64,000 bases of DNA, from assembly GCF_018860385.1 (NCBI RefSeq), contig NZ_JAHKPH010000014.1:1-64000 (forward strand), given 5' to 3'. The notes beneath the pieces were generated by a model. That model did no database searches. It saw only the letters and a list, made by a program, of their open reading frames with translations, and was not told where the DNA came from. The DNA comes from Reinekea forsetii. GTDB lineage: Bacteria; Pseudomonadota; Gammaproteobacteria; Pseudomonadales; Natronospirillaceae. Position numbers and translations under genes: made by a program. Each line of letters begins with the position of its first letter. Within the stretch, counting starts at the first letter, position 1. Shown here one piece after another: positions 1 to 64,000 of the stretch.

Positions 1-109
1 ATAGAAACCAGCATGGGCGAGGGTGTTAATTTAAAAGTGAATGACTGTTTGAGCGCAGCGAGTTGTTATGAACGGCTTAAATTAATGCCGGAGCGCTAAA
101 GCTGGTTTC
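1..109. repeat. Imperfect nested inverted repeat at the window edge
   Basis: GAAACCAGC at 4-12 is complementary to GCTGGTTTC at 101-109, and inside these TTAATTTAA at 26-34 is complementary to TTAAATTAA at 77-85. The two pairs are almost collinear, so the stretch could fold into one long interrupted stem. No reading frame or known RNA family is recognised. It may be a small non-coding repeat or a miniature element. The rest of 110-207 shows nothing. Confidence 0.4.
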
Positions 110-207
110 GAACCACTCTAGTAAAAGCCTACTCTCGTGAACTTTATTTTTAATCGCGCTTCACTACCCATTGAAACGAGAAAAATAGATGTAAATACCA
201 CAGGCAT

Positions 208-235
208 AAAAAAGCCCAGCATAGCTGGGCTTTTT
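208..235. terminator. Bidirectional rho-independent terminator after rplQ
   Basis: GCCCAGC (214-220) and GCTGGGC (224-230) form a 7-bp GC-rich stem around an ATA loop, flanked by A6 and T5. On the minus strand it lies just after the rplQ stop codon and should end the long ribosomal transcript. It is symmetric, so it can also stop transcription from the left. Confidence 0.9.
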
Positions 236-250
236 CGTTAACTCTGAACT

Positions 251-637
251 TTAGTCTTCGCTTGATTCAGCTTCAACTTCAGGACGGTCAACAAGTTCAA
301 CGATTGCCATTGGTGCACTATCACCAGCGCGGAATCCGCACTTAAGTACACGCAAGTAACCACCAGGACGCTCTTTATAACGAGGACCTAAATCGGTGAA
401 CAATTTACCTACCATTTCTTTCGATTGTGTACGGTCGAAAGCCAAACGACGATTAGCAACTGAGTCATTCTTTGCTAATGTAATTAGAGGCTCTGCAACA
501 CGACGCAATTCTTTCGCCTTAGGCAAGGTCGTTTTAATCACTTCATGCTCAAACAAGCTGTTCGCTAAATTTTGCAACATAGCTTTTCGGTGAGCACTGG
601 TGCGGTTAAAGTGACGACCACTTTTACGATGACGCAT
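251..637 (-). CDS. rplQ: 50S ribosomal protein L17
   Basis: 128 residues against 127 in E. coli, with the typical start [17 protein letters not shown] and the [11 protein letters not shown] segment. L17 is a large-subunit protein near the peptide exit tunnel. It is the last gene of the alpha operon, 36 bases after rpoA, with AAGGAA six bases before the ATG and a strong terminator right after it. The acidic tail after residue 118 is typically variable in this family. Confidence 0.98.
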
Positions 638-673
638 TTCTAAATTCCTTACCAGCCAGAAGACAGGCCCCGC

Positions 674-1675
674 TTACGCGAGAACCTTGTCATCATTCTT
701 TAAACTTGCAGGTGGCCATGCTTCTAGAACCATGCCTAGAGACAGACCTTTGGATGCAAGAACGTCTTTAATTTCAGTTAAAGATTTCTTACCCAAGTTC
801 GGTGTTTTTAACAGTTCAACTTCTGTACGTTGAATCAGATCGCCAATGTAGTAGATGTTCTCTGCTTTTAGGCAGTTAGCACTACGAACTGTTAGCTCTA
901 GATCATCAACAGGGCGCAACAAGATAGGATCGATCTTATCTTCTTCTTTCTCTTGTACCGCTTCTGCTTGGTGATCTAAATCGACAAACGCAGCAACTTG
1001 TTGCTGTAAGATCGTTGCAGAACGACGAATCGCTTCTTCAGGATCTAATGTGCCGTTTGTTTCTAATTCAATAACCAGCTTGTCAAGGTCTGTACGTTGC
1101 TCAACACGCGCACTTTCTACGGCGTAAGCTACACGAACGACTGGGCTGTATGTCGCATCCAATTGCAAGCGACCAATCGGTTTACTCTCGTCTTCTTCGC
1201 TGCTGCGGGCTTCTGCTGGTACGTAACCGCGACCAACAGTAACTTTCAGAGTCATGCTGACGTCTGCGCTGCTGCCCAAGTGAGCAATCACATGGTCAGG
1301 GTTAGCGACTTCAACACCATGATCAAGCTGAATATCTCCAGCGGTCAAAGTGCCTGCACCTGCTTTTTTCAAAGTAAGTGTGCACTCATCTCTTTCATGT
1401 AATTTAACAGCCACATCTTTCAGGTTGAGCAAGATTTCTTGCACATCTTCCTGAACACCTTCGATTGTGCTGTATTCATGTAATACACCGTCGATTTCTA
1501 CTTCGGTGATAGCCGCGCCTGGCATAGACGACAACAGAATACGACGCAACGCATTACCTAAGGTATGGCCGAAACCACGCTCTAATGGTTCAAGCGTAAT
1601 TTTAGCGCGATTTGCGTTGATTTCCTGCACATCGATGTGACGTGGTGTCAAAAACTCGTTGGCTGAACGCTGCAT
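674..1675 (-). CDS. rpoA: DNA-directed RNA polymerase alpha subunit
   Basis: 333 residues (E. coli 329). The N-terminal dimerisation/assembly domain (about 1-235) carries the [15 protein letters not shown] segment. A charged linker follows, then the C-terminal domain (about 250-325) with [12 protein letters not shown], the region of the 265 determinant that contacts UP elements and activators, and the helix-hairpin-helix segment [13 protein letters not shown]. Alpha scaffolds assembly of RNA polymerase. It sits between rpsD and rplQ as in other gammaproteobacteria, with AGGGG five bases before the ATG. Confidence 0.98.
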
Positions 1676-1698
1676 AGATGCCCCTATTTGCAGTGAGA

Positions 1699-2319
1699 TT
1701 ACTTAGAGTACAATTCTACAATCAAGTTTTCGTTGATATCTTGTGAAAGTTCCGCACGCTCTGGAATAGAGTTGAACTTACCTTCCATTTTCTTGCTATC
1801 AACTTCTAACCAAACAACTGCAGTACGTGATGCATTTACTTCCAAGGCATTCTTGATGCGCAATTGGGTAGTAGACTTTTCACGAACTGAGATTACGTCG
1901 CCTGGTTTAACTTGGTATGACGGAATGTTAACCGTCTGGCCATTCACCAAAATTGCCTTATGTGATACTAACTGGCGCGATTCCGCACGAGTTACACCAA
2001 AGCCCATTCGATAAACAACATTATCTAAACGCTGCTCTAAAAGCTTTAACAAGTTTTCACCTGTTGCGCCTTTAAGGCGAGCGGCTTCTGCGTAGTAGTT
2101 ACGGAATTGCTTTTCTAACACACCGTAAATACGACGAACTTTCTGCTTCTCGCGAAGCTGTACACCGTAGTCAGATAAACGACCACGACGTGCACCATGA
2201 ACTCCAGGAACCGCTTCGAGTTTACACTTTGAATCAAGTGCTCGAACGCCGCTCTTTAGAAAGAGGTCTGTGCCTTCACGACGAGACAGCTTACACTTAG
2301 GACCAATATAACGTGCCAT
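1699..2319 (-). CDS. rpsD: 30S ribosomal protein S4
   Basis: 206 residues, the same length as E. coli S4. The start [20 protein letters not shown] and the S4 RNA-binding domain (about 96-160, [20 protein letters not shown]) are clear. S4 nucleates 30S assembly on 16S rRNA and, in E. coli, represses the alpha operon by binding a pseudoknot before rpsM. A matching pseudoknot is present here at about 3143-3195. AAGGAGA precedes the ATG. Confidence 0.98.
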
Positions 2320-2337
2320 TGATTTCTGTCTCCTTAA

Positions 2338-2727
2338 TTAAACGCGACGCTTTTTAGGCGGGCGACAACCGTTATGTGGAATCGGTGTTACATCAGTAAT
2401 ATTACTGACGCGATAACCCACCGCGTTTAATGCTCGTACCGCAGACTCACGACCTGGACCTGGACCTTTAACTTCCACGTCTAAATTCTTAAGACCATAT
2501 TCCTGTGCTGCTACACCAGCTCGCTCAGCGGCGATCTGTGCAGCGTAAGGAGTGCTCTTACGTGATCCACGGAAACCGGAGCCACCAGCAGTTGCCCAAC
2601 TCAGGGTATTGCCTTGGCGGTCCGTGATAGTCACGATGGTGTTATTAAAAGAAGCATGGATGTGCGCAATGCCATCCGCTACTTGCTTTTTCACCTTCTT
2701 TCGTGCCTTCGTACCTGGCTTTGCCAT
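2338..2727 (-). CDS. rpsK: 30S ribosomal protein S11
   Basis: 129 residues, the usual length. It contains the conserved [17 protein letters not shown] and the basic C-terminus [12 protein letters not shown]11 lies on the 30S platform and helps shape the E site. It is the second gene of the alpha operon, 35 bases after rpsM, with AGGAA eight bases before the start codon. Confidence 0.98.
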
Positions 2728-2762
2728 CTTCGATTTCCTATGTAAATTAATTCAAATCAAAC

Positions 2763-3119
2763 TTATCGTTTGATAGGCTTCAGAGGACCTTTACGGGTGC
2801 GCGCGTTATTCTTCGTGTTCTGTCCGCGTACGGGCAGATTACGACGATGTCGAATTCCACGGTTACAACCCAAATCCATTAAGCGCTTGATATTCATCTG
2901 AATGTCACGGCGCAAATCACCTTCAACAGTGAATTCTCCGACTGCAGCGCGAATCTCGTCAAGCTTAGCTTCATCGAGACTTGACACTTTGGTCGTTGGT
3001 TCAACACCAACAGACTTACAGATGTCATTAGCACGGGTGCGGCCTATACCAAAGATATAAGTCAGGGAAATCACCGCATGCTTATTGTCAGGTATATTGA
3101 CGCCTGCTATACGGGCCAT
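2763..3119 (-). CDS. rpsM: 30S ribosomal protein S13
   Basis: 118 residues, the normal length. [20 protein letters not shown] and the H2TH-type region [14 protein letters not shown] are typical; the basic tail [15 protein letters not shown] reaches the P-site tRNA in known structures. It is the first gene of the alpha operon, preceded by a structured leader and an internal promoter. GGAGAAGTTGA before the ATG is the ribosome binding site that the leader fold could control. Confidence 0.98.
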
Positions 3120-3142
3120 TCAACTTCTCCGTTAGTAATAAA

Positions 3143-3195
3143 ACTGGGGCAGCGTTAATGCGCCCCAACAAAAACCCCCAGTAATCTGAGGGCGC
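3143..3195 (-). promoter_or_regulatory. Alpha-operon pseudoknot leader (predicted S4 target)
   Basis: On the minus strand GCGCCC (3195-3190) pairs with GGGCGC (3165-3160). The loop between them contains ACTGGGG (3182-3176), which is exactly complementary to CCCCAGT (3149-3143) downstream. This is an H-type pseudoknot ending about 24 bases before the rpsM start codon. In E. coli, S4 binds a nested pseudoknot at this same place to repress translation. The pairing is seen directly; S4 binding is inferred from position. Confidence 0.7.
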
Positions 3196-3198
3196 GAA

Positions 3199-3227
3199 AG
3201 AATAGCGCTAGATTAAACTAAAATCAA
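3199..3227 (-). promoter_or_regulatory. Candidate internal promoter of the alpha operon
   Basis: On the minus strand TTGATT (3227-3222), a 17-base spacer and TATTCT (3204-3199) fit a sigma-70 promoter between rpmJ and rpsM. Initiation a few bases further on would fall near or inside the first strand of the pseudoknot, so read-through transcripts may carry the complete fold and internally started ones only part of it. Confidence 0.5.
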
Positions 3228-3248
3228 GCACTATCCAAATAAACTGAA

Positions 3249-3365
3249 TTACCCTTGACGCTGCTTATGCTTTGGGTCTGTTGCGCAAATTACGCGAACT
3301 GATCCATTGCGACGGATAACCTTGCAGTTTCGGCAGATCTTCTTTACGGATGCACGTACTTTCAT
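3249..3365 (-). CDS. rpmJ: 50S ribosomal protein L36 (zinc-binding form)
   Basis: A 38-codon gene read by hand from the minus strand, beginning [15 protein letters not shown] and ending DPKHKQRQG. Cys11, Cys14, Cys27 and His33 form the zinc ribbon of the C+ type of L36. L36 is the smallest bacterial large-subunit protein. It lies between secY and rpsM, its usual place at the end of the spc operon. TGGAGTTAAGC provides the ribosome binding site. Confidence 0.97.
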
Positions 3366-3407
3366 GCTTAACTCCATCCAGTTTCCGGCTCTCAAAGAGA
3401 TGCTCGG

Positions 3408-4712
3408 TTATTTCAAATTCGCCTTTTTCATCAATGATGAATACTGATGCGACATGAGATGACTCTGTACTTGCGCCATGAAATCCATGACAACCACCAC
3501 TACGATCAATAACGAAGTTCCACCTAGATAGAACGGTACGTTAGCGGCCATCACTAAACCTTGCGGTAATAGTGAAACAGCAGTGATATACAAAGCCCCA
3601 AAAAATGTTAAACGTGCAGAAACACCATCGATGTATCGAGAGGTTTGCTCACCAGGACGAATCCCAGGAATAAACGCACCGCTACGCTTTAAGTTTTCTG
3701 CAACATCCTTTGGATTAAAGGTAATCGCAGTGTAGAAATAGCAGAAGAAAACCACTGCTAATGCAAACATTACGAGATACAAGGGCTGGTTAGGACCTAG
3801 CAATAACGCTACATCTTGCAACCACTCGAAACCTTCTTTCTGACCGAACCAATTACCAAGTGATGCTGGGAACAGCAAAATACTTGATGCAAAGATCGGC
3901 GGAATCACACCAGCCATATTAACCTTTAAAGGCAAATGACTGCTTTGCGCCTGAAAGACCTTACGGCCTTGCTGACGCTTGGCATAATTAATGGTAATGC
4001 GACGTTGGCCACGTTCGATAAAGACAATAAAAGCAACCACTGCGATAGCAAATAAGCCAATCAACAGTAATGCAATTATGCTCAAGTTACCTAAACGAGC
4101 TGATTCAAAGCTCTGACCAATCGCGCCTGGTAAACCAGCAACAATACCCGCAAAGATCAACAAAGAAATACCGTTTCCGATACCGCGCTCTGTTATCTGC
4201 TCACCCAGCCACATCATAAACATGGTGCCTGTAGTAAACGTAACGACAGCGATAAAGTAGAAGCTGGCGCTCGATTCAAAAGCGATGCCTTGACTTGCTA
4301 GGCCTGCCGAGATCGCGAACGACTGAACTACGGCTAGTGCAAGGGTCAGATACCGGGTGTATTGAGACATCTTGCGACGCCCTGCTTCACCATCTTTCTT
4401 AAGTTGCTCTAACTGAGGGCTTACTACAGTCATCAGCTGCATGATAATAGATGCACTAATATACGGCATAATGCCGAGTGCAAATATACTCATACGCTCC
4501 AATGAACCACCTGAAAACATGTTAATCATGCTTAAGATAGTATCTTGGTTGCGCTCGAACATTGCTGCTAACTGGTCCGGATTAATACCAGGAACTGGGA
4601 TATGGGCACCGATTCGATAAACCAGCAAAGCCAGTAAAACGAAACGGAGGCGAGCCCAAAGCTCGCCCAGACCCTTACCACTCATTCCTGCAGGTAGTCC
4701 TTGTGTGGTCAT
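3408..4712 (-). CDS. secY: Protein translocase subunit SecY
   Basis: 434 residues (E. coli 443), with ten hydrophobic segments expected and seen as alternating apolar stretches. The first segment with [16 protein letters not shown] and the cytoplasmic loop [30 protein letters not shown] are SecY signatures. SecY is the channel of the SecYEG translocon in the inner membrane. It starts six bases after rplO, and GAGGAA inside the 3' end of rplO serves as its ribosome binding site, which suggests translational coupling. Confidence 0.98.
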
Positions 4713-4718
4713 TAGGGA

Positions 4719-5153
4719 TTATTCCTCTACCTTACCGCCTGCTGCTTCAATTGCTGCTTTCGCACCCTTGGTTACTTTTAAGCCTTTAACTGTAACAGCT
4801 TTAGTAATTTCACCAGAAAGGATTACGCGAGCGCGCTGGATGTTATGGCTGATGACATCGGCCTTAACAAGAGCATCAACTGTAACAACATCGCCTTCAA
4901 TTAACGTCAATTCGTTCAAACGAATCTCTGCAGTCTTACCTGCAAGACGAGAATTAAAACCGAATTTTGGTAAGCGACGCTGTAAAGGCATTTGACCGCC
5001 TTCAAAACCAGCTTTAACTGAACCACCAGAACGTGATTTCAAGCCTTTATGGCCACGTCCACAAGTTTTGCCTAAGCCAGAACCAATTCCACGACCAACA
5101 CGCTTTGGCGCATGAGTAGAACCTTCTGCTGGGCTTAATTTATTCAAATACAT
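4719..5153 (-). CDS. rplO: 50S ribosomal protein L15
   Basis: 144 residues, the same length as E. coli L15, with the start [18 protein letters not shown] and the glycine-rich [17 protein letters not shown] typical of L15. The frame is open five codons further up, but ATG at 5153 is chosen because GAGGGGTAAGCAA lies directly before it and because homologues start M-x-LN. It starts four bases after the rpmD stop codon. L15 is a late-assembling 23S rRNA-binding protein. Confidence 0.96.
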
Positions 5154-5157
5154 TTGC

Positions 5158-5343
5158 TTACCCCTCAACCACGCGCACTAAGTAGTGCACTTTGTTGATC
5201 ATACCGCGTACAGCGGGAGTGTCTTCAAGCTCGCGTACCTGATTCATTTTGGTTAGACCCAAACCTTTAACCGATGCACGGTGTTTAGGCTGAGCACCAA
5301 TCGGGCTGCGGAACAATTGAACTTTTACTGTTTTCTTAGCCAT
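5158..5343 (-). CDS. rpmD: 50S ribosomal protein L30
   Basis: 61 residues (E. coli 59), with [25 protein letters not shown], broken here as [16 protein letters not shown], being the conserved region of the small bacterial L30. It is encoded between rpsE and rplO with short spacings as in other spc operons. L30 is a small 23S rRNA-binding protein that many bacteria lack; here it is intact. Confidence 0.97.
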
Positions 5344-5348
5344 GGTGT

Positions 5349-5858
5349 TTACCCCAGAATCTCGTCTACAGACAGACCACGCTTAGCAGCGATATCTTCA
5401 GGTGAACGCATCATGGACAAACCTTTAACAGTCGCGCGAACGATGTTAGCTGGGTTTGTAGAACCATAACACTTAGCCAAGATGTTGTGTACGCCTGCAA
5501 CTTCAAGAACAGCACGCATAGCGCCGCCTGCAATTACACCAGTACCTTCAGAGGCTGGTTGCATGAACACCTTAGAACCACCATGTCGAGCCGTTACAGC
5601 GTACTGTACCGTGCCGTCTACAATGTTAACTTCAACCATGTTACGACGCGCTGCGTCCATGGCTTTTTGGATTGCGACAGGGACTTCTTTCGCTTTACCG
5701 CGACCGAAACCAACTTTACCTTCGCCATCACCTACTACCGTTAAAGCTGTGAAACCGAAAATACGGCCACCTTTAACTACTTTTGCTACACGGTTGACCT
5801 GTACTAACTTTTCTTGCAGATCGCCGCCAGCTTGAACTTGATCATTATTCGCCATCAT
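5349..5858 (-). CDS. rpsE: 30S ribosomal protein S5
   Basis: 169 residues (E. coli 167). The double-stranded-RNA-like N-terminal domain contains [19 protein letters not shown], followed by [16 protein letters not shown], then the C-terminal domain with [23 protein letters not shown]5 is involved in decoding fidelity and in mRNA entry. Two ATG codons in a row (5858 and 5855) both lie at a workable distance from AAGGTG, so the start is uncertain by one codon. Confidence 0.97.
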
Positions 5859-5865
5859 TCACACC

Positions 5866-6216
5866 TTAGAATTTCAGGCCGCCTTCACGGGCCGCGTCTG
5901 CCAATGCTTTCATACGACCGTGGTATTTAAAACCAGATCTGTCGAAAGCTACGTTTTCAATACCAGCTTCTTTAGCGCGCTCTGCAATCAGAGTGCCTAC
6001 TTTAGCGGCTGCTTCAATATTACCAGTTGCATCAGAACGCAATGTTTTATCCAAAGTAGAAGCACTTGCTAAAATCTTGCTGCCATCTTCTGAGATAATC
6101 TGCGCATAAATGTGCTGATTCGACCGATTTACGCTTAAGCGATTCGTACACAATTCGCGCATTTTTGCACGACTGCGACGAGCACGGCGTAAACGGGAAA
6201 TTTTCTTTTCGCTCAT
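5866..6216 (-). CDS. rplR: 50S ribosomal protein L18
   Basis: 116 residues (E. coli 117). It contains the basic N-terminus [19 protein letters not shown], the [15 protein letters not shown] strand and the ending [20 protein letters not shown], all typical of L18. L18 binds 5S rRNA and carries it to the 50S subunit together with L5 and L25. It lies between rplF and rpsE in the usual order. Confidence 0.98.
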
Positions 6217-6227
6217 GACCTATGCCC

Positions 6228-6761
6228 TTACTTTTTCTTAGCTTCTTTACGACGAACGTATTCGTCAGCGTAGCGTACACCCTTGCCTTTATATGGCTCT
6301 GGCGGACGGAATGCACGAATCTCTGCTGCGGCTTGACCAAGCTGTTGCTTGTTCGCGCCTTTCAATACGATTTCCGTATTGCTAGGAGTTTCGGCTGTCA
6401 CACCTTCAGGTAATACGTAATCAACAGGGTGAGAGAAACCCAACGTTAAATTAAGTGTTTTACCTGCTGCTTTCGCACGGTAACCAACACCATTTAAGAT
6501 TAGCTTCTTTTCAAAACCCGCTGAAACACCAACAACCATGTTGCTGACTAACGCGCGCATTGTGCCAGACATTGCACGTGAAATTTTACCACCATCACGT
6601 GCCGCAAAAGTAAGAGTGTCACCTTCTTGCTTAACTTCAACAGAAGGGTGCATCGCTTGCGATAACGTTACTTTTCCGCCGTTAACAGTAATAGATTCAC
6701 TGTCAAGTTTAACTTCAACACCGGCAGGAACCGTTACTGGGGAATTTGCTATTCGAGACAT
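6228..6761 (-). CDS. rplF: 50S ribosomal protein L6
   Basis: 177 residues, as in E. coli. [17 protein letters not shown] and the C-terminal signature [20 protein letters not shown] are diagnostic. L6 has two similar domains and sits near the factor-binding site at the base of the L7/L12 stalk. AAGGAGTG stands eight bases before the ATG. Confidence 0.98.
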
Positions 6762-6775
6762 CGCTAGTTCACTCC

Positions 6776-7168
6776 TTAGAAAACTTCACAGATGACTTCA
6801 CCACCAACGCTTGCAGCACGTGCTGCGCGGTCAGTCATGACGCCTTTAGAAGTAGAAATGATCGCGATTCCCAAACCACCAGATACTTTAGGCAAATTAG
6901 TTGCACTGCAGTATTGACGTAAACCAGGGCGGGATACACGCTGAATTGATTCGATAACAGGCTTGCCTTCGAAATACTTAAGCTCGATTGTCATAACTTT
7001 TTTAGCTTCACCTTCAACGGTGTAACCAGCTACGAAACCTTCTGCCTTTAGTACATCTGCAATAGCTGTCTTCTGCTTAGAAGATGGCATTGCAACAGCA
7101 GCATGACCTGATCGCTGTGCATTACGAATACGTGTGAACATATCCGCAAGCGTATCTTGCATACTCAT
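6776..7168 (-). CDS. rpsH: 30S ribosomal protein S8
   Basis: 130 residues, as in E. coli. [18 protein letters not shown] and the C-terminal SNLP-type region with [25 protein letters not shown] are clear. S8 binds helix 21 of 16S rRNA and in E. coli represses the spc operon through a site in rplE mRNA. GAGG is nine bases before the start, directly downstream of the rpsN-rpsH hairpin. Confidence 0.98.
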
Positions 7169-7192
7169 TAGATATAACCTCTATAATCAGCT

Positions 7193-7236
7193 TAAACGCG
7201 GTAGCCGGGGTGACATACCCCGGCCCAGACCGTTTA
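7193..7236 (-). promoter_or_regulatory. Long intercistronic hairpin between rpsN and rpsH
   Basis: GCCGGGG (7204-7210) pairs with CCCCGGC (7218-7224) around a 7-base loop, and the flanks (about TAAACGCGGT and ACCGTTTA) extend the stem. No T-run follows on the minus strand, so it does not look like a simple terminator. It is the main structured element in the 70-base rpsN-rpsH gap and may protect or pause the transcript before rpsH. Confidence 0.6.
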
Positions 7237-7238
7237 GC

Positions 7239-7544
7239 TTACCAACTTGCTTTTTTAAGACCGGGAATGTTGCCTAACATGGCTTGTTCACGGAGTACGT
7301 TACGAGACAGGCCAAACTTACGGTATACACCGTGTGGTCGACCCGTTACTTGGCAACGGCGCTGCATTCTAACAGGACTTGCGTCTCTTGGCAGCTTTTG
7401 TAGTGCAATTTGTGCTTCCCATACATCTTCAGCTGAAGATTCTGGGTTTTTTATGGTCGCTTTTAGCGCCGCTCGCTTCTCTGCATACTTAGCAACTAGC
7501 TTGGTACGCTTCGCTTCGCGAGCTTTCATACTCTCTTTAGCCAT
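7239..7544 (-). CDS. rpsN: 30S ribosomal protein S14 (zinc-free form)
   Basis: 101 residues, the length of the long, cysteine-free form of S14 (E. coli 101). [20 protein letters not shown] and the C-terminal [19 protein letters not shown] are conserved; the zinc-ribbon cysteines of the short form are absent. S14 lies in the 30S head. It starts 12 bases after rplE. Confidence 0.98.
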
Positions 7545-7556
7545 GAACCTATCCCC

Positions 7557-8096
7557 TTAGCTCTTGAACGGGAAGGACAACGCTTTTAATAGAGCGCGGC
7601 CTTCATCATTGGTGTTTGCAGTTGTGGTGATGGTGATATCCATACCGCGTAATTTATCAACCTTGTCATACTCGATTTCAGGGAAGATAATTTGCTCTTT
7701 AACACCCATGCTGTAGTTACCACGACCATCAAATGACTTAGGGTTAATACCCCGGAAGTCACGTACACGAGGCAAAGAAATATCGACTAGGCGGTCCAAA
7801 AAGTCCCACATGCGTTCTTTACGTAAAGTTACCTTTACACCAATTGGCCAACCTTCACGAATTTTGAAGCCAGCAACTGATTTACGTGCATTTGTTACAA
7901 CAACCTTTTGACCAGAAATTGCTTCAAGATCACGCACTGCGTTTTCTATCTGCTTCTTGTCACCGATTGCTTCGCCCACGCCCATGTTAAGGGTGATCTT
8001 TGTGATTCGTGGGACTTCCATAACGTTCTTGTAGCCGAACTCTTTTTGGAGCGCAGACACAACGTCAGATTTGTATAGATCTTTTAGTCTAGACAT
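7557..8096 (-). CDS. rplE: 50S ribosomal protein L5
   Basis: 179 residues, as in E. coli. The segments [39 protein letters not shown] and [18 protein letters not shown] are typical of L5. L5 binds 5S rRNA and contacts S13 at the inter-subunit bridge. AAGGGAT lies before the ATG and the spacing to rplX is 11 bases. Confidence 0.98.
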
Positions 8097-8107
8097 AGTT
8101 GTATCCC

Positions 8108-8434
8108 TTATTCACCAATCACTTTTTTCGTGGACTTAAAGATGCGTACTTTCTTACCATCTTCTACTTTGAAGCCAACTCGGTCGCCCTTGTTAGTTTC
8201 TGGGTTGAAGATTGCAACATTAGATACAGCAATAGGCGCTTCCTTCTCAATGATGCCACCTTGGACACCAGCTTGAGGATTAGGCTTTTGGTTTTTCTTG
8301 ACAAGGTTAATGCCAGATACCAAAAACTTATCGCCTTTCTTCTCATCAAAGATCACAGCAGAAATCTTGCCGCGCTTACCTTTGTCTTTACCAGCAATAA
8401 CAATTACGTCATCGCCTTTTATTAGCTTTTGCAT
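8108..8434 (-). CDS. rplX: 50S ribosomal protein L24
   Basis: 108 residues (E. coli 104), with the N-terminal KOW motif region [20 protein letters not shown]24 is an early assembly initiator that binds near the tunnel exit. It has the strongest ribosome binding site of the block (AGGAGGTGGAG before the ATG), which may compensate for the hairpin just upstream. Confidence 0.98.
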
Positions 8435-8464
8435 TTTTTACTCCACCTCCTGCTACCGTCTCAT

Positions 8465-8488
8465 AAAATAAGCCCCGAAGGGGCTTAT
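8465..8488 (-). terminator. Terminator-like hairpin between rplN and rplX
   Basis: On the minus strand the stop codon of rplN is inside a 9-bp stem (ATAAGCCCC at 8488-8480 against GGGGCTTAT at 8476-8468, 3-base loop) followed by TTTTA. This is the shape of an intrinsic terminator within the operon. Genes downstream are essential, so it probably acts as a partial attenuator or RNA-processing signal. In E. coli the S10/spc operon border lies before rplN, not after it. Confidence 0.65.
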
Positions 8489-8853
8489 AGTACTTCCGGC
8501 GCCAGGGAAATGATTTTCATGAATTTTTCAGTACGCAATTCGCGAGTCACAGGCCCGAAAATACGGGTACCGATTGGCGCATTGTTTGCGTTCAGCAGAA
8601 CAGCTGAGTTTACATCAAAACGGATAACAGAGCCATCCGGTCGACGAACACCTTTTTTGGTGCGCACTACTACCGCGTTCATAACTTGACCTTTCTTAAC
8701 TTTACCGCGAGGAATTGCTTCCTTCACAGAAACTTTAATCAAGTCACCGATATGAGCGTAACGGCGGTGTGAGCCACCCAAAACTTTAATACATTGGACG
8801 CGTTTAGCACCGCTGTTGTCAGCTACATCCAATACGGATTCTGTTTGGATCAT
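8485..8853 (-). CDS. rplN: 50S ribosomal protein L14
   Basis: 122 residues (E. coli 123). [20 protein letters not shown] and [13 protein letters not shown] are hallmarks of L14, which contacts the 30S subunit near the elongation-factor site. In E. coli it opens the spc operon. Here only 16 bases separate it from rpsQ and no promoter is visible there, so the S10 and spc operons appear fused. Confidence 0.98.
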
Positions 8854-8869
8854 GGATCAAACTCCCGAA

Positions 8870-9130
8870 TTAAACGCGAACTGCGCGTTCGTCGATACTA
8901 ACCAACCGCCATGTCTTTGTTTTAGACATAGGACGGCACTCTTCAACAGTCACGGTATCGCCTAAGCCACACTCATTCTTTTCATCATGAGCCTGGATCT
9001 TAGTAGAACGCTTAACGTATTTCCCATAAATAGGGTGTTTTACTTTGCGCTCTAGCAATACAGTGATTGTCTTATCAGCTTTATCGCTGACTACGTGACC
9101 AGTTACGGTACGAGCTGTGTTTTCAGACAT
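8870..9130 (-). CDS. rpsQ: 30S ribosomal protein S17
   Basis: 86 residues (E. coli 84), beginning [20 protein letters not shown] and containing [22 protein letters not shown]17 is an OB-fold primary binder of 16S rRNA. The frame is open three codons further up to a GTG, but ATG at 9130 is preferred because AGGTG lies six bases before it and it then follows the rpmC stop without overlap. Confidence 0.97.
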
Positions 9131-9131
9131 A

Positions 9132-9323
9132 TCAAGCACCTGCCTTCTCGTTCAATACAGTTTTCACACGTGCAATGTCCTTGCGGACCTGCCCAAGCAA
9201 ATTCGTCTGGCTCAACTGACCAGTCGTCTTTTGCATGCGATATTTAAATTGATCGCGTAGCAAGTCCAACAGAGTGTTGTTCAGCTCTTCAACAGACTTT
9301 TCACGAAGATCTTTAGTGTTCAT
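9132..9323 (-). CDS. rpmC: 50S ribosomal protein L29
   Basis: 63 residues, as in E. coli. It is an all-helical protein with [21 protein letters not shown] and the [20 protein letters not shown] segment. L29 is near the tunnel exit where trigger factor and SRP dock. The ATG (9323-9321) overlaps the rplP TGA stop by one base (TGATG), implying coupled translation; a GTG one codon upstream is the alternative start. Confidence 0.97.
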
Positions 9324-9736
9324 CACATCACCTGTCGTTTAACGAATGTAGTAGCAATAGGAATCTTTGCAGCCGCTAAAGCAAATGCTTCGCGTGCAAT
9401 CTCTTCACTAACGCCTTCCATTTCGTATAGAACTTTACCTGGTTGAATCTGGCATACCCAGTATTCAACGTTACCCTTACCTTTACCCTGACGAACCTCT
9501 AGAGGCTTCTGAGTAATCGGCTTATCTGGGAATACACGAATCCAGATTTTACCACCACGTTTAATATGACGAGTCATAGCACGACGTGCGGCTTCAATCT
9601 GACGGGCAGTAATACGACCACGGCCAGTTGCTTTAAGTGCATATTCTCCAAAGCTTACTTTGCTTCCGCGAAGTGCAAGACCGCGATTACGGCCCTTCAT
9701 CATCTTGCGGAATTTCGTACGTTTAGGCATTAACAT
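9323..9736 (-). CDS. rplP: 50S ribosomal protein L16
   Basis: 137 residues (E. coli 136). [19 protein letters not shown] and the central [21 protein letters not shown] are diagnostic; the K-P-x-x-x-R-x-G-K-G-K loop approaches the peptidyl-transferase centre. AAGGAG lies eight bases before the ATG. The 3' end overlaps rpmC by one base. Confidence 0.98.
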
Positions 9737-9748
9737 TGAACGTACTCC

Positions 9749-10441
9749 TTATCGCTTCGCGTTTTTCTTAGGTGCTGCTTTTGCTTTCGCATTGGCGCGT
9801 ACTTCTTCAATACCGCCTAAAACTTCACCTTTGAAAATCCAAACTTTAATACCGATAATACCGTAAGTGGTATTAGCTTCGGCAGTAGCATAATCAATAT
9901 CAGCACGTAAGGTATGCAAAGGTACGCGACCTTCCATGTACCACTCTGCTCGAGCAATTTCAGCACCGCCTAAACGGCCGCTTACTTGTACACGAATACC
10001 TTGAGCACCGCCTCGCATAGCGTTCTGCATAACGCGCTTCATCGCACGGCGGAACATTACACGGCGCTCTAGCTGACCCGCAATAGAGTGGGCAACTAAC
10101 TTACTGTCAAGATCTGGCTTACGAATCTCTTCGATGTTGATATGGACAGGAATGCCCATCATTGCTGTCAATTCTTGACGCAATACTTCAACATCTTCAC
10201 CTTTCTTACCGATCACAATACCTGGACGAGCGGTATGAATTGAGATTTTCGCATTCTGAGCAGGTCGTTCAATAACGATCTTGCTTACAGAAGCCTTTTC
10301 TAATTTCTTCTCTAAAAAGCTACGAACTTCAATGTCGTTCAATAGTTTCTTCGAGTACGTATCACTTCCCGCATACCAGACCGAGTTATGGTCTTTAGTG
10401 ATGCCGAGTCGGATACCAGTCGGATGAACCTTTTGACCCAT
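9749..10441 (-). CDS. rpsC: 30S ribosomal protein S3
   Basis: 230 residues (E. coli 233). [20 protein letters not shown], the KH domain with [18 protein letters not shown] (about 74-92) and the C-terminal domain with [19 protein letters not shown] are all present. S3 lines the mRNA entry channel and contributes helicase activity of the ribosome. The tail ends in Lys/Ala-rich sequence, as is common. Confidence 0.98.
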
Positions 10442-10456
10442 TTGAACTCTCTCCTA

Positions 10457-10795
10457 TTAATTCTGCTCGGCAACTTTAACCGTGATGTGACAAGATCTTT
10501 TTAAGATCCGGTCTGCACGGCCTTTAGCACGCGGACGAATACGTTTCATAGTCATGCCTTCATCAACGAAGACAGTAGAGACGTTTAGTTCGTCAACATC
10601 TGCACCATTATTGTGTTCAGCGTTTGCAACTGCAGACTCAAGAACTTTCTTTACTAAGTCAGCACCCTTTTTAGGGCTAAACGTTAGAATGTCTAAAGCT
10701 TCAGCAACCGACTTACCACGGATTAAATCCGCAATAAGACGACCTTTCTGAGCAGACAGACGCGCACCGCGCATTACAGCTTGTGTTTCCATCAT
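10457..10795 (-). CDS. rplV: 50S ribosomal protein L22
   Basis: 112 residues (E. coli 110). [20 protein letters not shown] and the long loop with [20 protein letters not shown], the part that reaches into the exit tunnel in known structures, are clear. Two adjacent ATG codons (10795 and 10792) are both at acceptable distances from AAGGGG, so the start is uncertain by one residue. Confidence 0.97.
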
Positions 10796-10804
10796 ATCTA
10801 CCCC

Positions 10805-11077
10805 TTACCTAGCTTTCTTGTCCGCAGCATGGCCTTTATAAGTACGAGTAAGTGCAAACTCACCCAACTTGTGTCCAACCATATCTTCGGTTACAAACAC
10901 AGGCACATGTTGACGGCCATTATGGACTGCAAAGGTCAACCCAACAAATTCTGGGAAGATTGTGGAGCGACGAGACCAAGTTTTGATAGGTCGCTTTTCG
11001 CCCGCTTCCAGTGCAGCCTCTACCTTTTTCATCAAGTGCAGGTCTACAAATGGACCTTTCTTAAGTGAACGTGGCAC
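10805..11077 (-). CDS. rpsS: 30S ribosomal protein S19
   Basis: 90 residues (E. coli 92). [40 protein letters not shown] and the ending [20 protein letters not shown] are typical. S19 pairs with S13 in the 30S head and contacts the large subunit. Order and spacing match other S10 operons. Confidence 0.98.
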
Positions 11078-11099
11078 AGCCTTTTCCTCTTAAATTAAA

Positions 11100-11924
11100 T
11101 TACTTAGAACGACGACGGACAATATATTGATCCGTGCGCTTGTTCTTACGTGTTTTGTAACCCTTAGTTGGAACGCCCCAAGGAGTAACTGGATGACGAC
11201 CGCCCGAAGTACGACCTTCACCACCACCATGCGGGTGATCTACCGGGTTCATGGCAACACCACGAACAGTCGGACGAACACCGCGCCAGCGTGAAGCACC
11301 TGCTTTACCGAGCTGACGCAAGCTATGTTCTGAGTTGCTCACTTCACCTAAAGTGGCGCGGCAATCAGAAAGAACTTTACGCATTTCACCTGAACGCAAA
11401 CGTAGAGTTGCATAAGCACCTTCACGAGCGACCAACTGAACTGAAGTACCGGCTGAACGAGCGATTTGACCGCCTTTGCCTGGCTTCATCTCAATATTAT
11501 GCACAACAGAACCAACAGGCATGCTGCGCAAAGGCATTGTATTACCAACCTTGATTGGCGCGTGGTCGCCAGAAATAACCTGATCACCAGCTTTCAAACC
11601 GCCTGGTGCCAAGATATAACGACGCTCACCGTCTGCGTAGCAAACTAATGCAATGTGCGCAGAACGGTTTGGATCGTATTCCAAACGCTCGACTTTCGCA
11701 GCAATTCCGTCTTTGTTGCGCTTAAAGTCAACTAAACGATAATGGTGCTTATGACCACCGCCGATGTGGCGAGTAGTGATACGACCGTTGTTGTTACGAC
11801 CACCTGATTTAGATTTCTTCTCAACTAAAGGAGCGTACGGAGAACCTTTATGAAGCTCTTCGTGTACTATTTTAGTTAGGTGACGACGACCCGCTGAGGT
11901 CGGTTTTGCTTTGACAATAGCCAT
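11100..11924 (-). CDS. rplB: 50S ribosomal protein L2
   Basis: 274 residues (E. coli 273). The OB-fold RNA-binding part (about 60-200) is followed by the invariant region [20 protein letters not shown], which holds the histidine linked to peptidyl-transferase assembly. L2 is one of the most conserved ribosomal proteins and is needed for subunit association. It lies between rplW and rpsS. Confidence 0.98.
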
Positions 11925-11941
11925 TGCTCGAAACCCCTACC

Positions 11942-12238
11942 TTATTCTGCGCCCAGGAAATCAATTTCCTGACCGTCAGCTAATCGTACGTAAGCTTTCT
12001 TAACATCAACACGTTTACCCATGCCACGCTGTGTGCGCTTGGTTTTACCCTTTTGGATAAGTGTACGTACTGAGTCAACCTTAACTTCGAACAACTGCTC
12101 GACAGCCTTTTTGATTTCAGGCTTAGTTGCATCTTTAGCCACACGGAAAACGTATTGACTATTCCCTTCCGCTACGATCGTCGCTTTTTCAGAGATGTGC
12201 GGACCTAAAACGACCTGATAGATACGTTCCTGGTTCAT
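11942..12238 (-). CDS. rplW: 50S ribosomal protein L23
   Basis: 98 residues (E. coli 100). [20 protein letters not shown] and [20 protein letters not shown] mark L23, the docking site for trigger factor and SRP at the tunnel exit. Its ATG overlaps the rplD stop by four bases (ATGA), a sign of translational coupling with L4. Confidence 0.98.
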
Positions 12239-12843
12239 GCGTAAACCTCCTCAAGCTTCTTAAGCGCGGCTACAGTTACCAACACCTTCTTGTAAGCTAC
12301 AAGGTTAACTGGGTTTACACCAGCAACGTCACTTACTTCAATGTGTGGAACGTTACGAGAAGAAAGATGCAGGTTTTGATCTACTTCATCAGCGATGATC
12401 AAAGCACTTGTTACATCGATTTCTTTCATTTTTGCCAAGAATAATTTAGTTTTTGGTTGTTCAAATTTAAGATCTTCAACAACAACTAAACGGTCCTGAC
12501 GAACTAACTCAGACAATATAGATTTAACCGCACCACGATACATTTTACGGTTAACTTTCTGAGACCAGTCTTGTGGAGTACGAGCAAAAGCGTGACCACC
12601 ACCAACCCAGATTGGGCTGCGGATAGTACCAGCACGAGCACGACCCGTACCTTTTTGACGCCATGGCTTAGCACCACCACCAGCAACTTGAGAACGAGTC
12701 TTAGTTGCACGACTACCTTGACGAGCACCAGCCAAGTAAGCATTCACTACTTGATGCACTAGCGCTTCATTATATTCATTACCAAAGGTGGCTTCGCTTA
12801 GCTCAACCTTGGTACTAGCATTACCAGCAACTTGAATATCCAT
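12235..12843 (-). CDS. rplD: 50S ribosomal protein L4
   Basis: 202 residues (E. coli 201). [20 protein letters not shown] and [20 protein letters not shown] form the extended loop that reaches into the exit tunnel. In E. coli L4 also represses its own operon through the S10 leader and RNase E; the leader before rpsJ here is far shorter, so that mechanism is unlikely in the same form. The ribosome binding site AGGAGGT is strong. Confidence 0.98.
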
Positions 12844-12852
12844 TGCTACCTC

Positions 12853-13485
12853 CTAGCCTTTAACCGCAGGTTGAACAACAACACGACCACCGGTTGCACC
12901 CGGTACCGCACCTTTAATGAGCAGCAAGTTACGCTCAGCATCTACACGTACAACCTCTAAAGATTGAACAGTATTGCGAACGGCACCCATGTGACCTGCC
13001 ATTTTCTTACCTTTCCAAACACGACCTGGTGTTTGACACTGACCGATAGAACCGGGAGCACGGTGAGAAAGGGAGTTACCATGAGTTGCGTCTTGCATAG
13101 AGAAGTTGTGACGCTTGATCGCGCCAGCGAAGCCTTTACCTTTAGAGGTTCCGGTCACATCAACTTTCTGACCCGCTTCGAACAATTCAACAGTTAGCTC
13201 TTTACCTGCTTCGTATTCTGAAGCATCAGCAACTGTGAATTCACGAGTAGAATCACCCATTTCAACGTTAGCTTTAGCAAAATGACCTGCCTCTGCCTTG
13301 CTAACCTTGTTTGCGCGCTTGTTACCAGCTGTAAGCTGAACAGCGACATAGCCGTCGGTTTCTTTCGTTTTCACTTGAGAAACGCGATTAGGCTCAACTT
13401 CAACGACCGTTACAGGGATAGAAACGCCATCTTCTGTGAAAATGCGAGTCATACCTTGCTTTCGGCCAATTAAACCAATTGACAT
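12853..13485 (-). CDS. rplC: 50S ribosomal protein L3
   Basis: 210 residues (E. coli 209). [20 protein letters not shown], the extension with [20 protein letters not shown], and the Gln150-region methylation-site sequence are conserved. L3 is an early 23S rRNA binder whose loop reaches the peptidyl-transferase centre. A 102-base structured gap separates it from rpsJ, unusually long for this operon. AGAGGAATAAAGTA precedes the ATG. Confidence 0.98.
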
Positions 13486-13587
13486 TACTTTATTCCTCTA
13501 TGTACGGGGCTAAAACCCGCTATGGCCGCCCCAACTTTACCTTTCGGTATTACTAGGGCCGTTACAGTAGAGCATCTACTTTATTTA
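13486..13587 (-). promoter_or_regulatory. Structured rpsJ-rplC intercistronic region
   Basis: Three minus-strand hairpins are visible: AGTAGA/TCTACT around a 3-base loop (13566-13580), TACC-GAAA-GGTA with a GNRA-type tetraloop (13538-13549), and GGGGC (13532-13528) with GCCCC (13510-13506) just before the rplC ribosome binding site. Two GGCC copies could pair as an outer helix. Such a region could be an RNA-processing site or a ribosomal-protein target. Folding is seen; function is inferred. Confidence 0.5.
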
Positions 13588-13899
13588 CTAGCCTAAGCTA
13601 ATCTGAATATCCACACCTGCTGCCAAATCCAACTTACGCAGTGCATCCACTGTCTTTTCAGTTGGTTCAACAATATCTAGCATGCGCTTGTGAGTACGAA
13701 TTTCGTACTGATCACGCGCATCCTTGTTCACGTGCGGAGAGATCAGCACAGTGAAACGCTCTTTACGAGTAGGTAGCGGAATAGGGCCGCGCACCTGCGC
13801 GCCTGTACGTTTCGCCGTATCGACAATTTCTTGAGTCGACGCATCGATCAATCTATGATCGAAAGCTTTCAAGCGAATTCTGATCTTTTGGTTCTGCAT
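13588..13899 (-). CDS. rpsJ: 30S ribosomal protein S10 (NusE)
   Basis: 103 residues, as in E. coli. [19 protein letters not shown] and [20 protein letters not shown] are diagnostic. S10 is part of the 30S head and, as NusE, of antitermination complexes. It opens the ribosomal block here: a strong promoter lies 62 bases upstream and the next gene upstream is divergent, so the usual str-operon genes do not feed into it. Confidence 0.98.
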
Positions 13900-13960
13900 G
13901 TGACCAAAGCTCCAAAGATGTTAAACAGCAGTTAATTTCCCCCAAATTCGAGGGACGCGT

Positions 13961-13989
13961 ATTGTATGTATCTTGGCCAGAAGTGTCAA
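13961..13989 (-). promoter_or_regulatory. Promoter of the S10-spc-alpha block
   Basis: On the minus strand TTGACA (13989-13984), exactly 17 bases, then TACAAT (13966-13961): a near-consensus sigma-70 promoter. Transcription would start near 13954, leaving a leader of only about 55 bases before rpsJ. That is too short for the roughly 170-base S10 leader through which L4 acts in E. coli. Confidence 0.88.
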
Positions 13990-14157
13990 TCTAAGAATAG
14001 ATCTGGTTTTCATTATAGAAATCATACACTTACCTTTGGGTGTAGAATTTGTTTACAAAAGGTTACATTGGTAGGAGCATGATTACTGGGTGTTCGACCA
14101 CTTAAGAAGATTTGAGTTACAAAATATAACTAACTAGATGCCTACTCCGCTGCAGAT

Positions 14158-14186
14158 TTGACACAACAAGCCGATACCTTTGTTAT
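14158..14186 (+). promoter_or_regulatory. Promoter for the DUF3391/HD-GYP gene
   Basis: TTGACA (14158-14163), a 17-base spacer and TGTTAT (14181-14186) face the plus strand, 85 bases before the ATG at 14271. The rest of the 371-base gap between rpsJ and this gene holds only the divergent S10 promoter; I see no other feature there. Confidence 0.65.
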
Positions 14187-14270
14187 GCACACAAACCTAG
14201 AGCGTTAGCGATCTCACGGCTCGCGGAATCTCAAATTTGTGATAGACTTCATACATTAATGTACAGGTAG

Positions 14271-15530
14271 ATGTTCAATGTGATCCAGTCACCTAAGCAG
14301 ATCAACGACAGCACGCTTGCCTTGCCAGTCAATTTACTGGAAAAAGGCATGTTTGTGTGTCGATTAGATCGGCCATGGCTAGGAACACCCTTTTTAATGC
14401 AAGGGTTTATGCTTCATTCTGGCGAAGACATCGCTACACTGCAAAACCTGTGTGAATTTGTTTATGTTGATACCCATAAAAGCATCTACACTTTCAAACA
14501 AAAGAAGAAAACCACCCTCTTTAAAAAGCCCTTAAAGGCATCAACCGCTGAAATCCCCGCTTCCATAGATAGAGATCTGGCTAAAACCGGACTGCGCACA
14601 GTGCTGCCTGTGTACACAGAATCCATAAAATCTTTACGGGCTTGCTATAAGCAGTTTTCAATACATCAAGAATTTGATGCTAAAAAGCTCACCTCACAAG
14701 TTGAGCATTGCTTGGATTCTATTTTGCAAAATACCTCGGCCATGTCTTGGCTTTCGAGAGTGAAGTCACACCAAAACTATGGCTTTGAACATGCCATGCA
14801 CGTTAGCATCTTAGCCATGGTTTTTGCTGTCCATTGTGGCTGGACCCGTGCGGAGGCAAAAACTGCAGGTCTTGCTGGGTTACTGTTTGACATAGGCAAC
14901 ATTAAGATTCCCCAAGCTATCTTAAACAAACCAGGCCCACTGACTGAGTCTGAATGGCAATTAATTCAGTCGCACCCTAAATGGACTCGTTATTTTCTGG
15001 AAAAATCTGGATTTGAGCAGGCCGTGGTCGATGCAGGTTATTACCACCATGAACGGGCAGACGGGAACGGTTATCCTGCGAAGCGCTTAAGCAGCCACAC
15101 CAACCAATATGCTCAATTGATTCACATCTTAGATGCCTTTGATGCCATGACCAGTTTTAGACCCTATGCTGAGCAACGTACCGTATTTGAAGCCTGTCGT
15201 ATTCTTTATCGCGGGCGAGGGTCTGACTTCGACAGCTACTTAGTTGATCAATTTATCGCCATGATGGGCACCTACCCTATTGGTACCCTTGTTGAATTGA
15301 GCAGTGGTGAGGTGGGTGTCGTTATTGGGCAAAACAATAATGCCCGCTTATTGCCTAAGCTTTCCATCATTCGTGATCAAAATAAAAATGAAATGCCAGA
15401 AACCATCGTCAACTTACGTGATGTTGTCGATAAACAAGGTAATCCTCGAGTGCGCATTAAAACTATGCTGCACGATGGTTGCTATGGTGTTTTTATGCAC
15501 GACTACACTCGGCAACTGCTAACGAGCTAA
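14271..15530 (+). CDS. DUF3391 / degenerate HD-GYP domain protein
   Basis: 419 residues. An N-terminal DUF3391 domain (about 15-72, LEKGMFVCRLDRPW) precedes an HD-GYP domain (about 165-360), a family that hydrolyses cyclic-di-GMP. The distal motif is intact (HHERADGNGYP, 259-269) and H174/H177 are present, but the central HDxGK motif reads FDIGN at 206-210. The metal-binding histidine and the lysine are thus replaced, so phosphodiesterase activity is doubtful; a binding or scaffold role is possible. It lies alone, divergent from the ribosomal block, with its own promoter and AGGTAG before the ATG. Confidence 0.88.
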   Translation: MFNVIQSPKQINDSTLALPVNLLEKGMFVCRLDRPWLGTPFLMQGFMLHSGEDIATLQNLCEFVYVDTHKSIYTFKQKKKTTLFKKPLKASTAEIPASIDRDLAKTGLRTVLPVYTESIKSLRACYKQFSIHQEFDAKKLTSQVEHCLDSILQNTSAMSWLSRVKSHQNYGFEHAMHVSILAMVFAVHCGWTRAEAKTAGLAGLLFDIGNIKIPQAILNKPGPLTESEWQLIQSHPKWTRYFLEKSGFEQAVVDAGYYHHERADGNGYPAKRLSSHTNQYAQLIHILDAFDAMTSFRPYAEQRTVFEACRILYRGRGSDFDSYLVDQFIAMMGTYPIGTLVELSSGEVGVVIGQNNNARLLPKLSIIRDQNKNEMPETIVNLRDVVDKQGNPRVRIKTMLHDGCYGVFMHDYTRQLLTS

Positions 15531-15610
15531 CCACCCTTATAGGTTACGCTTACAATATCGTCCGATTCGATTTATCCTAACCGCATTAGATACTCCGCAA
15601 GAGAACCGCT

Positions 15611-17041
15611 ATGCCCACTGAGTTTTTCGTTACACTGTTGGCCAGCACTTACGCCTTAGTTTTATTCGGCCTCAGTTTTCGTATTTTACTGAGACGTCGC
15701 CCAGTGGGCGTAACTCTAGCTTGGCTCTTATTTATTTATATTCTCCCCGGTATGGGCATAGTGCTGTACTTGCTGTTTGGCGAACGCTATTTAGGCAGCC
15801 TTAGAGCGAAGCGTGCTGCTGAACAGTTTAAACACTACTCGCAATGGTTACATTCTTTGCAAGTACCCACCTTTTTACCCGACGCTGCACCAAAAGTTAT
15901 GAAGTTAGTTCACCAAGCCATTGGTGCACCCGCATTAAATGTAGAGCGTTGGAAAGTTTTAAACCAATCTGATGAGCTATACAGCACATTACTCGACGAT
16001 ATTAATCGTGCAGAGAAAGTCATTTTTGCTGAATTTTATATTATAGAGGTTAAGGGCAATGTTCACCGCGTTGTCGATGCGCTCATTGCAGCCGCTAAAC
16101 GCGGTGTGCACGTTCACCTCATGTTTGACAGCGTTGGGTCAAGCCGATTTTTTCGCAGCGACCATGTAAAAAACATGCGTAGCCAAGGCATTCAAATCAT
16201 AGATTCACTACATGCAAATTTGTTAAGGATGACGTTACGCCGGCAAGACCTGCGCATGCATCGCAAGCTGATCAGCATAGATGGTAACGTAGCTTACACC
16301 GGCTCAATGAATTTAGTGGATCCTAAGTATTTCAAAACCGATGCCGGCGTGGGTGAGTGGATTGATATTATGGTGCGCCTTGAAGGCGGAATATCGCACT
16401 TTATTCAAAGCACACTGGTGTTTGATTGGGAGTTAGAAACAGGCATCCGTCTCGAAAAACACCTTTGCTGGCCAACACAAAACACACATACATCGGAACA
16501 AATGCAATTATTACCCAGTGGCCCCGCGTTGGATGACGAGCTATTATTACAAGTACTGCTAACCGCCATTCACAGCGCGCAGCATCGCGTGATCATTACG
16601 ACGCCTTACTTTGTCCCAGATGAATCGCTATTGCAGGCGTTAAAAACCGCTGCAAAACGCAACGTTGAAGTTATCATTTTACTGCCACGATTAAATGACA
16701 GTAAGCTGGCCCAATACGCAGGCCGATCTTTCTTCGAAGAGCTTTTGCTTTCTGGGGTAGACATTCGCCGTTTTGAAGGTGGGCTGCTACACACTAAGTC
16801 GGTTGTGATTGATGATTCATTAACCTTGGTCGGCTCGGTTAATTTAGATATGCGAAGCATCTGGCTTAATTTTGAATCGACACTGATTGTAGAAGATGTT
16901 CAATTTAATGCGGCCATCATGGCTGTGATCAAAAGCTATTTGTCTGACTCAAAATCACTGACATTGGCGCAATGGCGAGCGCGATCCTTACCTAAAAAGG
17001 TATTTGAAAGCATCGCTCAGCTCGCCAGCCCTTTGCTCTAA
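15611..17041 (+). CDS. cls: Cardiolipin synthase (PLD family)
   Basis: 476 residues. Two N-terminal membrane segments (about 5-25 and 34-56) are followed by two phospholipase-D-type HKD motifs: MHRKLISIDGNVAYTGSMN and LHTKSVVIDDSLTLVGSVN. This is the ClsA layout. The enzyme condenses two phosphatidylglycerols to cardiolipin and glycerol in the inner membrane. It ends three bases from the converging nrdB gene, with no terminator visible between them. The length matches ClsA (E. coli 486), so full function is likely. Confidence 0.93.
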   Translation: MPTEFFVTLLASTYALVLFGLSFRILLRRRPVGVTLAWLLFIYILPGMGIVLYLLFGERYLGSLRAKRAAEQFKHYSQWLHSLQVPTFLPDAAPKVMKLVHQAIGAPALNVERWKVLNQSDELYSTLLDDINRAEKVIFAEFYIIEVKGNVHRVVDALIAAAKRGVHVHLMFDSVGSSRFFRSDHVKNMRSQGIQIIDSLHANLLRMTLRRQDLRMHRKLISIDGNVAYTGSMNLVDPKYFKTDAGVGEWIDIMVRLEGGISHFIQSTLVFDWELETGIRLEKHLCWPTQNTHTSEQMQLLPSGPALDDELLLQVLLTAIHSAQHRVIITTPYFVPDESLLQALKTAAKRNVEVIILLPRLNDSKLAQYAGRSFFEELLLSGVDIRRFEGGLLHTKSVVIDDSLTLVGSVNLDMRSIWLNFESTLIVEDVQFNAAIMAVIKSYLSDSKSLTLAQWRARSLPKKVFESIAQLASPLL

Positions 17042-17044
17042 TGA

Positions 17045-18157
17045 CTATAGCTCGAACGCTTCGAATTCGTTCGTATTCACTTCGGTATTAACTGCGCCCA
17101 CTAGGTAACTCGATATCTCAACTTCTTGCGGAGCGACTTGTACCGCCTCACTCGACACCCAGTGATCCATCCATGGCAGAGGATTATCGGTGCGATTAAA
17201 CAACGGAGCTTGCTTAAGCGCCTGCAGTCGCTCATCGGTTAAGAACTCAATATAGTGGTGCAGAATATCTGCGTTTATACCCATCATAGATCCTTGTGCA
17301 AACAGGTAGTTTGCCCAGGCTTTTTCTTGATCTGCGGCATCTTTAAAAATACCCATCAGCTCGCCCTGACACTCTTTTGCTATGTCAGCCATTTCTGGAT
17401 CGTCTTTGCCTTCGGCCCAAGTATTAATAATGAACTCTGTACCGCTAAGATGCAGCGCCTCATCGCGTGCGATAAGCTTCACTACTTTTGCATTACCCTC
17501 CATTTTTGCATTTTCTGCAAACGCAAAACTGCAGGCAAAACTGACATAAAAGCGAATGGCCTCCAATACATTAACCGTCACCATTGTCAGGTACAGCAAT
17601 CGCTTTATTTCGCGTTGCTTAGCCGATGTTTGTTCATTCGGAGCCAGTAAGTGCCATTGCTGAACAGCATAAATCAACTGATCGTAGTAATCGGTGATGG
17701 ATTCAGCCCGCTCGACTATTTCCGGTGTATTCACAATGTCGTCAAAGATGACGCTGGGATCAGACACAATATTACGAATGATATGCGTGTATGAGCGCGA
17801 ATGAATCGTCTCACTAAACGCCCAGGTTTCTATCCAAGTTTCTAACTCAGGCAAACTGACTATCGGCAAGAAGGCAATATTAGGTGAGCGCCCTTGCACG
17901 CTGTCTAGCAAAGTCTGATATTTTAAATTACTTAAGAAAATATGCTTTTCATGCTCACTCAGTGCTAAAAAGTCTTTTCTATCTTGAGATAAATCTACTT
18001 CTTCCGGGCGCCAAAAAAAAGACAGTTGCTTTTCTATCAATTGTTCAAACATGGGATAACGTTGTTGATCAAATCGTGCAACATTGACGGACTCTCCCAT
18101 AAACATCGGTTGAGTTAACGGGTTAAATTGCTTTTGATTAAACGATAAAAAACTCAT
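17045..18157 (-). CDS. nrdB: Class Ia ribonucleotide reductase, small subunit
   Basis: 370 residues (E. coli 376). The diiron-tyrosyl radical centre is present: D85, E116, H119 and radical tyrosine Y123 in [15 protein letters not shown], with later ligands in [13 protein letters not shown]. NrdB generates the radical used by NrdA to reduce ribonucleoside diphosphates; the C-terminal tail ending EAFEL docks on NrdA. It is 15 bases after nrdA with AAGGAGT before the ATG, so both are cotranscribed under the cobalamin riboswitch. Confidence 0.97.
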
Positions 18158-18172
18158 CTCACACTCCTTAAA

Positions 18173-20440
18173 TTAAATGGCACACGCGCCAGATTCACAA
18201 CCCACTTCTTGCTGCACACTTTGTTCGTGTTTATTGCTAGAGCCATCGTGAGTGTTGTGGTAGTAAAGTGTTTTTAAGCCCAACTTATAACTGGTTAATA
18301 AATCTTGCATCAGCAGCTGCATGGGTACTTTGCGCTCGGCAAACTGTTCTGGCTGATAACTGGTGTTGGCTGAAATCGCTTGATCGACAAATTTCTGCAT
18401 AATGGCGACGAGTTGCAAATAGCCTTTGTTGTTGGGTTGCTGCCACAGAAGTTCGTAACTATTCGCCCGTGTTTTAATATCGGGTACGACTTGTTTTAAA
18501 ATACCGTCTTTAGAAGCCTTAACAGAAACCAACGCACGAGGTGGTTCAATGCCATTCGTTGCATTAGCCACTTGAGAAGAAGTCTCTGAGGGCATTAATG
18601 CCGTGAGCGTTGAATTGCGTAAACCGTGAGACAGAATTTTTGTTCTCAACGCCTCCCAATCGTATTGCAAGGGAGTATCGACAAGCTTATCGATTTCCTG
18701 CTTATAACGATCGATCGGCAATGACCCTTGCGAGTATTTAGTTTCAACAAAACCAGGACATGCACCTTGCTCTTGAGCTAAATCGGCTGAGGCATTTAAC
18801 AACTCATACTGCAGCGCTTCAAAAAGTTGGTGGGTTAAATTGTTGGCTGATCCATCGCTATAACGTTTCGAGTTTTTAGCTAAATAATTTGCATAGTTGA
18901 TCACCCCAACACCCAAAGGACGGCGCTTCATCGTTGCCCGCTTAGCGGCGGCTACAGGGTAATCTTGGTAATCCAATAACGCATCGAGCGCTCGAACTAA
19001 AATTCGGCTTAAGCTCGCCAGTTCGTGCAGGCCTTCAATTTTACCCAGATTAACAGCGGCGAGAGTACAGAGTGCAATTTCACCGTTCTCATCATCGACA
19101 CGGGTTAAAGGTGACGTTGGCAGCGCGATTTCCATGCACAAATTGCTTTGTAATATCGGCGCTACGCTGGCAATAAAAGGTCCGTGATCGTTGCACAAAT
19201 CTACATTCTGAATGTAAATTCGACCGGTAGATGCACGCTCTTGCAGCAAGAGCGAAAACAAATCGGTGGCTTTGATGGTTTTTTTGCGAATCCCCTCATC
19301 GGATTCGTATTTAAGGTAAAGCGCTTCAAACTCAGCTTGGTCTGCAAAAAAAGCATCATAAAGATCTGGAACATCTGAAGGTGAAAACAAACTTATATGG
19401 CTGTTTTCGATCAGGCGCTTATACATAAGCTTATTTAATTGAACGCCATAATCTAAGTGACGGACGCGGTTTTCTTCAACTCCTCGGTTATTTTTAAGAA
19501 CCAACAAGTCTTCTACTTCTAAGTGCCATAACGGGTAAAACAAGGTTGCCGCTCCACCTCGAACGCCGCCTTGAGAGCATGATTTAACCGCTGTTTGGAA
19601 GTGTTTATAAAAGGGAATACAGCCTGTGTGGTAAGCTTCTCCATTGCGAATGGGTGAGCCAATCGCTCTTATTTTTCCCACGTTAACGCCAATACCTGCA
19701 CGCGCAGAAACATAATTTACAATTGAGGCCGAAGTGGCATTTATTGAATCTAAACTATCATCGCAATCGATCAACACGCACGATGAAAATTGCCGAGTGG
19801 GTGTACGTACACCCGACATAATAGGCGTTGGTAGCGATACTTTGTGGGTTGAGCAGGCTTCATAAAACTCAGCAACCATAGCCAACCGTTTATCATGCGG
19901 GTAATGGGCAAATAAGCAGGCACCGATTAATAAATAGAGAAACTGAGGTGATTCGAACAGTTTCCCAGTGACTCTGTCTTGCACTAGGTATTTTGCCTGC
20001 AGCTGCTTAACGCCTGCATAAGCAAATTCTAAATCTCGATGATGCTGAATAATATTATCGAGCTGTTGCCAGTCTTCCTCAGAATACTGCGATAGCAATT
20101 CTTTATCGTAGCGGCCTTGAGCAACTAGATTTTTCACATGGGTTGCCAACGGCGGTGGCGTAAATTGGCCATAGGCCTGCTTACGAATATGAAAAATCGC
20201 TAAACGTGCTGCAAAGAATTGGTAGTCGGGTGTATCTGTTGATATTAGGTCTGCTGCGGCCTTTATCAGTGTCTCATGAATTTCAAAAGTAGAGATACCA
20301 TCGTAAAAGCGAATCTTGGCATTGAGCTCAACTTCAGATACAGAAACTTTTTCTAGCCCTTGAGATGCCCAATCTAATACGCGATGGATTTTGTCGAGTT
20401 CGATCGCTTCTAAACGACCATTTCGTTTTTTAATTTGCAC
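18173..20440 (-). CDS. nrdA: Class Ia ribonucleotide reductase, large subunit
   Basis: About 755 residues (E. coli 761). An N-terminal ATP-cone (about 1-90, LDKIHRVLDWASQGLEKVS) gives allosteric control. The active-site cysteines lie in FSSCVLIDCDDSLDSI, SNLCMEIALPT and IALCTLAAVNLG, and the redox-active C-terminal pair is in CESGACAI. The frame is open to a TTG at 20455, but GTG at 20440 is preferred: GGAG lies nine bases before it and the resulting N-terminus aligns with E. coli NrdA. The enzyme makes all deoxynucleotides aerobically and needs no cobalamin, which makes the upstream B12 riboswitch meaningful. Confidence 0.96.
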   Translation of the reverse strand: MQIKKRNGRLEAIELDKIHRVLDWASQGLEKVSVSEVELNAKIRFYDGISTFEIHETLIKAAADLISTDTPDYQFFAARLAIFHIRKQAYGQFTPPPLATHVKNLVAQGRYDKELLSQYSEEDWQQLDNIIQHHRDLEFAYAGVKQLQAKYLVQDRVTGKLFESPQFLYLLIGACLFAHYPHDKRLAMVAEFYEACSTHKVSLPTPIMSGVRTPTRQFSSCVLIDCDDSLDSINATSASIVNYVSARAGIGVNVGKIRAIGSPIRNGEAYHTGCIPFYKHFQTAVKSCSQGGVRGGAATLFYPLWHLEVEDLLVLKNNRGVEENRVRHLDYGVQLNKLMYKRLIENSHISLFSPSDVPDLYDAFFADQAEFEALYLKYESDEGIRKKTIKATDLFSLLLQERASTGRIYIQNVDLCNDHGPFIASVAPILQSNLCMEIALPTSPLTRVDDENGEIALCTLAAVNLGKIEGLHELASLSRILVRALDALLDYQDYPVAAAKRATMKRRPLGVGVINYANYLAKNSKRYSDGSANNLTHQLFEALQYELLNASADLAQEQGACPGFVETKYSQGSLPIDRYKQEIDKLVDTPLQYDWEALRTKILSHGLRNSTLTALMPSETSSQVANATNGIEPPRALVSVKASKDGILKQVVPDIKTRANSYELLWQQPNNKGYLQLVAIMQKFVDQAISANTSYQPEQFAERKVPMQLLMQDLLTSYKLGLKTLYYHNTHDGSSNKHEQSVQQEVGCESGACAI

Positions 20441-20534
20441 TTTGCCAATCTCCAATCATGACAAAGCGGGGAAGCCGTCACACAACAACACCCAGAAAAA
20501 CAGCTGGTGAATGTTGATGTACATGCTTTATTAA

Positions 20535-20550
20535 ACAAGTGATTACTTGT
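20535..20550. promoter_or_regulatory. Perfect 16-bp palindrome in the nrdA leader
   Basis: ACAAGTGATTACTTGT has arms ACAAGT/ACTTGT with four bases between. It lies in the nrdA leader, 95 bases before the chosen start codon. It could be a protein operator, or a short RNA hairpin in the riboswitch expression platform (the following minus-strand bases are TTAATAAA). It resembles NrdR boxes in size but not clearly in sequence. Confidence 0.4.
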
Positions 20551-20593
20551 CATCGGTTCGCCCCGCCCGAGTTAGTGTTTGAATAATCGTCAT
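20543..20593 (-). CDS. Possible 16-codon leader ORF after the riboswitch
   Basis: Directly behind the last conserved bases of the cobalamin aptamer an ATG (20593) opens a 16-codon frame starting MTIIQTLTRAGRTDDK and ending in TAA. It has no clear ribosome binding site apart from the aptamer's own purine-rich end. It may be chance; if translated, it would be under direct riboswitch control. The stop codon falls inside the ACAAGT/ACTTGT palindrome. Confidence 0.2.
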   Translation of the reverse strand: MTIIQTLTRAGRTDDK

Positions 20594-20745
20594 GGCCGGT
20601 CTCCTGGCTTAGGGATCAACATCTGCATTCCCTTCCCAAGACATTGTCTCAGTGGGATTACAATACAGACTTCTCCATTACAGTTGCGGGGGCAGCATCG
20701 GATTCTCACCGATTTCCCAAGAGGCTGTGAATTTAAACAGCCGTC
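20592..20745 (-). promoter_or_regulatory. Cobalamin (B12) riboswitch upstream of nrdAB
   Basis: The minus strand carries the conserved cobalamin aptamer order: TTGGGAAATCGGTG, then GAATCCGATGCTGCC, then CCCGCAACTGTAA (the B12 box core), and finally AGCCAGGAGACCGGCC closing the fold. It lies between a sigma-70 promoter and nrdA. Cobalamin riboswitches before B12-independent isozymes normally switch them off when B12 is plentiful, because a B12-dependent enzyme (here class II NrdJ) can take over. No nrdJ is in this window. Confidence 0.95.
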
Positions 20746-20785
20746 ATAGTTGTTACCAATCTGATTTGCTTTAATAGCAAAGCAC

Positions 20786-20814
20786 AAGATATAGAGATAA
20801 AAATGGCTTGTCAA
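20786..20814 (-). promoter_or_regulatory. nrdAB promoter
   Basis: On the minus strand TTGACA (20814-20809), 17 bases, TATCTT (20791-20786). Transcription would start near 20779 and run into the cobalamin aptamer after about 35 bases. The 5' untranslated region would be about 340 bases, fully accounting for the 20,441-20,828 gap. Confidence 0.75.
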
Positions 20815-20828
20815 ACCATATATAGATA

Positions 20829-21476
20829 TTATTTAAAAAGATGATCGGCGACAAAAGGGTTCGATTGGCGCTCGGCACCGAAGGTAGATTCAGGGCCGTG
20901 ACCTGGGATAAAATTCACATCATCTCCCAAAGGCCATAAGTTTTGCGTGATCGAATTGATTAAGGTCTGGTAGTCGCCTTTAGGGAAGTCGGTTCGCCCT
21001 ATGCCACCGGAGAATATTACATCCCCGACCCAAGCGAGTTGTTGTTTAGGGTGATGAAGAATGACATGGCCTGGTGTATGCCCTGGCGCAGCAATGACAT
21101 TAAAAGATTCATGGCCAACCTGTAATTGATCACCCTGCTCTAGCCAGCGGTCTGGAATTACATTGCGTAACCCCGGCAAGCCATACATTTGCGCTTGTTG
21201 TTCTATTCCTTCTAGCCAAAACTCATCTTCTTTGTTTGGTCCAATTACCGGCACTTGAGTTCGCTCTCTAATATCTTGAGAGCCACCTGCGTGATCAAGG
21301 TGCCCATGCGTTAGCCATATGGCCGTTAAGTTCAAACCTTTTTGCTTAATTGCATCAAGCAGTCGGTCGGCTTCACCCCCGGCATCCACTAACACTGCAT
21401 CGTTTGTTTCATCACACCAAAGTAATGAACAATTTTGTGCAAAGGCTGTTACGGGCATGATTTCATATTTTAGCAA
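20829..21476 (-). CDS. YcbL-like metallo-beta-lactamase-fold hydrolase
   Basis: 215 residues. The metal-binding motif THGHLDHAGG (H57, H59, D61, H62) and later GHTPGHV and GHGPEST histidines are in place. N-terminal EIMPVTAFAQNCSLLW matches the YcbL subgroup of glyoxalase II-type enzymes, which hydrolyse S-lactoylglutathione-like thioesters; the actual substrate is not certain. The start is taken at TTG (21476) to fit YcbL N-termini; ATG at 21458 is possible. It stands alone between nrdA and an alpha/beta hydrolase. Confidence 0.85.
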   Translation of the reverse strand: MLKYEIMPVTAFAQNCSLLWCDETNDAVLVDAGGEADRLLDAIKQKGLNLTAIWLTHGHLDHAGGSQDIRERTQVPVIGPNKEDEFWLEGIEQQAQMYGLPGLRNVIPDRWLEQGDQLQVGHESFNVIAAPGHTPGHVILHHPKQQLAWVGDVIFSGGIGRTDFPKGDYQTLINSITQNLWPLGDDVNFIPGHGPESTFGAERQSNPFVADHLFK

Positions 21477-21606
21477 AAGGCGTCTCGCTCTAGGGTGGTT
21501 GGCTTCAATGGCAAAATCGAGCTCAAGATACCGATGACAGTATGTTTAAGCTCGCTCTTAACAATTTTATTAGATATCGACCCTAGGCGGCAACTGAAAT
21601 GGCCGT

Positions 21607-22227
21607 TTACTTTGCCCGCGACAGTATAAACTGGCTGACTTTTTCTACCGCGTTTTGTAAGTGTTGCTCGTGGGTATAGCCACTGGATTTTCGTGGCTTT
21701 AAATCATGATCACCGTCTTGAAACCATTCGATCTGCATCTTTTCAGCCAAACGATACTGAGCCACATCTTCTGCGTTACCCATATTGTCTCGTTCGCCTT
21801 GGCAAAGCATGACAGGGCACTTCAATTCAGGGAAATGATCAATACGAACTTTTTCCGGCTTACCCAATGCATGAAAGGGGTAACCAAATACTACGACACC
21901 ATCAACGTCTATTTGGGTCGCTAAAACCGAGGCCATTCGTCCGCCCATTGATTTGCCACCAATAAAACAGGGTTCGGTAATAGCAAGACGATCGATAACA
22001 TCTTTGAAGTGTTCGAGTAGCTTAGGCTGGCGATCGGGCGGTCGTCGTTTCCCGGTTAACAACTGCTGCTGCATATATTGAAAGTTAAACCGAATGACTC
22101 GAACCCCTAGCGAGGACAGCTCGGTTGAAACATATTGCATGAAGTCAGACTCCATACCAGCACCTGCTCCGTGGGCAAAAACTAGCGTTGGGCATCCTGC
22201 ATCGCCATTAATTAGAAATTCGCTCAC
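21607..22227 (-). CDS. Alpha/beta hydrolase of the KANL3/Tex30-like family
   Basis: 206 residues in an alpha/beta-hydrolase fold. The N-terminal FAHGAGAGMESDFM is an oxyanion-type loop, GGKSMGGRMAS provides the nucleophile elbow (S93), and GERDNMG and DGDHDLKPRK supply the likely acid and histidine. No signal peptide, so cytoplasmic. The family is widespread in proteobacteria with no firm substrate. The start is GTG with AGGAAG eight bases before it. Confidence 0.8.
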   Translation of the reverse strand: MSEFLINGDAGCPTLVFAHGAGAGMESDFMQYVSTELSSLGVRVIRFNFQYMQQQLLTGKRRPPDRQPKLLEHFKDVIDRLAITEPCFIGGKSMGGRMASVLATQIDVDGVVVFGYPFHALGKPEKVRIDHFPELKCPVMLCQGERDNMGNAEDVAQYRLAEKMQIEWFQDGDHDLKPRKSSGYTHEQHLQNAVEKVSQFILSRAK

Positions 22228-22432
22228 TAATTTCTTCCTAGTTATTTGTTTTAATTACTTAAGCAGACGTATTGAACCTAACCTACTCTTTTCTCGACCA
22301 TACGCACATAAAAATGTGACGAAGTCGACATTTCGAACAATGTTAAAACTAATATTGCAATAACACAAGCTCGCGATTTTTTATGGTCCCCTTTATCATG
22401 TCCATACGACCTTACAGAGTTCGCATCAGTTT

Positions 22433-23242
22433 ATGAACAATTTCATTTCAAAAAAACTTGTCACCGTGACGCTCTTCTCATTATGGTTTATTACAGGTTG
22501 TGCAAGCGTACCTTTAAGCAGTACAGAGCCCGATAAACTAACCGTTAATGTGTCAGTCGTCGCTGAAGAAGACCGGCAAACCATCGACATTTTCCTTAAG
22601 CGTGGCTTTTGGAGCCAACCCGTTCGGTTAGATTCAACAGACGATGCCTTACTCACTGTCAGCACGGGAGAAACAAAACCACTCGTGGCGGCCAGAAAAG
22701 ATGGGCGTTACGGATTAAAGCTGAAGCAAGGCACCTTTGCGCAGAGACTCGACATTACAGGTATTGGTGGCGTTAATGTGCCGCCGTTGCCGCAAGTCGT
22801 TTTAACCGACAAGGAGACGCTTGAGAATCAAGTGTTTTTTAAATCGGATCAATTGATGCTTCGCTTGAATGAATCAAGCGCCGATAAAAGACATTTAGCT
22901 TTTTCTGTGCAGTGCGGCCGCATTATATCGAGCACCACTATAGATATTAGCAAAAGTGCAAGCACCTACAGTTTATCGATGGCGGATATCATGCGACGCC
23001 TAAACAATAGCGCCGAAGCGGATCTAACCGGCATGCTGCCCATTAGAATGTCGTTAGTAGAATCGGCTGTTGTGAACTGGCCGCCACCATTTGCAGCCCA
23101 GCGGCTCATCGCAAAAGACAGCACCGACTTCTTTATCGATACGTCGGGCTTTAAATTCACTGGCAGCATAACCATAAAGCCCAGCAGCGCCGTCTCATTA
23201 TTGCTGACTAACCGAAAATGGCCAGTCACCTATTGTTACTAA
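22433..23242 (+). CDS. Putative lipoprotein, unknown function
   Basis: 269 residues. The N-terminus has a basic start, a hydrophobic stretch and the lipobox ITGCASV (Cys23), so it should be lipid-anchored. The rest is Thr/Ser-rich with alternating polar and apolar residues, suggesting beta structure. I do not recognise a domain. It is a single gene with a weak ribosome binding site, converging on a small membrane protein gene across a shared hairpin. Confidence 0.7.
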   Translation: MNNFISKKLVTVTLFSLWFITGCASVPLSSTEPDKLTVNVSVVAEEDRQTIDIFLKRGFWSQPVRLDSTDDALLTVSTGETKPLVAARKDGRYGLKLKQGTFAQRLDITGIGGVNVPPLPQVVLTDKETLENQVFFKSDQLMLRLNESSADKRHLAFSVQCGRIISSTTIDISKSASTYSLSMADIMRRLNNSAEADLTGMLPIRMSLVESAVVNWPPPFAAQRLIAKDSTDFFIDTSGFKFTGSITIKPSSAVSLLLTNRKWPVTYCY

Positions 23243-23249
23243 GTTAAAC

Positions 23250-23274
23250 AAAAGGCAGCGGCATAGCCGCTGCC
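23250..23274 (-). terminator. Rho-independent terminator between convergent genes
   Basis: A 9-bp stem GGCAGCGGC/GCCGCTGCC (23254-23262 with 23266-23274) with an ATA loop. On the minus strand it is followed by TTTTGTTT, right after the stop codon of the small membrane protein gene; on the plus strand the T-run is lacking. Confidence 0.8.
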
Positions 23275-23279
23275 GGATG

Positions 23280-23528
23280 TTAAACGACAATAGCTCTAAC
23301 GATGAGCCAAATAATCCAAATGGTGAAAATCACTGGAGCCAAGCTTAACACCAAACCCAGCAAGCCAAAAAACACACCAAACAAGGCGCCGACTATCCAC
23401 ATGCCACCGGTTGCTGCGCCTGCAATAAGTAAAAATACCAGAAAGACTTTAGCGCAGGTGCGCGCAATAGAAGAACTTTTTCGGCTGGGCGGGTACATGT
23501 TATCAATATAGTAATCAGATTTAGACAC
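23280..23528 (-). CDS. Small two-helix membrane protein
   Basis: 82 residues, starting at GTG with AAGGAGAG upstream. A polar, tyrosine-rich N-terminus (MSKSDYYIDNMYPP) precedes two long hydrophobic segments (about 27-50 and 53-80) separated by a glycine turn. No catalytic motif and no family recognised; probably an inner-membrane protein. It has its own strong terminator. Confidence 0.65.
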   Translation of the reverse strand: MSKSDYYIDNMYPPSRKSSSIARTCAKVFLVFLLIAGAATGGMWIVGALFGVFFGLLGLVLSLAPVIFTIWIIWLIVRAIVV

Positions 23529-23648
23529 GGTTCTCTCCTTAGGGTCATTTACTTACCCTATTACAGGAACCGTGCCAACTTGATACCCCTTGTTTTAAAG
23601 GGTTTCAGGCCACCCACAACAAACATCTAGCAGTTTCGGCTAAACTTT

Positions 23649-25277
23649 TTAGCCATTTAACTCATAAGCCGCCGACAATTGTTGAGTGAACCTGTCGGCC
23701 TTAATTAAGTCGGCCGCTTTTTCAGCAATGGCCATCGTCGGTGCATTGGTATTGCCTCCAATAATGGTCGGCATAACAGACGCATCGACCACACGTAACC
23801 CCTCTATACCGTGAACTTTCAACTCTGAATTCACCACGGAGCATTCATCGCTACCCATTTTACAACTGCCCAATGGGTGGTAAACCGTATCAGTTCTATT
23901 GCGTATAGCCGCTTTTAGTTCCGCGTCACTTAGCTTTAATAACGAATGGGTTTCGGTGCTGCAAAAATCTGCCAAGGCTGGTGACTCCAGTATTTTTTGC
24001 GTTTCACGAATGCCATTGAAAAGCGTGTCTACATCTTCATGCTCCGCTAAAAAGTTGGGGTTAATTAACGGCGCATCAAATGGATTCGCTGACGCTAGTT
24101 TCACCCAGCCTCGGCTTTTAGGTCGCAATGCACATACGTGGCAACTGACACCATGAAAAGGCGATGGTTTACGTAAATGATCCTGTAAAATACCCACCAC
24201 AAAATGCAATTGAACATCGGGCTTATCTTTATTCGGTTCACTTTTTATAAACCCACCGGCCTCAGCGCCATTCGATGACACCACACTTTGGTAATTGCCT
24301 CGATAGAACTTCCAAAGCCCATTCGCAATATCATACAGGCCTTTAGGCGATGGCCCTAAAGTCGCTTTATTCTTACTTTTAAACGTAAGCACCACATCGG
24401 GGTGGTCCATAAGATTGTAACCAACGCCAGGCAATTCATGCTGAACCTTAATACCAACAGATCGTAAATCATCTGGGTGACCAATACCCGATAATTGGAG
24501 AATTTGTGGAGAATTTAAACCACCTGCCGAAACAATGACTTCTTTTTTAGCCGTGACGGTATGCGCTTTGCCTCGCCAATATAAATGCACGCCGGTGCAA
24601 CGCTTTTTGTCGAGGGTTAGGCGCAATACTTTTGCTTTGGTTAAAACCGTTAAATTGGGGCGATGCATAACGGGCGTTAAATAAGCTCTCGCCGCGCTGC
24701 ATCGATGGCCATCAATTTGGGTAACCTGATACGCACCAATGCCCTCTTGTTCTGGGCCATTAAAATCATCATTTTGCACAAAACCGGCTTCTACCCCTGC
24801 TGCGACGAAAGCATCTCGAGCCGCACTGGGGCTTTGTAATTCACTGACGTTTAATGGCCCAACTTGGCCATGCAGTTCGGTAGTGAGGCGCTCGTTATGC
24901 TCTGATTTTTTAAAGTAGGGCAACAGGTCATCAAACCCCCAGCCCTCATTACCAAGAGCCGCCCATTCATCGTAATCAGAGCGATGACCGCGCACATAAA
25001 TCATTGCGTTTATAGCACTTGAGCCGCCTAAGGTTTTACCTCGTGGCTGGTAACCTTGACGACCATTCAAACCGCTCTGAGGTACTGTCTTATAGGCATA
25101 ATTTAAATATGAAGTCGGCACTGTTGTTGTCATACCAAAAGGAATGTGAACCGCTGGTGAGGTATCAGCAGCGCCAAACTCCAGTAATGCCACTGAAACG
25201 TCTGAGTCTTCCGACAATCGATTCGCGAGCACACACCCTGCTGAGCCGCCTCCGATAATGATGTAATCGTATTCCAC
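23649..25277 (-). CDS. GMC-family FAD-dependent alcohol dehydrogenase
   Basis: 542 residues. The FAD-binding signature IIIGGGSAGCVLANRLSED is at the N-terminus, the GMC signature RGKTLGGSSAINAMIYVRG around residue 78, and the C-terminus has RVVDASVMPTIIGGNTNAPT with the active-site His region TVYHPLGSCKMG. The family includes choline dehydrogenase and AlkJ-type alcohol dehydrogenases. No betB or betI is adjacent, so a general alcohol substrate is more likely than choline. GTG start with AAGGATT upstream. Confidence 0.88.
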   Translation of the reverse strand: MEYDYIIIGGGSAGCVLANRLSEDSDVSVALLEFGAADTSPAVHIPFGMTTTVPTSYLNYAYKTVPQSGLNGRQGYQPRGKTLGGSSAINAMIYVRGHRSDYDEWAALGNEGWGFDDLLPYFKKSEHNERLTTELHGQVGPLNVSELQSPSAARDAFVAAGVEAGFVQNDDFNGPEQEGIGAYQVTQIDGHRCSAARAYLTPVMHRPNLTVLTKAKVLRLTLDKKRCTGVHLYWRGKAHTVTAKKEVIVSAGGLNSPQILQLSGIGHPDDLRSVGIKVQHELPGVGYNLMDHPDVVLTFKSKNKATLGPSPKGLYDIANGLWKFYRGNYQSVVSSNGAEAGGFIKSEPNKDKPDVQLHFVVGILQDHLRKPSPFHGVSCHVCALRPKSRGWVKLASANPFDAPLINPNFLAEHEDVDTLFNGIRETQKILESPALADFCSTETHSLLKLSDAELKAAIRNRTDTVYHPLGSCKMGSDECSVVNSELKVHGIEGLRVVDASVMPTIIGGNTNAPTMAIAEKAADLIKADRFTQQLSAAYELNG

Positions 25278-25405
25278 ACTGAATCCTTATAATTATTGTT
25301 GATCGTGCAATCACCACAGATTACCGCGAGCCCGCCGCTATAGGTAGTCATGAAGGTATTTTTTAAGCTATTGTTTGGCAAATAGCACGAAGATAAGGAA
25401 CGAAT

Positions 25406-25669
25406 ATGGCATTTTCGATGGTAGGCGGTGTAATGCTGCTGTTAGTGCTTATTTTCTATTTTAGAATGGTTGATAACCGCAACAGTGCGCGTCAACGAAA
25501 GTCACAGGTGCAACATTGGTTGGAAAAGGCCGAAGTGTTTGAATCGGTTGCCGATGATAAAAATGCGCTGAAAACACTAGAACAAGCGTTAGCAGCGCAT
25601 CCAGAAGAGCCAGACCTGTTAGAAAAAGCTAAGTCTGTTCGATTAAGATTGGCCCAAGAAGATCACTAA
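25406..25669 (+). CDS. Small membrane-anchored TPR-like protein
   Basis: 87 residues. An N-terminal hydrophobic helix (about 4-22) is followed by a charged helical region in which ADDKNALKTLEQALAAHPEE reads like one TPR repeat. It may be a membrane-tethered adaptor. AAGGAACGAAT precedes the ATG. Its stop codon overlaps the end of pilU by four bases on the opposite strand, so the two messages are antisense at their ends. Confidence 0.6.
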   Translation: MAFSMVGGVMLLLVLIFYFRMVDNRNSARQRKSQVQHWLEKAEVFESVADDKNALKTLEQALAAHPEEPDLLEKAKSVRLRLAQEDH

Positions 25670-26799
25670 AAATCGTAATCGCCGGACTCTTGAATACTCA
25701 ATTTAGCGGCCTGACCACTTAAGTGGTTTGAATCGGTTTCTTGATCAAGTTTAATCATGAGACGCAAATCATTCGCAGAATCGGCATAAGCAAGCGCATC
25801 TTCATAGGTAATTTCCCCTTTGCTATAGGCTTTGAAGAGCGCCTGGTCAAAGGTTTGCATACCCTGCTCACTCGATTTACTCATTAGATCTTTCAATAAG
25901 TGAACTTCACCTTTTCGGATATGATCCGATACCAATGGGGAGTTCAACAACACTTCAATAATGGCTTTTCGACCCTGCCCATCGGGAGTTGGCACCAATT
26001 GCTGCGCCACAATACCTCGAAGGTTCAGCGATAAATCCATCCACAACTGACGCTGACGCTCGTGCGGGAAAAAGTGCATGATTCGATCGAGCGCTTGGTT
26101 GGCGTTATTCGCATGCAATGTCGCCAAACATAAGTGGCCCGTTTCTGCGAATGCTAACGCATATTCCATGGTTTCACGCGAACGAACCTCACCAATCATG
26201 ATGACATCAGGGGCCTGACGCAGGGTGTTTTTTAACGCAATTTCAAAGCTATCGGTATCAATGCCCACTTCACGCTGCGTAACAATACTGCCTTCGTGTT
26301 GGTGAATAAACTCGATTGGGTCTTCGATCGAAATAATATGCCCTTTAGAGTTCCGGTTTCGGTGACCAATCATGGCCGCCAAACTGGTCGATTTACCGGT
26401 ACCGGTTGCGCCCACAAAAATCACTAAACCACGACGCGTCATGGCCAGCTTTTTAATGACATCGGGTAAGCCCAACTCTTCTATGCGGGGAATGCGAGTT
26501 TCAATGCGACGCAAGACCATGCCAGCTAAGTTTCTTTGATGGAAGGCACTGCAACGGAATCGTCCTATTCCGCGTGCAGATACGGCAAAGTTACACTCTT
26601 GAGATTCGTTAAACTCAATACGTTGTTTTTCTGACATTACCGAGAGAACCAGCTCTCTGGTTTTTTCAGGGCTTAAGGGCGACTTAGTCACAGGAAGAAC
26701 CGAGCCGTTCACTTTCATGCTGGGTGGCACACCTGCGGTAATGAAAAGGTCTGACGCACCTTTTTCAACCATTAGACGTAATAACTTATCGAATTCCAT
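25666..26799 (-). CDS. pilU: Type IV pilus retraction ATPase PilU
   Basis: 377 residues. N-terminal PAS-like domain, then the RecA-like ATPase with Walker A GATGTGKST, the Asp box region SIEDPIEF, Walker B region DVIMIGEVRSRETM and His box TGHLCLATLHANNA. PilU assists PilT in powering retraction of type IV pili. It follows pilT by 12 bases in the same operon, with AGGAAGT before the ATG. The closing acidic tail after about residue 345 is longer than in PilT, as is typical. Confidence 0.95.
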   Translation of the reverse strand: MEFDKLLRLMVEKGASDLFITAGVPPSMKVNGSVLPVTKSPLSPEKTRELVLSVMSEKQRIEFNESQECNFAVSARGIGRFRCSAFHQRNLAGMVLRRIETRIPRIEELGLPDVIKKLAMTRRGLVIFVGATGTGKSTSLAAMIGHRNRNSKGHIISIEDPIEFIHQHEGSIVTQREVGIDTDSFEIALKNTLRQAPDVIMIGEVRSRETMEYALAFAETGHLCLATLHANNANQALDRIMHFFPHERQRQLWMDLSLNLRGIVAQQLVPTPDGQGRKAIIEVLLNSPLVSDHIRKGEVHLLKDLMSKSSEQGMQTFDQALFKAYSKGEITYEDALAYADSANDLRLMIKLDQETDSNHLSGQAAKLSIQESGDYDF

Positions 26800-26811
26800 G
26801 GTACTTCCTAT

Positions 26812-27846
26812 TTAGAAGTTATCGGGTTGCTTGGCTTTTTCCCGAGCAACTTCTCGTGAGATCATGCCTTTTTGTACCAAGTTTTGCAGACATTGATCAA
26901 GTGTTTGCATGCCATACTGTGAGCCAGTTTGAATAGCGGAGTACATTTGCGCTACTTTGTCTTCACGTATGAGGTTTCGAATGGCTGGTGTGCCAATCAT
27001 AATTTCATGAGCAGCGACTCGTCCGCCGCCGTTTTTCTTCAATAAGGTTTGCGAAATTACCGCCATTAACGACTCTGATAGCATCGAACGCACCATTGAT
27101 TTTTCGGTAGCCGGGAAAACGTCGACAATACGGTCAATCGTCTTTGCAGCAGACTGAGTGTGCAAAGTACCAAAAACCATGTGACCCGTTTCGGCCGCTT
27201 CGAGCGCTAAACGAATGGTTTCTAAATCTCGCATCTCACCCACTAGAATAATATCAGGGTCTTCACGTAAGGCCGAACGCAAGGCTTCGCTAAACCCTAA
27301 CGTATCACGGTGAACCTCACGCTGGTTCACCAAACACTTTTTAGATTCGTGAACAAATTCAATCGGGTCTTCAATGGTTAAAATATGCTCATATTTTGTT
27401 TCATTGATGTAGTTAATCATTGCCGCAAGGGTGGTAGATTTACCAGAACCCGTCGGCCCAGTGACTAGGCATATACCACGAGCTGTGTCTGAAATATCTT
27501 TAAAGACCTGCCCCATGCCAAGGTCTTCCATCGTTAATACTTTCGATGGAATGGTACGAAATACAGCACCTGCGCCTCTGTTGTGGTTGTACGCATTCAC
27601 ACGGAAACGAGCAACGCCAGGTACTTCAAACGAGAAGTCGGTTTCCCAAAACTCCTCGTAATCTTTGCGCTGTTTATCGTTCATGATGTCATAAATTAAA
27701 GAATGCACTTCTTTATGTGGCATCGGGGGAAGGTTAATACGACGCACGTCACCATCGACTCGAATCATCGGTGGAAGGCCTGCCGATAGGTGTAAATCTG
27801 AGGCACCTTGTTTGGCACTAAAGGCAAGTAGTTCGGTAATGTCCAT
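26812..27846 (-). CDS. pilT: Type IV pilus retraction ATPase PilT
   Basis: 344 residues, the family length. Walker A GPTGSGKST (130-138), Asp box TIEDPIEFVH, Walker B region DIILVGEMRDLETI, His box TGHMVFGTLHTQSA and the C-terminal AIRNLIRE motif that is specific to PilT. It is a hexameric inner-membrane motor that depolymerises pili for twitching and DNA uptake. It is divergent from yggS, an arrangement also known in Pseudomonas. GGAG stands six bases before the start. Confidence 0.97.
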   Translation of the reverse strand: MDITELLAFSAKQGASDLHLSAGLPPMIRVDGDVRRINLPPMPHKEVHSLIYDIMNDKQRKDYEEFWETDFSFEVPGVARFRVNAYNHNRGAGAVFRTIPSKVLTMEDLGMGQVFKDISDTARGICLVTGPTGSGKSTTLAAMINYINETKYEHILTIEDPIEFVHESKKCLVNQREVHRDTLGFSEALRSALREDPDIILVGEMRDLETIRLALEAAETGHMVFGTLHTQSAAKTIDRIVDVFPATEKSMVRSMLSESLMAVISQTLLKKNGGGRVAAHEIMIGTPAIRNLIREDKVAQMYSAIQTGSQYGMQTLDQCLQNLVQKGMISREVAREKAKQPDNF

Positions 27847-27970
27847 GCAAAACTCCGATCAGGGGGCTTATATTCGTCGAATAGTCGACACAGAAATAAA
27901 TTTAGTGTCGTTCAGCTTAGCACAGCCAGTTATAATGCAGACAATAGTGAACAAAAAAAATGAGATTATC

Positions 27971-28672
27971 ATGACGAACTTGCTACTTAGTTCACGACTT
28001 AAGGCCGTTAATGAACGAATTATAGCCAGCGCGGGCGCTTCTGGGCGACCGATCCATGAAGTTAGGCTACTGGCTGTCAGTAAAACCAAGCCTTTGGAGC
28101 AATTAGAACAAGCTTATCAGGCAGGCCAGCGTCATTTTGCTGAAAATTACGCCCAAGAAGCCGTAGAAAAGCGCACTTCATGGCCACATTCGGATTGCGA
28201 ATGGCACTTTATTGGCCCTTTGCAGAGCAATAAAACCCGTGCCATTGCAGAACACTACGATTGGGTGCATACCGTAGACCGGTTTAAAATTGCCAAACGA
28301 TTAAACGATCAGCGCCCGTCTAAACGAGCGCCACTTAAAGTATTGATTCAGGTGAATATCAGTAATGATCCCGCAAAGTCGGGCGTTTTAACCGAAGAAG
28401 TCTACGCATTAGCCAAGCAATTGCTTACACTACCTGCTCTTGAATTTAAGGGCTTAATGACGATTACCGCAGCCAACTTATCAAAAGACGATTTAAAAGC
28501 TCAATTTTTGCAATTGAAATCATTGCGAGACACCCTCATTCAAGACTTTTCAAGCTGCACAGAATTGTCTATGGGCATGAGCGCGGATTTTGAGCTCGCC
28601 ATAGAATGCGGTGCGACCATGGTTCGCGTTGGCAGTGAAATTTTTGGGGCAAGACCCACAACAACGGAGTAA
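27971..28672 (+). CDS. yggS: YggS/PLPBP pyridoxal-phosphate homeostasis protein
   Basis: 233 residues in a single alanine-racemase-like barrel. LLAVSKTKP holds the PLP lysine, and FAENYAQEA, WHFIGPLQSNK and SMGMSADFELAIECGATMVRVGSEIFG are family signatures. It buffers PLP and affects amino-acid pools. The frame is open much further upstream, but ATG at 27971 is chosen because homologues start there and the upstream part would overlap pilT antisense. A TATAAT at 27931-27936 is a likely -10. First gene of the run up to metW. Confidence 0.93.
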   Translation: MTNLLLSSRLKAVNERIIASAGASGRPIHEVRLLAVSKTKPLEQLEQAYQAGQRHFAENYAQEAVEKRTSWPHSDCEWHFIGPLQSNKTRAIAEHYDWVHTVDRFKIAKRLNDQRPSKRAPLKVLIQVNISNDPAKSGVLTEEVYALAKQLLTLPALEFKGLMTITAANLSKDDLKAQFLQLKSLRDTLIQDFSSCTELSMGMSADFELAIECGATMVRVGSEIFGARPTTTE

Positions 28673-28676
28673 CACG

Positions 28677-29498
28677 ATGTCCATGAACACCATAGGCTTT
28701 TTAGGTGCCGGCAATATGGCAGGCGCTATTATCAAAGGGTTAATCGCCAGTGGGTTTGAGGCCAAGAGCATTTGGGTGTTTGATCGCAATCAAGATAAGC
28801 GCGATGGCTGGGCCGCCTTAGGGTTAAGCATCGCCAATAACGCCGATGATTTGGTGATCCACAGTGATGCATTGGTGTTGTCGGTAAAACCTCAAGGTTT
28901 AAAAGAAACCTGTGAGAGCATTGCCAGTGTCGTGGCGGATCATAAGCCCCTAATTCTTAGTGTGGTTGCAGCGATTCCAGCGCAAAGCATTGCGCAATGG
29001 TTGTCTGCCTCCTTACCAATCATCCGTGTCATGCCCAACACGCCCTCATTGGTGCAAGCTGGTGCCAGCGGACTTTTCGCGAACAACCTATGTTTACCAG
29101 AGCATAAGGCCTTCGCCGAAACGGTTTTCCGCGCGGTCGGCCGTATTAGCTGGGTAGAAGATGAACACTTAATTCACAGCGTCACGGCTGCGGCTGGCAG
29201 CGCACCGGCTTATTTCTTTCGTTTTGCCGAAGCCATGTCTAAAACAGCACTCGAACAAGGCTTAACGGAACAACAAGCTCGCACCCTAATTGGCCAAACC
29301 ATGCTCGGCGCGGCAAAAATGATTCTCGAAACCGATGAAGACATTGGGCAAATGCGCAAAAATGTATGCTCTCCCAATGGCACCACTGAACGTGCGATTT
29401 TTAGTTTTAACGATGACCAGATTGATACGGTCGTGAATAACGCGATGAAAGCTTGCTTTGATCGATCTGTAGAATTGACTGACCTATTGTCACAATAA
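28677..29498 (+). CDS. proC: Pyrroline-5-carboxylate reductase
   Basis: 273 residues. The N-terminal Rossmann motif IGFLGAGNMAGAIIKGL binds NAD(P)H; VMPNTPSLVQAGASGLF and the C-terminal VTAAAGSAPAYFFRFAEAM are ProC signatures. It catalyses the last step of proline synthesis. GGAGTAACACG precedes the ATG at 28677, four bases after yggS stops, so the two are coupled. Confidence 0.96.
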   Translation: MSMNTIGFLGAGNMAGAIIKGLIASGFEAKSIWVFDRNQDKRDGWAALGLSIANNADDLVIHSDALVLSVKPQGLKETCESIASVVADHKPLILSVVAAIPAQSIAQWLSASLPIIRVMPNTPSLVQAGASGLFANNLCLPEHKAFAETVFRAVGRISWVEDEHLIHSVTAAAGSAPAYFFRFAEAMSKTALEQGLTEQQARTLIGQTMLGAAKMILETDEDIGQMRKNVCSPNGTTERAIFSFNDDQIDTVVNNAMKACFDRSVELTDLLSQ

Positions 29499-29512
29499 TT
29501 AAGGAGTAACAC

Positions 29513-30127
29513 ATGCTCGGCGAATTAGCGGTACTGATTATACGAACGGCCTTTAGCATTGTATTAATTGCGCTCGTGGCGCGTTTTTTAGCGCAAATAG
29601 CGAGAGCCAACTTTAACAACCCATTAGCCCACACTGTTTTTAAAATTACGACGCCATTTTTAAACCCTGCGCGCCGCATTATTCCTAGTGTTGGCGGGTT
29701 AGATTTCGCCGCGCTTGTGGTGGTTTTTCTAGGTCAGCTAATATTAGCGAACTTAGTGATTGCTTTATTAGGTGTTAACCCTATTCCGTACCTTAGCCAA
29801 CTAGTGATTTGGGCCATTGTCAGTGTGGCTGGGCTAATTTTAGTGGTTTTACAGTGGAGCATGATTATCAGCGCTGTAGGTGGCTTGCTGACCATGGGGC
29901 AATACAATCCATTCTTGGCATTCTTACAAGAAATTGTCGAGCCATTTATTGGTCCGTTGCGCAAATTAAACATGCAAGTTGGCATGCTCGATTTATCTTA
30001 TTTAGTCGGCTTTTTAATTATTATTATTCTGCGCGATTTCATTATCGGCGGCGCGATTCTCAGCTCGACAGGGTATTATAATTTTGTGATGGGCCTTAAA
30101 GGCTTACATCCGTTTTTTGGACTTTAA
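29513..30127 (+). CDS. yggT: YggT-family integral membrane protein
   Basis: 204 residues with two YggT repeats, each with a pair of hydrophobic helices and a conserved segment (NPLAHTVFKITTPFLNPARR at about 40-60 and NPFLAFLQEIVEPFIGPLRK at about 125-147). The family is linked to osmotic shock tolerance and potassium, but the molecular role is unclear. It lies 14 bases after proC, an arrangement kept across proteobacteria. AAGGAGT precedes the ATG. Confidence 0.92.
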   Translation: MLGELAVLIIRTAFSIVLIALVARFLAQIARANFNNPLAHTVFKITTPFLNPARRIIPSVGGLDFAALVVVFLGQLILANLVIALLGVNPIPYLSQLVIWAIVSVAGLILVVLQWSMIISAVGGLLTMGQYNPFLAFLQEIVEPFIGPLRKLNMQVGMLDLSYLVGFLIIIILRDFIIGGAILSSTGYYNFVMGLKGLHPFFGL

Positions 30128-30136
30128 GGAAAACCA

Positions 30137-31285
30137 ATGCCAAGGGACATCCCAGCAGATAGCGTCGGTATTGTCACACCAAACCTAGCGTCTTTTGATC
30201 AACCTTTGCCATTACGCAGCGGCCGCTCTTTGCCACGCTACGATTTAATGTATGAAACCTATGGCGAACTCAACGCAGATAAATCGAATGCAATTCTCAT
30301 TTGTCATGCCCTCAGCGGCCATCACCATGCCGCCGGGTATCATAGCGAACAAGATGATAAACCTGGCTGGTGGGATGCCTGTATTGGTCCAGGAAAGGCG
30401 ATAGACACGCAGCGTTACTTTGTGGTGTCTCTAAATAACCTAGGGGGCTGTCATGGCTCAACCGGCCCTACGTCAATAGACCCTGAAACGGGTGAACGAT
30501 ACGGCCCTAACTTTCCTATTATGGCCGTGCGAGACTGGGTGAAAAGCCAAGCACGTTTAGCCGATTATTTAGGCATTGATTGCTGGCATGCTGTTGTTGG
30601 CGGGTCTTTAGGGGGCATGCAAGCACTGCGCTGGTCTATTGACTACCCAGCCCGACTAAAAAAATGCGTGGTCATCGCCTCGGCGCCAAAATTGACGGCG
30701 CAAAATATTGGTTTTAACGAGGTGGCACGCCAAGCCATTACCAGCGATCCCGATTTTCATCAGGGGTATTATTATCAACACAACACCCTTCCAAAACGTG
30801 GTTTATCTTTAGCCAGGATGTTGGGCCACATTACCTATTTATCGGATGATTCTATGCGCGATAAATTTGGCCGCGATCTAAAAACTGGAAAACTGAGTTT
30901 TGATTATGGAGTCGATTTTGAAGTCGAAAGTTACTTGCGATATCAAGGTGAAATTTTCTCCGATAAGTTCGATGCCAATAGTTACTTGTTAATGACCAAG
31001 GCATTAGACTACTTTGACCCGGCCGCAGACCATGGTGATGACTTAAGCCGATGTTTAAGCCAAAGCCAATGTGATTTTTTGGTGGTTTCGTTTTCTACCG
31101 ATTGGCGTTTTAACCCTAGTCGCAGCAAAGAAATTGTGGATGCTTTAGTGCGAGGTCAAAAGTCGGTGTCTTATTTAGAAATTGATGCCCCTCAAGGTCA
31201 CGATGCCTTCTTGTTTCCAATACCCGAATACGTTGGCATCGTATCTGGATTTTTAGCAAAACCAAGTCAGGGGCTGAGCTCATGA
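30137..31285 (+). CDS. metX: Homoserine O-acyltransferase
   Basis: 382 residues, alpha/beta-hydrolase fold. The nucleophile elbow [12 protein letters not shown], the oxyanion region [11 protein letters not shown] and the C-terminal [10 protein letters not shown] histidine mark MetX. It acylates homoserine to start methionine synthesis. Related Pseudomonas enzymes use succinyl-CoA rather than acetyl-CoA; the donor here cannot be told from sequence alone. It overlaps metW by four bases, and MetW is commonly required for its activity. Confidence 0.94.
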
Positions 31286-31875
31286 GAACCGATTTGCAAG
31301 CGATCAGCCAATGGATCACTCCAGGTGAACGAGTGCTCGATTTAGGTTGTGGTGATGGCGAGTTATTAGCCTACCTTAAGAAAGAAAAACAAGTTACGGG
31401 CTATGGCATGGAAATTGACACACAAAAAATTGTCAGCTGTGTCGAGAAAGGCGTAGAGGTGATTCATCAAGACTTAAATGACAGCTTAGACTACATTGAT
31501 GATCAAAGTTTTGATACCGTCCTCATGACTCAATCGCTTCAACAAACCAATGCGCCCGATAAAATTGTCGATGACATGTTACGTATCGGTAAACGCGCCA
31601 TTGTAACCTTCCCAAATTTTGGCCATTGGACGACTCGAATTTACTTAGGTTTACGAGGCATGATGCCGATGTCCGATGCCCTTCCCTTTCGATGGTACGA
31701 TACACCGAACATACACTTTTGTACCTTCAAAGATTTTGAGGTGCTCTGCAAAGAACACAATATCGATATTCTGATGCGTACCGTGGTAGACAGCGAACAT
31801 GAAGCCAACTGGAAAATTAAAATTCTGCCCAATATGTTAGGTGAAGTGGCTTTGTATCACCTTGGCAAAAAATAA
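31282..31875 (+). CDS. metW: Methionine biosynthesis protein MetW
   Basis: 197 residues with a class I SAM-binding fold: [15 protein letters not shown] (motif I, about 18-32) and [16 protein letters not shown] typical of MetW. The protein works with MetX in methionine synthesis, probably as a partner needed for acyltransferase activity rather than a proven methyltransferase. Its ATG overlaps the metX stop (ATGA). Confidence 0.94.
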
Positions 31876-31904
31876 TTATTTCAGTGGCCTTAAGGAAATA
31901 AAAA

Positions 31905-32342
31905 ATGAAAAAACTATTGTTAACTATCGCGATGATCTGTGCGGCTTTACAAAGCTTTGTGCACGCAGAGCAAAAGGTCGAGTTTAATGGCTATGAGCTT
32001 CACTATATCGTGCTTAACACAACAGAGCTCAGCCCTGAAATAGCAAAGCGTTACGACATCAGCCGTTCAGGCAAACGAGCGTTTGTGAATTTATCGGTTC
32101 TGAAACAAGACGAAGGCGGTGTTCCATTTGCCGTAGAAGCCAAGGTGACTGCATTACAACGCAATTTAATGGGTCAGCGCGGAGACATTGCCTTGCGCAC
32201 TTTTAAAGAAGGCAAAGCCATATATCACATTGGTGATTTTCTGATTTTTGATAAAGAAACTATTTGGCTCGATATCACCGTCGACATCGAAGGTGAAGAC
32301 ACCTTTGAATTTACATTTCCACAACAAGTATGGCGAAACTGA
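31905..32342 (+). CDS. DUF4426 secreted protein
   Basis: 145 residues. A signal peptide (MKKLLLTIAMICAALQSFVHA) precedes a DUF4426-type domain with FNGYELHYIVLNTTELSPEI. It should be periplasmic. This family sits between metW and rdgB in many gammaproteobacteria, but its function is unknown. The ribosome binding site AAGGAAA is partly inside a TTATTTC/GAAATAA inverted repeat (31876-31901). Its end lies three bases before the chosen rdgB start. Confidence 0.85.
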   Translation: MKKLLLTIAMICAALQSFVHAEQKVEFNGYELHYIVLNTTELSPEIAKRYDISRSGKRAFVNLSVLKQDEGGVPFAVEAKVTALQRNLMGQRGDIALRTFKEGKAIYHIGDFLIFDKETIWLDITVDIEGEDTFEFTFPQQVWRN

Positions 32343-32344
32343 TT

Positions 32345-32965
32345 ATGAATCAACCTCAACAATGGGTGTTAGCATCGAATAATGCCGGCAAGTTAAAAGA
32401 ATTTTCCGAATTGTTAACTCCGCTCGATATAGCCATTAAACCGCAAAAAGAATTTGGTGTTGAAGATGCCATTGAAGACGGTTTGAGTTTTGTTGAAAAC
32501 GCCATCATCAAAGCTCGACATGCGGCTAGCATTACTGGCTTGCCCGCACTGGCTGACGACTCTGGATTAGAAATAGATGCATTAAATGGAGCGCCAGGAA
32601 TCTACAGCGCACGTTTCAGTGCCATGCATGGCGGTGAAAAATCTGACCACGCTAATTTGCAATTGGCACTTGAACGATTAAAAGACACCCCGACTGAACG
32701 TCGTACCGCAAGATTTCAATGCGTACTCGCGTTTATGCGCCACGCGGAAGACCCTACCCCTTTAATTATTCAACGAAGTTGGGAAGGCCAAATTTTAAAT
32801 GAACCTCGGGGTGAAAATGGGTTTGGATATGATCCGATTTTTTGGGTAGAGGCGCATCAATGCAGCAGTGCTGAGCTCACTAAGGCGCAAAAGAATGCAT
32901 TAAGCCATCGTGGCCAAGCGGTAAGAGCTTTTGCCGAGCAAATCAAACAGCGATTAGGCCGATAG
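32345..32965 (+). CDS. rdgB: dITP/XTP pyrophosphatase
   Basis: 206 residues of the Ham1/RdgB family. VLASNNAGKLKEFSELL and LADDSGLEIDALNGAPGIYS hold the substrate- and Mg-binding residues; GENGFGYDPIFW and LSHRGQAVR complete the signatures. It removes deaminated purine nucleotides from the pool. ATG at 32345 is preferred to ATG at 32330, which would overlap the upstream gene and adds residues not found in relatives. Its TAG stop directly abuts the TTG start of hemW. Confidence 0.93.
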   Translation: MNQPQQWVLASNNAGKLKEFSELLTPLDIAIKPQKEFGVEDAIEDGLSFVENAIIKARHAASITGLPALADDSGLEIDALNGAPGIYSARFSAMHGGEKSDHANLQLALERLKDTPTERRTARFQCVLAFMRHAEDPTPLIIQRSWEGQILNEPRGENGFGYDPIFWVEAHQCSSAELTKAQKNALSHRGQAVRAFAEQIKQRLGR

Positions 32966-34114
32966 TTGAGTATTTTGCCCCCGTTATCGGTGTATGTGCA
33001 CGTACCTTGGTGCATTCGCAAATGCCCTTACTGTGATTTTAATTCTCATGCTTCTAAAGCAGAGGACATCCCAGAGCACGATTTTATTCAGCAGCTCATT
33101 GCCGACATAAAGCAAGATGCACCGCTAGCGCAAGGGCGCTTAATCTCCACAGTATTTTTTGGTGGCGGTACGCCAAGCTTGTTATCCGAAAAAGCCATTG
33201 CCACCATTATAGATGCGCTCAATGACAACATCGGCTTTGAAGAGCATGCCGAGATCACCCTAGAAGCTAACCCCGGGACAGCTGAAGCCAATAAATTTAA
33301 AGGCTTCGCAAAGGCAGGCGTGAATCGATTATCGATTGGCGTGCAAAGTTTTGATAATCAACGATTAGCCACTCTCGGGCGAATTCATAATCGAGACGAA
33401 GCGAAAAGAGCCGCACAATTCGCCCACGATGCCGGTCTAAGCAATTTCAATATCGACCTTATGCACGGATTGCCAGACCAATCTGAGGCCGAAGCACTCA
33501 ACGACATTGACCAAGCCCTTGCATTATCGCCACAACATATAAGCTGGTATCAACTCACCATTGAAGCCAATACTGAGTTTTATCGCGCGCCACCCGTGTT
33601 ACCCGAAGATGATGTGTTATGGGCTATACAGAAAGCAGGCCAAGCCCATTTGGCGGCCAACGGCTTTGGCCAATATGAAGTCTCTGCCTATTGTAAGCCG
33701 GACAAGGAAAGCCGGCACAACCTGAACTATTGGCGTTACGGTGATTATTTAGGAGTAGGTCCAGGTGCCCATGGTAAAATTACCCAGACTAAGCCCAATT
33801 TTACGATCAGGCGTACTCGCAAAACTCGGCTTCCTAAAGATTACCTAAGAACCGATAGGTTATTGGTGCGGCATGAAGAGTACGTCGAACCCTCTGATCG
33901 ACCCTTTGACTACTTTATTAACACCCTTAGATTACGAGAAGCGACTACCATTGGGCACTTTGAACAGTTTACTGGGTTAAAGGCCGAGACGATTAAACCC
34001 ACACTTCAAGCCCTCATTGAAAAAGGCTGGCTTGAAAAAAATTCAGAATTCATTCAAACAACCGATTTAGGTTATCTATACTTAAACGATGTGTTAGCCC
34101 ATTGGTTAGATTAA
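32966..34114 (+). CDS. hemW: HemW-type radical SAM heme chaperone
   Basis: 382 residues. The radical-SAM cluster motif CIRKCPYCDF gives C16, C20 and C23; FFGGGTPSLL, GVQSFDNQRLATLGRIH and NYWRYGDYLGVGPGAHG are HemW signatures. The cysteine that follows the cluster motif in true coproporphyrinogen oxidase HemN is absent, so HemW, a heme-binding chaperone, is the better call. The start is TTG, immediately after the rdgB stop, which implies tight translational coupling. Confidence 0.94.
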   Translation: MSILPPLSVYVHVPWCIRKCPYCDFNSHASKAEDIPEHDFIQQLIADIKQDAPLAQGRLISTVFFGGGTPSLLSEKAIATIIDALNDNIGFEEHAEITLEANPGTAEANKFKGFAKAGVNRLSIGVQSFDNQRLATLGRIHNRDEAKRAAQFAHDAGLSNFNIDLMHGLPDQSEAEALNDIDQALALSPQHISWYQLTIEANTEFYRAPPVLPEDDVLWAIQKAGQAHLAANGFGQYEVSAYCKPDKESRHNLNYWRYGDYLGVGPGAHGKITQTKPNFTIRRTRKTRLPKDYLRTDRLLVRHEEYVEPSDRPFDYFINTLRLREATTIGHFEQFTGLKAETIKPTLQALIEKGWLEKNSEFIQTTDLGYLYLNDVLAHWLD

Positions 34115-34115
34115 C

Positions 34116-35426
34116 ATGCACCCCAAACTAGCTTTATTTTTATATTCAATGTTGTGGTGGCCCGTAGCCACTTTGGCCTTAATTCGCCTGTATTTAAAAA
34201 GCCTAAAACAACCAAGCTATCGCAAACGAATCAAAGAACGTTTTGGTGTTTGGCCCAGCATGCCCACCGGCAGTTTTTGGGTACATGCGGTAAGCGTAGG
34301 CGAAGTCATTGCCTGCAAAGAGCTGGTAGAACAATGGATGTTAAAACACCCTAATACGCCGGTACTGATCACCACGATGACCCCTACTGGTTCAGACACC
34401 GTTAAAAAGTTATTTGCAGGGCGAGTGTTTCATGCCTATTTACCTTGGGATTTTCAGAGCACGCAACGCCGATTAGTGCAGCAACTAAAGCCCTGTTCTT
34501 TAACCATCATGGAGACGGAACTCTGGCCAAATTTAATTCATGCTTGCTACGCTGAACAAGTGCCCGTAATTGTAGCGAACGCCCGCTTATCTGAGCGATC
34601 ATTTCGCGGCTACCGTCGGTTCTCTGCGTTAACTCAACCCATGCTTCAACGAATTTCTGGCATTGCAGCACAACATGCCCCCGACGCTGAACGCTTTGCT
34701 AGACTCGGAGTGCATTCAAAATGCTTGCAAGTAACAGGCTCTATTAAATTTGACATTGCCCCTAACGATGCACTGCAGGCCGATATTAAACGATGGAAAC
34801 AATCACTCAATGGTCGTCCAACTTGGACTGCGGCAAGCACACACCCTGGTGAAGAGGCCATTTTGTTAGAAGTTCACCAGCACATCGTAAAGCAAATACC
34901 GAATGCTTTACTCCTGTTAGTGCCTCGACACATTGAGCGTTCAGATAAAATATCCGAGCTCATTCGCCAGCAAGGCTTTCAATTTTCAAAGCGCTCAGTC
35001 GATACTCACTGTTCCGACCGAGACTCTGTATTTTTAGTTGATACATTAGGTGAATTAATGCTGTTCTACGGCATAGCCGATGCCGCCTTTATAGGAAATT
35101 CTTTAAACAACGGTGGCGGACACAACCCAATCGAACCCGCTTCGCTGGCCGTGCCAGTTATCAGCGGCAACAGCTACGTAAACTTTCAAACCATTTTCGA
35201 TGCCATGAAGCTCGATAATGCAGCGATCATAGTTGATACTCCAGAGCAACTCACGCAGCGTATTCTCGGGTTGTTTAAATCAAGAGATTTAAGAGACACT
35301 TTTGGGCAAAAGGCTTTTCAGTTTTACCAGCAACAGCAAGGCGCATTGGGTAGACTCATTACTTGGGTTGAAGTACTCACCAGAACAAAAAAGTTATCTG
35401 TAAAGCAACCCAAAGAAACGCTTTAA
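34116..35426 (+). CDS. waaA: 3-deoxy-D-manno-octulosonic acid transferase
   Basis: 436 residues (E. coli 425). One N-terminal membrane segment (about 5-27), then a GT-B glycosyltransferase: FWVHAVSVGEVIACKELVE, ETELWPNLIHAC, and the C-terminal IGNSLNNGGGHNPIEPASLA that binds CMP-Kdo. It adds Kdo residues to lipid A precursor at the inner membrane. It begins two bases after hemW without an evident ribosome binding site, suggesting re-initiation. Confidence 0.95.
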   Translation: MHPKLALFLYSMLWWPVATLALIRLYLKSLKQPSYRKRIKERFGVWPSMPTGSFWVHAVSVGEVIACKELVEQWMLKHPNTPVLITTMTPTGSDTVKKLFAGRVFHAYLPWDFQSTQRRLVQQLKPCSLTIMETELWPNLIHACYAEQVPVIVANARLSERSFRGYRRFSALTQPMLQRISGIAAQHAPDAERFARLGVHSKCLQVTGSIKFDIAPNDALQADIKRWKQSLNGRPTWTAASTHPGEEAILLEVHQHIVKQIPNALLLLVPRHIERSDKISELIRQQGFQFSKRSVDTHCSDRDSVFLVDTLGELMLFYGIADAAFIGNSLNNGGGHNPIEPASLAVPVISGNSYVNFQTIFDAMKLDNAAIIVDTPEQLTQRILGLFKSRDLRDTFGQKAFQFYQQQQGALGRLITWVEVLTRTKKLSVKQPKETL

Positions 35427-35447
35427 ATATTTGATAGGAGTAACATC

Positions 35448-35738
35448 ATGGCTAAACCAGCCAACCTTGCTTGTGCTAGGCATATATTAGTGAAGCAAAA
35501 AGACCAAGCCGAAAAAATATTAGCGGAACTTAAAAAAGGGGCAGACTTCGGTAAGCTCGCTAAAAAGCACTCCACTTGCCCTTCAGCAAAAAAAGGCGGT
35601 GACTTAGGCGAATTCCGCCGTGGTCAAATGGTAAAAGCCTTTGATGACATTGTATTTAAAAAAGAGATTCTCGCCATTCATGGCCCAGTAAAAACAAAAT
35701 TTGGATTTCACATAATTCAAACTATTTACCGCCAATGA
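35448..35738 (+). CDS. ppiC: Parvulin-type peptidyl-prolyl isomerase
   Basis: 96 residues, a single parvulin domain: [55 protein letters not shown] and the ending FGFHIIQT. It has no signal peptide and so should be cytoplasmic, like E. coli PpiC (93 residues). It speeds cis-trans isomerisation of proline bonds. TAGGAGT precedes the ATG. It overlaps the following HAD gene by four bases (ATGA). Confidence 0.93.
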
Positions 35739-36403
35739 ACCGCATACAACATATTATATGGGATTTTAACGGCACCTTACTCGATGATGTCGAGCTATGT
35801 ATCAACATTATGAATAGGCTGCTAATCAAGCGAGGTCTGCCTTTGTTAGACCGAGCGAGATATTCAGAGGTTTTTCAGTTTCCGGTCATTCATTATTACC
35901 AGGCACTAGGGTTTGATTTTCAACAAGATCCTTTTAAAAATCTTGCCCAAGAATATATCACACCCTACAACAAATCAGTTCGACACTGCTCACTGTATCC
36001 TGGTGCGTTCAATACACTGGCTTACTTTAAAGAAGCCGGTATAAAACAGTATATTCTTTCGGCTTTTGAGCACGACGAGCTAATGCAGGTATTGAAACAT
36101 TTAGACATATTGCATTATTTTGACGATGTAACTGGTTTAGACAACCAACACGCCGCCAGCAAACTGCAACAAGGTAGCCAACTACTAAAAGCTAACGCCA
36201 TTAACCCGGAAACTGCGTTGATTATAGGAGACACTCACCACGACTACGATGTAGCCAACGAACTAAATACCCATTGCCTACTCATAGACCACGGCCATCA
36301 GGCTAGGCAAAAGTTAATGGCTTTAACTCAACAGGTTGTGAGTGATTTTGAGCAAATTTACCCCTTTGTACAATCATTTGAGCTCAGCCAGGCTTCCGTT
36401 TAA
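35735..36403 (+). CDS. HAD-family hydrolase with Asn in motif I
   Basis: 222 residues, resembling phosphoglycolate phosphatases: motif [11 protein letters not shown] (D10), a helical cap, motif [12 protein letters not shown], the motif III lysine in the SKLQQG region and motif [14 protein letters not shown]. The usual DxD of motif I is DxN, replacing the general acid/base aspartate. This variant is known in a subfamily of HAD proteins, but it makes phosphatase activity less certain. It is translationally coupled to ppiC and overlaps the converging LysR gene by four bases. Confidence 0.82.
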
Positions 36404-37299
36404 GCTTTTAAATTCGAAACAATAAAATCAACCGCCGCCTTAATTTTAGGCACTAAGTAGCGCTGTTTTTGATACAACAAAAACACGCCAAAATCCGGTT
36501 GCTGAGTTATGTTAACCGGGGTGTCAAAGTGGATTTCTTGTAGCGCACCCGACTCTAGATAAGGCTGAGTCACCCACTTCGGTAGCATCAAAATCCCCTC
36601 GCCTTTCACAGCCCGATCGACTAACCAATGCCCACTATTAGATATCAATACCGGCGTCCCTGAGACATCGTGCCATTGATTTTCGACAAAACATAACCAG
36701 GGCGTTGGTCCGGTAGGTGATTGAAAAAATAAGCCTCGATGAGTTTTTAAATCGAAAGGATGTTTAGGTGTACCGGCACTGTCTAAATAAGCCTGTGCGG
36801 CTACAGGGTAGAAATCGTTTTGCATGAGCTTTACCGCTACAACTCGCTCGTTGGGTGCATAGCCTCCTCGTATAGCAATGTCGACATCGTCGCGATCGAA
36901 TGCAGAAAGTTGATCGCTGAGCGTAAGGTCGAGTATGACTTTAGGGTATTGCACTGAGAATTGGTCCAACAGCGGAATGAGCACCTGCTCGCCAAAGCCC
37001 ACCATGGAACTGATCTTAAGTCGCCCCATCGGTTCTGAATGGTAACTGCGCACCGACTCATCAGATTGCTCTAAGGCACGAATAATTGCATCGACCTGTA
37101 AATAATAATTTCGGCCAACTTCCGTTAACTTCACCACCCGAGTAGTCCGCTTCAGCAAAGTAGCCCCTAAACTCGCCTCTAGATCAGCCACTCGTCTAGA
37201 CAATGAAGAAGGAGGTACATTAAAGCGCGCGGCCGCTTGCGTAAAGCTACCTGTTTGAGCCACCGCAACAAAATATTTTAACGCCCGTAATTGATCCAT
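36400..37299 (-). CDS. LysR-family transcriptional regulator
   Basis: 299 residues. A winged-helix DNA-binding domain (1-60, LRALKYFVAVAQTGSFTQAA followed by RFNVPPSSLSRRVADLE) and a LysR substrate-binding domain (about 90-295). It belongs to the group that often acts on neighbouring oxidoreductase genes. A T-N11-A-type palindrome (38,275-38,295) before the nearby CurA-like reductase is a possible target, about 1 kb away. AGGTTCT precedes the ATG. Confidence 0.9.
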   Translation of the reverse strand: MDQLRALKYFVAVAQTGSFTQAAARFNVPPSSLSRRVADLEASLGATLLKRTTRVVKLTEVGRNYYLQVDAIIRALEQSDESVRSYHSEPMGRLKISSMVGFGEQVLIPLLDQFSVQYPKVILDLTLSDQLSAFDRDDVDIAIRGGYAPNERVVAVKLMQNDFYPVAAQAYLDSAGTPKHPFDLKTHRGLFFQSPTGPTPWLCFVENQWHDVSGTPVLISNSGHWLVDRAVKGEGILMLPKWVTQPYLESGALQEIHFDTPVNITQQPDFGVFLLYQKQRYLVPKIKAAVDFIVSNLKA

Positions 37300-37369
37300 A
37301 GAACCTGACTAATACTTTTGAAATAAGAAAAAACTCAAACACCAATTTACAAATTAGCCTTTAATAAAC

Positions 37370-37834
37370 CTACTCAGCTAAAGGCCGAATACACTGTATT
37401 TCAGTCTGATCTTCTGCCGTAAAGGCCATAAACTTTTTGCCAATTTTAGCGAGTTTAAAAGTAACGGATTTTTGTTGCAGGATATCTTGCTTAAATGAGC
37501 TGGCAACGCCGTTTAACAGTGGGTAAGGTGAAATAATATCGCCTGTCAACTGGCTAACAACTAGCTGGTTATTCACAAAGATCCACTTCGCTTTCAGACT
37601 AGCAGCTAATGGCACCTCCGTATTTAACCTTGGATAAAGAAACAACAGGTTGCCCAATCCAAGCATATGACCATTATCGTTAATACTTAAATCCCCTACC
37701 GCAAGCGTATCACCATATTGGGTGTGTACACTGCTTTGGCATTGCCACTCCCCAAGTATGTATGGTCGGTAATCGTTCGCGGCAAAAACGAATTGGCCAG
37801 CAAACACCAGAAATAGCACAACGAGTAAACGCAT
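37370..37834 (-). CDS. Secreted protein of unknown function
   Basis: 154 residues. A clear signal peptide (MRLLVVLFLVFAGQFVFA) directs it to the periplasm. Two cysteines remain in the mature part (WQC near 32 and IQC near the end), which may form a disulfide. Beta-rich pattern, no domain recognised. It is a single gene between a LysR gene and the tandem repeat. Confidence 0.6.
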   Translation of the reverse strand: MRLLVVLFLVFAGQFVFAANDYRPYILGEWQCQSSVHTQYGDTLAVGDLSINDNGHMLGLGNLLFLYPRLNTEVPLAASLKAKWIFVNNQLVVSQLTGDIISPYPLLNGVASSFKQDILQQKSVTFKLAKIGKKFMAFTAEDQTEIQCIRPLAE

Positions 37835-37924
37835 ATCAAAGAGCCGTTAATGGAAAATAGCAGTTTAGCGTTGCACATTGGGAGTGTATATAGGTTTTGG
37901 GCTGCGGGCTGCGTGTTTAAAGAT

Positions 37925-38229
37925 TAAAACACCGCAGTACAAAGGTTTGGTGGGGAATTCACCTAGCTCGGGAATCTGAGCCATGGATGGCGAAGTTTAG
38001 CGGCATATGGATGTGCTTGAGCGACCGAGATAGGTTGATTTACTGCCGAAGCGACCTTTGATGCGGAACGGTTAAATAGACTAAAACATATCGCAGTACA
38101 AAGCTTTGGTGGGGAATTCACCTAGCTCGGGAATCTGAGCCATGGATGGCGAAGTTTAGCGGCACATGGATGTTCTTGAGCGACCGAGATAGGTTGATTT
38201 ACTGCCGAAGCGACCTTTGATGCTGAACG
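37925..38229. repeat. Two tandem copies of a ~150-bp intergenic repeat
   Basis: Copy 1 is about 37925-38070 and copy 2 about 38082-38229, about 95 percent identical by eye over the shared length, start to start 157 bases. Each has an internal inverted repeat: AATTCACCTAGCTCGG near the left and CCGAGATAGGTTGATT further right, enclosing two similar CATGGATGG / ATATGGATG segments. No open frame of note spans it. It looks like a small non-coding, foldable repeat element that has duplicated. The rest of 37,835-38,392 holds only the reductase promoter region. Confidence 0.8.
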
Positions 38230-38274
38230 ATAACTAAAAGCTAAAACGCGCTTCGTTTATCTTGAAAAACTCTA

Positions 38275-38295
38275 TTATTGTTATAAAAACAATAA
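38275..38295. promoter_or_regulatory. LysR-type palindrome before the reductase gene
   Basis: TTATTGTT and AACAATAA are perfect inverted repeats separated by five bases, giving a T-N11-A core as in LysR operators. It lies about 100 bases before the start codon at 38393 and upstream of a possible -10 TATTAT at 38351-38356. Regulation by the nearby LysR protein is an inference. Confidence 0.45.
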
Positions 38296-38392
38296 AGATA
38301 CGCAAAATTCGCTCTATATGGAGCCATTTTAATAAATAAAAATCACCCCATATTATCAATGTCGAAACAACAACCTTATTTTGGAATCCTAA

Positions 38393-39388
38393 ATGCCTAC
38401 TTATAAAGCCATAAATCTGATTAAACGCCCTACGGGTCCTAGCAGCCCAGAATTGTTTGAAATTGTTGAAAAAGAAGTACCTAACATTAAAAGTGGTGAG
38501 TTTTTAATTAAACAGAATCACATGTCATTAGATCCAGCTATGTTTGGTTGGATGTCGCCTGACACAGAAAGCTACATTCCACCCGTGGAACTGGGAACAG
38601 TAATGCGCTCTTCTGGTGTTGGTGAAGTGATTGAATCACAACACCCAGACTTCGCCGTTGGCGACAAAGTGAATGGCATGTTTGGCTGGACTGAAATGCT
38701 GGTCAGCGATGGTACTGGCGTAAATAAATTAGATAAGAGCTTATCTGATGAAATGATACTCTCGGTTTTTGCACTACCGGGTTTAACGGCTACAAAAGGC
38801 TTATACAGTTTTGGTAAACCTAAAGAAGGCGAGACAATTGTCGTGACTGGCGCTGCAGGCTCTGTTGGTTCAATTGTGGGTCAGCTGGCAAAAGCGGATG
38901 GCTTGCGTGTTATTGGTGTCGCGGGTAGTGAAGAAAAATGCGCTTGGTTGACCGATGAATTAGGTTTTGATGGTGCCATTAACTATAAGTCTGACGATAT
39001 TTCAGCTCAATTAAATGAGCTGACGCCAAATGGTATTGATGTTTACTTTGAAAACACCGGCGGTCCAATTCAAAAGCTGGTCTTTGACCGCATGAACGCC
39101 CATGGCCGATTAATCGTTTGCGGCATGATTGCAGATTACGTGGGCGGCGAACCTGCACCAGGTCCAAGCTGGATGAATGCCATTCGTAAGCGCTTGAGCA
39201 TTCAAGGCTTCACCATGCCAGATCACTTCCACGAAACCCCTCAACTTCTTGAGAAGCTAACCCCTTATGTGATGGCGGGCAAAATCAAATACCGTAGCCA
39301 CACCCTAGAAGGTTTAGAGTCAGCTATTGAAGGCTTGAACTTATTCTTTACCGGTGGAAACAAAGGTAAGTTGATCGTTAAGCTTTAA
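38393..39388 (+). CDS. CurA-like NADPH-dependent enone reductase (MDR)
   Basis: 331 residues of the zinc-free medium-chain dehydrogenase/reductase family. QNHMSLDPAMFGWMSPDTES in the N-terminal part and the nucleotide-binding motif VTGAAGSVGSIVGQLAK (about 150-167) match prostaglandin reductase/curcumin reductase (YncB/CurA) enzymes that reduce double bonds of enones. GGAATCCTAA precedes the ATG. A strong terminator follows. Confidence 0.9.
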   Translation: MPTYKAINLIKRPTGPSSPELFEIVEKEVPNIKSGEFLIKQNHMSLDPAMFGWMSPDTESYIPPVELGTVMRSSGVGEVIESQHPDFAVGDKVNGMFGWTEMLVSDGTGVNKLDKSLSDEMILSVFALPGLTATKGLYSFGKPKEGETIVVTGAAGSVGSIVGQLAKADGLRVIGVAGSEEKCAWLTDELGFDGAINYKSDDISAQLNELTPNGIDVYFENTGGPIQKLVFDRMNAHGRLIVCGMIADYVGGEPAPGPSWMNAIRKRLSIQGFTMPDHFHETPQLLEKLTPYVMAGKIKYRSHTLEGLESAIEGLNLFFTGGNKGKLIVKL

Positions 39389-39407
39389 GCTTTCTAAACT
39401 CATGTTT

Positions 39408-39439
39408 AATGCCAGCGTTGGTCGACCTTCGCTGGCATT
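39408..39439 (+). terminator. Rho-independent terminator after the reductase
   Basis: AATGCCAGCG (39408-39417) pairs with CGCTGGCATT (39430-39439) around a 12-base loop that itself holds GGTCGACC, followed by CTTGTTTCT. It lies 20 bases after the stop codon of the reductase. Confidence 0.8.
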
Positions 39440-39457
39440 CTTGTTTCTGAAAAGAGG

Positions 39458-39559
39458 TTATTGCATGGAGCTTAACCCAAAAAGATTACCTTCAGTATCC
39501 ATACAGACACTCACATAGCCAAACTCACCGATCTACATTTTGGGGTTAATTATGGTCCC
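39458..39559 (-). pseudogene. Remnant of a VOC (glyoxalase-like) protein
   Basis: The minus strand encodes GTIINPKM, a TAG stop (39535-39533), then IGEFGYVSVCMDTEGNLFGL and SSMQ-stop. This is the usual C-terminal end of small VOC-superfamily proteins, where an IGEFG-like strand leads to a metal-ligand-bearing DTEGN and a LHSM-like ending. The N-terminal two thirds are missing and the frame is broken by the stop, so the gene is dead. It abuts an SRPBCC remnant of the same orientation. Confidence 0.75.
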
Positions 39560-39645
39560 TCTAAGTGCGCTTTTAAATTATCTAAAATATTTTGCCAACC
39601 CTGTTCTTGCAATTCAGCGCTGTTAGAGCCTGCTGCAAAGTGCTG
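39550..39645 (-). pseudogene. Remnant of an SRPBCC/AHSA1-domain protein
   Basis: The minus strand reads QHFAAGSNSAELQEQGWQNI followed by LDNLKAHLEGP and TAA, the C-terminal helix of AHSA1-type (SRPBCC) proteins. An in-frame TAG directly upstream (39648-39646) and the absence of the rest of the fold show truncation. AHSA1 and VOC genes are frequent operon partners, so these two pieces look like the ends of one decayed operon. The remainder of 39,650-39,780 shows no recognisable coding sequence. Confidence 0.7.
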
Positions 39646-39879
39646 CTATAAAGTTTGCCTTTATGCAGAATTGAGACCAGCAAAAGTCTATTTAACTAGA
39701 CACCCTTTCACACCCCTTCATTCTAAAAAATAGAACATATTGTGCTAAATAATCAATTATACAGAACCAAACCCACCCTCTAGACTGTGATTAACAAATA
39801 GGTCATCAGATCAAAACCTTGCGATCGTCTACACTGATCAACCTGATCAATAGGCCTCCAAATAACAACCAAAAGGTAG

Positions 39880-42096
<2,217 letters not shown>

Positions 42097-42121
42097 CGTT
42101 AATTCACACGACTCCTAATTA

Positions 42122-42151
42122 CACGGCCTTCAAGCTAGAAGGCCGTGCTTT
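42122..42151 (+). terminator. Rho-independent terminator after katG
   Basis: A 10-bp stem CACGGCCTTC (42122-42131) with GAAGGCCGTG (42138-42147) and an AAGCTA loop, followed by CTTTA. It is 25 bases after katG; it could also serve the converging gene at 42193. Confidence 0.8.
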
Positions 42152-42192
42152 ATATGGGGCGTTGCTCTATCCAAATCGACACACCAAAATTT

Positions 42193-43116
42193 TCAACCAT
42201 GTTTTAGTGCAAATTCGATAGCACTTTGAACTGCCACTGCTTGTGCTAAATTGCATAGCTCAGGAGTAGCCTTAGGGCTATCCGGGTACACCTCTGTTGT
42301 GGTTTTAAATGTCGCAGGTGTCATTCCCGCACATAAACCCAGTGCTTCTAGTGGGTAGCGAATCACACCTTTATCCGTAATCGGCGAACCAATTAACTCA
42401 CCTTTTGAATCGGCTGGAGCTATATGAGTCACTTTCTCAACGGCTTCAATGATTGCTTTTTGAAACGCGGGCTGCGGATGTTCAGTATCATCTACTAGGT
42501 AAAAGCCATCGGGAATAATATGAGGGCCACTGAATTTTCCATCTCGTGCAGCTAACGCAGGGCGAAACTCTGTTTCATCGGTGTCCGTTGTTTCATGAAG
42601 GTCAATGTGCAACAAAATACGCTCTTGAATTGGCTCAACCAGACGAATTAAGGCTGCAGCTTCTTCGGCTGGACTGTTGTCTCTAAAAGAACGGTTAGGG
42701 TCTATAGCGTTAGCATTCCAACGGTGAATGCGTTCATAGCCCCACGGGCTGACACAAGGTGCTATGAGCAAGTTCACTTTTTTACTGAAGCGTTCAGCAT
42801 GTTCTTCTACAAACTTAAAAGCGCCATGCACGCCACTGGTTTCATAGCCATGCACACCGCCGGTAACTAATACCACCGGCAAATTCGCTTGCCAGTTGCG
42901 AGTTCGAATGGCATAAAGTGGGTACTGATCAGCGCCATAATTTAACTGGCCATAAGTTTCCACATCAAACCGATCCGCCAGTGCCTCAACTTTGCTAACC
43001 ACATCTTTCTTATAACTTCGATGCTTAACTTGCTGCGACAGCCATTGTAATTTTTCGACGTCGCCCCACGGTTGTCCAGGCGTTCCTATCGGGTAGTGTT
43101 CTGTCGCAGTGGTCAT
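42193..43116 (-). CDS. M14-family zinc carboxypeptidase-like protein
   Basis: 307 residues. The zinc motif GGVHGYETSG (H-x-x-E) and the later LLHIDLHET histidine fit the M14 (carboxypeptidase/succinylglutamate desuccinylase) superfamily; DPNRSF is a typical substrate-binding segment. No signal peptide, so cytoplasmic. Substrate is unknown. ATG at 43116 is chosen because GGAGTC lies just before it; the frame is open four codons further to a TTG. It converges on katG. Confidence 0.85.
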   Translation of the reverse strand: MTTATEHYPIGTPGQPWGDVEKLQWLSQQVKHRSYKKDVVSKVEALADRFDVETYGQLNYGADQYPLYAIRTRNWQANLPVVLVTGGVHGYETSGVHGAFKFVEEHAERFSKKVNLLIAPCVSPWGYERIHRWNANAIDPNRSFRDNSPAEEAAALIRLVEPIQERILLHIDLHETTDTDETEFRPALAARDGKFSGPHIIPDGFYLVDDTEHPQPAFQKAIIEAVEKVTHIAPADSKGELIGSPITDKGVIRYPLEALGLCAGMTPATFKTTTEVYPDSPKATPELCNLAQAVAVQSAIEFALKHG

Positions 43117-43169
43117 TTTTGACTCCAAATAATGTTGGTTTAGTATTAAATATTTTCTTCAAACGTAGC

Positions 43170-45923
43170 CTAAAACCCGCCTAATTGAATTTGGTATTCC
43201 AAGCTTACAGCGCCGCTATTTGGCTGAAAGTACAATGATAAGCTGGGCTTTAGTTTTATGTTTGTATTTCTTAACGCATTGATATTGGGTGCAACACCCA
43301 ACCCAAAGGCTAGCTCATTCGACTCGCCTACTTGCTGACTCAGCAAACTGAGATTTACTTCCGTATTTCGCCAATACAACAGTGGCGTGAACGACCGACC
43401 AACCGCGCCTAAGTTAATTCGGTAATTGGCTTCCATTTGAGCGCTGTAGCCAAGTTGATCTGTCGAACTAAAAATGCGCTGTTGGCTTAACATTGAAATC
43501 GGAGTATTAAGGTGCTGTAGAGACAAAGCAAAATCTACAGATTGCTTCTCATTAAAGCCCTCCAGCGTTAACTTAGAGCTCGATAACCAGTTAATTGTTT
43601 GTTCGGTTAGGTAGAACTGGCCATTAATACTCTGCTCAAAGCCTGATGGTGTTTCTATTGCTTGAAAAGCGCGCTCTTTTGTTCGTTGATAACGAGTGCC
43701 ATAAACTAACCGCGTCAACGAGTCGCCTTGATTTAACGCTTGTCGCTCTATCCCAAGGTAAGGCTGCCATGTAGATTGATACACACCAAAATAATTCTCA
43801 ATGGGTTGCTGAGCTAAAATACTCACGTTTGATACCACTTGATCATTTTCGTTTATCGTTTTTTCTATACGGGATCGATAATAAGGACCCGCATCTGATC
43901 GATACTGTGCATTAATGCTACCAAACCAATCTTCAGCGCTGGCATCATACCCACTCGTGAGTTGGACATTAACTTTGTCCATCACATCGTCTGAAAATAT
44001 CGAAGCGCTTAACTGATCACCATCGAAAAACAAATTCCAACTGTGAGGATTCCATAAGTGTCGAACCGGCGTGTAAGGCTTGCTCTCAAAAGAAACGTTA
44101 GAAAAATCAACCTCGGTGATCGGCAAGTGCTGTTCTAACGCTTCCATAAATATCGGGGCGGAACGCGGCTGTTCAACTACCTGCTTCCAGTGAGAAGGAG
44201 CTTTAGGTAAATCTTTAAATTCAACCGCCACAATTTGCTGACCTTGCGCCGTATAATCAGCCATCACTATCCGCTGGTTAACTTTATCCCAATGTAAAAA
44301 ATAGCTGCCATAAGGGCGTGTCGCTACCTGATAGGTTTTGTCGGATGCACGTGAGCGGGCGTAAACTTGATCTATGCCAGAAACATCGGAACTATAAAGT
44401 AGCCAATGCTCTGTTAATATAGGAGATCGCAACGTTTCATGAGAGTTAGGCTTAAGCAACGTTGTATTTTCTAGCTCGCGGTCAATATGATAAACGCCAT
44501 CGGATTCGCCTCCAGACAAAACATAAACCCAACCATCTTGAACAGGCCGAATATCGTAAGCAATACTGTTGCTCGGTAAGGATACAACTTTCAATAAACC
44601 GCCTTTTTTATCTAACAAAACAAATTCACTGCTTCTGTCTTCACTAAAACGATTTACCAAAAACTGTTGATGGTTACTACCCACATAGGTGAAGCGCTCT
44701 CCAGCTGAAAGCTGTTGTTCCCCTTCATCCTGACTCCAGCAATATAAATCCGCGGTTTCTTGGAAGGGCTTTTTGGCATGAGGCTTTTCTTCGATCCAAC
44801 ACCATTGATCGTTATGAGCGACAACAGACATTGTTTTTGATCCGCCATAGTAACTGCGAGCTGCCCGATTGGTTAACGGCTGAATAAGTCGGTCGCGCCC
44901 CTCTTCAATGACCACAATCGATGAACCCAACTTTGCGTCGACTTTAACGGCAAACACTTGTTGATCTACCACGTTAATTGGGTAAAAACTCTGCCAATGC
45001 TCTCCTTGTTGCCCCTTAATTAAGTCAACCGTGGAAACACCCAATGTGCTTAGTTGATGCTGCCAATAGCCTTGTAATGTCGACACCATACGTTCGTAGT
45101 GTTCATTTAAGGTTAACCCCGTTTCTTTTTTCAACGCACTGTCTAAATTAAAACCCGAGGCTGTCGCTAACCGGTTAATAACGCGATCGAACAGGTCACT
45201 ACCATACTCGCTGCGCAAATAGGCGGTTAAATAGCGACCTAAAACATAAGGGCTGTGTCTCGGTGTGCGATCAAAGCCTGTCCCTAGCATGGCTCTATCG
45301 TATGAATAGGGCGCGTGCTCCAGTAAATCTGTGCGATACCACAGATCAAACGAAGCCGTGCGGCCCCGCCCACCCTCAGTCATCAGTGTTTCACTGACTA
45401 CGGCGTCACCTTCAAAAAACCAAGCAGGCAAAAATAGTGCTGAAAAAGCACCCGAGCCTAATTCACCGAGCGCAAAACTCATCGCCTTTGCCACAAAGTT
45501 GTCGCCCATTTGGTTATATTGAACAATGTGCCTACCTTCATGTACGGCAAGCGCGTCAAACCATTCTAACTGTGCAAAGGGTGCTGGCTTATTAAACCAA
45601 AGAGACCGGTAAGGCATTAGACCAACATTGCCATTCGACGTATGCGCTCTTGTATAAAGAACAATTGGAATGGGCTTCATGGCTCGTGTCAGCGGCATTT
45701 CATTTAGGTGCTGATTCAAATAATAATTTAGCTGAGTCGCGACTCTTTGCGCATGTGAATGAATATTTGCTTCGTAGATCAAGCTAAACATAGGTTCGTG
45801 TATCACCCGCCATTGCGGCTTAGTGTCTATAGCACCCGCTAAAGGGATGCATGCACATAGAAACAACATTCTCAAAAAACGTTTGAAGATAGTAATTATT
45901 TTTTTTTGTATGCACTGCGACAT
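43170..45923 (-). CDS. Secreted gluzincin metallopeptidase with probable outer-membrane barrel
   Basis: 917 residues. A signal sequence (about 1-31) is followed by a zinc-peptidase domain with HEGRH at 128-132 and a downstream WFFEGDAVVSE (E171), the HExxH...E pattern of peptidase MA-like gluzincins. The middle (about 290-620) has repeated beta-rich motifs resembling a TolB-like propeller. The C-terminal 280 residues alternate polar and aromatic residues and end in Phe (YQIQLGGF), as outer-membrane barrels do. I infer a surface protease-barrel fusion; substrate unknown. AGGCATGTT precedes the ATG. Confidence 0.65.
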   Translation of the reverse strand: MSQCIQKKIITIFKRFLRMLFLCACIPLAGAIDTKPQWRVIHEPMFSLIYEANIHSHAQRVATQLNYYLNQHLNEMPLTRAMKPIPIVLYTRAHTSNGNVGLMPYRSLWFNKPAPFAQLEWFDALAVHEGRHIVQYNQMGDNFVAKAMSFALGELGSGAFSALFLPAWFFEGDAVVSETLMTEGGRGRTASFDLWYRTDLLEHAPYSYDRAMLGTGFDRTPRHSPYVLGRYLTAYLRSEYGSDLFDRVINRLATASGFNLDSALKKETGLTLNEHYERMVSTLQGYWQHQLSTLGVSTVDLIKGQQGEHWQSFYPINVVDQQVFAVKVDAKLGSSIVVIEEGRDRLIQPLTNRAARSYYGGSKTMSVVAHNDQWCWIEEKPHAKKPFQETADLYCWSQDEGEQQLSAGERFTYVGSNHQQFLVNRFSEDRSSEFVLLDKKGGLLKVVSLPSNSIAYDIRPVQDGWVYVLSGGESDGVYHIDRELENTTLLKPNSHETLRSPILTEHWLLYSSDVSGIDQVYARSRASDKTYQVATRPYGSYFLHWDKVNQRIVMADYTAQGQQIVAVEFKDLPKAPSHWKQVVEQPRSAPIFMEALEQHLPITEVDFSNVSFESKPYTPVRHLWNPHSWNLFFDGDQLSASIFSDDVMDKVNVQLTSGYDASAEDWFGSINAQYRSDAGPYYRSRIEKTINENDQVVSNVSILAQQPIENYFGVYQSTWQPYLGIERQALNQGDSLTRLVYGTRYQRTKERAFQAIETPSGFEQSINGQFYLTEQTINWLSSSKLTLEGFNEKQSVDFALSLQHLNTPISMLSQQRIFSSTDQLGYSAQMEANYRINLGAVGRSFTPLLYWRNTEVNLSLLSQQVGESNELAFGLGVAPNINALRNTNIKLKPSLSLYFQPNSGAVSLEYQIQLGGF

Positions 45924-46032
45924 AACATGCCTATAGTAAGTGGTGAACTCAATGATATGACCTTTTGGTAATGTGGCTTGTCGATTGAGGTTAACCGATT
46001 CCTACTAAAAACAAAATCTCAAGGAGATAGCT

Positions 46033-46350
46033 ATGTCGCAATATGTAATGGTTTATATCGGTGGCGATACCCCGAAAACACCTGAGGAAGGCAAAAAGCA
46101 CTTTGCCGACTATATGCAGTGGATTCAATCGCTCGGCGATGCCGCTGTAAGCCCGATGAACCCTCTCAAAGGAACGGTAACAGTCAACCCCGATGGCAGT
46201 GTTTCGCAAGGCGGATCTTCTCAAATGTCTGGTTACACCATTGTAGAAGCCGAATCGATGGAAGCGGCTTTAGATATGGCAAAAACGTGCCCGTTTTTGA
46301 CAATCAACGGCCAACTTGAAGTGTCTGAACGAATTGAAATGCCAAGCTAG
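46033..46350 (+). CDS. YCII-related (DGPF) domain protein
   Basis: 105 residues with the YCII fold: YVMVYIGGDTPKTPEEGKKH at the start and GYTIVEAESMEAALDMAKTC further on. The conserved active-site His/Asp pair typical of YciI is not obvious. Related proteins are often found beside extracytoplasmic sigma factors, but none is here. AAGGAGATAGCT is a strong ribosome binding site. Confidence 0.82.
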   Translation: MSQYVMVYIGGDTPKTPEEGKKHFADYMQWIQSLGDAAVSPMNPLKGTVTVNPDGSVSQGGSSQMSGYTIVEAESMEAALDMAKTCPFLTINGQLEVSERIEMPS

Positions 46351-46378
46351 CTCACACCAATGACCGGCCGCGTGCACA

Positions 46379-46618
46379 TCTCAAATGAAAGTCCGTTACT
46401 CACAGAAACTGTGGATAACTCTTGGGATAAACATTTGAGAAGTCACGCTGAGCCCCGAATTTAAAGGGATCTATAAACCTGAGTCAAAAACACTCAGATC
46501 CATTCTATTTCTGAAAAGCTCAATAAAATCAATACTTTAATTTAATTAATCGGCTTTATTAGTTAAATATCGGGGTTGACAATTCGCTTTTGCTTTCCAG
46601 TTCATCGAAGGTGGATAA
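46379..46618. other. Non-coding gap with DnaA-box-like sites
   Basis: TGTGGATAA at 46410-46418 is a perfect DnaA box (reverse orientation) inside a 9-bp inverted repeat TCTCAAATG/CATTTGAGA (46379-46387 and 46432-46440). A second near-match GGTGGATAA lies at 46610-46618, exactly 200 bases on, with an AT-rich stretch between. No gene is present in 46,351-46,756. Confidence 0.35.
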
Positions 46619-46695
46619 GTGTACCCGCCTTTACAATCGATCGACTCATCAGCCTAAAAAATAAACGATAGTGATGCATTTTTCACAATTGACGC

Positions 46696-46718
46696 TATAG
46701 TATGTTCATTAGTGAACA
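46696..46718 (+). promoter_or_regulatory. Palindromic operator over the kinase promoter
   Basis: TGTTCATTAGTGAACA (46703-46718) is a perfect 6-bp inverted repeat with a 4-base spacer. It starts directly after a possible -10 TATAGT (46696-46701), so it would cover the transcription start, 38 bases before the histidine kinase ATG. Position fits a repressor site; the regulator is unknown. Confidence 0.55.
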
Positions 46719-46756
46719 AAATAATAATAAACCCTAAGCATTAAGTAGATGGATCT

Positions 46757-49555
46757 ATGGTAATCGTAATCGCTATACTCGTATTATTCAGTGCGGTAAC
46801 CGCGGTATTTGGCTGGTTACTTGCTGTGCCTGCGCTCTTCCAATTAACGCCCACAATTGCGCCCATGCAATTTAATTCAGCGTTAGGGTTGGCCTTAAGT
46901 GCTTTAGCCCTTGTCCTTTATGAAAAGCAGTACCATCGAACCGCATTAGCAATGTGCTCCGTACCTGTCGTTATCGGTTTGCTCACATTACTTGAATACG
47001 TTTTTCAGACTAACTTACGCATTGACGAGTTGTTCATATCATCTGAAATCATGGTAGGCACCTCACACCCAGGGCGAATGGGGCCTAACAGCGCGTTAGG
47101 CTTTATTGTTTTAGGGTTGGCCATCGTTGGTTTGAACCATTGTAAGTATCACGTCGCCAGCCAATTTATAGCACTAGCGCTAGTACTAACACTGTTGGCA
47201 TTGTCTATTGAACCATTAATTGGTTACCTACTCGGTGTGGAAGCGGCCTATGGTTGGGGTCAGTTTACTCAAATAGCACCACAAACATCCTTCAGCTTCC
47301 TATTGTTATCGTTAGCCTTAGCTTATCAAGGTACGGCTCAATACGAAGGTCGCAAATATTTATTCTTTACTCTGTTTTTGTTTTTTTCCGTTTTCGCACT
47401 AGACATGATAGTGCCACTGGGCGTTGCCATTGGCTTTTCATATGTACCCTTGGTGTTAAGCTGTTTATGGTTTAAACAAAAAAATGCTCCTTGGTTGTGT
47501 GCGGTATTGTCTTCCATTTTAATAATCTTAGGGCTCTTTGCTTCACCGCCGTCTATTTCTACGCTTGAATACGCCCTCATCAATCGAATGCTCTCTATTA
47601 TCGCCGTTTGGGTGGTTGCAGCCTCGGTCTTCCTATTTTTAAAGAAAGAACGAGAATCTGTAGAAATTAAAGAGCACCTCGAAATGGCGCTAGAAGGTGC
47701 GGCTTTAAACTCATGGAAATGGGATCTAGTGAGTGATGAGATATTATTTTCCAACGCTCTAATAACCATGCTGGGCTACAACGTCCATTCATTTCCTAGC
47801 AAAGAGGCCGAGTGGTATAACCTTATCCACCCAGGCGATCACGATGCCACCAAAGCGGTCATTTCGGACTGCTTAACAGGTGACAAATCGACCTTTGAAA
47901 TAGAGTTTCGTGTGCAACACAAGCAAGGGCAATGGCTAACGCTTCGTTCCTTAGGCAAAGTTTCAAAGCGATCTGTTATTGGTCAGCCTATTCAAGTATC
48001 GGGCATCCATGAAAACATCACCGAACGCATTCAAAAAGATGAACAATTGCGTCTACTTGAAGCGGCCATTAATAATTCCAAAGATGCGCTACTAATAACC
48101 GATGCAAACATTGAAGACCCTTCGATTGTTTTTGCCAGCGCGTCTAATATAGCGTTGTCGGGTTATCAACCTGAAGAGCTGCTAGGAAAAAACCCCAATA
48201 TTTTACAAGACCGTCAGTGCTCTATGGGCGAGCAACTGGAGCAACGCCAGCGCATTAAAGAGGCTTTAGCAAACAACAAAGTATTCACGGGTGAAATGAT
48301 CAATGTAACAAAAGATGGTCGTGAATATTGGGTTCGACTGACAATTTTCCCTGTACAAAATACCGATGGCGTAACGACGCACTTTGGGTCGTTGGGCAGT
48401 GATATTTCAGCCGAGCGCCAAGTACAACAACTGTTAAAATTAGAACAAGAACAGTTTCAAACCGCAATGGAATCATCACCCATCGGCATTGCATTAGTCT
48501 CACTTGAAGGCGATTGGATTAGAGTGAACCGGGCGATGTGCGAACTGCTTGAATACCCAGAAGCGGAACTCATCACCCGTAACTTTAAAGAGCTCACGCA
48601 CCCAGACGATATTGAGCTGGATTTGCCCTATATAGAGCCCATGTTTAACGGTGAAATCAACAGTTATGAAATAGAAAAAAGGTACAAAGCAAAATCTGGA
48701 AGAATATTCTGGGTGCTGCTGACCGTATCTTTAATCCGAGATAAACATAATAACCCAATGCATTTTATTTCCCAAGTTCAAGACATTAACGAGAGAAAGG
48801 TTCAAGAGGCACAGGTGTCGCAATATTTAGAGGCGTTGGAAATCAGTAATCAAGAATTAGATGACTTTGCTTATATTGCCTCACATGACCTAAAGGAACC
48901 ATTAAGAGGCATTAACAACCATGCTCATTCACTTCTAAAACTGTACCACGATAAATTCGATGAAAGAGGTCAACGAAAGCTAAACCGAATGGCCGTTCTG
49001 GCCGAAAAAATGGAGAATCTCATCAGCGATTTACTCTATTTTTCTCGCATTGGACGGGCAGAAGACGCCAAAGAAACATTCTCGGTCGAAAAACTGATCA
49101 ATAGTGAAGTTCAATTGCTAGGGAAACTAATCAGTGAATCAAATGGACGTGTAGAAATAAGCGCTCCGCTTCCGGAGTTATACGCCAATCGTTTTAAAGT
49201 TTCGATAATCTTCCGAAATTTAATTTCTAACGCCTTAAAATATAACGACAACGAGCAAAAACTGATAAACATCCGTTTTGATAAGCACTTTAAACACGAT
49301 GCTAAAACACTTAATAATGTATTTCATGTGCAAGACAATGGCATTGGCATTGACCCTATGTTCCATGACAATATTTTTAGAATGTTTAAAAGACTGAACA
49401 GTGAAAAAAGCTATGGTTCGGGCACAGGTGCCGGTTTAGCCTTTGTAGCAAAGATTATTAAACAAGTAGGCGGACAGATCTGGGTTGATTCTGAACTTGG
49501 AAAAGGGTCGACCTTCCATTTCACGTTAGAAGGAGTTACTCATGAGCCGAATTAA
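46757..49555 (+). CDS. Membrane PAS-domain sensor histidine kinase
   Basis: 932 residues. Residues 1-300 form a multi-helix membrane region (about eight hydrophobic segments). Three PAS domains follow (about 306-430, 432-555 and 565-690), then HisKA with phosphorylated H710 in FAYIASHDLKEPLRG and HATPase_c with DNGIGI and GSGTGAGLAF. The kinase core resembles phytochrome-type kinases that pair with single-domain receivers. PAS2 has GKNPNILQ, similar to LOV, but no flavin-binding Cys. Its 3' end overlaps the receiver gene by 14 bases. Confidence 0.9.
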   Translation: MVIVIAILVLFSAVTAVFGWLLAVPALFQLTPTIAPMQFNSALGLALSALALVLYEKQYHRTALAMCSVPVVIGLLTLLEYVFQTNLRIDELFISSEIMVGTSHPGRMGPNSALGFIVLGLAIVGLNHCKYHVASQFIALALVLTLLALSIEPLIGYLLGVEAAYGWGQFTQIAPQTSFSFLLLSLALAYQGTAQYEGRKYLFFTLFLFFSVFALDMIVPLGVAIGFSYVPLVLSCLWFKQKNAPWLCAVLSSILIILGLFASPPSISTLEYALINRMLSIIAVWVVAASVFLFLKKERESVEIKEHLEMALEGAALNSWKWDLVSDEILFSNALITMLGYNVHSFPSKEAEWYNLIHPGDHDATKAVISDCLTGDKSTFEIEFRVQHKQGQWLTLRSLGKVSKRSVIGQPIQVSGIHENITERIQKDEQLRLLEAAINNSKDALLITDANIEDPSIVFASASNIALSGYQPEELLGKNPNILQDRQCSMGEQLEQRQRIKEALANNKVFTGEMINVTKDGREYWVRLTIFPVQNTDGVTTHFGSLGSDISAERQVQQLLKLEQEQFQTAMESSPIGIALVSLEGDWIRVNRAMCELLEYPEAELITRNFKELTHPDDIELDLPYIEPMFNGEINSYEIEKRYKAKSGRIFWVLLTVSLIRDKHNNPMHFISQVQDINERKVQEAQVSQYLEALEISNQELDDFAYIASHDLKEPLRGINNHAHSLLKLYHDKFDERGQRKLNRMAVLAEKMENLISDLLYFSRIGRAEDAKETFSVEKLINSEVQLLGKLISESNGRVEISAPLPELYANRFKVSIIFRNLISNALKYNDNEQKLINIRFDKHFKHDAKTLNNVFHVQDNGIGIDPMFHDNIFRMFKRLNSEKSYGSGTGAGLAFVAKIIKQVGGQIWVDSELGKGSTFHFTLEGVTHEPN

Positions 49556-50000
49556 GGCGAATCAACTTATTTTGGTCGTTGAAGACAGTGAGGATGACTA
49601 TGAAGTCATGATGGACGCTTTTGAACTTTCCGATAGCTTACGCAACCCAATTTATCATTGCGAAGATGGTCAATCGGCGTTGAATTATCTTCAGCAGAAA
49701 CCGCCATTTAATGACCTAGAAAAATACCCGCCACCGGCCATTATTTTGCTCGATCTGAATATGCCAGGGATCGACGGTCGCCAAGTGCTTAAAACCGTCA
49801 AGGCAGACGAAACTTTACGAAAAATCCCAGTAATTGTACTGACCACCTCAAACGATGAACGCGACATTGAAGACTGTTACGAACTCGGTGCCAACAGCTA
49901 CATTAAAAAGCCAGTCGATTTAGATAATTTTTTAGACGCGATCAAGCAGCTTAGAGAATATTGGTTTGAAGTTTCTATTTTGCCAAAAGGTGATCTATGA
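49542..50000 (+). CDS. Single-domain response regulator (Rcp1-like)
   Basis: 152 residues, receiver domain only. Acidic pocket VVEDSEDDYE, phospho-acceptor D71 in IILLDLNMPGIDG, and the Thr/Lys residues in VLTTSNDERD and SYIKKPVDL. No output domain. Rcp1-type receivers shuttle phosphate from phytochrome-like kinases, which matches its partner. It overlaps the kinase by 14 bases and the next gene by four (ATGA), so all three are one translationally coupled unit. Confidence 0.93.
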   Translation: MSRIKANQLILVVEDSEDDYEVMMDAFELSDSLRNPIYHCEDGQSALNYLQQKPPFNDLEKYPPPAIILLDLNMPGIDGRQVLKTVKADETLRKIPVIVLTTSNDERDIEDCYELGANSYIKKPVDLDNFLDAIKQLREYWFEVSILPKGDL

Positions 50001-50905
50001 TAGAAAAGAAGCGCGTGCTCATAGTAGACGACAATGAAGACGATGTTGAATACTGCATTGAATCTCTAGCCAATGACCCTCACCACGAGTGGGTAGCGTT
50101 ATCCACCGATAACGGAAAGGATGCCCTCAATATTATTCGAGTAAATAGCTTTGATTGCATGCTCCTAGATTATTCCTTGCCGGCGTTAAATGGCATAGAA
50201 GTGCTGCAGCAGTTAAGGGAAAATAATATGGAATTGCCCGTCATTATGTTAACCGGACAAGGTAGCGAGCGCATTGCCGTAGAATCAATGAAATACGGCG
50301 CCCAAGACTATCTAACTAAAGATGAAATAAAATACCCCAATATTGTCAATGTGATGCTTCAGGGTATCGAAAGAAAAAAGCGCGAGCTCACCATTTTCCA
50401 ACGGGCTAACTATGATCACTTAACAGGACTGGCAGGGAGAGCTTTATATCAAGATCGTATTAATAGTGCGATCGAAAGGTGCTTGCGGTCGGAGAGCCAT
50501 TTTATGTTGATCTTTCTCGATCTGGATAAGTTTAAAGGTGTCAATGATGTGCACGGCCACAAAGCAGGAGATCTTATGCTCAAAGAAGTGGCCGTTCGGT
50601 TGGAGTCTTGCGTCAGAAAAAGTGATACTGTGGCTCGATTGGGCGGTGATGAGTACGCCATCATCGTGGAAAACATTGACAGCAAAAACTCCCGATCGAT
50701 TGAAAAGTTGCTTACAAAAATACATTCGGCCATTACCTCGCAACCCATCTATTACAAAAACGTATCGCTCGATTTCAATGCCAGTGTTGGTGCAGCGATT
50801 TACCCGGATTCAGCCAAAACTTGTGACGAATTAGAGGCGCTGGCCGATAAAGCCATGTACAAGAGCAAGCAAGACTGCGAGAAAAAGTTCAATTATATTC
50901 GTTAG
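49997..50905 (+). CDS. Receiver-GGDEF response regulator
   Basis: 302 residues. An N-terminal receiver (D58 in MLLDYSLPALNG) is joined to a GGDEF domain (about 137-300) that makes cyclic-di-GMP. The active-site motif reads GGDEY (216-220), a tolerated variant, and an inhibitory-site RKSD lies at 207-210, exactly five residues before it. So it probably is an active, product-inhibited diguanylate cyclase controlled by the upstream kinase. AAAAGGTGATCT precedes the ATG. Confidence 0.93.
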   Translation: MIEKKRVLIVDDNEDDVEYCIESLANDPHHEWVALSTDNGKDALNIIRVNSFDCMLLDYSLPALNGIEVLQQLRENNMELPVIMLTGQGSERIAVESMKYGAQDYLTKDEIKYPNIVNVMLQGIERKKRELTIFQRANYDHLTGLAGRALYQDRINSAIERCLRSESHFMLIFLDLDKFKGVNDVHGHKAGDLMLKEVAVRLESCVRKSDTVARLGGDEYAIIVENIDSKNSRSIEKLLTKIHSAITSQPIYYKNVSLDFNASVGAAIYPDSAKTCDELEALADKAMYKSKQDCEKKFNYIR

Positions 50906-51090
50906 CGATATAGCTATGGGCTACACTTTTTTAATGCCTGTGCAGCGACCTTCGAAGCAAAGTTAGAAGCAAGGTTAGAAGCATCCTTTATTTTTAGTGC
51001 GTATTTTTTTTAAGATCATCAATGGTTTATTTCAGCGACTTTCACCTAGTTTACTATTCAGAAATCATAGAAGATTAATTTTATTCACCA

Positions 51091-51122
51091 AAAAAAAGGG
51101 CTCCTAAAATAGGAGCCCTTTT
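51091..51122. terminator. Bidirectional rho-independent terminator
   Basis: AAAAGGGCTCCT and AGGAGCCCTTTT form a 12-bp perfect stem with an AAAAT loop, in front of the converging subtilase gene. It serves both the signalling operon (186 bases downstream of it) and the subtilase. In 50,906-51,090 I see only a short direct repeat GAAGCAAAGTTA/GAAGCAAGGTTA near 50957. Confidence 0.9.
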
Positions 51123-51142
51123 ATACAATTATTTTATGAGCG

Positions 51143-54100
51143 TTATTGTCTCACTAAATCAACTTGTACTGTACCAAGGTTACCAGCGTTCGCTGCATCA
51201 GTCCCCACAGAGAAAGATCCATAGAAGCGATCTCCAGATACAGAACCTGGTAGGTTGAAGTTCAAGGTTGCATCGAACGGTACACCACCGGCTTGTACGG
51301 TTGGCATATCAACTGACAGGTTCATTTCATCTCCAGTAACCACGGCCGCATGCACTGTGTAGTCTTGTGCATCTACGTGACCAGGCTCCCAGTTTTGAAC
51401 CACAATCCACATTTGACCAGCAGGCGGGTTAGCGATGTTAACGTATTCGAATGATCCGCCAGCAGCACTGTAACCGGCTAGTGTGCCAAAGCCAGGAGTA
51501 GAACCAATACCAACAAAGAGATCTAAATCGCCAGACATTGATTCGGTGATTTCAGCAACAAATCGAGTTGCTCCCGCCGGTACATCGACGATAAATACTT
51601 CTTGGCCATTAACAGCAGGATCGAACCCACCATCGAACGGATCTCCATTTGACGGGTCAGAAACCACAGCACCCGTATACGCTTCAGACTTCGCTAGGCC
51701 TGTAATTTCAACCATTGCGTTAGTAATCTCTACCGCCTTCAAGCCTGGTAATACCACCGAATCGCTTTCGAATGCCGCGGTAACATCAACCGAACCAGGT
51801 AGGTTAGATAATGCCGACAACGCAGCTACTGGGAAGTGGGCATCTGGAACGTGACGAGTCTTCGACTTAATCACAACCTGATCAAACAACCAATCACCAA
51901 TACTTGTGCGAGAGGCATCCGCTGTAAAGGTAAGCGTTTGGCTTTCACCTGGCGCTAAACGGAAGTGCTTCGGAGCAACAGAAACGTGATCCGTCGATTG
52001 AGACTTCCAACGCGTTGTTTTATCCGACACGTTAGTCACCGTACGAGTCCAAGTACAGCTAACCACACAAGCGTCTTCGCCCAAGCCAGTTAGGTTCAAC
52101 TCAGAAGGCTTACCACCAATGTACGGATCTTTAGCTAAGAAGTTATCCAATGTCTCATCAAGAACCAACGCTGCGTTTGCAGCCGCAACTAGATCGATAC
52201 GACCAGCACCCATATCAAATGGATCGGCTTGCGTTACACCATCTTCTTTTACATGGTTTAGATTCGCCGTCGTCATCATCGCCGATTGAATCTGCATTGG
52301 TGTCCAATCTGGGTGAAGCGCGGTTAACAACGCACCTGCGCCTGCAATATGCGGGCTAGACATCGATGTACCTTGAATGATGTTGTAGTCTTGCTCTGCT
52401 TCGCTGTAACCTTCATGGAAAGCGGCAAAGATAGCACGACCCGGAGCGGTAATGTTTGGCTTAACAATAGATGGCACGCTTGGGTTAACGCCACGTGAAC
52501 TGAAGTAAGCCATTACATCGGCATATTCAGACGCTAATACAGCTTCCGTGCCTGTAATATTTCCGACATGTCCTGAACCAGTTTGTAACCATTCGCGAAT
52601 AGTCGTGAAATCGGTGAAGGTAATTTGAGTTGCTGGCACGGTGTGCGCATCTGTTTCAAAGTAACCAGAACCGTCTGGCGTACGAGGAGGCCGAGCAACA
52701 ATAACTGCAGAACCACCATTGGCCGCTACATTCGTACCTTTAGCGACACGAGCAATAGCACCCAATTCACACAGTACAATTTCACCTTCAAACTTGCTGG
52801 TGAATTGACCTTCTAAACATAGTGGGTTGCCGTAATCGGCTGCATCAACAATAGCCGCAGGTCCAAAGCCTGGAGCGATCGATTGACCGATCATTTCTGG
52901 CAATGAATCACCTTGGTCATTGGTCAGACCTGTCACTGAATTCTTATACAGGTAATCATGTGAGCTTGCGGCTACCGTTGTAATCCATGGTGCATCGCCT
53001 GGGCTACCTACTGTCGCAAATTCAGGACCAGAGTTACCAGCAGAGGTTGCAACGAAGATACCGGCATCCATTGCGGCTAAGAAAGACAATGAATCGTTAT
53101 CGGCCCACGGGTCAGAAGAACCGCCACCAATAGAGTAGTTAATAACATCAACGCCATCTAAAATAGCTTGGTTGATAGCAAACAAAATAGCACTTAAGTA
53201 ACAGCCTGCATCACCACAAACGGTATACGCAATCACGTTAGAACGTGGCGAAACACCCGAAATGGTTTTGCTGATTTCAAAGCCTGTCGGCGCTGATACC
53301 GTTGCGTTGTAGACCAAGTTACCAGCCGAAGTACCGGCCGTATGAGAGCCGTGACCGTCTTGATCTCGTGGGCTACCTTCGTTAATGAACGGTACACCCC
53401 ACGCCCCAATTAACTTGTCGTTACATGGGAAGGTTGCATCGTAGACTTCACTGGCAGGATCACACACACCAAAGTACTGGCCTTTTGGGTTAGAGTGACG
53501 ATAGCCATCGCCCGCAACTTCAGCAAATGAATCTGAAATTGGGTTAATACCTGTATCGATCACACCGACCACAACGCCTTCGCCACGGGTCGGCTCTAAG
53601 CCGGCTGTGCCGTGCCAAATTTGTGGAGCACCAATCCACTGAAAGCCGCCTTCATAAAAGCAGCCAGCCATACCGAAAGAAGCGGCAATGGCAACAAAGG
53701 TAGCCGACTTACGGCCAACCCAGCCACGACGCCAAGCAAATACAGTTAGGCCAAACATGAGCACCAAAGTAAAGGCCGTAATGGCCCATACTGAAGCATT
53801 CGCATTGTCTACTGGAACCGCATAGCCGGTGAGAGACTCTGTGCTTTCTAACTGGAATAGTTGATCTTTTTGAACTTTACGAACGCCCTGAATAGAGGCA
53901 GCTTTTTGTGCTTCGGCTTCAGTAAGCTCAATAATAAGTACGTTAGAAGCTAATTGAAGCTGCTCAAGCGGAGTCACCATGCGGCCCACTTGTGTAGACA
54001 GTTGCGCTAAGAACTTGTCTTGAGTGGTTTCTAAGTAATTCGCATAGTTTTGAACATGCGGCGCATTGACTTCTAGCTTCGATTTACCTTCCGTACTGGT

Positions 54101-54412
54101 GGCCTCATAGCCATTGATACCACCACGGTAACGAGCCACGGATGGATCTCTTAATGAAATAATGTATCGCTCTGTTGGTTCTGCAACAGCAAACGACATC
54201 ATGCGGCTTTGAACACCAAAGGCTTTAAAGCCTGTGCTTGGCGTCTGCTTGATGGTTTTTTCAATAACGGGTCGTTCAGTTTTAACCGCGCCTGTTGTTA
54301 CACTGGATTGTGCAAAGGCTTGGCTAGATATAATGGCTGTACCAAGAGTCACCGCAAGAACGGCCGACTTTAAACCAGTACGAACAACATTATGAGCTCT
54401 AGACTGACTCAT
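51143..54412 (-). CDS. Large secreted subtilase (S8 family) with internal membrane segments
   Basis: 1089 residues. A signal peptide (1-34) and an I9-type propeptide (to about 195) precede the catalytic domain with D286 (VVGVIDTG), H354 (DGHGSHTAG) and S683 (IQGTSMSSPHIAG). A PA domain is inserted at about 495-625. C-terminal beta domains include a PPC-like part (SGDLDLFVGI). Between propeptide and catalytic domain lie VPVDNANASVW, a hydrophobic helix (207-227), WRRGWVGRK, and a second apolar stretch with GMAGC. ATG at 54412 is chosen because AAGGAAG is correctly spaced; GTG is two codons upstream. Confidence 0.88.
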   Translation of the reverse strand: MSQSRAHNVVRTGLKSAVLAVTLGTAIISSQAFAQSSVTTGAVKTERPVIEKTIKQTPSTGFKAFGVQSRMMSFAVAEPTERYIISLRDPSVARYRGGINGYEATSTEGKSKLEVNAPHVQNYANYLETTQDKFLAQLSTQVGRMVTPLEQLQLASNVLIIELTEAEAQKAASIQGVRKVQKDQLFQLESTESLTGYAVPVDNANASVWAITAFTLVLMFGLTVFAWRRGWVGRKSATFVAIAASFGMAGCFYEGGFQWIGAPQIWHGTAGLEPTRGEGVVVGVIDTGINPISDSFAEVAGDGYRHSNPKGQYFGVCDPASEVYDATFPCNDKLIGAWGVPFINEGSPRDQDGHGSHTAGTSAGNLVYNATVSAPTGFEISKTISGVSPRSNVIAYTVCGDAGCYLSAILFAINQAILDGVDVINYSIGGGSSDPWADNDSLSFLAAMDAGIFVATSAGNSGPEFATVGSPGDAPWITTVAASSHDYLYKNSVTGLTNDQGDSLPEMIGQSIAPGFGPAAIVDAADYGNPLCLEGQFTSKFEGEIVLCELGAIARVAKGTNVAANGGSAVIVARPPRTPDGSGYFETDAHTVPATQITFTDFTTIREWLQTGSGHVGNITGTEAVLASEYADVMAYFSSRGVNPSVPSIVKPNITAPGRAIFAAFHEGYSEAEQDYNIIQGTSMSSPHIAGAGALLTALHPDWTPMQIQSAMMTTANLNHVKEDGVTQADPFDMGAGRIDLVAAANAALVLDETLDNFLAKDPYIGGKPSELNLTGLGEDACVVSCTWTRTVTNVSDKTTRWKSQSTDHVSVAPKHFRLAPGESQTLTFTADASRTSIGDWLFDQVVIKSKTRHVPDAHFPVAALSALSNLPGSVDVTAAFESDSVVLPGLKAVEITNAMVEITGLAKSEAYTGAVVSDPSNGDPFDGGFDPAVNGQEVFIVDVPAGATRFVAEITESMSGDLDLFVGIGSTPGFGTLAGYSAAGGSFEYVNIANPPAGQMWIVVQNWEPGHVDAQDYTVHAAVVTGDEMNLSVDMPTVQAGGVPFDATLNFNLPGSVSGDRFYGSFSVGTDAANAGNLGTVQVDLVRQ

Positions 54413-54658
54413 ATTCACTTCCTTCTTTTGAGGTTGCCCCCTTCAATGCACAGTAATCCCATTTATTACGGGCGCAAAAAACCCACCGCCTACACTGTGT
54501 AAGGTTAAGGGTAATCATTACTTGCTATGTGATGAGGCTTTATTATTAAGTTGACTCAGCCAAAGCTCACTGGGTAAGTGAACCACTGACTGGACTGTTG
54601 GGACTGGAATATGTTGAATGAATACAATACCTTTTAGGTAACTATTCAGCGTATCCGA

Positions 54659-54716
54659 AAACACCCATAGTACGAGTAAGAAGATTGAATCTTCAATCAG
54701 CTAAGTTACGGTGTTT
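54659..54716. repeat. Nested inverted repeat upstream of the subtilase
   Basis: AAACACC (54659-54665) with GGTGTTT (54710-54716) enclose GATTGAA/TTCAATC (54683-54698, 2-base spacer). It is the only clear structure in the 490-base gap between the subtilase and the SPOUT methyltransferase genes, which otherwise looks AT-rich and non-coding. It could be an operator for either divergent gene. Confidence 0.45.
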
Positions 54717-54903
54717 ACAGATAACCGACAAGCAAACAGTGTAAAAAAAAATTGTTTTTTGTGAACTGCGTCAAAAAAATCAACATAACATTTCACCTAA
54801 CGCAACAAAAAGACCCATTCAGGAATCATCATTGCAAAATATAAACCTTCTCAACTGCGCCTAAGGTTGGCATTATTCACTTTTATTCAATAGAGCCTAA
54901 CCC

Positions 54904-55437
54904 TTGTCAAAATCTAACGCTTCTTACCATTCGTATATCGGCATAGCCTTAACAAACCCAAAAAGCCCAACCAACGTCGGTGCGGTGTTACGAGCCGCGG
55001 GTTGCTTTAATGCCAATGAGGTTCTCTACACTGGTAATCGATTTGATATTGCCAAAAAGTTTCAAACCGACACCAAGCAAGCCAATCATAGTATTGGGCT
55101 TACTAAGGTTGAGTGTTTTGGTGGTGAAAAGCCGACACAGGCAAAGTTAGTATGCGTTGATCTTGTTGAAGGTGCGATTCCACTGATGGATTTTGAACAC
55201 CCTGAGCAGGCACTCTATGTATTTGGCCCTGAAGATGGCTCAATAAACCAAGAAACCATTTCTAAAGCGGATGCCGTTGTGTATATCCCAACCACTGGCT
55301 GTTTAAATTTGGCCGCATCTGTCAACGTGCTTTTGTACGATCGACTTGCTAAAAGCAAGCACATAGACCGAAGCAACGAATTAATCATTCGCTCTAGAGA
55401 CAGAAACAACCAAACACGAGTTACAGATTCTGAATAA
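54904..55437 (+). CDS. TrmH-family (SPOUT) RNA methyltransferase
   Basis: 177 residues of the SPOUT fold. Motif 1 NPKSPTNVGAVLRAAGCF, motif 2 LYVFGPEDGSIN and motif 3 IPTTGCLNLAASVNVLLYDR are in order; the knot binds SAM to 2'-O-methylate tRNA or rRNA. No N-terminal RNA-binding extension, so it is a minimal version; its RNA target is unknown. It starts at TTG without a clear ribosome binding site; no better start is in frame. The 3' end overlaps the CWC gene on the other strand. Confidence 0.86.
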   Translation: MSKSNASYHSYIGIALTNPKSPTNVGAVLRAAGCFNANEVLYTGNRFDIAKKFQTDTKQANHSIGLTKVECFGGEKPTQAKLVCVDLVEGAIPLMDFEHPEQALYVFGPEDGSINQETISKADAVVYIPTTGCLNLAASVNVLLYDRLAKSKHIDRSNELIIRSRDRNNQTRVTDSE

Positions 55438-55642
55438 AGCGCTCAGGGCTTTCTAGGTATTTGCTTACGCACACAGAGCATATGCAGTGTTTATTTATTT
55501 GCTGTGACGGCACAAGCGCAACAAGTTCGTTGGGGATACTTACGTTAAAGCACCAACAAGGTTCTTTGCTTTGTGCAGTACAGCTATTGTCTTGCTGACA
55601 AAATGGGCAAGTGCTTTCAGGCTTATTTACATTATCTGTCAA
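55421..55642 (-). CDS. Cysteine-rich CWC family protein
   Basis: 73 residues with the CPFCQQDNSC...CWCFNVSIP pattern of the CWC family and a second pair CICSVCVSKY; eight cysteines in all, likely binding zinc. Function unknown. It starts at TTG with AAGGAA eight bases upstream and overlaps the pseudouridine synthase gene by 11 bases; these two genes are commonly adjacent. Confidence 0.85.
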   Translation of the reverse strand: MTDNVNKPESTCPFCQQDNSCTAQSKEPCWCFNVSIPNELVALVPSQQINKHCICSVCVSKYLESPERFIQNL

Positions 55643-56339
55643 ATGAAATTTCCTTCGAGGTTAGAGGCCTAAATTGGCCGGCTGGTAACTGATCATCTAG
55701 GACAATTGGCCCAATCTGAGTGCGATGAATCGACAATACCGGGTTCCGAAATCGTCCAAACATGCGCTTTATTTGGTGATATCGGCCTTCAGTTAACTTA
55801 ACTTGGGCTTGACATGGCGCTAATCGGTTAAGTTTTGCAGGGCGCGTTATAATATCTTCGTAGTCAAAGTGCATTCCTTGGGCAAAAGCATCAATGCACT
55901 CTTCACTAATTGGGTTCTGCACCGTAACTAAATAGGTTTTTTCACAGCCATGTTGTGCGCCACTTAATTGCTGACTCCATTGCGCATCATTACTCAAAAT
56001 TAATAACCCTGTTGAGTATTTATCTAAGCGGCCCGCAATGTGAAGCGCTTCTTTATTGGTAGGATCAATAATATCCATAACCGTAGATTGGCTTTCATCT
56101 TTGGTCGCACTCAGAATGCCGGCAGGTTTATTGAGCATAATATAAGTACGCTTAAACCCAATTTTTGTTTTACCGGCGCAGACAACATTGGAGAATTGGT
56201 CAACTAGCCGTTGCGGGTCATTAACCATCACTCCGTCTACACTGACTTGTTGTGTGGCCATCAGTTGCTGCGCTTGTCGCTTGCTCATTTGAAAATGGTG
56301 ACACAAAAAGCGATCCAACCTGAAGCGTTTAGATTTCAT
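55632..56339 (-). CDS. RsuA/RluE-type 23S/16S rRNA pseudouridine synthase
   Basis: 235 residues. An N-terminal S4 RNA-binding domain (RFRLDRFLCHHFQMSKRQAQ) precedes the catalytic domain with the aspartate in IAGRLDKYSTGLLILSND and the later EGRYHQIKRMFGRF. It isomerises a uridine in rRNA; the exact site cannot be told. ATG at 56339 is used because relatives start with the S4 domain; the frame is open further up into the MerR promoter. It is divergent from the MerR gene. Confidence 0.88.
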   Translation of the reverse strand: MKSKRFRLDRFLCHHFQMSKRQAQQLMATQQVSVDGVMVNDPQRLVDQFSNVVCAGKTKIGFKRTYIMLNKPAGILSATKDESQSTVMDIIDPTNKEALHIAGRLDKYSTGLLILSNDAQWSQQLSGAQHGCEKTYLVTVQNPISEECIDAFAQGMHFDYEDIITRPAKLNRLAPCQAQVKLTEGRYHQIKRMFGRFRNPVLSIHRTQIGPIVLDDQLPAGQFRPLTSKEISFDR

Positions 56340-56356
56340 ATATTTGCCATGCCCAG

Positions 56357-56387
56357 TTGACTCGCCCCTTACGTTAGGGTTTAGGAT
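56357..56387 (+). promoter_or_regulatory. MerR-type promoter with 19-bp spacer and centred dyad
   Basis: TTGACT (56357-56362), a 19-base spacer and TAGGAT (56382-56387). The spacer holds CCCTTACGTTAGGG (56366-56379), a dyad with two internal mismatches centred at 56372.5, exactly at mid-spacer. Overlong spacers with a centred dyad are the hallmark of promoters twisted into activity by MerR proteins. The MerR-TipAS gene starts 44 bases downstream, so autoregulation is likely. Confidence 0.8.
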
Positions 56388-56430
56388 GCTTTCATTATAT
56401 CGCAACAGGGTTAAAGAGGCACTTTCAACT

Positions 56431-57195
56431 ATGCAAACGCAACCCCCCAAAACGATAGGTGAGGCTGCAAAGTTTTGCCACGTCAGTGTTAAAACGCTGC
56501 GCCACTACGATGCCATTAGTCTATTAAAGCCCAGTGTTAGATCGCAGGCAAATTACAGACTTTACACTCAATCCGATCTCGAGAAACTGCATAGCATTTT
56601 GGTGTATCGAGCCTTGGGTTTAAGTTTAAAACAAGTCGGTGAAATCTTAGCGGCCGATGGTTTGTCTAAGATTGCACTACTTCAGCAGCAATACAGTGAT
56701 TTAGAGCAACACATCGACCGACTCACGCACATAAAGTCGACCGTTAAAGAGATGATCCAAAAGGAGACGACCCCAATGAAAGACAAACAGTTTGATGCCT
56801 TTAAAGGTTTTGATCCCGATCAGTATGAAGCAGAGACAAAAGAGAAATGGGGTCACACTGAGGCTTACAAAGAATCTAAAAAAAGAACACAGCACTACAG
56901 CAAGGACGATTGGGAGCAATACAATAAAAAAGTAGATGCATTAAACCAAACATTGGCCGAGCATTTAAAGCAAGGCTTGCCGAGTGATGACTCGCAGGTT
57001 ATTGAGACAGCCGAAAATATGCGGCTGTTAATAGATCAATGGTTTTACCCTTGCTCAAAAGTAATGCACGCCAACCTTGGGCAAATGTATACCATGGATG
57101 AGCGCTTTACGGCGTACTATGAAAGCATTCACCCTGGTTTAGCCAATTACTTAATGCATGCAACCCAAGCCAATCTTCAACACTCTCCCGAGTAG
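56431..57195 (+). CDS. MerR-family regulator with TipAS domain
   Basis: 254 residues. The MerR DNA-binding domain (about 10-78: IGEAAKFCHVSVKTLRHYDA and YRLYTQSDLEKLHSILVYRA) leads by a coiled coil (about 85-125) to a TipAS-type effector-binding domain (about 130-245). TipA-like proteins bind thiopeptides and other compounds and activate their own promoters. ATG at 56431 is chosen to keep the MerR domain at the N-terminus; the frame is open further up. A long internal sequence also fits a separate TipAS-only product, as in TipAS, starting at MKDKQFDAFKGFD. Confidence 0.9.
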   Translation: MQTQPPKTIGEAAKFCHVSVKTLRHYDAISLLKPSVRSQANYRLYTQSDLEKLHSILVYRALGLSLKQVGEILAADGLSKIALLQQQYSDLEQHIDRLTHIKSTVKEMIQKETTPMKDKQFDAFKGFDPDQYEAETKEKWGHTEAYKESKKRTQHYSKDDWEQYNKKVDALNQTLAEHLKQGLPSDDSQVIETAENMRLLIDQWFYPCSKVMHANLGQMYTMDERFTAYYESIHPGLANYLMHATQANLQHSPE

Positions 57196-57205
57196 GCTTT
57201 AAACA

Positions 57206-57901
57206 CTAGGGTGCTAATGCGAACTCTACGGCCATTTGCGCATGAATGGCTGTAGTATCATAAAGCTTTACGGGTGTATGGCGTTGGTTGACCAACATGG
57301 CTATTTCTGTGCAGCCTTCTATAACGCATTGTGCACCTTGATCGGCCAACGCTTGAATAATTCGTATATATTGCTCGCGAGATTGATCATTTATTTGACC
57401 CAAGCAGAGCTCTTCATAGATTACTTTATGCACCAACTCGCGATCGGTTTTATTGGGTGTTATCACCGTTAATCCGTATTTTTCTTTTAACCGACCGATA
57501 TAAAAATCATCTTCCATTGAAAACTTGGTGCCTAAAAAGCCAACTGTAGTATGACCATCGTTAATAATGGCCTGCGCAGTGGCATCGGCTAAATGCAATA
57601 GTGGGATACTGACCGCAGCGTCGACCTCTGGAGCCACTTTGTGCATCGTATTTGTGCAAATCAAAATAAAATCGGCCCCTGCCCTTTCGATATTTTTAGC
57701 ACTTTCGACCAACACATCAGCGGTACCTTGCCAGTTATTTGAATGTTGCATTTCCATCACTGGATGAAAATCTAAGCTGTCTAATACTAATCGAGCACTG
57801 TGGTGCCCGCCTAAGGCTTGCTTGGTCAACTCGTTTATTTGCCGGTAATACAATTCAGTGGATTCCCAACTCATGCCACCGATTAAGCCAATTTTTTTCA
57901 T
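57206..57901 (-). CDS. Aspartate/glutamate racemase family protein
   Basis: 231 residues. N-terminal KKIGLIGGMSWESTELYYR and the two catalytic cysteine regions ILICTNTMHK and VIEGCTEIAM identify the cofactor-independent Asp/Glu racemase superfamily (YgeA-like). It interconverts L- and D-aspartate or glutamate. ATG at 57901 gives the usual N-terminus and has GGATG upstream; the frame is open six codons further. It converges on the MerR gene. Confidence 0.88.
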   Translation of the reverse strand: MKKIGLIGGMSWESTELYYRQINELTKQALGGHHSARLVLDSLDFHPVMEMQHSNNWQGTADVLVESAKNIERAGADFILICTNTMHKVAPEVDAAVSIPLLHLADATAQAIINDGHTTVGFLGTKFSMEDDFYIGRLKEKYGLTVITPNKTDRELVHKVIYEELCLGQINDQSREQYIRIIQALADQGAQCVIEGCTEIAMLVNQRHTPVKLYDTTAIHAQMAVEFALAP

Positions 57902-58023
57902 CACAAAGCATCCATTCATCTCAAAGCGCTAAGATAACCCATGCGGATTTTATTTAGCAATTCATTTTGATTCTAACGCTAGTTTGGCTATGATCAATGT
58001 ACTCTCACATTCAAAGGCTTATT

Positions 58024-58524
58024 ATGACCTTGCTTACAAATATTACTCGAGTCATTGCTGTTAGTGCCGTCGCGCTTTTGTTGGCCAGCTGCGCTTCTAT
58101 TCCGCCGGTCTCGAATGACACAGGCATGTTATTTATACCCATTAAATATTCAAAAGAAACAACCGGAAAACCATTTGTAAAATATCGTGTTGTATTTAGC
58201 GATGGGACAGTGACTTATTTGCACGCCGATAAAAGCTATGGTCTTGTCAAAAACTTAAAGCCTGGTCAATACAAAGTAGAGTACTTTGAATCTATGTATA
58301 TCGAGAGTGGCCAGTTAATGGAAGATCGAAAAACGAACCTAACTTTTACCATTGAGGCGGGAGAAATTACTACCTCTGATAACTGGTTAAGAGTTCGGTT
58401 ATATAAAAAGCCAAACGCCTATTATCAACAAGGTTACTTTGAACGCATGACCCAAACTGAAAAGCAATCGAAAATGAAAGAGTTTTCAGCGAACAATGAC
58501 CTTTCTGGCTGGGTGCTCCAATAA
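58024..58524 (+). CDS. Putative lipoprotein, unknown function
   Basis: 166 residues. A signal sequence with lipobox LLASCAS (Cys about 23) lipid-anchors it. The mature part alternates beta strands (VKYRVVFSDGTVTYL, AGEITTSDNWLRVRLY) and is rich in tyrosine and lysine; no domain recognised. ATG at 58024 has AAAGGC upstream; an ATG nine codons further up would add a non-signal stretch. It converges on the PP-loop gene. Confidence 0.65.
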   Translation: MTLLTNITRVIAVSAVALLLASCASIPPVSNDTGMLFIPIKYSKETTGKPFVKYRVVFSDGTVTYLHADKSYGLVKNLKPGQYKVEYFESMYIESGQLMEDRKTNLTFTIEAGEITTSDNWLRVRLYKKPNAYYQQGYFERMTQTEKQSKMKEFSANNDLSGWVLQ

Positions 58525-58545
58525 ATAATAAATGGCTAATCTTGC

Positions 58546-59226
58546 TTAAGAATCGTTGAGATTAGCCAAGCTGACATCGGCAAAAACAAAGCCATCACGC
58601 TCAACCACTTCACCGGCTTTTACTTTTATGTTTGTCTCAAACATAGGCCCTTGATAGACAAAGGTATGAAATTCACCGTTCTCTCCACATGGGTCTACAC
58701 CATTGGGTAAGTCAGCTATAAATTGATGATTGTACTCTCGCCCTACAAAGCGTTTATCTAACACTTTAGGGTCAATACAGGTCACAATCGCTTTTACACC
58801 GCCTTGAATCATCTCGTTTGCCAATTCAGTGGTATCTTTTTGCCACAAGGGAAAAACAGGGTTAATGCCTGTGTTTTTTAAATTATCAATCCGATACTGC
58901 CGAACATCTTCTAAAAATAAATCACCAAAGCATAAATACTCAACGCCTTTTTCAACTAACGCATCGTTTGCTTTTTGCATAACCTCTAAGTATTGCTCGT
59001 TATTGCATGGGTAAGGAATTTCTAACAGTTGAAGCGGCAAATTCAACGCAGCAGCTTGGCGTTGTAACAGCTCAATACGAACTGCATGCATGGCTGTGCG
59101 CTTAAACTGAGCATTCACCGTACATAAAATGCCTTGTATCGACACACTTGAATCTTGTTGCAACTGGTAGGTTGCCCATGCCGAATCTTTACCGGTACTC
59201 CATGAAATGTACGTAGGCTTTTGCAT
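58546..59226 (-). CDS. Dph6-like ATP-PPase (PP-loop) protein
   Basis: 226 residues. The PP-loop SWSTGKDSAW at the N-terminus binds ATP, and EYLCFGDLFLEDVRQYRI and the later DPCGENGEFHTF are hallmarks of the diphthine-ammonia ligase-like (ATP_bind_4) family. Eukaryotic Dph6 amidates diphthine, but bacteria lack diphthamide, so the bacterial substrate is unknown. AGGAAAC precedes the ATG. The next 310 bases (59,227-59,536) hold no gene. Confidence 0.85.
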   Translation of the reverse strand: MQKPTYISWSTGKDSAWATYQLQQDSSVSIQGILCTVNAQFKRTAMHAVRIELLQRQAAALNLPLQLLEIPYPCNNEQYLEVMQKANDALVEKGVEYLCFGDLFLEDVRQYRIDNLKNTGINPVFPLWQKDTTELANEMIQGGVKAIVTCIDPKVLDKRFVGREYNHQFIADLPNGVDPCGENGEFHTFVYQGPMFETNIKVKAGEVVERDGFVFADVSLANLNDS

Positions 59227-59536
59227 GATGAAGTTTCCTTTAGATTTTTTTTGCCCAGCTGGTCTGGTTTATCAACTAGAGATTCGAATTGAATAGCATA
59301 AAAGCCAAATGCCAGATAGTCGACACTGTTTCGCCTAAGTGGCGATTGTTTAACGTCAATTTAAGATAATACGCCAACATATCAACACCATAAAGCCACC
59401 ACGGTATAAATTTTTTGACCTACCTTTATAGACGGAGGCTCCACTAAGCAAATGCCTAACAAGTTTTACCTCTATAGGAGTGTAGGCGTTTAACACATGA
59501 GCCGATTTTAAAAATGGTATTAAAAAGGCTAAGCCT

Positions 59537-62002
59537 ATGAAACTTGTAAAAACGTTAGGAATGATTTCTTCTGCTTCAATTTTAGTTGCTTGTGGCGGCG
59601 GTAGCGGAAGCGGGGGCGATGTCAGCGATGCCGTCTCTATTGCATTAACTGGCAGCGCCGCGCTGCCGAATCAAATGGCTTTGGTGACGCCATCTGATGA
59701 CAGTGAACGATCGTTGCAGCGATCTTTAGGGCAGCGTGAAGTTTATAATACGTCGAATTATGCAGGCAGCAGCGACTACGCTAAATCACATCAAAACCTT
59801 TACGTTTGGCTCGATGCCGTTGAACCCATTTCATTTATTGATGATTTCTTATGTTTTACTGGGCAAACAAAACCCTTAGCTATGTTGGGCGAGGGTGACT
59901 ATGTTGCTTGGGCCGATGCTGGCCGTTGCTTTGATGAAAACGATGGCTCCGATCAGCAGCAAGGCAGTGGTAGCTCAGATCAGGTGCCTAGCTACGTTAC
60001 AATCGTCGCAAATTCTAGCCAAAATAGCGCAACGGATCCTTTAGTACTCAACGCTTGGATAGAAGATTACAGCGGCCAGTCAGGTGAAGGCGGTGGCCCC
60101 GATGCTATTAAACTTTTAGGTACCGTTTCTAAGACACCAACCGATGACAATCCGTTTGGTGTATTTACATTGACTTATGGTTTGCTTCCAAACTTAAACA
60201 GTACTCAATCAGACAGTACGGGTTATGGCGAAGTGACTTCGTCTGAAACCAGCGATGGTGGCGCGTCATTTACGCTTTATCAATTGGATAGCCGACAAGA
60301 GCAAAGCCAAACGGTTGAATGTACAACCACTGCGTCTGTTGATTACAACGATGCAACCGAGGAAGGCTTAGCTCGAACCGCTCGTCAATGCTACATCGAA
60401 AATACGAATACCCTAATTGCTGATCACAGCGGAGCGTTTGCGCTAGCGGTCAATGATACTTACGTTCATATGGCAAAGGCTTCGACCACGGCAGGCTTAT
60501 CGTCGCCGGATGAAGAAACTTGCTTGTTACGAAACGAATTTACTGAAGTCGCTTGGAACTACGGTTTGTTCAATAAATCTACAGGTGCTGAAGTGGCCAT
60601 TAATTCGGGCATGCAACTCAAAGTAGACGCCGATGGCGATGGCTCAGGTAACGATGCAAACGGTTTTGAATCTTGGGGGCATATTGGCTATCACGGCAGC
60701 TGGCGTGAAGATGGCCAAGCGTTTGCGAACAATGAAAACGTAGAACGCGCAACTTGGGATGGCAGCACAGGCGAGCAGTACACGGTGAAAGTTGCTCCGG
60801 GTCGCTTAGTGAAAAACACGGTAGAGTCGGTGAATTTATCGGCTTTAGCAGGGGTCTCTTTTAATACGCATATTTATGAAGGCGATACTCACTTGCTTGC
60901 ATCTGCTACAGACTTTAATGGCGATTTAGATGAAACCGACAGTCTAGAACTTGTCATTGAGGTAAACGGAACTAACGATGGATTTGAAGTTGTTGGCATT
61001 CAAGATGGCTGGGGAGATAGCGGTCCTCAGATTACCAATGTTAGCCCTGCTGTCGCCATTAATTTAAATGCGGATCGTATGCTGTATCTTTGGTCTAACC
61101 AGTTAGGCGGCAACGTTAAATACAAATCTAACTCTTCCTCATTAAAACTGTTTGCTCGCTCTTACGTAAACGGCAGTGAAACAGGGTCTGGTGAATTATT
61201 TGACAGCACAGCCTCAGCTGACTTGGTGTGTGTTGAGCGCTGCTTAAAAGCGGATGTGTCTAAGGCCGATTTAGCGGGTGATTGGGACGCCGTTTTTGAT
61301 ACAGATGCACAAACTGTTGTGAATTACGATTTCACGCAAAGTGGCTTAACCTTAGTATCAAATGGTGGCACGAACGCCATTGGTTATGCTTCGGATGTGA
61401 CTTCTTCAGACGTTGAAAGCAGCCAAAATTGGCAGTGGGGCTTAGAGACTGGACCGATGGTACCAGCTGGCTCGGGTATTACCACAGCTCAAGGCTTCTA
61501 TAATGCACTTGAAAATAATACGCTTACTGAATTCTACCACTGGGAAACTGGCATGAATGCTTGGCAACAGCAAGTTGTACTCGTAGACCAAAACAGCGAA
61601 GCGGTCGCTTTTGACCAACCTATTGCGTTCAAATACACCCACGAGCAAGCCAACGATCGTAATAACAGTTCTGCGCACAACGGCGCCGTATTCTTCCTAG
61701 AGTATGGTGGCAAGGGTCAACTTCATGGCTTACCGTGGGAGGGCTCAGAAAATGGCTGGAACCCTATCTTAAGCCTTGCTGATGGCACAATCATGGGCGG
61801 CAATGACCAATACGTTATTAAAGCGTTGGATGTAGAGCAGAAGATGGCCACTACGGCGTTGTCGAATTGTTCTGCACTGCCGTTGACGGAACCGTCACAA
61901 GCGGTACCTACTAGCATTGCCCAAGCCGTCTTTAACATTGGCGCTATGCCGAATGTTGGAGATCAACCACCGGCAGTGATCGACGGAGAAGTTGTCGAAT
62001 AG
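59537..62002 (+). CDS. Large lipoprotein with Gly/Ser linker, unknown function
   Basis: 821 residues. A signal sequence with lipobox LVACGGG (Cys about 19) is followed by a Gly/Ser-rich tether GGGSGSGGD. The rest is Asp/Asn/Thr/Ser-rich and beta-like, with a D-rich calcium-binding-like loop DADGDGSGND near 364-373 and scattered paired cysteines. I recognise no enzyme motif. It is probably an outer-membrane surface lipoprotein. AAGGCTAAGCCT precedes the ATG; a strong terminator follows. Confidence 0.7.
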   Translation: MKLVKTLGMISSASILVACGGGSGSGGDVSDAVSIALTGSAALPNQMALVTPSDDSERSLQRSLGQREVYNTSNYAGSSDYAKSHQNLYVWLDAVEPISFIDDFLCFTGQTKPLAMLGEGDYVAWADAGRCFDENDGSDQQQGSGSSDQVPSYVTIVANSSQNSATDPLVLNAWIEDYSGQSGEGGGPDAIKLLGTVSKTPTDDNPFGVFTLTYGLLPNLNSTQSDSTGYGEVTSSETSDGGASFTLYQLDSRQEQSQTVECTTTASVDYNDATEEGLARTARQCYIENTNTLIADHSGAFALAVNDTYVHMAKASTTAGLSSPDEETCLLRNEFTEVAWNYGLFNKSTGAEVAINSGMQLKVDADGDGSGNDANGFESWGHIGYHGSWREDGQAFANNENVERATWDGSTGEQYTVKVAPGRLVKNTVESVNLSALAGVSFNTHIYEGDTHLLASATDFNGDLDETDSLELVIEVNGTNDGFEVVGIQDGWGDSGPQITNVSPAVAINLNADRMLYLWSNQLGGNVKYKSNSSSLKLFARSYVNGSETGSGELFDSTASADLVCVERCLKADVSKADLAGDWDAVFDTDAQTVVNYDFTQSGLTLVSNGGTNAIGYASDVTSSDVESSQNWQWGLETGPMVPAGSGITTAQGFYNALENNTLTEFYHWETGMNAWQQQVVLVDQNSEAVAFDQPIAFKYTHEQANDRNNSSAHNGAVFFLEYGGKGQLHGLPWEGSENGWNPILSLADGTIMGGNDQYVIKALDVEQKMATTALSNCSALPLTEPSQAVPTSIAQAVFNIGAMPNVGDQPPAVIDGEVVE

Positions 62003-62023
62003 CCCGAAAACTACTTTTTTAAT

Positions 62024-62064
62024 AAAGCCAGCGCCGCTTGAGAAAGCCGCGCTGGCTTTTTTTG
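62024..62064 (+). terminator. Rho-independent terminator after the 821-residue lipoprotein
   Basis: AGCCAGCGC (62026-62034) pairs with GCGCTGGCT (62049-62057) across a 14-base loop, followed by T7. It lies 24 bases after the stop codon. Confidence 0.9.
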
Positions 62065-62146
62065 TTTTGGTTCTCACTTTACAATCAGGTTCGATTCAGG
62101 CTTGAATCTGCTAAACTAAGGTGGATTATTCTAATAGGTTGTATTC

Positions 62147-63364
62147 ATGACATTTGCTTCATTTGGCTTAGCACCTGCACTATTAAAAGCAGTTGAGGCT
62201 AAGGGCTACCAACAGCCAACGCCCATTCAATCGTCAGCCATTCCTGAGATTTTAAACAAACACGATGTGATGGCCGGGGCACAAACAGGTACCGGTAAAA
62301 CGGCCGCCTTCGCCCTGCCCATTTTACATCGGCTGCACGAGACCAACAGTGACCACTCCTTGGTTAAAGCCTTGGTGCTTGCGCCCACTCGCGAGCTGGC
62401 TCAACAAGTGAGCCAAAGCTTTTCATTTTATGGCCAACATACCCATCATAAAGTGGTCATGGCATATGGTGGCGTTAGTATCAACAATCAGTTAAGCGCC
62501 CTCGAACAAGGCGTCGATATACTTGTAGCCACGCCTGGGCGTTTGTTAGATTTGCTTTCTCGAAAAGCCGTAGATTTATCAGCGCTTGAATTTTTAGTGT
62601 TAGATGAAGCCGACCGGATGCTCGACATGGGTTTTATAGACGATATAAAACGCATCTTAAAATCAGTACCCAGCACCCGACAAACTCTCCTATTTTCAGC
62701 CACCTTTGATGATGCGATCTTTAAATTAAGCCAAGGGTTATTGCAAGACCCAAAACTCATTGAAGTGGACCAGCGAAATGCCGCAGCGAGCCAAGTAGAG
62801 CAAATAGCCTACGAAGTTGATAAACATAAAAAACGTGAAATAACCTCTTACTTAATTGGCTCCAACAACTGGCAACAGGTTTTAATTTTTACACGCACGA
62901 AAGCAGGTGCCGATACACTAGCGAAAGAAATGTGCAAAGACGGTTTAAAAACACAATCAATACACGGAGATAAATCCCAAGGGGCTCGTGAACGCGCCTT
63001 AGCCGATTTTAAAAATGGCAGCATTCGTGCGCTGGTTGCAACTGATGTCGCCAGCCGAGGTTTAGATATTGCTCAACTTAAATATGTTATTAACTACGAG
63101 TTGCCTCACAATGCTGAAGACTATATTCATCGAATCGGTCGCACGGGTCGAGCAGGCGAAACAGGTAAAGCGATTACCCTGCTAAGTGCCGATGAAAATT
63201 GGTTGCTCGATGAAGTTCATAAAATTTTAGATACTCGATTACTTCAGCAATGGCTACCCGGGTACGAGCCGGATTTAGATCAAAATTTTTCGCCCGAAAA
63301 GCCCAAAAAATCTAAACGCGGCAATAGCGGAAGCCATCGAAAATCAAGAAGACCACGTCGATAA
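62147..63364 (+). CDS. rhlE: DEAD-box RNA helicase, RhlE-like
   Basis: 405 residues. Q motif GYQQPTPIQSSAIPEIL, Walker A AGAQTGTGKTAAF, motif Ia APTRELAQQ, VLDEADRMLDMGF (motif II), LFSATFDD (motif III) and HRIGRTGRAG (motif VI) are all intact, followed by a short basic C-tail (KPKKSKRGNSGSHRKSRRPR). RhlE proteins remodel rRNA and mRNA at low temperature. The short basic tail argues for RhlE over the longer DbpA/SrmB types. Confidence 0.9.
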   Translation: MTFASFGLAPALLKAVEAKGYQQPTPIQSSAIPEILNKHDVMAGAQTGTGKTAAFALPILHRLHETNSDHSLVKALVLAPTRELAQQVSQSFSFYGQHTHHKVVMAYGGVSINNQLSALEQGVDILVATPGRLLDLLSRKAVDLSALEFLVLDEADRMLDMGFIDDIKRILKSVPSTRQTLLFSATFDDAIFKLSQGLLQDPKLIEVDQRNAAASQVEQIAYEVDKHKKREITSYLIGSNNWQQVLIFTRTKAGADTLAKEMCKDGLKTQSIHGDKSQGARERALADFKNGSIRALVATDVASRGLDIAQLKYVINYELPHNAEDYIHRIGRTGRAGETGKAITLLSADENWLLDEVHKILDTRLLQQWLPGYEPDLDQNFSPEKPKKSKRGNSGSHRKSRRPRR

Positions 63365-63380
63365 GGCATACGGAGGCCAT

Positions 63381-63695
63381 ATGAAAACCATCTTTCTCAT
63401 TTTATTAATATCCTTGAGCATAGCTACGCATGCCGAACCGCTAAGTAACTTAGCCTCAGTTGAAGATGGTTTAAAATCAACAAACCTTGATAATGTTTCT
63501 GATGATTATATAAGGCTGACGTTAAATGTTGGGTCTTACCAAACCGCAAGCGCAATAAAAAATGCGGTTGAATCTTGGTTAGGCCCCGACATGGTGATAG
63601 TTGAAAGCGTTTCCTTGTTAAAAATTCAAGCGCCGAGAGACAGTACTGCGAGAGTAGAATTTTTGAGTGCGTTATTGAACTTGGATATTCAATAA
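63381..63695 (+). CDS. Small secreted protein, unknown function
   Basis: 104 residues with a signal peptide (MKTIFLILLISLSIATHA). The mature part has a repeated hydrophobic-polar pattern and no cysteine pair; no family recognised. CGGAGGCCAT before the ATG is a very strong ribosome binding site. It starts 16 bases after the helicase gene and may be cotranscribed with it. Confidence 0.6.
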   Translation: MKTIFLILLISLSIATHAEPLSNLASVEDGLKSTNLDNVSDDYIRLTLNVGSYQTASAIKNAVESWLGPDMVIVESVSLLKIQAPRDSTARVEFLSALLNLDIQ

Positions 63696-63710
63696 CGCTA
63701 TAAAGATGCT

Positions 63711-64000
63711 TTATTCTTGCGCGCTGCTGAGCTCTTCTTCAGTTTGCTCCGGCTGCTCTTTGGGAAGACTGATAATAAAGGTAGTGCCTTCGCCTTCGAC
63801 ACTGTCAACTTCAACATTTCCATTGTGTCGCTCAATGATCGATTGAGTAATGGCTAAACCAATACCCGTTCCTTTTCCAATGCCTTTGGTGGTAAAGAAA
63901 GGGTCAAAAATTTTACGCTTAACTTCTTCGCTCATCCCCTTGCCATTATCCGAAATAGAGACAACGATGTTGTCAGCATCGGCGGTGGTCTTAACGCCTA
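63711..64000 (-). CDS. Sensor histidine kinase, C-terminal fragment
   Basis: The minus-strand frame runs open to the window edge, so the gene is partial. Visible are the HATPase_c G1 box VSISDNGKGM, F box DPFFTTK, G2 box KGTGIGLAI and a C-terminal SLPKEQPEQTEEELSS tail. It is the ATP-binding half of a sensor kinase; the sensor part lies outside the window. Confidence 0.9.
   Translation of the reverse strand, partial: GVKTTADADNIVVSISDNGKGMSEEVKRKIFDPFFTTKGIGKGTGIGLAITQSIIERHNGNVEVDSVEGEGTTFIISLPKEQPEQTEEELSSAQE

Follow-up and report, generated by a model that had tools for sequence, protein, structure and literature searches.

Cobalamin riboswitches upstream of class Ia ribonucleotide reductases (RNRs) are known from a few lineages, as the first-pass annotation of this DNA had stated; examples are Streptomyces nrdABS and Propionibacterium acnes nrdAB. 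In Streptomyces coelicolor, a cobalamin riboswitch precedes nrdABS, and NrdJ is encoded as well (Borovok et al. 2006, via PMC4991794). In Cutibacterium (Propionibacterium) acnes, cobalamin riboswitches are reported before both nrdAB and nrdDG, with an nrd-box also before nrdAB and NrdJ encoded elsewhere (PMC3848588). B12-elements have also been reported before nrdDG in delta-proteobacteria, with B12 repression predicted where NrdJ is present (PMC545781). In Pseudomonas aeruginosa, the nrd genes are described as responding to B12 without involvement of a B12 riboswitch (PMC5962746). With regard to mechanism, Escherichia coli btuB carries a translational adenosylcobalamin (AdoCbl) riboswitch with an L5-L13 kissing loop and a sequestered ribosome site (PMC10653944, PMC11162775), and in btuB and env8 the kissing loop is reported to stabilise P13 and to promote the ribosome-site hairpin (PMC10653944). 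In the metE riboswitch model, by contrast with an exchange of L13, the strand that changes partners is the 3' side of P13. According to the introduction of PMC10653944, the corrinoid riboswitches known until then repress.

This study revealed an arrangement of riboswitch, nrdAB and NrdJ in Reinekea forsetii that was already known from Streptomyces and P. acnes and of which the window, meaning the whole 64,000-nucleotide stretch analysed (contig C12, bases 1-64000), is a further example. The genome measures 3.42 Mb and is 98.49% complete. Our literature search, which was partial in its coverage, returned no paper joining Reinekea and ribonucleotide reductase. The comparison with related genomes provides a counted test, within one order, of the old idea that B12 riboswitches stand before B12-independent enzymes where a B12-dependent isozyme can substitute.

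The nrdA coding region (20440-18173, minus strand, 755 aa, GTG start) matches the NCBIfam class 1a alpha model with 1379 bits against a cut-off of 813, and nrdB (18157-17045, minus strand, 370 aa) matches the class Ia beta model with 606.8 bits against 346; RNR domains were also assigned to both proteins by Pfam. The nrdA start was placed by reference to the genes of relatives, which begin with GTG, and the closest named relative of the protein is that of Reinekea blandensis MED297 (71% identity). The gene run ends with nrdB, which adjoins a gene on the opposite strand, and a gene for an MBL-fold hydrolase (21476-20829) lies upstream of the riboswitch. The first-pass annotation had described a minus-strand order of promoter, aptamer with B12 box, and nrdA, and all of these could be located:

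20813..20828, minus strand: NrdR-type box 1, TATCTATATATGGTTT, scored as a pair with box 2
20786..20814, minus strand: sigma-70 promoter, TTGACA-17-TATCTT, 10/12 matches; visual inspection showed comparable hexamers in G001, G003 and G005
20782..20797, minus strand: NrdR-type box 2, TCTCTATATCTTGTGC, overlapping the -10 element
20577..20763, minus strand: aptamer of the cobalamin riboswitch, matched by RF00174 along all 189 model positions (1-189) with 111.5 bits and E 4.3e-27
20686..20691, minus strand: CCCCGC part of aptamer loop L5, assigned by its complementarity to L13
20594..20609, minus strand: B12 box, AGCCAGGAGACCGGCC, within the RF00174 match

The RF00174 search that had been proposed gave a full-length match far above the gathering score of 31.5 bits. 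The aptamer lies inside the interval 20543-20814 that had been annotated; the expression platform (20576-20438), which reaches the start codon, falls mostly outside it. The distance between the 3' end of the aptamer and the GTG start of nrdA is 136 nt. Between 20380 and 20900, two promoter-like sites were found against a shuffle mean of 0.7, and terminator-like sites numbered zero.

A feature missing from the earlier annotation is a pair of 16-nt NrdR-type boxes over the nrdA promoter, for which a spacing of about 31-32 bp is expected. The boxes are 31 nt apart, span the -35 and -10 regions and score 38/48. With both boxes required to reach at least 15/24, they form the top-scoring pair in the window, and when the surrounding 150 nt were dinucleotide-shuffled 300 times, no shuffle reached their score. 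Pairs of this type were also scored in 14 other leaders, 13 of them reached by 0-2 of 300 shuffles and that of G087 by 14 of 300. These sequences suggest that the nrdAB promoter may be under NrdR control. A weaker pair (score 34, equalled by 3/300 shuffles) was seen at L005, about 110 nt upstream of nrdJ.

The locus resembles that of S. coelicolor in having class Ia nrdAB behind a cobalamin riboswitch and a class II NrdJ in the genome. Unlike nrdABS, it belongs to a gammaproteobacterium, has no nrdS after nrdB and is predicted to act by start-codon sequestration rather than by the transcription control reported there. The combination of an NrdR-type box at the promoter with a cobalamin riboswitch would provide two-layer control like that of P. 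acnes nrdAB (PMC3848588), for which one nrd-box is described and transcription apparently terminates ahead of the first gene, whereas here there are two boxes and no terminator-like site. The delta-proteobacterial case concerns class III NrdDG and ours class Ia, both being B12-independent RNRs. Finally, the class Ia and split class II RNRs recall nrdAB and nrdJab of P. aeruginosa, another gammaproteobacterium (PMC5962746, PMC4520616), but here, in contrast to the riboswitch-independent B12 response described for that species, a riboswitch precedes nrdAB.

The presence of a second, B12-dependent class II enzyme elsewhere in the genome had been predicted, and we found NrdJ at C5:86219-88132 (561.3 bits; cut-off, 399.95), followed by an ORF with a TSCPD domain that constitutes the second part of a split NrdJ. 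Genes for MetE, MetH and a CobA-type adenosyltransferase are also present. With regard to the proposed check for B12 synthesis and uptake genes, CobQ, the sole corrin-synthesis gene sought, gave no match above its cut-off (one match of 22 bits), so the cell probably imports B12; on the uptake side, an operon was found whose proteins resemble BtuF, BtuC and BtuD among ABC transporter families, all of them below the curated cut-offs. This transporter operon is preceded by a second cobalamin-type element (L002 1591-1510, minus strand), which is itself sub-threshold, with 31 bits for RF00174 (gathering score 31.5) and 45.2 bits for RF01482 (gathering score 50). NrdAB and MetE together would permit growth when B12 is scarce. 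The metE gene does not stand behind an RF00174 match, the two matches of that gene's genome lying elsewhere, and the B12-independent isozymes are thus not all controlled by a riboswitch.

RF00174, NrdA and NrdJ were searched in 115 related genomes of one order. An nrdA gene was present in 87 of them, 34 with a short NrdA (E. coli type) and 53 with a long one, and 21 of the 87 also carried nrdJ. Of the 21 genomes with both genes, 15 have a cobalamin riboswitch before nrdA, compared with 0 of the 66 with nrdA alone. For this zero, 12 genomes with unlisted weak matches were scanned by place and the other 54 rest on a more strictly filtered listing; some leaders may be missing where a short contig ends close to nrdA. 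The earlier proposal that a riboswitch in this position implies a B12-dependent enzyme thus holds throughout, NrdJ being encoded in all 15 genomes concerned. Thirteen of these came from the listing and two from direct scans, namely G012 (35.3 bits, a partial match 464 nt before the start) and G101 (35.5 bits). Fisher's test on the counts 13, 8, 0 and 66 gave 2e-10 with kinship ignored; by their labels, the 15 genomes belong to 10 genera and 6 families. In six genomes with nrdA and nrdJ (G007, G017, G039, G095, G107 and G111), scans of the DNA upstream of nrdA gave no RF00174 match. Rows dropped from the counts were an NrdA-like match of 27% identity in G091, a second match of 376 aa in G072, one of two NrdA pieces in G094 (the N-terminal one was used) and 24 matches to the NrdA query with E-values of 9.9e-8 or worse, each inside an NrdJ match. 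G108, G064 and G030 were counted as nrdJ-positive on partial matches; they are without nrdA, and the totals of 21 and 66 are unaffected.

Among the six genomes of the genus that were examined, G000, G001, G003 and G005 carry both the riboswitch-bearing nrdA and metE, and G002 and G004 have NrdJ and MetH but neither nrdA nor metE. This concordance fails outside the genus, where G011 has nrdA and no metE. In G004, neither CobQ nor a CobA-type adenosyltransferase was found, and DNA synthesis in this organism may require B12 taken up from outside. A tree built from 30 of the 34 short NrdA proteins placed the riboswitch-bearing gene of G018 among those of its own genus and outside the Reinekea group. 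This position suggests separate gains, with the riboswitch joined to a short nrdA at least twice; an older element lost many times may instead account for the pattern.

Given that the cell also has the B12-using NrdJ, nrdAB is predicted to be off when B12 is present, the cell then relying on class II NrdJ. We consider it very probable that the element at 20763-20577 (minus strand) is an AdoCbl riboswitch that represses class Ia nrdAB when B12 is available. That it is a decayed or unregulated relic, as the genomes with both enzymes and without the element might suggest, is scarcely credible for an aptamer that is full-length and high-scoring and was kept in every one of the four genomes, out of six examined in the genus, that carry nrdA, with the L13 core kept in those four and in G018. 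How the signal would reach nrdA was considered from the following elements of the expression platform:

20553..20570, minus strand: P13 hairpin, UCGG-GCGGGGCGAA-CCGA, also in G001, G003 and G005, with stem pairs changed in G018
20566-20561, minus strand: L13 core, GCGGGG, in the loop of P13
20535..20550, minus strand: palindromic hairpin found by folding, ACAAGU-AAUC-ACUUGU, inside the platform and next to P13
20466..20471, minus strand: L5-like CCCCGC (B1), with which L13 can pair instead of L5, forming the foot of the start-codon hairpin
20438..20468, minus strand: start-codon hairpin obtained by computed folding, pairing GUG, with the Shine-Dalgarno GGAG (20453-20450) in its loop

The palindrome had been noted earlier as possibly forming part of the expression platform or a further operator. 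The former part stands, in that it folds as a local hairpin inside the platform, and counterparts (like GACAAG..CUUGUC) are present in G001, G003 and G005 and absent from G018; nothing was found that points to a protein operator, the sole operator-like signal being the NrdR-type pair at the promoter. A small ORF of 22 codons (20524-20456), for which a role in the platform had also been suggested, was discarded because the four other short-NrdA leaders contain no similar ORF. A P13 hairpin nearly identical to that of the window, AUCGGGCGGGGUGUACCGAU, occurs just after an aptamer at L010 in G079, where the cobalamin riboswitch does not stand before the nrdA match.

The L13 core GCGGGG is complementary both to CCCCGC of L5 and to the identical six bases of B1 in the start-codon hairpin. 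A loop with the sequence UGAGAAU had been considered as L5 and was dropped, the loop complementary to L13 being CCCCCG. In the five short-NrdA leaders, L5 is CCCCCG in every case and GCGGGG follows within 60 nt of the aptamer in every case. In the long-NrdA leaders, L5 is ACGCG or UCGCG in 10 of 10, and UCGCG follows the aptamer in 9 of 10 (not in G012). Within the 60 nt after the aptamer, GCGGGG is absent from the long leaders and UCGCG from the short ones. Across 39 of 40 riboswitches (L025, with no recognisable loop, was left out), the L5 loops paired more strongly with their own downstream DNA than with swapped DNA (11.51 against 10.33, sd 0.28, 0 of 5000 permutations), whereas the duplex energy of the L5 loops of the long group did not differ between long and short downstream DNA (7.3 against 7.2). 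This complementarity leads us to predict an L5-L13 kissing contact in the nrdA leader.

Folding covered all five short-NrdA leaders (window, G001, G003, G005 and G018) and nine of the ten long ones (G012 was left out), and all L13 folds were computed without the energy of the L5-L13 contact. In the window, L13 can pair with the downstream leader with -13.3 kcal/mol, and none of 500 shuffles was as strong; for the L13:B1 duplexes of the relatives, the numbers of equally strong shuffles among 500 were 13 (G001), 1 (G003), 1 (G005) and 79 (G018). The exact CCCCGC before the start of the window gene recurred in 0 of 300 shuffles, and each of the five short-NrdA leaders contains a single six-base partner of L13 ahead of the start, against 5, 21, 9, 8 and 53 per 300 shuffles. 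When L13 was blocked in the window leader, the cost of opening the start region rose by 5.3 kcal/mol, from 5.5 to 10.7, an effect equalled by none of 97 other blocked segments. Across the five short-NrdA leaders the rise was 3.2 to 10.5 kcal/mol, and equal effects were seen in 0/97, 0/95, 1/60, 3/64 and 0/65 control segments; the effective ones (G003 and G005) overlap the site with which L13 pairs. In these leaders, opening the start region would cost 4.1-6.7 kcal/mol with L13 on its partner against 9.4-17.6 kcal/mol with L13 blocked.

The GUG start codon of the window leader is paired in the computed fold with L13 blocked. The free fold retains much of the start-codon hairpin, with GUG unpaired at 0.21-0.34. 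In the L13:B1 fold of G005, GUG pairs elsewhere (0.01-0.10 unpaired), yet the region is cheaper to open. In all five short-NrdA leaders, the L13:B1 ensemble is more stable than the L13-blocked ensemble by 2.0-8.9 kcal/mol.

Among the nine long-NrdA leaders folded, the rise upon blocking L13 was at least 2.8 kcal/mol in six. In G078, G096, G110 and G010 no control segment produced a rise as large, and in G071 and G011 this was the case for 3/121 and 14/86; the rise was small in G038 (1.1), G087 (-0.9) and G101 (1.1). An L5-like ACGCG or UCGCG before the start, present in 8 of 9 long leaders, does not exceed chance (66-217 of 300 shuffles). Of 25 other riboswitches with machine-chosen starts, 23 provided values (L025 was skipped and L008 gave none), and the rise was at least 2.5 kcal/mol in 6 of the 23. 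As judged by folding, an exchange of L13 is well supported in the short-NrdA leaders, moderately supported in the long ones and not general.

Taken together, the nrdA leader would function as a translational OFF switch. Transcription would start from the sigma-70 promoter, whose NrdR-type box pair would provide the NrdR control. Upon binding of AdoCbl, L5 of the aptamer would pair with L13 of P13. With L13 occupied, computed folding predicts that the CCCCGC before the Shine-Dalgarno sequence is free and closes the hairpin over GUG, which is the OFF state. When AdoCbl is absent, L13 would take CCCCGC, the foot of the hairpin would be lost and the start region would open more easily, which is the ON state. 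That L13 is exchanged in this way between L5 and the foot of the start-codon hairpin in short-NrdA leaders is our tentative reading of the folding results, held with somewhat less than even confidence, and the same exchange may operate in long-NrdA leaders. Two points set the nrdA leader apart from btuB: the gene is a different one, and the foot of the sequestering hairpin appears to be contested by L13 itself. This exchange may represent a variant, or a new detail, of the expression platform.

The last two steps could instead proceed through the 3' flank of P13, in the manner of the Priestia megaterium metE riboswitch, with AUGACAA of this flank forming a duplex with UUGUCAU in the start-codon hairpin and the L13 exchange having no role. 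The complementarity is present, with 7 pairs in the window and 5 or 6 in G001, G003, G005 and G018, but the fold with this pairing is less stable by 6.3-13.8 kcal/mol in the five leaders than that combining P13 and the start hairpin, and the higher stability of the L13:B1 ensemble given above, in which the kissing energy is uncounted, also speaks against it; we regard this mechanism as unlikely. The same two steps could also be replaced by control of the transcript level, through termination or decay, instead of access to the start codon. Transcriptional control by coenzyme B12 is what was reported for Streptomyces nrdABS (Borovok et al. 2006, via PMC4991794). In our leader, however, no terminator-like site was found between the aptamer and nrdA, and a hairpin that pairs the start codon was folded instead, which makes control at the transcript level quite improbable here. 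The L13 exchange is kept as the preferred, tentative reading of the last two steps.

Several minor observations concern the RNR genes of the order and the remainder of the window. In the NrdJ proteins of G059, G091, G095 and G107, the TIGR02504 match was broken at model position 281/282 inside a single open frame of 1094-1128 aa, and the NrdA of G094 was matched in two pieces within a frame of 1360 aa. These split matches correspond to intein-like insertions in RNR genes, such as have been reported for Azotobacter. In three genomes of genus g4, sub-threshold matches to the manganese riboswitch RF00080 (38.8-42.4 bits against 45) lie about 1 kb upstream of nrdA, at L061 4612-4794 (minus strand), L050 298-483 (plus strand) and L059 287-480 (plus strand). 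Finally, the window contains an ordinary Alpha-operon ribosome binding site at 3174-3087 on the minus strand (RF00140, 40.5 bits).
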